IMG/VR virus record: IMGVR_UViG_3300046370_000051
Coordinates: 1 to 23,224 of that record
DNA length: 23,224 bases
Direction: 5' to 3' (one strand)
Origin: a virus
Shown here: positions 1 through 23,224 of the stretch, in pieces
Numbering within the stretch: the first letter of the stretch is position 1
How the letters are laid out: each line of letters starts with the position of its first letter
Position numbers and translations under genes: made by a program
Notes under the pieces: generated by a model
Seen by the model: the letters and a program-made list of their open reading frames with translations, nothing else
Database searches by the model: none
What the model was told of the DNA's origin: nothing

Positions 1-338
1 TCTGATGGTTGTAGATGTTGTAGAGCAGGTATGTCCTGTATCAGACGTAACGTAAAGGTAGAGAAGTCATCCGATCTATTCTTACTGGCAGACACAACAA
101 GTATGTTTTTTGTTTGGTCTAGTAGTAACTGATGAACAACAAACGCTGAGGTTATCCAACTCTTACCACAACCACGAAATGCTTGAATAACGGAACGACG
201 AGGTCCATTTTGCAAGTATAAAGCCATGTCGTACTGTAACGGAGTAGGGTCAGGCAGGTTAAGGTGTCGCCAAACAAGACACAGAAAGTTTCTAAAGTCT
301 CGTAGTTGTGGTGGTATCTCTTGGTGTTTCTTCTTCAT
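1..338 (-). CDS. terL: Terminase large subunit, N-terminal part (cut by window edge)
   Basis: This is the ATPase/nuclease motor that packages DNA into the prohead, corresponding to T7 gene 19. I translated it by hand: the ATG at 338 opens a frame that stays open to the window edge, giving 112 residues. Residues 53-60 read AFRGCGKS, the Walker A P-loop, followed by WITSAFVVHQLL. Around residues 79-90 comes ILVVSASKNRSDDFS, which matches the T7 gp19 segment IVSASKERAD. The nuclease domain lies outside the window. No Shine-Dalgarno sequence sits close to the ATG; the preceding bases are AT-rich and directly follow a hairpin terminator, which may limit its expression. The family call is very secure. 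The start is likely because the first residues (MKKKHQEIPPQLRDFRNFL) look like those of other T7-type large terminases. Confidence 0.95.
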   Translation of the reverse strand, partial: MKKKHQEIPPQLRDFRNFLCLVWRHLNLPDPTPLQYDMALYLQNGPRRSVIQAFRGCGKSWITSAFVVHQLLLDQTKNILVVSASKNRSDDFSTFTLRLIQDIPALQHLQPS

Positions 339-343
339 CGTAT

Positions 344-382
344 CAAATAAAAAGGAGCCGACGTTATATTGCCGACTCCTTT
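344..382 (-). terminator. Intrinsic terminator between small and large terminase genes
   Basis: On the minus strand a 12-bp stem (arms at 371-382 and 351-362, two G-U wobbles, loop of 8 bases at 363-370) is followed by TTTTTATTT. The + strand lacks a matching U-tract, so the terminator acts on leftward transcripts. It ends about a dozen bases before the large terminase ATG, so it would split the two terminase genes into differently expressed parts unless it is read through. The left arm contains AAAGGAG, a ribosome-binding-like sequence that is buried in the stem. Confidence 0.8.
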
Positions 383-408
383 AGAGTATATGGGAATGTA
401 GGGAAGAG

Positions 409-660
409 TTAAAGTTGTTTCTCTGCGGGTATATCGTCTTGTTGTTCAGGGAACGGTAACGGTTCAAAGTCTTTGCTTAATTGATCCAAAGCACTACCAC
501 TACGATTATCCACTGTGATGTTGTTATCTTTTAACCACTTGCCTATCGTGTTCATCAAAGCCGGGTTGTATTCCTCCATAGCTTTCATGTACCCAACTGC
601 ATTCTTACACAGTTCAGTATAACCGTCAGCAAGTTTAGCTCCTTCTACGTGATCCTTCAT
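409..660 (-). CDS. terS: Probable terminase small subunit
   Basis: Small acidic protein of 83 residues, similar in length to T7 gp18 (89 residues), directly upstream of the large terminase as in T7. It should recognise the concatemer DNA and regulate the large subunit. The middle, YNPALMNTIGKWLKDNNI (about residues 31-48), resembles the common small-terminase pattern of helix followed by a LKDN(N/G)I turn seen in T7-like phages. The C-terminus is acidic and rich in Pro and Gln (LPFPEQQDDIPAEKQL). The start is the ATG at 660, six bases after the stop of the upstream gene; there is no near Shine-Dalgarno sequence, and the leader is AT-rich (AATAATAACTT). The call rests on position, size and this pattern; no DNA-binding helix-turn-helix is obvious. 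Confidence 0.75.
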   Translation of the reverse strand: MKDHVEGAKLADGYTELCKNAVGYMKAMEEYNPALMNTIGKWLKDNNITVDNRSGSALDQLSKDFEPLPFPEQQDDIPAEKQL

Positions 661-666
661 AAGTTA

Positions 667-864
667 TTATTTGTTGTCTCTCGGCATCTCAGAGTGGTCA
701 CCACGTCCGTTCATATTGTTCAGGATTCGTGTTACCCACATCTGTAAAAGAGCGGAGGAGCTGAGACCGAGCGTATTAGCGATCCCAGCTACCTCCTTCT
801 TTTGTGAGCTTGTGAGACGAAAAGTTAGAGATGATGTATCTCTTTTTTTACCTTTCGCACTCAT
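667..864 (-). CDS. Ribbon-helix-helix-like small protein
   Basis: A 65-residue basic protein. Residues 11-19 (TSSLTFRLT) can form the DNA-reading beta strand, residues 20-34 (SQKKEVAGIANTLGL) the first helix and residues 35-50 (SSSALLQMWVTRILNN) the second, which is the layout of Arc/CopG/MetJ-type ribbon-helix-helix domains. Such proteins are usually dimeric DNA binders and often repressors. It lies between the repeat-rich fibre and the small terminase, with 14 bases and 6 bases of spacing, so it is cotranscribed with structural genes rather than placed in an early control region. It could be a late regulator or a DNA-binding partner of packaging. The fold assignment is by pattern only; the function is inference. 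Confidence 0.6.
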   Translation of the reverse strand: MSAKGKKRDTSSLTFRLTSSQKKEVAGIANTLGLSSSALLQMWVTRILNNMNGRGDHSEMPRDNK

Positions 865-878
865 TCAGCGATATAAAC

Positions 879-2060
879 TTAAGCCATTGCAGCAGTAAAG
901 TCTGCCAATGAACCAAGATTGTTTCCGTCACCAAGAACAACGTCGTTAGCTTTAACGTCGATCAACTCAGCACTTCCGTCGTCTCCACTGATGTCAGTAG
1001 AAGCAGAAGTAGCGGATGTTTTATAGAACGCAAACTTGTCGATTCCTTCGTCGTATACAGCAGCGATGTTTCCACCGTCACCAGTACCACGCTCAATGAT
1101 AAGACCAGCGTCGTTCGAGTTGTTGGTTGAACCAGCAGCACCGTCGTTGATCAAAAGAATAGAGTCTTTGATTTCGGAGTTAGTGGTTTGTACGGAAGTA
1201 GTTGTACCGTTAACAGTTAAGTTACCACTAAGTACAAGGTTAGTTCCGCTTACGTCACCGGTGAATGCAGCACCAGCAAGATTAGCTTTGGCAGCGTCAA
1301 GAGCCGATTCAGCAGCACGAGCAGTTGAAGCTTCGGCATCGATGTTCGACTGAAGAGTCGTGTCAGCAGATGCTCTAGCAGTAGCTTCACCACTAACAGC
1401 AGCGATACGTGCAGTTTCTTCAGCGTCGATATTGGACTGTAAAGTCGTATCAGCAGAAGCACGTGAGCTAGCCTCGTCGTTGATGTTTGTTTGAAGGGTC
1501 GAGTCAGCGGATTGACGGGCAGTCTCTTCAGCATCAATGTTGCTTTGGAGAGTTGAGTCAGCACTGGCACGAGAAGAAGCTTCACTATCAATGTTAGACT
1601 GAAGGGTACTGTCGGCAGATGCACGAGTACTTGCTTCAGAAGCGATAGCGTCAGCGTTAGTTTTGATCTGTGCATCGAGAGCTTCGTCAGCAGCAACCAA
1701 AGAACCAGCAGATGTGATGTAGTTGGTTGAGGAGTTAGCGGAGTACGATCCACCTGCACCAAGACCAGCACCACTTTGAGTAGCGTCTAGTTCGGATTGG
1801 ATAGCGGAGTCAGCGGATGCTCTGCTTGATGCTTCTGTGTCAATGTTACCTTGTAAGGTAGAGTCAGCAGACGCACGGCTAGAAGCCTCAGCGGTGATGT
1901 TAGATTGCAGGGTAGTATCGGCACTTGCACGACTGGAGGCTTCCGAATCAATGTTCGTTTGTAATGTAGCCTCAGCAGCTTCTGCACGTGATTTCTCAAC
2001 TGCAATAGCACTTTTGGTCGATTGACCGATTTGATAGAATATAGATGATGTATCTGGCAT
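879..2060 (-). CDS. Repeat-rich tail fibre protein
   Basis: A 393-residue fibre. Residues 5-20 (SSIFYQIGQSTKSAIA) carry an N-terminal motif shared with two other proteins of this window, likely a docking element. Residues about 20-260 hold about ten 18-residue units of the type EASSRASADTTLQSNI, interrupted near residues 95-140 by a GAGLGAGGSYSANSSTNY insert; the units should form a trimeric coiled rod. From about 265 the C-terminal part (AAFTGDVSGTNLVLSGNLTV, later TTTSVQTTNSEIKDSILLIN) is the beta-rich domain common in fibres of marine phages. There is no visible S74 chaperone, so trimerisation must rely on the rod or another protein. It is the last gene of the adhesin block. The leader lacks a Shine-Dalgarno sequence. 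Fibre function is well supported; the receptor is unknown. Confidence 0.85.
   Translation of the reverse strand: MPDTSSIFYQIGQSTKSAIAVEKSRAEAAEATLQTNIDSEASSRASADTTLQSNITAEASSRASADSTLQGNIDTEASSRASADSAIQSELDATQSGAGLGAGGSYSANSSTNYITSAGSLVAADEALDAQIKTNADAIASEASTRASADSTLQSNIDSEASSRASADSTLQSNIDAEETARQSADSTLQTNINDEASSRASADTTLQSNIDAEETARIAAVSGEATARASADTTLQSNIDAEASTARAAESALDAAKANLAGAAFTGDVSGTNLVLSGNLTVNGTTTSVQTTNSEIKDSILLINDGAAGSTNNSNDAGLIIERGTGDGGNIAAVYDEGIDKFAFYKTSATSASTDISGDDGSAELIDVKANDVVLGDGNNLGSLADFTAAMA
1290..2003 (-). repeat. Tandem 54-bp repeats inside the fibre gene
   Basis: About ten imperfect 54-bp units encode the 18-residue motif (consensus D-x-E-A-S-S-R-A-S-A-D-S/T-T-L-Q-S-N-I). One break near residues 95-140 holds a Gly/Ser/Asn-rich insert, and one unit (DAEETARIAAVSGEATARAS) looks like a partial fusion of two. 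Silent differences between units show they are not freshly copied. Such arrays can gain or lose units by recombination and so change fibre length. Confidence 0.85.
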
Positions 2061-2081
2061 ATTAGTATTTATTATTGATGG

Positions 2082-2312
2082 TTAAAGTTCTTCCATTGGG
2101 GCAGTCCACTCTTCACCTGCTAAAACCTCAAGGATTTCAGCGTGGCTATAAGTGTCTTTACCTAATAGAAAAGGTGGCATAGCTCCTTCATACTTTACGA
2201 ATGTCTTATCACCCGCAACATTATACCGAAGGGTATTAGCTGAGGTTTCAAGAACGTTATTAAAGTCTACAGAAGGAACTTCCGAAGCGTCAATGATTAC
2301 GTAGTTTCTCAT
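2082..2312 (-). CDS. Small protein after LamG adhesin, copy 2
   Basis: A 76-residue protein of unknown function, clearly paralogous to the 78-residue protein encoded at 3146-3382: roughly 50 of 76 residues are identical by hand alignment, including TLRYNVAGD, TFVKYEGA, VLAGE and the C-terminal PMEEL. It directly follows the second LamG-like gene, just as its paralogue follows the first. The pairing suggests that each small protein works with the adhesin encoded before it, perhaps as an assembly factor or an adhesin subunit, but no catalytic or binding motif is visible. The SHAEILEVLAGEEW segment resembles the end (DHAEFLEGLTGD) of the small RRGT-type protein at 4773-5009. The leader lacks a ribosome site and shares CCTAGCTAACC with the leader of copy 1. 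Confidence 0.75.
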   Translation of the reverse strand: MRNYVIIDASEVPSVDFNNVLETSANTLRYNVAGDKTFVKYEGAMPPFLLGKDTYSHAEILEVLAGEEWTAPMEEL

Positions 2313-2326
2313 AGTATTAGTATAGG

Positions 2327-3142
2327 TTAGCTAGGAACGTCAGTTGAGAAGGATGGACTATTGGTTAGTGTTGCGTCATTACCTCCGCTACCTTGGTCTG
2401 TGATCGTAGTGCCACTTCCTGAATCATTATCACCCATACGATACCAAGCAACAGGCGAGTAAGAAGTTAGGTCGGCAGGTACTCCGCTGTTGTATATGGC
2501 GGTAACATCAGAGGCTGATAAAACGGAGGGTATAATAGCTAATTCGTCTAGCTTGCCTGAAAAATTGAGTTCACTGGAACCCGGTCTATTTCTTTTTCCT
2601 ATTACCCAATCAAGACTTGATGTGTAATCAGACATTGTACCTGCGGTGGATACCGTATTATCTAGCGTTCCGTTAATGTACAGTTTTGTTACAATATTTG
2701 ATGCGTCTTGCTCTATCGTCCCGACACAATGAAACCAATCCGTTCCATGAGCTGTCGTACCTATGTTAGTTATAACCGATCCTGTTCCTGTGTAATAAAC
2801 AATACGAACAAAGCCAACGCTAGTTTGATAATAATACCTAGTCGATCCTTGGTTACCTGCAAAAACCTGATTTCCTGAAGCATCCTTTGCCCAAAACGAA
2901 ACGGAATGATCCGAATTAAAAGTTGATTGGAAGGTTGAACCTGTAGCTATAAAATCGTCAGTACCGTCAAAGTCTACGCTGTAGGTGTTACTAAAAGCTG
3001 CTCCTCCACTATCCGAAACAATCTCTGTCCAAGCAGAACCGTCCCAAACGATAATCTTATTAGTGTCCGTCTCAAAGTATGCCTCACCAGCAGCTGGCGA
3101 AGCGGGACGGGTGGATGATGTGACTGTATTTAAAGTAGCCAT
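2327..3142 (-). CDS. LamG/concanavalin-like tail adhesin, copy 2
   Basis: A 271-residue likely receptor-binding protein. Residues 21-40 (AYFETDTNKIIVWDGSAWTE) form the DTNK-type beta-hairpin also found in two small neighbours. From about residue 49 to the end is a LamG-like jelly-roll domain: FSNTYSVDFDGTDDFIATGS, then HSVSFWAKDASGNQVFAGN, TKLYINGTLDNTV, FSGKLDELAI and DVTAIYNSGVP, the usual strand pattern for laminin G/pentraxin-type sugar-binding folds. The C-terminus (GTTITDQGSGGNDATL) is about 80% identical to copy 1, while the centre differs strongly, as expected for a variable binding face. GGAGGAA, in the end of the preceding gene, provides a ribosome site. It should be exported to the tail tip, not secreted; there is no signal peptide. 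Confidence 0.8.
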   Translation of the reverse strand: MATLNTVTSSTRPASPAAGEAYFETDTNKIIVWDGSAWTEIVSDSGGAAFSNTYSVDFDGTDDFIATGSTFQSTFNSDHSVSFWAKDASGNQVFAGNQGSTRYYYQTSVGFVRIVYYTGTGSVITNIGTTAHGTDWFHCVGTIEQDASNIVTKLYINGTLDNTVSTAGTMSDYTSSLDWVIGKRNRPGSSELNFSGKLDELAIIPSVLSASDVTAIYNSGVPADLTSYSPVAWYRMGDNDSGSGTTITDQGSGGNDATLTNSPSFSTDVPS

Positions 3143-3145
3143 GTC

Positions 3146-3382
3146 TTATAGTTCCTCCATAGGTTGTGTCCAAGCTTCCCCAGCCAACACGGTCAACATT
3201 GCCGAGTGACTAAGGGTATCTTTTCCGTATAGGCTGCGTGGTTTAGCTCCTTCGTATTTAACAAAGGTTTCATCACCTGCCACGTTATATCTTAGTGTAT
3301 CCACTGATGTTTGAAGTACTTCGTCAAAGTTAACGGTACTTACTTCATCAGCATTTAGAATTACATATTGTCTAGTGCTCAT
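3146..3382 (-). CDS. Small protein after LamG adhesin, copy 1
   Basis: A 78-residue protein of unknown function and the paralogue of the protein encoded at 2082-2312. The strongest shared blocks are TLRYNVAGD, TFVKYEGA, GKDT and the C-terminal PMEEL. Its stop codon lies three bases before the ATG of LamG copy 2, and its final codons (ATGGAGGAACTATAA) contain the ribosome site for that gene, so the two are likely translationally coupled. It begins 12 bases after the stop of LamG copy 1, without a Shine-Dalgarno sequence. A role as assembly partner of the LamG adhesins is inferred only from the repeated gene pairing. Confidence 0.75.
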   Translation of the reverse strand: MSTRQYVILNADEVSTVNFDEVLQTSVDTLRYNVAGDETFVKYEGAKPRSLYGKDTLSHSAMLTVLAGEAWTQPMEEL

Positions 3383-3394
3383 AGTTATTAAGGG

Positions 3395-4231
3395 TTAGCT
3401 AGGGACATCAGAGGAGAATGTTGGACCGTTAACAAGCGTACCGTCGTTTCCTCCGCTTCCTTGGTCAGTAATAGTTGTGCCTGCCCCAGAGTCGTCATCT
3501 CCCATCCTCCACCAGCCTGTGGGCGAATACGAACTTAGGTCGTCAGGCACTCCGCTATTGTAAATGGCAGTAACATCAGAAGAGGATAAAGCAGTACTGT
3601 CCCACCATCCAAATTCATCAATCTTTCCTTTGAATCCGAATGTACCTGATGTATTAATAGCACCAATAACTTCAGGATAAAAATCCGAAGCGGTACTACT
3701 CGCCCCTGCATCTTGATCAATTTGTGAACCATTTAAATACATGGTTACAGTTGTAGTGGCATTGTCCTTTGTCCAAACCAAATTATTCCATTGAGTGAGG
3801 ACAGATAGGTCTGTACTGCTAAAACTTAATATATTAAAGGGAGAACCACTTTGTCTTAGATAATAGCTTATAGAAGAACTTCCATCATAATACATCCCCA
3901 ATCGTTTCTGTGTTGATCTGCCTGTAAGGAAATAATTACCTGCCCCCGTAAACTCAGGTTTGAACCAAACAGACACCGACCAAGTGCTAACAAGCGTAGT
4001 GAGACCTGTGCTTACATAGTCATCAGTACCGTCAAAGTCTACGCTATACTGGTTACTAAAACTAGTACTAGCTTCATTAGCAAACGTTCTCCACGATCCA
4101 CTGTCGTATACAACAATAGCACCTGCATCGGTACTACCAGCAGCTTTCAAATATAACTCACCATTCTTAGCAAGTCCGTTAGTTACCAACTCCGATTGTT
4201 GGCTGTCGTTAATTACTGTAATATCGCTCAT
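3395..4231 (-). CDS. LamG/concanavalin-like tail adhesin, copy 1
   Basis: A 278-residue probable receptor-binding protein. I chose the ATG at 4231 because it lies four bases after the stop of the preceding gene; an upstream in-frame start (4288) would run through that gene. Residues 1-50 differ from copy 2 (MSDITVINDSQQSELV, later IVVYDSGSWRTF, a short hairpin). From about residue 57 the LamG-like domain begins: SFSNQYSVDFDGTDDYVSTG, WSVSVWFKPEFTGAGNYFLT, TMYLNGSQID, FKGKIDEFGWWD, DVTAIYNSGVP. The last 64 residues match copy 2 at 51 positions by hand count, but the central part does not, fitting duplication followed by divergence of the binding surface. It probably sits on the tail periphery and contacts surface glycans. 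The LamG assignment is by strand pattern. Confidence 0.8.
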   Translation of the reverse strand: MSDITVINDSQQSELVTNGLAKNGELYLKAAGSTDAGAIVVYDSGSWRTFANEASTSFSNQYSVDFDGTDDYVSTGLTTLVSTWSVSVWFKPEFTGAGNYFLTGRSTQKRLGMYYDGSSSISYYLRQSGSPFNILSFSSTDLSVLTQWNNLVWTKDNATTTVTMYLNGSQIDQDAGASSTASDFYPEVIGAINTSGTFGFKGKIDEFGWWDSTALSSSDVTAIYNSGVPDDLSSYSPTGWWRMGDDDSGAGTTITDQGSGGNDGTLVNGPTFSSDVPS

Positions 4232-4235
4232 GTGT

Positions 4236-4493
4236 TTAGCTGTTGTTATAGACCTGCCAGTTACTACCGTCAAATACGTAGAGATCATAAGTATCGCTTC
4301 CGTACATGATAGTGCCTGTGCTGTCGCTGGTTCTTGCTGTTATGTTTGCTGCCGTGTCTACATCGGGTGCAACGGTATCTTCAGGAAAGCCGAGAATAGA
4401 CTTTAAGAAGTCCGTCACAGCGTCCGATTTATCTACCTTGTCATCCAACTTCGACTTAACGGTCTGTCCTATTTGTTGAAGTATGTTAGCCAT
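4236..4493 (-). CDS. Short tail-associated protein with shared N-terminal docking-type motif
   Basis: An 85-residue protein. Residues 4-15 (ILQQIGQTVKSK) match the N-terminal motif of the fibre (IFYQIGQSTKSA) and of the next small protein (VWYQMGQSVRNL). After a charged spacer (LDDKVDKSDAVTDFLKSIL) it ends with a beta-hairpin module, TARTSDSTGTIMYGSDTYDL followed by YVFDGSNWQVY, which resembles the hairpin at the start of LamG copy 2. The architecture, docking motif plus hairpin, suggests an adaptor or a minimal fibre that links another adhesin to the virion. It is followed within four bases by LamG copy 1. The start has only an AT-rich leader containing AATCACTAA. The function is inferred from context. 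Confidence 0.7.
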   Translation of the reverse strand: MANILQQIGQTVKSKLDDKVDKSDAVTDFLKSILGFPEDTVAPDVDTAANITARTSDSTGTIMYGSDTYDLYVFDGSNWQVYNNS

Positions 4494-4533
4494 TAGTGAT
4501 TATATTTATGTTAGTGATTATTGATTGTCAAAA

Positions 4534-4728
4534 CTATTGAGCAGCTTGCCATCCTGAGTCTGTAAATACATACAATTTATTAGTGTCCGTGGCATACGCC
4601 ATCGTTCCTAAGTCGTCGTCAGTCCTTGCTTGAATGTTACTCTCAGTGTCTAATATAGCCTTGCTGGTGCTAGTAAGAGATATTAATAAGTTCCTGACGC
4701 TCTGTCCCATTTGATACCATACGCTCAT
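4534..4728 (-). CDS. Very short tail-associated protein with the same docking-type motif and hairpin
   Basis: A 64-residue protein with the same two parts as the 85-residue neighbour: VWYQMGQSVRNLL at residues 3-15, then TESNIQARTDDDLGTMAYAT and DTNKLYVFTDSGWQAAQ at the end. The hairpin core (DTNKLYVF) is nearly the same as DTNKIIVW of LamG copy 2. The spacer between the two parts is shorter than in the neighbour. It stands alone between two gaps of about 40 bases and has no ribosome site beyond an A-rich leader (GAAAATAAAAT). It is likely a virion adaptor or a stripped-down fibre; no enzyme motif is seen. Confidence 0.7.
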   Translation of the reverse strand: MSVWYQMGQSVRNLLISLTSTSKAILDTESNIQARTDDDLGTMAYATDTNKLYVFTDSGWQAAQ

Positions 4729-4772
4729 ATTTTATTTTCATTAATTGGTTAAATCCGACACTTGTTAGTGAA

Positions 4773-5009
4773 TTACGGATCACCTGTCAAGCCTTCAAGA
4801 AACTCTGCGTGGTCTCCCACTTCTTCTTCACGTGCATCTAGGAAGTAAGGTAGTTCGTTCCAAGCAGTCGTTCCGTCTCCTATCTTAATACGATTACGAT
4901 CAGTATCTAGCTCGATAGCAACTTCACCTTCCAGCAGTACAGGGTTCTCTTCCCGCCACTCGGCATAAGTACCACGTCTTAATTGTATACGTTTTGTAAA
5001 ACTAGGCAT
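4773..5009 (-). CDS. Small RRGT-type (Mtd N-terminal-like) tail protein
   Basis: A 78-residue protein. The ATG at 5009 was chosen because it is preceded by GGAGGACAAGCAG, a strong ribosome site, and because homologous proteins begin at this point; the longer frame from 5087 runs through the upstream gene. Residues 5-14 (KRIQLRRGTY) and 28-47 (GEVAIELDTDRNRIKIGDGT) form the RRGT...GE...D...I.DGT module shared with the proteins encoded at 5860-6855 and 6871-7416, the type found at the N-terminus of major tropism determinant and other tail tip proteins. The protein is little more than that module plus an acidic tail (EEEVGDHAEFLEGLTGDP). It overlaps the upstream gene by eight bases, so translation is coupled. 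Confidence 0.75.
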   Translation of the reverse strand: MPSFTKRIQLRRGTYAEWREENPVLLEGEVAIELDTDRNRIKIGDGTTAWNELPYFLDAREEEVGDHAEFLEGLTGDP

Positions 5010-5232
5010 CTGCTTGTCCTCCGTCGAATATATCAGTGTCGTCCAATACAGGACCACCACCGTCAATAGTAACAAAAAATGGATCACTCTCCAGCGATGA
5101 AACCTTAGATTGTAGTTCGTCAGCTTTCTCTTTGTTCTCAGTAGCTACAGCCGACGATACAGCCGATACAGTACGCTGTTGAAAGCTTAACGGATTAGGA
5201 CGAACGACAGGTCTTCTAGCAGGTCTAGCCAT
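5002..5232 (-). CDS. Small coiled-coil protein with acidic DGG-rich end
   Basis: A 76-residue protein of unknown function. I prefer the ATG at 5232 (ARPARRPVVRPNPLSF): it follows GGAAGTGCTAAGG and gives a basic, Pro/Arg-rich N-terminus. Residues about 20-48 (SAVSSAVATENKEKADELQS, then KVSSLESD) form a short coiled coil; the C-terminus (DGGGPVLDDTDIFDGGQADA) is acidic with two DGG motifs, a feature common in small tail or neck proteins of marine T7-like and T4-like phages. Its end overlaps the start of the RRGT-type gene and supplies that gene's ribosome site. It is probably a structural or assembly protein, but this is inference from place and composition. Confidence 0.65.
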   Translation of the reverse strand: MARPARRPVVRPNPLSFQQRTVSAVSSAVATENKEKADELQSKVSSLESDPFFVTIDGGGPVLDDTDIFDGGQADA

Positions 5233-5234
5233 CC

Positions 5235-5471
5235 TTAGCACTTCCAACGACGCAACGCTAAAGCTTTACGGGTAGGTCTGCCTTTACTGTCTTTCATTGG
5301 TCCCTTGTTACCTGACATACGAGCACAGAAGGAACGCTTACGAGGACCACCACCGGGTTGAGGAGCTTTTAAATTAGAACCAGTAGCACGGTTGTATTTA
5401 CGTCTACCCTTCGCAGTGAGTCCACCTTTACGGCTTTTCTCACCTCTGCCTATAGATAACGATACACCCAC
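5235..5471 (-). CDS. Basic DUF6321-like protein
   Basis: A 78-residue, strongly basic protein (over 20 Lys/Arg, about two acidic residues). The blocks KGGLTAKGRRKYNRATGSNL, SFCARMSGNKGPMKD and PTRKALALRRWKC are the signature of a small conserved family in marine phages that I recall as DUF6321. Two cysteines (in SFCARM and at the C-terminus) are conserved in that family and might bind a metal or form a crosslink. Its role is unknown; the charge suggests contact with DNA, RNA or lipopolysaccharide. It starts at a GTG one base after the stop of the 42-residue gene, so the two are coupled. It ends just before the ATG of the next gene (5232). Confidence 0.75.
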   Translation of the reverse strand: MGVSLSIGRGEKSRKGGLTAKGRRKYNRATGSNLKAPQPGGGPRKRSFCARMSGNKGPMKDSKGRPTRKALALRRWKC

Positions 5472-5472
5472 C

Positions 5473-5601
5473 TTACTTCTTCTTCGGGAACCCTCGCTTC
5501 ATATTACTGTAAGCTTTAGGGCTAATCGTTGACTTCTTCTTACTACGGCTAATACCGAGTTTCTTTCTTCTGTTTATGTTTGCGTATAATCCTTTTGGCA
5601 T
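5473..5601 (-). CDS. Highly basic 42-residue microprotein
   Basis: An ATG at 5601 opens a frame of 42 codons ending in TAA at 5473. The product begins MPKGLYANINRRKKLGISRS and ends with MKRGFPKKK; it has about 15 Lys/Arg residues and no acidic residue. A (K/R)GLYANI start followed by basic residues is a recurring small protein family in marine and T7-like phages, which supports a real gene despite its size. It fills the gap between the holin-like gene and the DUF6321-like gene exactly, one base before the latter's GTG. The ribosome site is weak (AAAAGATAGAT). The function is unknown; nucleic-acid or membrane contact is possible from its charge. Confidence 0.8.
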   Translation of the reverse strand: MPKGLYANINRRKKLGISRSKKKSTISPKAYSNMKRGFPKKK

Positions 5602-5603
5602 AT

Positions 5604-5855
5604 CTATCTTTTCATTAGCAGCTCCATCATACGATCAAGCTTAGTGTTTATCTCTTTAATATTAGTTTCAAGTGCTCCCATACGGTTCTCAACAGCAGTA
5701 TCTCTTTCACTTTGTGCTGCCAACTCCACCTCTATCTTAGTCAGTCGTCTTTCGTCGTTCTCTAATCTATCTGACAGTTTCTTTATCATCCAACCGATTA
5801 CTGCGAGTATAACGCCAAGAGCTGTATCTAAGAAGTGGGAGAGCGATTCAGTCAT
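5604..5855 (-). CDS. Membrane-anchored coiled-coil protein, holin-like
   Basis: An 83-residue protein with one transmembrane segment (about residues 8-25, FLDTALGVILAVIGWMIK) and a long charged coiled coil to the end (LSDRLENDERRLTKIEVELA and onward). T7 places its holin gene 17.5 at the same site, after the fibre and before the terminases, so a holin or other lysis-timing role is the leading idea. The two lysines directly after the membrane segment and the acidic N-terminus predict an N-out, C-in topology, so the coiled coil would be cytoplasmic, which argues against an i-spanin. Other possible roles are membrane docking or a regulator of lysis. It begins four bases after the stop of the S74 fibre gene, with no clear ribosome site. 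Confidence 0.6.
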   Translation of the reverse strand: MTESLSHFLDTALGVILAVIGWMIKKLSDRLENDERRLTKIEVELAAQSERDTAVENRMGALETNIKEINTKLDRMMELLMKR

Positions 5856-5859
5856 CGTG

Positions 5860-6855
5860 TTACAAAGCTGCGATAATAAAAGCTAACAACTCGCTATATC
5901 GGACAGACATCTCAGTTACTTGCTGATACCCCTCTTCCTGTTTCTTTGATATATATTTCTTATCGCCTTCAGTTTTCTCGTACCAAGTATTAACAGCAAT
6001 GATACCGTACTTCATAGGATCGAGACCCTCCGCTTGAAACGCTGCTTGTAACTCTTGAGCAACGATACCGAAGTGATAACGTGCGTTTTCTCCTTTTTCT
6101 TTGACTGCTTGTTTAAGTCTGTACTTTTTAAGTAAGCCCTTAGCAGCAACAGCGACACGCTTTTCCGCTTCACTTAATTCTTCTATGTCTTGTTTTAAAT
6201 TAGCATCAGAACCATTAAAAGCACCTGTAGTAGAGTAAACATCTCGCCATTTAAGAGCAGACGTACCTAAGTCATAGGCACCATTAAGAACAGGAAACAA
6301 GTCTCCTGAAAACGATATATCGCCATTCTCAGCAAAAGATGTAGTAGCTGCTCCGGACGTCTGTATAATACGCATTAGTTGAGCGTTCGAGCCGTGTTGA
6401 TAACTATTTGCAGCATCTTTATAAGCATCCAACGAAAACGAGTCAGCTTCCGAAAAACTTCCTGAACTCTGTGTTGATTTGTTTAAATAGATTTGCCCAC
6501 CCTCAATTGCCGTAGGGCTGCCTGACGGATTATAAACAGCTAGTGAATTTGCAGCAGCAGTAGGAGCTAGATCAACTTGGTAATTACCAGCATCAGCATT
6601 TATCAACGTACCTAAACCGCTTGCCTTGACAACAAAATCAGCGTCTAAATTGCTGTCGTTAATTGTGACTCCAGTGCTATCAACAATTAAAAAAGAGTTA
6701 TCTCCTTTTAAAACTTCATGTCCACCAGCGGTACTACCGTCGTGAACTCTTAATGTGTTATTAGAAGTATTCACTACAACTTCCCCAGCTGATCCCGTAA
6801 AAGCGTCGTTCTCTGCTTCTGTTCCTCTTCTTAATTGTACTTGTATATTTGGCAT
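5860..6855 (-). CDS. RRGT-type tail fibre with C-terminal S74 self-cleaving chaperone
   Basis: A 331-residue tail spike or fibre. Residues 4-12 (IQVQLRRGT) and 24-44 (GEVVVNTSNNTLRVHDGSTA) form the RRGT-type N-terminal module. The middle is beta-rich without a known enzyme signature. The C-terminal 115 residues are an intramolecular chaperone of the peptidase S74 type: NGSDANLKQDIEEL places the presumed catalytic Ser216 and Lys221 five residues apart, followed by the helical region FGIVAQELQAAF and the final RYSELLAFIIAAL. In known members (endosialidase, T5 L-shaped fibre) the domain promotes trimer folding and then cuts itself off, leaving a mature fibre of about 215 residues. The family assignment is strong; cleavage itself is expected from the dyad, not shown. 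Confidence 0.88.
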   Translation of the reverse strand: MPNIQVQLRRGTEAENDAFTGSAGEVVVNTSNNTLRVHDGSTAGGHEVLKGDNSFLIVDSTGVTINDSNLDADFVVKASGLGTLINADAGNYQVDLAPTAAANSLAVYNPSGSPTAIEGGQIYLNKSTQSSGSFSEADSFSLDAYKDAANSYQHGSNAQLMRIIQTSGAATTSFAENGDISFSGDLFPVLNGAYDLGTSALKWRDVYSTTGAFNGSDANLKQDIEELSEAEKRVAVAAKGLLKKYRLKQAVKEKGENARYHFGIVAQELQAAFQAEGLDPMKYGIIAVNTWYEKTEGDKKYISKKQEEGYQQVTEMSVRYSELLAFIIAAL

Positions 6856-6870
6856 GATTATAAGTGGTTG

Positions 6871-7416
6871 TTATGCGACTGATCCAAAGTCTAATGTTGT
6901 TGATAAGTTGTCTGAGTCTACTACTCCGTTAGCAATAGTAAGTGCAGTTGATCCTGTTACTTCCCCGGTGTGCGTAGCATTTGTCACCTTAGCAGTGTTA
7001 GCAGTAACAGCACTGTTATTAGCTACTTCCGTATCGAAGTCAGAGATAGTAGAAGCAGTCTGTGTTCCTGTGTGGTTGGCTCTAGCTAGTAAAGTTGCAT
7101 CACTACTATTAGCGGTAGCACCGTTAGCTACGTTTAGCAAAGCCTGAGTCTGTGCTACACTTAACTCTATTATATCAGAAGAACCACCTGTATTGTTACC
7201 AAGTATCGTGTTAGCTGGTATCTCTTCTATCTTAGCAAATGTAATAGAGTCATCAGCAACTCCAGCAATAGAACCTACAATCGCACCACCAAGCGTAGAA
7301 CCGTCGTGTACGTATAAGTCCTTAGTGTCAGTAGTGTAAACAAGTTCGCCTTCCTGTCCTGTAAACGCAGCATTCTCAGCATTCGTTCCTCTTCTTATCT
7401 GTACTTCAATACTCAT
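6871..7416 (-). CDS. RRGT-type tail protein, likely fibre subunit
   Basis: A 181-residue protein. Residues 3-11 (IEVQIRRGT) and 23-44 (GELVYTTDTKDLYVHDGSTL) are the same N-terminal module as in the S74 fibre, so close (RRGTxAENxAFTG in both) that the two genes probably arose by duplication. The rest is low-complexity, Thr/Asn/Ala-rich (LLARANHTGTQTASTISDFD, AVTANTAKVTNATHTGEVTG), typical of fibre shafts. It lacks a chaperone domain and has no enzyme motif. The start ATG is preceded by GGAGGAAT located in the last codons of the fibre adaptor gene, giving coupled translation. It probably joins the tail tip with its neighbours; the receptor is unknown. Confidence 0.75.
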   Translation of the reverse strand: MSIEVQIRRGTNAENAAFTGQEGELVYTTDTKDLYVHDGSTLGGAIVGSIAGVADDSITFAKIEEIPANTILGNNTGGSSDIIELSVAQTQALLNVANGATANSSDATLLARANHTGTQTASTISDFDTEVANNSAVTANTAKVTNATHTGEVTGSTALTIANGVVDSDNLSTTLDFGSVA

Positions 7417-8346
7417 TTATGCAATTCCTCCGTAGCTGAATGATGCGGTAACTGGGTCACCCACTATACTACCATAATCAAAGTCAGTAGGTATATCAGT
7501 TATAGCGACTTTAAAACCTCTTTCAATAACAAGTATCTCAGATAGATTAGTGGGTGGTGTATCAAAACGTATGGTGTTACTGGCTCCTACAATTGTGTAG
7601 TCGTCAGGGTCTATGACCTCTCCAGCTATAGTCACTAACATTGCAGTAGACGCTGTGACATTAGCAGTAAATGTAAGAGCAAACTCTGTATTACTACCAT
7701 TACCAGTGAATTTACTAAAGCTTGGTGGACTTCCTGTACCTGTGGTTATTCCTGATATAACACTATCGACATACGATTTATTAGCTGAGTCAGAAGCATA
7801 GAGAGGATCACTTACACCTGTTAAAAGATTACCGTTAATATCAACAGCACCAGATACCTTAGAACCGTCAAAGTCATTCAGTGATCGTGTGTCTACATAG
7901 TTCTTAGTAGCTCCGTCTTGTGAGTCTACTGGGTCAGCTAAGTCTTTTAAGTTTTGATTCTGTGCAGAAAAGTCAAGACTACCTTGTACCCGTTGCAGAG
8001 ATTGATCGTTGAGTTCTCCGAGTTCTTCAGCTAGATAACGATTGTGTTGGTACGCTCTATCCAGTTCACTCTCAGTAAGTACCGATCCGTTCTCAAAGTC
8101 TACAAGGTTTAAGTCAGGCTGACTCTTACGACGCACTCTTACATTGTCAGTAGCGTTAACACCAGATGTAGGAAACACACGGGTAACTCCTGATGTAGTA
8201 GATACTGAGTAATTATTAGAAGCCAACAAACTACCGTTTACTTCTACTGTTATGTGGATTTCTTCAAGAAAGGGGAACGTCACGATAAAACCTGCCGTAA
8301 TGTCGGAGGCTGAAACGTTGTTATAGTCTACGTAGGTGTTAGCCAT
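7417..8346 (-). CDS. Tail fibre adaptor (T7 gene 17-like N-terminal domain)
   Basis: A 309-residue protein whose residues 1-115 match the T7 gp17 tail-binding domain: the beta-rich start, VRVRRKSQPDLNLVDFENGS at 69-88 (T7: LRRVTSTTDRLVDFTDGS) and the helix LDRAYQHNRYLAEELGE. This domain attaches fibres to the tail tube junction. Residues about 145-195 contain two collar-type repeats (GATKNYVD and ANKSYVD). Residues 210-280 form a second beta domain (FTGNGSNTEFALTF, DDYTIVG, LSEILVIERGF). T7 gp17 is 553 residues; the distal receptor-binding part is missing here, so the receptor function must be carried by other proteins, probably those encoded just downstream. The leader is AT-rich with no ribosome site. 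Confidence 0.9.
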   Translation of the reverse strand: MANTYVDYNNVSASDITAGFIVTFPFLEEIHITVEVNGSLLASNNYSVSTTSGVTRVFPTSGVNATDNVRVRRKSQPDLNLVDFENGSVLTESELDRAYQHNRYLAEELGELNDQSLQRVQGSLDFSAQNQNLKDLADPVDSQDGATKNYVDTRSLNDFDGSKVSGAVDINGNLLTGVSDPLYASDSANKSYVDSVISGITTGTGSPPSFSKFTGNGSNTEFALTFTANVTASTAMLVTIAGEVIDPDDYTIVGASNTIRFDTPPTNLSEILVIERGFKVAITDIPTDFDYGSIVGDPVTASFSYGGIA

Positions 8347-8385
8347 GATATTATATTATTACTTATTGAGTGAGGAGTTCAAGCA

Positions 8386-11300
8386 CTATTGCTTTATGGT
8401 TTCCATTATATCAAATTCTATATCTTCGCCTCTGCCCTGTATAAAACGAAGTGCTTCGATAGGTGATAGTGGTTTTTGCGGTAAGACTTCTGCCTCACCT
8501 CTTTCAAATTGAACAGCATCGTATAGATTTACTTCATCCTTATTTCTAAAAGAACGCAGAAAACTTTCATCTTCTAATATATCTTCTTTTACTTCTTTAT
8601 AAAATTGAGACATAAGTCTACTCATCCTATCTAAACCTACGTTTTTAATATCTGTGTCGTCTAATGGGTTTGTTATTTCAGTCTTGTAATCTTCTTCCCA
8701 ATCTTCATCTTCTCTTATTAGTTGTAGTACAGCATCCTTTATCGTAAGTCCTTCACTATTACGGTAGTTACGTAATCTTTTAGCAAAAGCATATTCTAAA
8801 TGCAAATGGTCGTCATCTGTCCATTCAAGCATTTTTACGTTTGGTATCAAGGTAGACGGTCTTTTAGGTAATTGTTTTAGATTAAAGTCACTAGCTATGA
8901 CAGTTCTTAAGTCTTCAGGTATGTCTTCAGTGACCATAGTTTCAGGTCTAGGAACCATTCTTGTAATAGCTGTTCCCCAAGTATTCTGTGAAACCTCATC
9001 ATCTCCGAATATATTGGTTTTAAAATTCATGGGACCAACACCAAAAGCGTACCACATAATTCTTTCAGACCACGAACCACCTCGCATATCTACTATTTTA
9101 TCTCCAGATTCCCATCTTTGAACCATCTTCCTTACTTGTGCTGGAGTCAGTGTAGTGCTTGCAATTAATTTAGATACGACATCTTTTAACTGATCTCCTT
9201 TAGCGGTGGATAATTCTTCTACGCTTTTTATTCCTGATGTCAGCGGTTGTTCTTTTAATATACTGACTAATGAATTTTTAAGAACAGAGAAAGCATCTTG
9301 GTCTTCATTTAAAATCTGCTGCCCTGTAAACGACTGTGCTATCTTCAGTCCCAAAAACTGAGCGAAGTCAACATAAGCACTTATGGGTCCAGCAGGTCCA
9401 GCCCAACCACTGTAATCTATGCCCATCACTCTGTAGGGTTTTATTCCTAACTTATCTCGTTGCTCAGGAGTCATCCAACTTAACGATCCTGTAGCTAATC
9501 CTTTTAATGCCATAACCGATGTCGTGGATGCTAAAGCTAAACCTAAAAATGTATCTGCTAATAATTCTTGATTATATACGTGTCTTCTTTGTTTGATTGT
9601 TTCTACTTCTTTTATCTTGTCGTTAATGTTTTGTATAGTTTTCGCACGTATGTCTTCGTCTATATCTTTTGTTTTTAAATAATCTAAATTAGAATCAATT
9701 AACTTTTGTGCTTCTTTTATTTTCCTAGTATAGGGATTAAGCGCTAACATTCTTGTAGGCAACAAAGGGAACGCAGCTAACTTGGTCATTCTATAAGTAC
9801 CTCTAGCAGCCATAGATAAGAACGGCACGAAATATCTAAAAGCCCAAGTTAACACATTATCATCAGAGTATGACCAAACATTCATGCCTCTAACAAGTTT
9901 ATCAACCATCCTATCGTATGTTGTTTTAACTGCGTCCGTATCTGAAGCAAAATAAAAAACATCGTTAGCTTGTCTTACTTCTTCGTCTATTTTCGATTGC
10001 TCATTTAAAACAGGCAGCCCGTCATCTTGTGTAAACTTTGATTGATATAATTTTTCTGCGTGTTTTTCTATATCTTTCTTTTTAATCAATCCCTTCTTGT
10101 AATCTAAATGTGCAGATTTTAAAGCACTAGACATCAAGCGGTATTGTAAATAGGGTCTTCTTATAAATTCATCAGCTGTAGCTATTCCTCTTGCACCTAA
10201 CGAATTAACACGAAGAGCTAAATTTACTAAATGCAAAAACGAACCCTTAGTAATATAACGCTCCAACATATTTTGAAGTTCTAAGTCAGCCTGTCTTTTC
10301 TTTTCAGCTTTGATCTTAGCTTTCTTAACGATATTAGAAACGCCTCCTTGACTTGTGTATCCCGTGGATTCGTCCATGTACCTATTTCTTTTAGAATCCG
10401 TAGCACTTATCCCTTCTTTAAATGTACGTCCTAATGCTTTCTTTAATGAATTAAGTTCAGAGAAAACTTTATAACCTGCCACATATTCCAAACGTGCTAA
10501 TTCAAACCCAGTAGATAAAGATTTATTTTTAACAGATTCATAGAATAAAGTGGTAAGAGGTCTAAACGTAAGTAACTTACCCCACTCAATAACACCACCG
10601 GGAACACCAGCAAGTACGGAGGGTAGCTGATTAATTAACGATAATCGTCTTTGATCTAAAATAGAAGAACCAAGCTTAACAGCTGTACCCTTAAGGTCAC
10701 GTTGTGTTGCGGAATAAAACCAGTCTTCGTAGAACTTAAATATATTAGCGTCTCGTTCTTGCTGTAATAACTTTTCGTGTGCTCTGTCTATATCAGCTAC
10801 GTGTTGCCTCATGGCTCTTTTTAAATCAGCTCGCTTCTTTTGTAGTACTTTTAGTTTGGAAGGTTTCTCAGGTAGTTTAGGTTTCCCTTTAACAGCTTCT
10901 CTTATTTCTCCTACTATAGCTCTACCTTCTATATCAGCTAATCGTGCTATATCTTTCTCTACTTCAATAAGTTTTTTAGTGTCGTTGATGCTATCCTTAT
11001 AAAATTTTATCTGTGCTTTCTTTTCTTTTATAGCATCTGTGTCTTCCACCTTTGTACGCTTTTTAGTTACCTGACTTTCTAGCTTATCTAACTCCAAGAA
11101 AAATTCACGTTGCAGTTTTAATTCTTTTTCTAAACGTACTAATTTAGCTTCTTGTTGTTTTAATAGACGTTTTGCTTGTTCTTCAGGGTCTAATTCTTTC
11201 CTAGCCCTATCTATTTCTCGGACACGATTACGTACGTTTTGTTTAAGAAACGCTATATCTTTGTTTAGCTTCTCTAGTGTACCGTCAGCTTTTTTAGGAC

Positions 11301-13788
11301 CAGTGGGTTTAGGTGTTACAGATGCTCTTTGCTCACCTAATGGTGCTGTTTGTCTGCGTATCCATTCAGCCCTTTCAGCTTCTTTTTTCTTAATTTGTAC
11401 TACTTCATTCCGTGCTTGTTCGTAAAATTTTATACGGTCTTCGTAATCCTTAACAAGTGGATGTTTTTCTTTTGCAGGCTTTCCTTCTTTGATTACAACA
11501 TCTTCACCAAACCTAGCCCTTAGTTCGTCTAATCTTTCCTGCAAATTCTTAAGTTTATTATTTAGCTGCTCCTCGGCTCTAGCTGCCTGAAAGTCTGGGT
11601 CTAACTCCAAAGCTGCTTTATCTATCTCATCTATCCTATCTTTTATTATCTTACGCAACTGTGCGTTCTTTTGTTTTTGCAACGACGCAGCTGACTCAGG
11701 TCTTTTAGGTCCGTCTATTCTTGGTTCAACTTCTGCTCTTTGCTCGCCAATAGGTGCAGTCTGTAGTTTAGTAAGTCGTGCTTCTTCAGCTAAACCCTTT
11801 TGAAGTTCAACAGCATCTCGTTCAGCTAATTGATAAAACTTTATTTGTTCTTGTAGCTCAAGTATCTCAGGGTCTTCGTCAACATTCCTTTTAGACTCAC
11901 CTTTAAGTTTGCTTAAATCACCAAAACGCTCTCGCAGTGTATTCAAACGATCCGTTAAATTATCTTTTCTTTTTTGAATCGCTCTTAATATAGCATCAGG
12001 ATCATCTTTTTCAGCGTCTAATTTTTCCTGTTGCTCTTTCTTTCTTTTGTATTGCTTGCGAATCTTATCAGCTTTATCACGTTGCTGTGGTCTTATATCT
12101 AAATAATCTTGATAGAGCTTACTAAATACATCGTCTTCTGCTGGTGACTCTAAATGTGTTAATAATGAATCCTCAAGCATCGACAGGGTCTGACGTTCTT
12201 TAATAGATGTGTCACTAAGTTCAGCTTCATATACATAGGAGTCAGCCAGTTTACTTTTAGCTTGTCCTCTTCTACCCCATTCAGTGTCTAACGGGTGCTT
12301 AAGTTCGTTGAGTGATTGTAAGAACCTAACTTCGTTTAATGTTTTTTCTACTGTAGTTAAATCTTCTATAGAACCCTTCTTATTAAATTCTTCAGATAAT
12401 TTATTAAGATTAACCTCTAGCTCTGTTTTGGTCTTGGTGTTTAGTAGGTTAACTCCTTTTTCTAAGTTAGGATTATTTAAAGTTTCACCTATCTTCTGAG
12501 TTTCGTACTGTTCTCTAAGTTGATCTAATAGATTTTCACGCTCGTCGTCCACAAACCTATCACGCTCTACGGCAGGCTTTTCTTCGATCACCGTAGCTTC
12601 TTCTTTTGGTTTGGGTATCTTGTCAACGACGGGTTGTTCGGGAGTCGCTGTTACTTCTTGAACAACTTCTTTATCAGATTTTAACTCCTCTGTTACTTGT
12701 TTTATTTCTTCGTTTACTTTTTCTACTTCAGGCTCTACAGGGCTAAGCTCACCGGGTGTTTCTTCTATTTCAGTTTGAACTTTATCGGCTTCTTCAAATT
12801 TAACAGAAGTTTCCTGCATTATTTCTTTTGCAAGTTCAGCTTCTTTAATTTGTTGTTTTAATTTCTTTATTTCTTTAGCTTGTTGTGCTTTTACCCTATT
12901 AGATTTAGCTTCAAATTTTTCTAACTGGTTTATCCGTTTTTGGTATTTCTCTACGCTTATGTCAATACTACTAGTAGATTCCTTAACTATTTCCTTTAAT
13001 TCATTGCGACCCCACCTTGATCCCTTGAAGGCATTAGCTAGGGAATTTAGCCCTACATTAGCACCACCGCCAAATAATCCTGAAAACAAGTAATCCCATT
13101 CGTCTCGATCTTTATCGTTAATACGTTTTTCGATTTCCTGACGTAACGCTGATTCAGCCACACCGATAACTGCACCACTCACAAAAGTCTTAGTACCGTT
13201 GACTAACATACTACCACCGTTAGCAGTATTAGATGTTATATTTAGTCGTAATAATTTATCAGCACCTCTAGTAACAAAACCCATACCAAACACACCTGAA
13301 CTTATTAATTCAGCACCTGATATTTCAGATTGTAAACCTAGAGCTTTACCTGTCTCCTGTCCAAAATAATTAGCTAAAGCCCACAAACCAAACTCGGACG
13401 CAGCAAACAAACCAACACCAGCGGCTGTACTCAAAGGCTCTGCTGCCTGTGGTCCTGCGAATCCTAACAAAGAACCAGCTCTAGTAGCTTGTAGAGTATT
13501 CTTTATATAAGGTAAAGACCTGCTAAAAATATGCTGCATGGTCATGCCACTTGTGATTTCTACACCCACTCTAGTGGCTACTTTACCTACGGTACTACTA
13601 ACGCTTTCTTGTTTATTTAATTCAGCGTCTAATAATCTTTTAGCTTCAATGACTTCAGGATTTAAATCAAATGTAGGAGCTGGCTCAGGAATATCAGGAC
13701 TACCTATAGGTTCGTCTTGTTGTGTATTGATTGAAGAATTACCGAGTCCGTTGTTCTTTAACCACTCTTCGTATGCCGTATCAGCCAT
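8386..13788 (-). CDS. Giant internal virion protein (T7 gene 16 position)
   Basis: A 1800-residue protein encoded directly after the gene 15-like gene (its ATG is adjacent to that stop) and before the fibre adaptor, the place of T7 gene 16 (1318 residues). Such proteins are ejected to form the DNA conduit across the cell envelope. Residues about 100-150 are hydrophobic (TAAGVGLFAASEFGLWALAN) and could insert in membrane; 335-410 are Glu/Pro-rich; 260-330 and 430-1020 are highly charged coiled coil, including three long repeats (610-1020). The rest (1040-1800) looks like the conserved core, with more hydrophobic stretches (LLADTFLGLALASTTSVMAL). I see no lytic transglycosylase motif at the N-terminus, unlike T7 gp16. 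The call rests on position, size and the ejection-protein-like composition. Confidence 0.8.
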   Translation of the reverse strand: MADTAYEEWLKNNGLGNSSINTQQDEPIGSPDIPEPAPTFDLNPEVIEAKRLLDAELNKQESVSSTVGKVATRVGVEITSGMTMQHIFSRSLPYIKNTLQATRAGSLLGFAGPQAAEPLSTAAGVGLFAASEFGLWALANYFGQETGKALGLQSEISGAELISSGVFGMGFVTRGADKLLRLNITSNTANGGSMLVNGTKTFVSGAVIGVAESALRQEIEKRINDKDRDEWDYLFSGLFGGGANVGLNSLANAFKGSRWGRNELKEIVKESTSSIDISVEKYQKRINQLEKFEAKSNRVKAQQAKEIKKLKQQIKEAELAKEIMQETSVKFEEADKVQTEIEETPGELSPVEPEVEKVNEEIKQVTEELKSDKEVVQEVTATPEQPVVDKIPKPKEEATVIEEKPAVERDRFVDDERENLLDQLREQYETQKIGETLNNPNLEKGVNLLNTKTKTELEVNLNKLSEEFNKKGSIEDLTTVEKTLNEVRFLQSLNELKHPLDTEWGRRGQAKSKLADSYVYEAELSDTSIKERQTLSMLEDSLLTHLESPAEDDVFSKLYQDYLDIRPQQRDKADKIRKQYKRKKEQQEKLDAEKDDPDAILRAIQKRKDNLTDRLNTLRERFGDLSKLKGESKRNVDEDPEILELQEQIKFYQLAERDAVELQKGLAEEARLTKLQTAPIGEQRAEVEPRIDGPKRPESAASLQKQKNAQLRKIIKDRIDEIDKAALELDPDFQAARAEEQLNNKLKNLQERLDELRARFGEDVVIKEGKPAKEKHPLVKDYEDRIKFYEQARNEVVQIKKKEAERAEWIRRQTAPLGEQRASVTPKPTGPKKADGTLEKLNKDIAFLKQNVRNRVREIDRARKELDPEEQAKRLLKQQEAKLVRLEKELKLQREFFLELDKLESQVTKKRTKVEDTDAIKEKKAQIKFYKDSINDTKKLIEVEKDIARLADIEGRAIVGEIREAVKGKPKLPEKPSKLKVLQKKRADLKRAMRQHVADIDRAHEKLLQQERDANIFKFYEDWFYSATQRDLKGTAVKLGSSILDQRRLSLINQLPSVLAGVPGGVIEWGKLLTFRPLTTLFYESVKNKSLSTGFELARLEYVAGYKVFSELNSLKKALGRTFKEGISATDSKRNRYMDESTGYTSQGGVSNIVKKAKIKAEKKRQADLELQNMLERYITKGSFLHLVNLALRVNSLGARGIATADEFIRRPYLQYRLMSSALKSAHLDYKKGLIKKKDIEKHAEKLYQSKFTQDDGLPVLNEQSKIDEEVRQANDVFYFASDTDAVKTTYDRMVDKLVRGMNVWSYSDDNVLTWAFRYFVPFLSMAARGTYRMTKLAAFPLLPTRMLALNPYTRKIKEAQKLIDSNLDYLKTKDIDEDIRAKTIQNINDKIKEVETIKQRRHVYNQELLADTFLGLALASTTSVMALKGLATGSLSWMTPEQRDKLGIKPYRVMGIDYSGWAGPAGPISAYVDFAQFLGLKIAQSFTGQQILNEDQDAFSVLKNSLVSILKEQPLTSGIKSVEELSTAKGDQLKDVVSKLIASTTLTPAQVRKMVQRWESGDKIVDMRGGSWSERIMWYAFGVGPMNFKTNIFGDDEVSQNTWGTAITRMVPRPETMVTEDIPEDLRTVIASDFNLKQLPKRPSTLIPNVKMLEWTDDDHLHLEYAFAKRLRNYRNSEGLTIKDAVLQLIREDEDWEEDYKTEITNPLDDTDIKNVGLDRMSRLMSQFYKEVKEDILEDESFLRSFRNKDEVNLYDAVQFERGEAEVLPQKPLSPIEALRFIQGRGEDIEFDIMETIKQ
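10730..11961 (-). repeat. Three long internal repeats in the giant internal virion protein
   Basis: Residues about 610-1020 contain three related units of about 140 residues. Landmarks: an LRERFG/LRARFG/LQREFF helix, then QIKFY (residue 648), RIKFY (785) and QIKFY (926), then TAPIGEQRA and TAPLGEQRA in units 1 and 2, a DxxKxA/DRAR helix, and LDPDFQAARA versus LDPEEQAKRL. Unit 3 is more diverged and lacks the GEQRA motif. The spacing of the QIKFY landmarks is 137 and 141 residues. Confidence 0.75.
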
Positions 13789-16110
13789 TTATCTTTTGTA
13801 AGTTTTTAATAGACTTGTTTGTGCCTCTTGAAACAGACGTAAACTAGAAGTATCGAAAACACCAAAGTTCTGTATCTCCTCCCAAACATCCTCTTCATAT
13901 TGTGTTAAATCTAACCGTTGTTCTATCTTATAAATAACTGGACCCCACTCATCTTCAATGATCCTAGTCAATTCCTCACTATCCCTAACAAGTCTTACAT
14001 CGTCGTATTTTAAGTTAGCTTGTTTTAAATACTTAGCGTTATCTGCATTGTATTCAGGAAAACCGTTTTCAAACAAAAGTCCACCTAATATTTTCTGATG
14101 CCTGACTGTTTTACTTCTTGCTCCTGTTTGTCTGCTTTTATTGTACGCTTCTTCTATATCAATCTTAATTTGATCGCCTGTTGCTTGTTGCGGTATCAAG
14201 GACGGATATTCAATTTCATCTTTAAATAAACCAAATATACCACTATCTACTTTCTCTCTTTCTTCTTCCTTAAGTTCTTCAAACTCTTTTTTCGTAAATT
14301 CAGATATAGGTGTTATTTTAGTAAGTCTTTTTGATGCTACTTCTACTATTTCTGAAAACAACTCTTTATCTTTCTTAGTCTCTTCAGTTATAAAAGCGTT
14401 TACAGCGTTCACCTGCTCCTGCCCACTCACACCTTCTTCAGCTAAATCATTAACATATTTAAGTGCTTTGTTTCGAATGACACGTGCTGATTGATTGCTA
14501 TAACTATCTAAAAATCTACTACCTAACTTATCTTGCTGACTTCTTGATAAACTTTCAACAACAGGCGTTAATTGGTTTTTAAGATCAATATCTAATTTCT
14601 TATATGATTCTAAATCCCTAATGTAATTACCTGCGTTTAGTTTATTAGATAAAGCTGTTAACTCAGGGTGCGAAGGGATTCCGGGATTATTTGCTCTAAA
14701 AGTTTTTTCAGTAAACGGACGACCTTCTGCACCTTCTTGTTCTTGTTGTTCTTGAAACTGCTCTAGTACTTCTCGCCTGACCTTAGGATCAGCCATGTTG
14801 ACAGTAGGTGCGAAAACCCCTTCAGTATTTTTCAGTGACAAACCTAAACTGTTAAAGTTACGCTCCATCAAAGGTCTACCGTCGTCAGGGTTACTTAAAC
14901 CTAAGCGATACATTGCCGACATAAATGCCCTAGCTGGTAAATCTTTTTGACCGTATATTTCATTCTCTAACACAGCTTGTAACTGAGCTTCCTGTGCTTG
15001 TCTAGCTTGCTCGGTCTCACCGTCCACTGGTGCTATGTAACGCAACGCATTAAGAATAGCTTGTCTTTCAAAATCTTCTAGCTCATCTATGCTTGCTGTG
15101 CCTTCTATGAATTTAAACGCTATACCAGCAGCTCCTTTAAACTCTTTATCAATAGACTCTTGATCTGAAGATGCTAAAGAAAACAACTTACTGTTAACAG
15201 ATTCTCTTATTTGAGTTAAAGCACGTTGTGATTCTGTCGTATTAAATATTTCAACGTTATTTACTTTTAACCTATCAATGCTTTGCAGTAAACGATCAGC
15301 ATCAGTATAACGTCTGTCAGCGTACAACCTTCTAGCTTGTTGATTTACGGCTTGCACTAACAACGCTGTTCTTTGTTTCTTTTGTAATTGAGGTAAGTCA
15401 CCAGCCAAAGCTTCGTCGTATCCTTTAATCACTTCCTGTAGGTCAGATGTATTAACAACACGATCCCCGCTAAACAGGGCGTTAAAACTTATACCCATCT
15501 CTGCTATCTTTTCGTCAGCTATAAAAGCGTCTCTAGCCTCTTCATACTTCAGTGCTAGTTCGTTCTTATATGGTGTTGTTACTGTACTCCAAAGTGCTTT
15601 ACCTGCTGTACTGTTAGCTACACCCTCTCCTACTTGTCCTACTAAATTATCCCACTCAGCTGTCAACGTATCGTCCAACGCTTGACCAAAGTCTGCTTGT
15701 GTCTTATATGTCTCAGCGTTTACTAAGTCTTGTGCTTTGAGATTAAGACTAGGAAGCATCGTATTATTAATGTGTCGTTTTAACAACGCATCACGATACG
15801 CTCTATCTCTGTTAGTAGTAGCTAATACACTGAATCCGTCTACATCTTTCTGCTTCTTTAACTCAGCTATAACATTCTGTTCTTCTACGAGTGCAGCTCT
15901 CTCAACACCTATCTTCTCTTGTACTTGTTGTAACTGTCCGTACTGCTGTAAGATCGGATTAACTTGTCCTAACGCATCCGCTAGGTCCATCAACTTGTTA
16001 CGTCCTGCTTGTTGAACCTGTACAGCGTACTGTCCTCCCCGTTGAATGGTAGGTGATATACCGGGGACTGCTCCCCCTAATCCTTGTACTTGTACTCGTT
16101 CTCTAGCCAT
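13789..16110 (-). CDS. Internal virion protein (T7 gene 15 position)
   Basis: A 773-residue protein, close to T7 gp15 (747 residues), located between the gene 14-like and gene 16-like genes as in T7. In T7, gp15 forms a ring in the internal core and, after ejection, part of the periplasmic tunnel. The N-terminus (QGLGGAVPGISPTIQRGGQY) is low in complexity, followed by mostly helical, Gln/Glu-rich sequence (QVNPILQQYGQLQQVQEKIG, VEEQNVIAELKKQK) throughout, which fits the helical core proteins. No enzyme motif and no membrane segment are seen. It ends immediately before the ATG of the next gene. The leader has no ribosome site. The call is by order, length and composition, not by a sequence signature. 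Confidence 0.8.
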   Translation of the reverse strand: MARERVQVQGLGGAVPGISPTIQRGGQYAVQVQQAGRNKLMDLADALGQVNPILQQYGQLQQVQEKIGVERAALVEEQNVIAELKKQKDVDGFSVLATTNRDRAYRDALLKRHINNTMLPSLNLKAQDLVNAETYKTQADFGQALDDTLTAEWDNLVGQVGEGVANSTAGKALWSTVTTPYKNELALKYEEARDAFIADEKIAEMGISFNALFSGDRVVNTSDLQEVIKGYDEALAGDLPQLQKKQRTALLVQAVNQQARRLYADRRYTDADRLLQSIDRLKVNNVEIFNTTESQRALTQIRESVNSKLFSLASSDQESIDKEFKGAAGIAFKFIEGTASIDELEDFERQAILNALRYIAPVDGETEQARQAQEAQLQAVLENEIYGQKDLPARAFMSAMYRLGLSNPDDGRPLMERNFNSLGLSLKNTEGVFAPTVNMADPKVRREVLEQFQEQQEQEGAEGRPFTEKTFRANNPGIPSHPELTALSNKLNAGNYIRDLESYKKLDIDLKNQLTPVVESLSRSQQDKLGSRFLDSYSNQSARVIRNKALKYVNDLAEEGVSGQEQVNAVNAFITEETKKDKELFSEIVEVASKRLTKITPISEFTKKEFEELKEEEREKVDSGIFGLFKDEIEYPSLIPQQATGDQIKIDIEEAYNKSRQTGARSKTVRHQKILGGLLFENGFPEYNADNAKYLKQANLKYDDVRLVRDSEELTRIIEDEWGPVIYKIEQRLDLTQYEEDVWEEIQNFGVFDTSSLRLFQEAQTSLLKTYKR

Positions 16111-16112
16111 AG

Positions 16113-16670
16113 TTATGAAACTTGTGTGTTAGGAGTCTTCATCCTGCTCTGTATATCTAAACCTGCTGAGTATCCGCTAAGACCCCCACTAATCGCTTGC
16201 AATCCAGCAGTCAAAGCACTAGGTCTGTTGATAGGTTGATTAATACCGATCTGACGTTGAGTCGTAGCAAACCCTGCTTGTTCAAGACCCATGCCCGTTG
16301 CTACTCCACCTAACTCTTGCTGTCTTAAAAGTGCTGATCTGTATGCTCCCTCTTGTCGTGTGTAGTCATCCATCAACGCTTGTACACTAGCTCCTGCTAC
16401 ACCTGCTTCTCCAGCAGATACTCTAGCTCTAGCGAGTGCAGCTTGTGACTTCTGACTAACTTGTTCCAACTCACGACCCACAGCTTCTTGCTCCTGTGCT
16501 TGACGCATACGCATGGAAGTTTGTTCTTGTAAAAATCTTTGTCTCTCAGCTGCTGACGCTTGTGCTTGGTACGCTGCTTGTTGTTTAGCTTGTCTTCTCG
16601 CTCCTGCAAATTGAGCACCGACCGCTGCTACTTGAACGGCTGCTGCTATTACTGGTAATGGTACACACAT
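16113..16670 (-). CDS. Internal virion protein (T7 gene 14 position)
   Basis: A 185-residue protein, near T7 gp14 (196 residues). I chose the ATG at 16670 (MCVPLPVIAAAVQVAAVGAQ) since it follows GGAAGTAAGA and lies two bases after the preceding stop; an earlier in-frame start at 16718 would run into that gene. Residues 7-24 are a hydrophobic Ala/Val segment that could insert into membrane; residues 30-100 are a Gln/Arg/Ala-rich helix (RRQAKQQAAYQAQASAAERQ), and a Gly/Ala-rich end follows. In T7, gp14 forms the outer-membrane part of the ejection channel. The Gln-rich helix after a hydrophobic start is typical of gp14-like proteins. Confidence 0.8.
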   Translation of the reverse strand: MCVPLPVIAAAVQVAAVGAQFAGARRQAKQQAAYQAQASAAERQRFLQEQTSMRMRQAQEQEAVGRELEQVSQKSQAALARARVSAGEAGVAGASVQALMDDYTRQEGAYRSALLRQQELGGVATGMGLEQAGFATTQRQIGINQPINRPSALTAGLQAISGGLSGYSAGLDIQSRMKTPNTQVS

Positions 16671-16672
16671 TC

Positions 16673-17110
16673 TTACTTCCTCTCTAATATAAATGACATA
16701 TACCCGTCGTACTGGCAATCGCTAAACTCAGCACCCAACCATTGCAACCACCTGTAACTCAACGTGTTAGTCTTCATTACCATGTTTGTTAGATAGTCAA
16801 AACCTATCATCATTTCGTCCACCCACTTCTGTGAGTTCTGTATAAAGTACTTCTTAGCCGTAGCTAGTCGTCGTGTTCCTAACAACCAAACAACACCAAT
16901 GTTCTCACTAGGACTAACACCAAAGCTACAATACAAACCGTCGTTACCTCTCAGTGAATATACTTTACTGCTTGTTTGAAACGACAGGTTAACTGCGTCC
17001 TTTGGGTGATGCATAAGACCGATACACTCCATCATGTCCTCTTCCCTCATGTCGTCGTACAACTCAAAGGCATCCATGTCAGGCTGTGCTTGTTCCACTC
17101 TAAGACCCAT
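16673..17110 (-). CDS. T7 gene 13-like protein (acetyltransferase-like fold)
   Basis: A 145-residue protein; T7 gp13 has 138 residues and the same neighbours. The C-terminal region, KTNTLSYRWLQWLGAEFSDC, corresponds to the T7 gp13 segment GNTSHIRFLKTIGAVF, and the YCSFGVSPSENIGVVWLLGT block matches the strand pattern of GNAT-like folds. T7 gp13 is needed for normal virion assembly although its activity is unknown; here no acetyl-CoA P-loop (Q/RxxGxG/A) is clearly complete. The start at 17110 is chosen because of GGAGCAGAAGAT just upstream; it gives an 11-base overlap with the tail tube B gene instead of 44. The homology is moderately strong. Confidence 0.8.
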   Translation of the reverse strand: MGLRVEQAQPDMDAFELYDDMREEDMMECIGLMHHPKDAVNLSFQTSSKVYSLRGNDGLYCSFGVSPSENIGVVWLLGTRRLATAKKYFIQNSQKWVDEMMIGFDYLTNMVMKTNTLSYRWLQWLGAEFSDCQYDGYMSFILERK

Positions 17111-20100
17111 ATCTTCTGCTCCTCGGTATAAACATAGATTCAAACTCAGCAGCTAACAGCTTGACTGGCAAGGCAGAACTGCTCTTTACTTCAATTGTTA
17201 CCTCGTTTGGTTGTGCTTGTACGGCAAATCTAAAGTGTCCGTCCTGTGGTATAAATTCATTCAATGCTAGATTGGCTCCTACGATGTCAGGGTTAAATGC
17301 ATAGCTGTATGTATCCCTGTACTTAGGTGTTACTTCAACAGTAAAGTGTCCAGTGTCTGCATAGTTAACACTACCACTACGTATTGTTTGATAGGTGTAA
17401 TCAGATGCAGATCGTCCTCCCCGTTCCGTTGGTTGCTTCAATGTCTGCTCGGAGAACCTGTACAACATATTGTACGGCTTACCTATAAAGAAGTATTCGT
17501 CGTTGTTGTAGAAGTTACCACTAGACCACGCAGGAGCAGTCGATACATCTGTAGTGGTTTGCCATTTAGAACTTGTATCCGGTGACTCAGTTGATGATGC
17601 AGTATGTGTTTCTATACATTTATACAAGCTACCACCAAGACTAACGTAACTAGCTAAATAACCGTTAACATCTATTGTGGTTGAATCAACTGTGGTAATA
17701 GCTCGTTGTGTTCCTATCTTAGTAAATAGATTAACACCATCACCTAAGCTTACGCTGTACGGTATGTTACTGATGCGTGTCTTCTTAGTCGTAGGATTAT
17801 ACAACGATACTTCAACATCACTGCCCTCCACCCTTGAATCCAAGTACAACGTATAATCCAACCCGCTATCTTTCAATCCGTCCTCTAACGTCAACGATTC
17901 AAGATGTAGTCCTTCTGTGTCAGATGTAAGCATAAACAACTTACTGTCTATAAAGTCACAACCAATGATGTCACGATCAAACGTAAACTTCATCCATGAA
18001 CTCTGTATCTTTTCTTTGTTACTCCAAAAGTACTTATAAACGAACAACGTCTTTAGATCGTCGTCTGTTGTTATAACAAGTGTATTCTCAGCAGGACTAC
18101 CAACGATACGTGTAGCTTTCTTATTGATGTACTTAGGTATCTGTTGAGTTATCTCTTCAGCGTTAAACGTCTCCGTGTTGTTATCAACAAAGTATTCGTA
18201 CACACCCTCGTAATCGTTCCGTTGAAATGTGAAGTATATATAATTACCCACGGCTAACGGATTGATACTGTCTGATATATCGTACTCTGTAACAGGAGAT
18301 ATAGCTACCGTCTTAGGACTTAGTATGTCAGATCCTCGTAATACAAACTGTGACTGCTTACTGAATAACATCAGCTTCTCTTGAAACGGTATAGCGTGTT
18401 GTAGTTGTGCTACTTTTGTGTGACTGAGTCCTACGTCTATCGGAGCACTGTCTAACAGCTGCTGGGTAGTAGTCCTGAAGAAGTTAAAGTATGCATCTGC
18501 TTCACTAAATATAACAGCGTTGTTCGTCAGGAATCCTAAACGGTTCTTAAAGAAGAATACATCGTTGATAGTCTGTCCAACAAACGACGGGAATGGATTG
18601 GTAAAGTCGTCACCTGCTTGTCGTGATACGTAACCTGCTAAACCGTTATTGTATCTCTTATCAACTTCCCAATCAGGTGCTGCTGTAAACTTAGTAGTAG
18701 GTATCCAATACTCTTCCCAGTCCGATCCTGTTCCGGGTTCTGTAGCAGCAGTTGAAACGTGTTCTTCTACTAAGTTATATATCGTACCGTTATTTTCTAC
18801 TGTCCCTACCAATTCGTTGGGAGTCTGTACTAAAAATTTATTAACACTACCATCCCCGTTGAACTTAGGCACAATAGTGATAGGCATCGTTTTGTTATTT
18901 AAAGTGGTGTCTATTCCTTCTAGTTCAGCAGATGCTCGTATATCAGTCCCCCAACCTACTGTCTCTATCCAACTACCTTCTCCGTAGTCTTCTTTATCTT
19001 TTGTCTCGAAACGAACGTAGTAATCGTCTTGGTTTATATCTGCATCACCACGCACCTTAACGCGAAACTTGTTAAAGCACCGCTTAGGTAAGTCCACGAT
19101 ACTGTCTACTTCTTTGTACGCAACCCCTAAACCTTGATTAGCTAGACCATCTTCCGTCCTGATTGTGAAGTCTTGGTCTCCCTCTATCTTAATAACAGCT
19201 CCTTCTCTTGTTATCGTATAATTAGTAGCTAAGAAACTGTTGGTGAATGTCGGCATAGTGCCGTGAGACCCTGAAGTAGTGAAGTTACTCTTATAAGATT
19301 CAGTATACGACACTCCTTTATTACGAGCACGAGCTGGCCATTGATAATGATAGAATACTAAATGCCTTGTTATCGTCAGCTTTAAAGTGTCGTTCGCTAA
19401 AGCGTTGTCATAACCTGTTCCGTGATGTGTTAACTCACTGGAGCTAACAATTCCGTTCTTAAATATTACAGTACCCTTAGCACCAAATCCTATTTGATCT
19501 GTGTGTGCGTTAGTAGCGTACTGATCTATAGAAAACTCATACTGAACATTAACATATCCTTCTTTATAAGCGGGTAACTCTGTTCTTCCGCTGTCGTATT
19601 CCCAAGGTGTAGCACCTCCGGGACTAGTTAACAAGGCTTCGCTTATACGTTTATCAGATGATAGATACGTGTTTAAAATTTGTTCTAAATGATCTGCTAT
19701 GTATTCAGTGTCTGCGTGTACGCCGTCAGAACTACCAGCACTTTCATATGTATGACCCGGAATAAAACTCGAATTTGGTATATGAGGGAGAGCTGCATGA
19801 GTTGATTCAATTACTTTACCATCTAAAATTATATCGTATCTCTTCTCGTAATCACCTAGCTTAACAAACACTAACGCTTCGTACTTACCTTCGTCGTTTA
19901 CTATTGTCTTACTCTTTAGATCAGGAGAATTACTTATTTCAATCTGCTTACTCTTATTAACAAGAAACGTATAGTCAGCTACTGTCAGTGCTCGTAGTTC
20001 CTGTGCAGGATTTGTTATACCACTCAAGTAAGACTGAGCAATAGAAGTAGTAACAACAGGAATAGAAGTACCAAGCGATAGGTTAAACGCACTGACGCTA

Positions 20101-20348
20101 CCACCCACTGATACATTGATAACGTACTTGTTCGTCTCGTCCCGCTTAACAAAGTGAGTGAATAGATTGGATGGTTGACTGCTATCTACATTCTTAACGT
20201 AGCTTGTGTGTGGTCGTTTTACCAACCCTTCAACAACAGTAGCCCAAGCGTTTATCTGTTCGTCACACTGACCGGGATACCGTAAGTTATCTGGTTGTTG
20301 TGATACGCCCTGAGCTAGGTTAGGTACGCTGTTAACTAATAACGGCAT
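17100..20348 (-). CDS. Tail tubular protein B (nozzle), T7 gene 12-like, enlarged
   Basis: A 1082-residue tail nozzle protein. The N-terminus, PNLAQGVSQQPDNLRYPGQC followed by INAWATVVEGLVKRP, matches T7 gp12 (NLKGGISQQPDILRYPDQ, VNGWSSETEGLQKRP). The core (DVFFFKNRLGFLTNNAVIFS, FNFFRTTTQQLLDSAPIDVG, PFQEKLMLFSKQSQFVL) is the conserved beta-propeller part. T7 gp12 has 794 residues; part of the surplus can be traced to two inserts, about residues 515-560 (NNGTIYNLVEEHVSTAATEP) and 897-940 (LGGSLYKCIETHTASSTESP), with the look of small carbohydrate-binding modules. The start ATG overlaps the stop of tail tube A by one base (TAATG), so translation is coupled. Confidence 0.95.
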   Translation of the reverse strand: MPLLVNSVPNLAQGVSQQPDNLRYPGQCDEQINAWATVVEGLVKRPHTSYVKNVDSSQPSNLFTHFVKRDETNKYVINVSVGGSVSAFNLSLGTSIPVVTTSIAQSYLSGITNPAQELRALTVADYTFLVNKSKQIEISNSPDLKSKTIVNDEGKYEALVFVKLGDYEKRYDIILDGKVIESTHAALPHIPNSSFIPGHTYESAGSSDGVHADTEYIADHLEQILNTYLSSDKRISEALLTSPGGATPWEYDSGRTELPAYKEGYVNVQYEFSIDQYATNAHTDQIGFGAKGTVIFKNGIVSSSELTHHGTGYDNALANDTLKLTITRHLVFYHYQWPARARNKGVSYTESYKSNFTTSGSHGTMPTFTNSFLATNYTITREGAVIKIEGDQDFTIRTEDGLANQGLGVAYKEVDSIVDLPKRCFNKFRVKVRGDADINQDDYYVRFETKDKEDYGEGSWIETVGWGTDIRASAELEGIDTTLNNKTMPITIVPKFNGDGSVNKFLVQTPNELVGTVENNGTIYNLVEEHVSTAATEPGTGSDWEEYWIPTTKFTAAPDWEVDKRYNNGLAGYVSRQAGDDFTNPFPSFVGQTINDVFFFKNRLGFLTNNAVIFSEADAYFNFFRTTTQQLLDSAPIDVGLSHTKVAQLQHAIPFQEKLMLFSKQSQFVLRGSDILSPKTVAISPVTEYDISDSINPLAVGNYIYFTFQRNDYEGVYEYFVDNNTETFNAEEITQQIPKYINKKATRIVGSPAENTLVITTDDDLKTLFVYKYFWSNKEKIQSSWMKFTFDRDIIGCDFIDSKLFMLTSDTEGLHLESLTLEDGLKDSGLDYTLYLDSRVEGSDVEVSLYNPTTKKTRISNIPYSVSLGDGVNLFTKIGTQRAITTVDSTTIDVNGYLASYVSLGGSLYKCIETHTASSTESPDTSSKWQTTTDVSTAPAWSSGNFYNNDEYFFIGKPYNMLYRFSEQTLKQPTERGGRSASDYTYQTIRSGSVNYADTGHFTVEVTPKYRDTYSYAFNPDIVGANLALNEFIPQDGHFRFAVQAQPNEVTIEVKSSSALPVKLLAAEFESMFIPRSRRYGS

Positions 20349-20926
20349 TATCTGTCAAGCACTCGTAACACGCTGTAGTGATCAAAGATCGTTCTATCTG
20401 CTGCTTCAGAGTCTGCATCAATAGCACGTGCTTTCGCTTCTATCTCATCACGTGTCGCAAACCCTTCTATCTCACGACTACCTAAGAAACGATTAGCGAA
20501 GATACGGGCTGCTTTAACGGTGATGTAATGTCGAAACTGTTCAGGTAATTCCTCAAAGGGTAAGTCAAAAGTAAGAGAGGCTTTAACCTCCTTAGCCCAT
20601 ACATCCGTGTGATTCTTTCTATCGTATAGTTTAAGTCCACGTTGTACTGGGTCGTTGTCTGTATAAATTTCTGGATCAAGATCAATACGTAATGTGTTGT
20701 TAGGAAGTATGATCTTGTTATCAAAAGTGTTAGGTCGGAGAGTGTATTCGTGCTCGGTGTTAAAATGCCAACCCTCAGACTGTACGGCTCTGCTTGTTTC
20801 GTCTAAGGTATTCTCTGCTTGAACAACAGTAACTGGTACGGCTGTTCCTCCTAGTGAGTTGACGGGTGCTTCTCCGATGACGCTAATCATCGTGTTTACT
20901 GCGTTAAGTTTTGTTGTCAGAGCCAT
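20348..20926 (-). CDS. Tail tubular protein A (T7 gene 11-like)
   Basis: A 192-residue protein, as long as T7 gp11 (196 residues). It forms the ring between portal and nozzle. The N-terminal half (LNAVNTMISVIGEAPVNSLG; SEGWHFNTEHEYTLRP) aligns with T7 gp11 (LSAVNDILASIGEPPVSTL; SRGWTFNIEEGITLLP), and the later LPEQFRHYITVKAARIFANR matches [20 protein letters not shown], followed by the acidic helix EIEAKARAIDADSE. It follows the capsid gene after a gap holding a terminator. There is no Shine-Dalgarno sequence: the bases before the ATG are the U-tract of that terminator. The assignment is very secure. Confidence 0.95.
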   Translation of the reverse strand: MALTTKLNAVNTMISVIGEAPVNSLGGTAVPVTVVQAENTLDETSRAVQSEGWHFNTEHEYTLRPNTFDNKIILPNNTLRIDLDPEIYTDNDPVQRGLKLYDRKNHTDVWAKEVKASLTFDLPFEELPEQFRHYITVKAARIFANRFLGSREIEGFATRDEIEAKARAIDADSEAADRTIFDHYSVLRVLDR

Positions 20927-20930
20927 AATA

Positions 20931-20984
20931 TAAAAATACTCGGTAGAAGGGAGCGGAACGAATCACAGACCTCCCAACACCGAG
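20931..20984 (-). terminator. Terminator downstream of the major capsid gene
   Basis: In leftward transcripts the outer stem CTCGGT/ACCGAG (20979-20984 with 20939-20944) and the inner stem GGGAG/CTCCC (20971-20975 with 20949-20953) form a two-part hairpin with a 17-base loop, followed by TATTTTTATA. It begins a few bases after the capsid stop (20992) and ends at the next gene's start. T7 has its partial late terminator at the same place, so this probably gives a high capsid:tail mRNA ratio. Confidence 0.75.
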
Positions 20985-20991
20985 AGAGTGG

Positions 20992-22053
20992 TTACTTCTG
21001 AAGTTCGATAGCACACTCAGGACGGAGAACTCCGTGACCCATAGCGTACTTCGCAACGAAAAGTGTACCTTGACGTTCGATTTGGTACTCAGATTCAGTA
21101 GCCAAGTCGAGCAGTTTAACAGTTCCAACAGCAGCAGAATGAGAAACAACACCAAGCGTGTTAGTAAAGTTTCCGTTATATCCTACTCCGCTTCCACCGA
21201 ACACGTCGTTAGCAGCTTCTCCGTCACCAGTAGAAACAGCAGACAAGTCAGTCGATGGGATGTGGTTGGATTTGTAGATTGTGATACCTGCGATTTGAGG
21301 GATCGATCCAGCAGCGATGCTTCCTACACCTCCGACGTCTTTATTGACAGCAGAAGTAGAGATAGCAAGCTGTCCAGCACCACCAGTGATTAACTTGTAG
21401 TACTCTTGTGGACGAAGAACGCAGAAACGACCGTCGCTAGGAACGTCATTTTCGTCGAGCTTCTGAGCAGCAGTGAAAAGAGCAGCTGTTAATTCTGCAC
21501 CAGTTGGATCAGTGTTATCAGTGTCGTCTTCTGAGTCACTTACGTCACCCATTGCATTAGCAGAAACATCAAGGATACCACCAGTCTTACCACCAGTTAC
21601 GGCAGCAGCAGAACGAGCAGCAGCGATGAATACTTTAGCAAGAGCAGTATCGAAACGAACAGCAAGAGCTTTACCCAACTCGTTAGCGTAGACGCTGCGG
21701 ATGTCGTAGTGGTTCTTTACGTCGTCGATGTTGCTTAAGAAAGTAGAAGCCAAAAGCATCTTGTCGATAGTGATGACTTTCTCAGCTTTCTTGATGTCGC
21801 TAAGGTAGCTGTTTCCAGCGTCAGCGATGTTTTCACCGGGTGTATGGTAAGCAGCAGAAGCGATTCCTGTTACAGGGAACTGAGCTGATTTACCGTTTTC
21901 GATTGTGCGAACAGTATGTAGTGCTTTAAAGATGTTGCTTTCCTCGAAGGTTTGCAGAATCTCTCCGCTAAACTTTTTAAGAAACAAAGCATCTGTATCA
22001 CCAGCACTATTAACTTGTCCAACACGTGAGGGGGATGTATCTCCATTAGCCAT
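20992..22053 (-). CDS. Major capsid protein (T7 gene 10-like)
   Basis: A 353-residue HK97-fold coat protein; T7 gp10A has 345 residues. Blocks shared with T7 include ALFLKKFSGEILQTFEESNI (T7: ALFLKVFGGEVLTAF), ENGKSAQFPVTGIASAAYHT (GKSAQFPVLGRTQAAY), EKVITIDKMLLAS, NHYDIRSVYANELGKALA, HSAAVGTVKLLDLATE and the end AKYAMGHGVLRPE (AKYAMGHGGLRPE). This gene and the repeat-rich fibre look richer in GC and Ala than the giant internal protein, as expected for a highly expressed gene. AAAGGAAAA eight bases before the ATG is a good ribosome site, unusual among the gap-preceded genes here. No slippery sequence and extension like T7 10B is visible after the stop. Confidence 0.97.
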   Translation of the reverse strand: MANGDTSPSRVGQVNSAGDTDALFLKKFSGEILQTFEESNIFKALHTVRTIENGKSAQFPVTGIASAAYHTPGENIADAGNSYLSDIKKAEKVITIDKMLLASTFLSNIDDVKNHYDIRSVYANELGKALAVRFDTALAKVFIAAARSAAAVTGGKTGGILDVSANAMGDVSDSEDDTDNTDPTGAELTAALFTAAQKLDENDVPSDGRFCVLRPQEYYKLITGGAGQLAISTSAVNKDVGGVGSIAAGSIPQIAGITIYKSNHIPSTDLSAVSTGDGEAANDVFGGSGVGYNGNFTNTLGVVSHSAAVGTVKLLDLATESEYQIERQGTLFVAKYAMGHGVLRPECAIELQK

Positions 22054-22098
22054 GATATATTTTCCTTTATGTTGTAGTTATTATAGTTGTAGTTATTA
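22054..22098 (-). promoter_or_regulatory. Capsid gene leader with tandem 13-bp repeat and ribosome site
   Basis: The leader carries TAATAACTACAAC twice (22086-22098 and 22071-22083), two bases apart, followed by AAAGGAAAATATATC and the ATG. The repeat is A/C-rich on the transcript and lacks self-complementarity, so it should be unstructured, which favours ribosome entry. It could also be part of a promoter or a protein-binding site; no known phage promoter consensus is recognised. Confidence 0.55.
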
Positions 22099-22174
22099 GT
22101 TGGTTTGACTCTTACTTCTTTCGTTCACAGGATTGTCTACCGCAGTAGGTCGAGGGACTAATTGTCGCAATCGT
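22096..22174 (-). other. Open +1 frame following the membrane microprotein stop
   Basis: Directly after the TAG of the 37-residue microprotein, the +1 frame stays open to a TAA at 22096-22098 and reads RRLRQLVPRPTAVDNPVNER then SKSQTN. It would extend the membrane segment by a basic, proline-containing tail, the expected cytoplasmic side. Loss of one T from the TTTT run just before the TAG joins the frames smoothly (NIFIYRRLRQ). It may be a relic, a programmed shift or a sequencing error. Confidence 0.4.
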
Positions 22175-22288
22175 CTATAAAATAAATATATTACCGATTA
22201 CAATAACAGCAATAAATACACCAATTGTCAACACTAGTGCTTTCTCACGTTTATCTAAGCCACGGTAAATCCTAAGAAGTCTTTTCAT
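22175..22288 (-). CDS. Membrane microprotein
   Basis: A 37-residue protein translated by hand from the ATG at 22288. Residues 1-16 are basic (MKRLLRIYRGLDKREK) and residues 17-37 (ALVLTIGVFIAVIVIGNIFI) form one strong transmembrane helix; the frame then ends at TAG. Its start overlaps the end of the lipoprotein gene by 17 bases and uses GGAG seven bases upstream, inside that gene, a clear coupled ribosome site, so the gene is very likely real. It could be a small holin/pinholin-like or regulatory membrane peptide acting with the lipoprotein, but nothing more specific can be said. The adjoining +1 frame may belong to the same protein. Confidence 0.7.
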   Translation of the reverse strand: MKRLLRIYRGLDKREKALVLTIGVFIAVIVIGNIFIL

Positions 22289-22715
22289 TTGGAACTCCAT
22301 TCTTTGCTTTCTTGTGAACGTACCTCGTATATATGATCGGTATGACATTCCACAATACTACTCCAATTAAACAGACTTTTAGCAAGCCATAAATTTCAGT
22401 CAACATACTATCAAAAAAGCCGTTGTCCATTGACTCATCTAGTTGATTATTAACGAGTTGCTTAATATCTCCCTCGCTCAACGCTTTGACTTGCTGTGTT
22501 AAATGTGCGTTTTCTTCTGTGTATTTGGCTACTTCTCCCACACCCCATCCAAGGGCAGCACCACCAGCAGCAGGACCGGGACCACCCAGACTACCAACAG
22601 CTGCACCACCTGTAGCTCCTAATGCTGGATAGAAAGACGCCTTGGAACAACCCGAAAAACTTCCTGAAACCGATAACAGGAAGAAAACGAAAGTAGGTAG
22701 TCCAAGGCGTCTCAA
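22272..22715 (-). CDS. Lipoprotein with C-terminal membrane segment; unimolecular spanin candidate
   Basis: A 147-residue protein starting at TTG (22715); the frame is closed by TAA two codons earlier and has no ATG until far inside, so TTG is the only sensible start. Residues 1-22 are a signal peptide (RRLGLPTFVFFLLSVSGSFS) ending in a lipobox FSG|C with Cys23. Residues 33-62 are a glycine zipper-like stretch (GATGGAAVGSLGGPGPAAGG). Residues 64-107 are hydrophilic and helical, then 108-129 (IYGLLKVCLIGVVLWNVIPI) form a membrane segment followed by basic residues (RYVHKKAKN), predicting a cytoplasmic end. Lipid-anchored N-terminus plus C-terminal inner-membrane helix is the topology of u-spanins such as T1 gp11. 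The site, between scaffold and capsid genes, is unusual for lysis genes. An alternative role is a membrane protein involved in infection or exclusion. Confidence 0.65.
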   Translation of the reverse strand: MRRLGLPTFVFFLLSVSGSFSGCSKASFYPALGATGGAAVGSLGGPGPAAGGAALGWGVGEVAKYTEENAHLTQQVKALSEGDIKQLVNNQLDESMDNGFFDSMLTEIYGLLKVCLIGVVLWNVIPIIYTRYVHKKAKNGVPNEKTS

Positions 22716-22736
22716 CTCTTATTACGTATATGAAAG

Positions 22737-23224
22737 TTAAATATTACTCACAGCGAGCCGTCTGTCAATCTCTTGATGATATGCTTTGTCACCACTACGA
22801 TAACGTGGGTCAGACTGTGCTCGTGCTAGTTCCTGCATACTCTTAAAAGGCATAGTGGATGTACCGCTCACTGCTCCCTGTACCAGCTTAGGTTGTGTTG
22901 CACCTGTAGCATTCTGATACCTAGCGTACAATCCTTGCACTGCTAACTTCGCTTGGCTGACCGTGCCTCCTGTAACAGCTTCGTCAAATGCGTCGATCTC
23001 TTCCTGCGGTAAATGTTCGTTTGCCCATTCAGCCATTGCATCGTAGCTATCACCTGCGACTCCTTTGATCTCTGCTTCTTCTCCTTGCAACAACGCCTGT
23101 TGACCAGCTGCGTAACTATCGACGAGATCACGTGGTAATCCTACTTCTTCAAGTTTCTTATAAGTTTCTTCAGACAGTTGACCGTCATTAGCAAAGAACT
23201 CCTGACTAGCTTCAACAACAGCTT
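22737..23224 (-). CDS. Capsid assembly scaffolding protein (T7 gene 9-like), C-terminal part
   Basis: The frame is open to the window edge, so the N-terminus is missing; about 162 residues are seen. It is acidic and helical, with FFANDGQLSEETYKKLEEVG, GLPRDLVDSYAAGQQALLQG, AEWANEHLPQEEIDAFDEAV and a C-terminal MPFKSMQELARAQSDPRYRS followed by DKAYHQEIDRRLAVSNI. These blocks are typical of T7-like scaffolds, whose C-terminal DPRY...Y...V..KL..S motif binds the coat protein. It guides prohead assembly and is then released. It precedes the capsid gene as in T7, but two extra genes intervene. The internal TTG at 23093 is not the start, since homologous sequence continues upstream. Confidence 0.92.
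   Translation of the reverse strand, partial: AVVEASQEFFANDGQLSEETYKKLEEVGLPRDLVDSYAAGQQALLQGEEAEIKGVAGDSYDAMAEWANEHLPQEEIDAFDEAVTGGTVSQAKLAVQGLYARYQNATGATQPKLVQGAVSGTSTMPFKSMQELARAQSDPRYRSGDKAYHQEIDRRLAVSNI

Follow-up and report, generated by a model that had tools for sequence, protein, structure and literature searches.

A candidate unimolecular spanin encoded between the scaffold and capsid genes of uncultured marine T7-like phages, and its natural replacement by a cassette resembling a two-component spanin

In the window, i.e. the whole 23,224-base virus record that was analysed, a lipoprotein gene at 22272..22715 on the minus strand (147 aa, TTG start) encodes what is probably the phage's spanin, of the unimolecular kind (u-spanin) and unrelated in sequence to the known families; the protein would be made late and bridge the membranes. 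The strongest evidence for this reading is the natural replacement of the gene in its slot: because relatives repeatedly swap it for a cassette that resembles a two-part spanin, outer-membrane disruption at lysis is its probable role. The gene gives one marine T7-like group a strong candidate for a spanin, away from the position where lysis genes usually lie, and the new elements are the family with its Gly-rich bridge, its location within the head module and the natural exchange of one-chain and two-part cassettes. The capsid protein of the window is 61% identical to that of Ayaqvirus S45C18, which places the window among the marine Autographiviridae.

The gene is flanked on the left by a T7 gp9-like scaffold gene (22737..23222, minus strand; PHROG head assembly, 9e-44; Pfam T7 capsid assembly, 2e-12) and on the right by the gene of a Gp10A-like major capsid protein (20992..22053, minus strand; Pfam Gp10A-like, 7e-68), confirming the position between scaffold and capsid genes that a first-pass annotation of this DNA had given. 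The same annotation had noted that no Rz/Rz1 gene lies between the terminases. The window ends within the large terminase, but in a complete relative the two terminase ORFs overlap, and no such gene lies between them. Its suggestion that the missing spanin had moved to the head module holds in a wider sense, as the slot hosts several unrelated lysis-like genes across this branch of marine autographiviruses.

The 147-codon ORF was found to be real but to lie on the minus strand, the plus strand at 22272-22715 being full of stops. The TTG at 22715 is its sole possible start (context TAA GAG TTG), and no strong Shine-Dalgarno sequence is present there. The predicted protein consists of a signal sequence (residues 1-22), the lipid-bearing Cys23, a Gly-rich stretch (33-60), a soluble part (61-108), a transmembrane (TM) helix at about 110-128 and a basic C-terminal tail, YTRYVHKKAKNG. 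The lipobox proposed at Cys23 is borne out by SFSG directly before the cysteine and by a frame-specific signal in 38 aligned members. Indeed, signal sequences vary across the family, and frame 0 is free of stops and has 0.08 charged residues per 15, while the other two frames show stops in 19 and 5 sequences and 1.6 and 2.1 charges; by this comparison the signal segment exceeds chance expectation. The C-terminal membrane helix followed by basic residues was likewise recovered, with a hydrophobic maximum at residues 110-128 (mean KD 2.2, equalled by only 13 out of 2000 shuffled mature sequences) that falls at the identical place in 39/39 family members. The proposed glycine zipper fared less well. 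The glycines G33, G37, G41 and G45, each invariant in A2, do form a GxxxG run of four, for which p is 0.026 relative to the composition of the entire mature part but only 0.16 relative to the Gly/Ala-rich segment itself; hence the stretch is distinguished by its richness and conservation and is not a statistically striking zipper. The AlphaFold2 model is of low confidence (pLDDT 51), with helices at 84-94 and 100-139 and no strands.

The lipoprotein belongs to what is, by its sequences, a conserved family of uncultured marine phages, with at least 137 loci from two IMG/VR scans and 39 distinct sequences aligned. No homologue was found in isolate phages (50,697 phage records searched) or among the bacterial genomes searched, and no match passed the cut-off in PHROGs, Pfam or NCBIfam. 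The mature part opens with an invariant CSKASFYP, continues with the Gly-rich stretch, in which G56, G58 and G60 are invariant in addition to the four glycines above, and then displays the motifs EEN..L, EGD...LV..QL and GFFD; the TM helix carries an invariant W, N and P and is followed by YTRYV..K. A median dN/dS of 0.126 over the mature part corresponds to purifying selection, and none of the 39 members has a cysteine between the lipid Cys and the TM helix.

Two smaller elements accompany the gene. A 37-aa single-TM microprotein (22175..22288, minus strand; ATG at 22288, GGAG 6 nt upstream) is conserved alongside the lipoprotein; its gene shares 17 nt with the 3' end of the lipoprotein gene and is present in 20/20 checked lipoprotein-type slots versus 3/19 replacement-type slots. 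Furthermore, an RNA-type hairpin (22636..22711, minus strand; arms 22701-22711 and 22636-22646, 11 pairs, loop of about 55 nt) overlaps the TTG start and codons S24-K25-A26-S27 of the lipoprotein gene, signal-peptide codons included. Its 11 pairs are kept in 16/16 sequences and one of them covaries (A-U/U-A/C-G/U-G); it may act as a terminator, a processing site or a control of translation, and the conservation of CSKAS may partly reflect the RNA level. The replacement-type phages L214 and L230 have a comparable hairpin, with a T run, after the scaffold gene.

Relatives were sampled by their capsid protein (MCP) to avoid bias, and 67 fully covered scaffold-capsid slots were compared. The lipoprotein gene occupies 48 of them and a replacement cassette with a three-TM (3TM) protein the other 19, while slots with both cassettes or with neither were absent from this sample (0/67 each). 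The replacement consists of two genes, i108 and h155, in 18/19 cases, and of a divergent h155-type gene alone in one (L364). This mutual exclusion is an alternative occupancy of one slot, not proof of identical function. Over the capsid DNA tree, 7 changes of slot type are counted, of which at least 4 are forced by well-supported (starred) branches. L230/G010 has a capsid protein 100% and a scaffold 98% identical to those of the window, yet its slot contains an i108-like protein and h155, together with an intact microprotein and the decayed 3' remnant of the lipoprotein gene. This 3' scar is secure in G010 (87% over 345 nt), and L224, L225, L227, L229 and L230 all retain, after h155, sequence matching that end of the gene. 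The IMG/VR contigs underlying the comparison are metagenomic, and the different source samples of these five argue against assembly chimeras. The 5' part of the G010 slot was also considered as a scar, a proposal weakened by the presence of the hairpin in L214, which is otherwise traceless.

In the replacement cassette, i108 is a TM then coiled-coil protein and h155 a 155-aa protein with several hydrophobic segments. The +1 frame of h155 is open up to the same stop (codon 137) in 72/72 distinct genes and carries an LLLSGC lipobox in 70 of them. Moreover, the synonymous variability of h155, about 0.2-0.4 elsewhere, drops to 0.1 across the signal region and to 0.02 across the lipobox, and L364 shows the same overlapping arrangement in its divergent h155, with a clear ATG start for the lipoprotein. 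On this pattern the +1-frame lipoprotein is a real overlapping gene, Rz1-like in size and position, and together with i108 it would resemble a two-component spanin. Like Rz/Rz1 of lambda and T7, the cassette pairs a TM/coiled-coil protein with an overlapping lipoprotein, two chains where the window has one; unlike in Rz/Rz1, the lipoprotein is embedded in the 3TM gene and not in the i-spanin-like gene. A candidate o-spanin nested in this way, within a 3TM gene and in its +1 frame, is seen at L214:2636-3100 and in L219-L298, possibly an undescribed spanin arrangement.

Other occupants of the slot are envelope genes as well. In the sister clade, that of S45C18, it holds a different conserved lipoprotein (62 loci) that overlaps another frame, and a phrog_9685 TM protein. 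L191-type phages have in this slot a 3TM protein (phrog_38283) and a signal-bearing enzyme, whose lysozyme identity rests on a 33% match (E 9e-6) to a Cellulophaga phage protein annotated as lysozyme; its AlphaFold2 model is poor (pLDDT 62) and the PDB fold search was meaningless (best E 1.2). An hhalign probability of 73% over 43 columns is suggestive of a shared family for h155 and the L191 3TM gene, both called holin-like here by their hydrophobic pattern only. The alternation of unrelated envelope genes in one slot fits a single needed function, lysis.

Several points count against the spanin reading: the low-confidence AlphaFold2 model lacks the strands of the beta-rich T1 type, no homology to a known spanin family was found, the TTG start lacks a strong Shine-Dalgarno sequence, and two unrelated accessory genes could occupy one insertion slot without any common function. 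The protein might then be a moron, a superinfection exclusion or envelope-remodelling lipoprotein in a variable slot, with the swapped cassette as another moron. Slot content does vary across relatives, superinfection exclusion is known for small phage lipoproteins such as Cor and Llp, and T1 has a Cor gene. However, morons are usually dispensable and no slot of the 67 lacks both cassettes; a 3TM protein and a lysozyme-like enzyme fill the slot in some relatives; and the exclusion lipoproteins known to us have no C-terminal inner-membrane helix of the kind predicted here. We consider this explanation unlikely.

The u-spanin candidacy raised by the first-pass annotation is supported by the topology, the conservation and the repeated replacement by a lipoprotein plus TM/coiled-coil cassette, and the family (38-39 members) combines the lipobox signal, the C-terminal TM helix and an 87-residue bridge free of Cys. 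U-spanins are known as 13 unrelated families, and all 58 known ones lack periplasmic Cys (PMC6139136). Their prototype, T1 gp11 (NC_005833), restores lysis to an Rz/Rz1 mutant (PMC6139136). It has the same order of parts, a lipobox LSGC followed by Ser (FSGC followed by Ser in the window), a bridge of 85 residues, no periplasmic Cys, a C-terminal TM helix and a basic tail. In contrast, no homology is detectable (hhalign probability 9%), Gly and Ala make up 16% of the T1 gp11 bridge and 30% of the one in the window, the T1 gp11 type is beta-rich whereas no strands are predicted here (in a low-confidence model), and the T1 gene sits after holin and endolysin, not in the head module. The spanins of roseophage SIO1 and cobaviruses, also marine podoviruses, are single proteins with an N-terminal lipoprotein signal and a C-terminal TM domain (PMC6775973). 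Unlike the window gene, theirs lie near endolysin genes; they were compared by description, and the window lipoprotein had no match among the phage records searched. SlyB/Pcp-type outer-membrane lipoproteins share the lipid Cys followed by a Gly-zipper segment, but the Pfam Gly-zipper_Omp match is not significant (E 0.11, 12.9 bits against a cut-off of 25), and we know of no member of that type with a C-terminal inner-membrane helix.

As a spanin, the lipoprotein would be synthesised late alongside the head genes and then exported. It would be cleaved and lipidated at Cys23, with Ser at +2 favouring the outer membrane, while the C-terminal helix would anchor it in the inner membrane with the basic tail on the cytoplasmic side. 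The 87 residues between lipid and helix would span the periplasm through the wall; an extended N-terminal part (61 residues at 0.33 nm) and a short helix (25 at 0.15) could together reach about 24 nm, roughly the width of a periplasm. Once the wall is cut, the bridge would collapse and both membranes would be fused or disrupted. Packing or oligomerisation at or within the outer membrane is the probable task of the Gly-rich stretch adjoining the lipid, and the 37-aa membrane peptide is probably a holin-like partner. A bolder version, a zipper-hairpin u-spanin in the outer membrane that forms with its 37-aa partner an exchangeable cassette for endolysin-free phage release, appears improbable.

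Lysis genes were also sought elsewhere. No endolysin or wall hydrolase was recognised by Pfam/PHROGs in the complete relative G002 (L085+L086, 39,727 unique bases), and an L191-type HMM found no endolysin in G001-G004, G010 and G012; these negatives weigh against the spanin reading, as no normal lysis cassette was recognised in this lineage. One could then imagine a holin- or lysis-peptide-like killer, in which the Gly-rich lipoprotein and the closely associated microprotein permeabilise membranes with no recognisable endolysin. An unrecognised endolysin is weak evidence, though; replacement-type relatives likewise show none, and the architecture suits a bridge rather than a pore, which leaves this explanation quite unlikely. 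Very unlikely, finally, is a virion-associated membrane protein for entry or head assembly: the gene order between scaffold and capsid speaks for it, as late genes of T7-like phages are mostly structural, but the in-frame conserved lipobox signal directs the protein to the envelope, and several swaps for a non-homologous replacement occurred against a near-constant capsid and scaffold.

None of the counter-evidence that the first-pass annotation had named was found, and the near-complete relatives showed no spanin pair elsewhere; a lipoprotein scan picked out no candidate but the slot lipoprotein, both in the window and in G003. Small Cys-rich early lipoproteins (G001:2885-3037, G002:29601-29735, G004:14122-14256, G010:38116-38232) were rejected as o-spanins; they are absent from G003, hence their presence is not tied to cassette type. 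An 83-aa TM and coiled-coil protein near the small terminase (5604-5855, minus strand), weakly holin- or Rz-like, was rejected as i-spanin because it occurs with both cassette types and is therefore not what the slot swap replaces.

Many marine T7-like phages, among them P-SSP7, P60 and Syn5, are listed as spanin-less (PMC6139136), and annotation of the T7-like LUZ100 likewise yielded no spanin (PMC10134795). The slot shows where missing lysis genes of other uncultured phages can be sought. Moreover, near-identical genomes with a one- or two-part lipoprotein cassette make spanin interchangeability directly testable.

Three further features of the window were observed. A short element, CCTACTGCGGTAGACAATCC, lies upstream of the capsid gene at about 22110-22170 (minus strand) and is kept in both cassette types, with a similar CCCACTGCGGTGGACAATC as its counterpart in S45C18. 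A DUF6321 basic protein is encoded near the terminase at 5235-5471 (minus strand), whereas its relatives occupy the slot between scaffold and capsid genes in L191-type phages and HTVC304P. The tail-fibre region at 2082-4288 (minus strand) shows an apparent duplication, with two pairs, each made up of a 76/78-aa gene and a 271/297-aa laminin-G-like gene.
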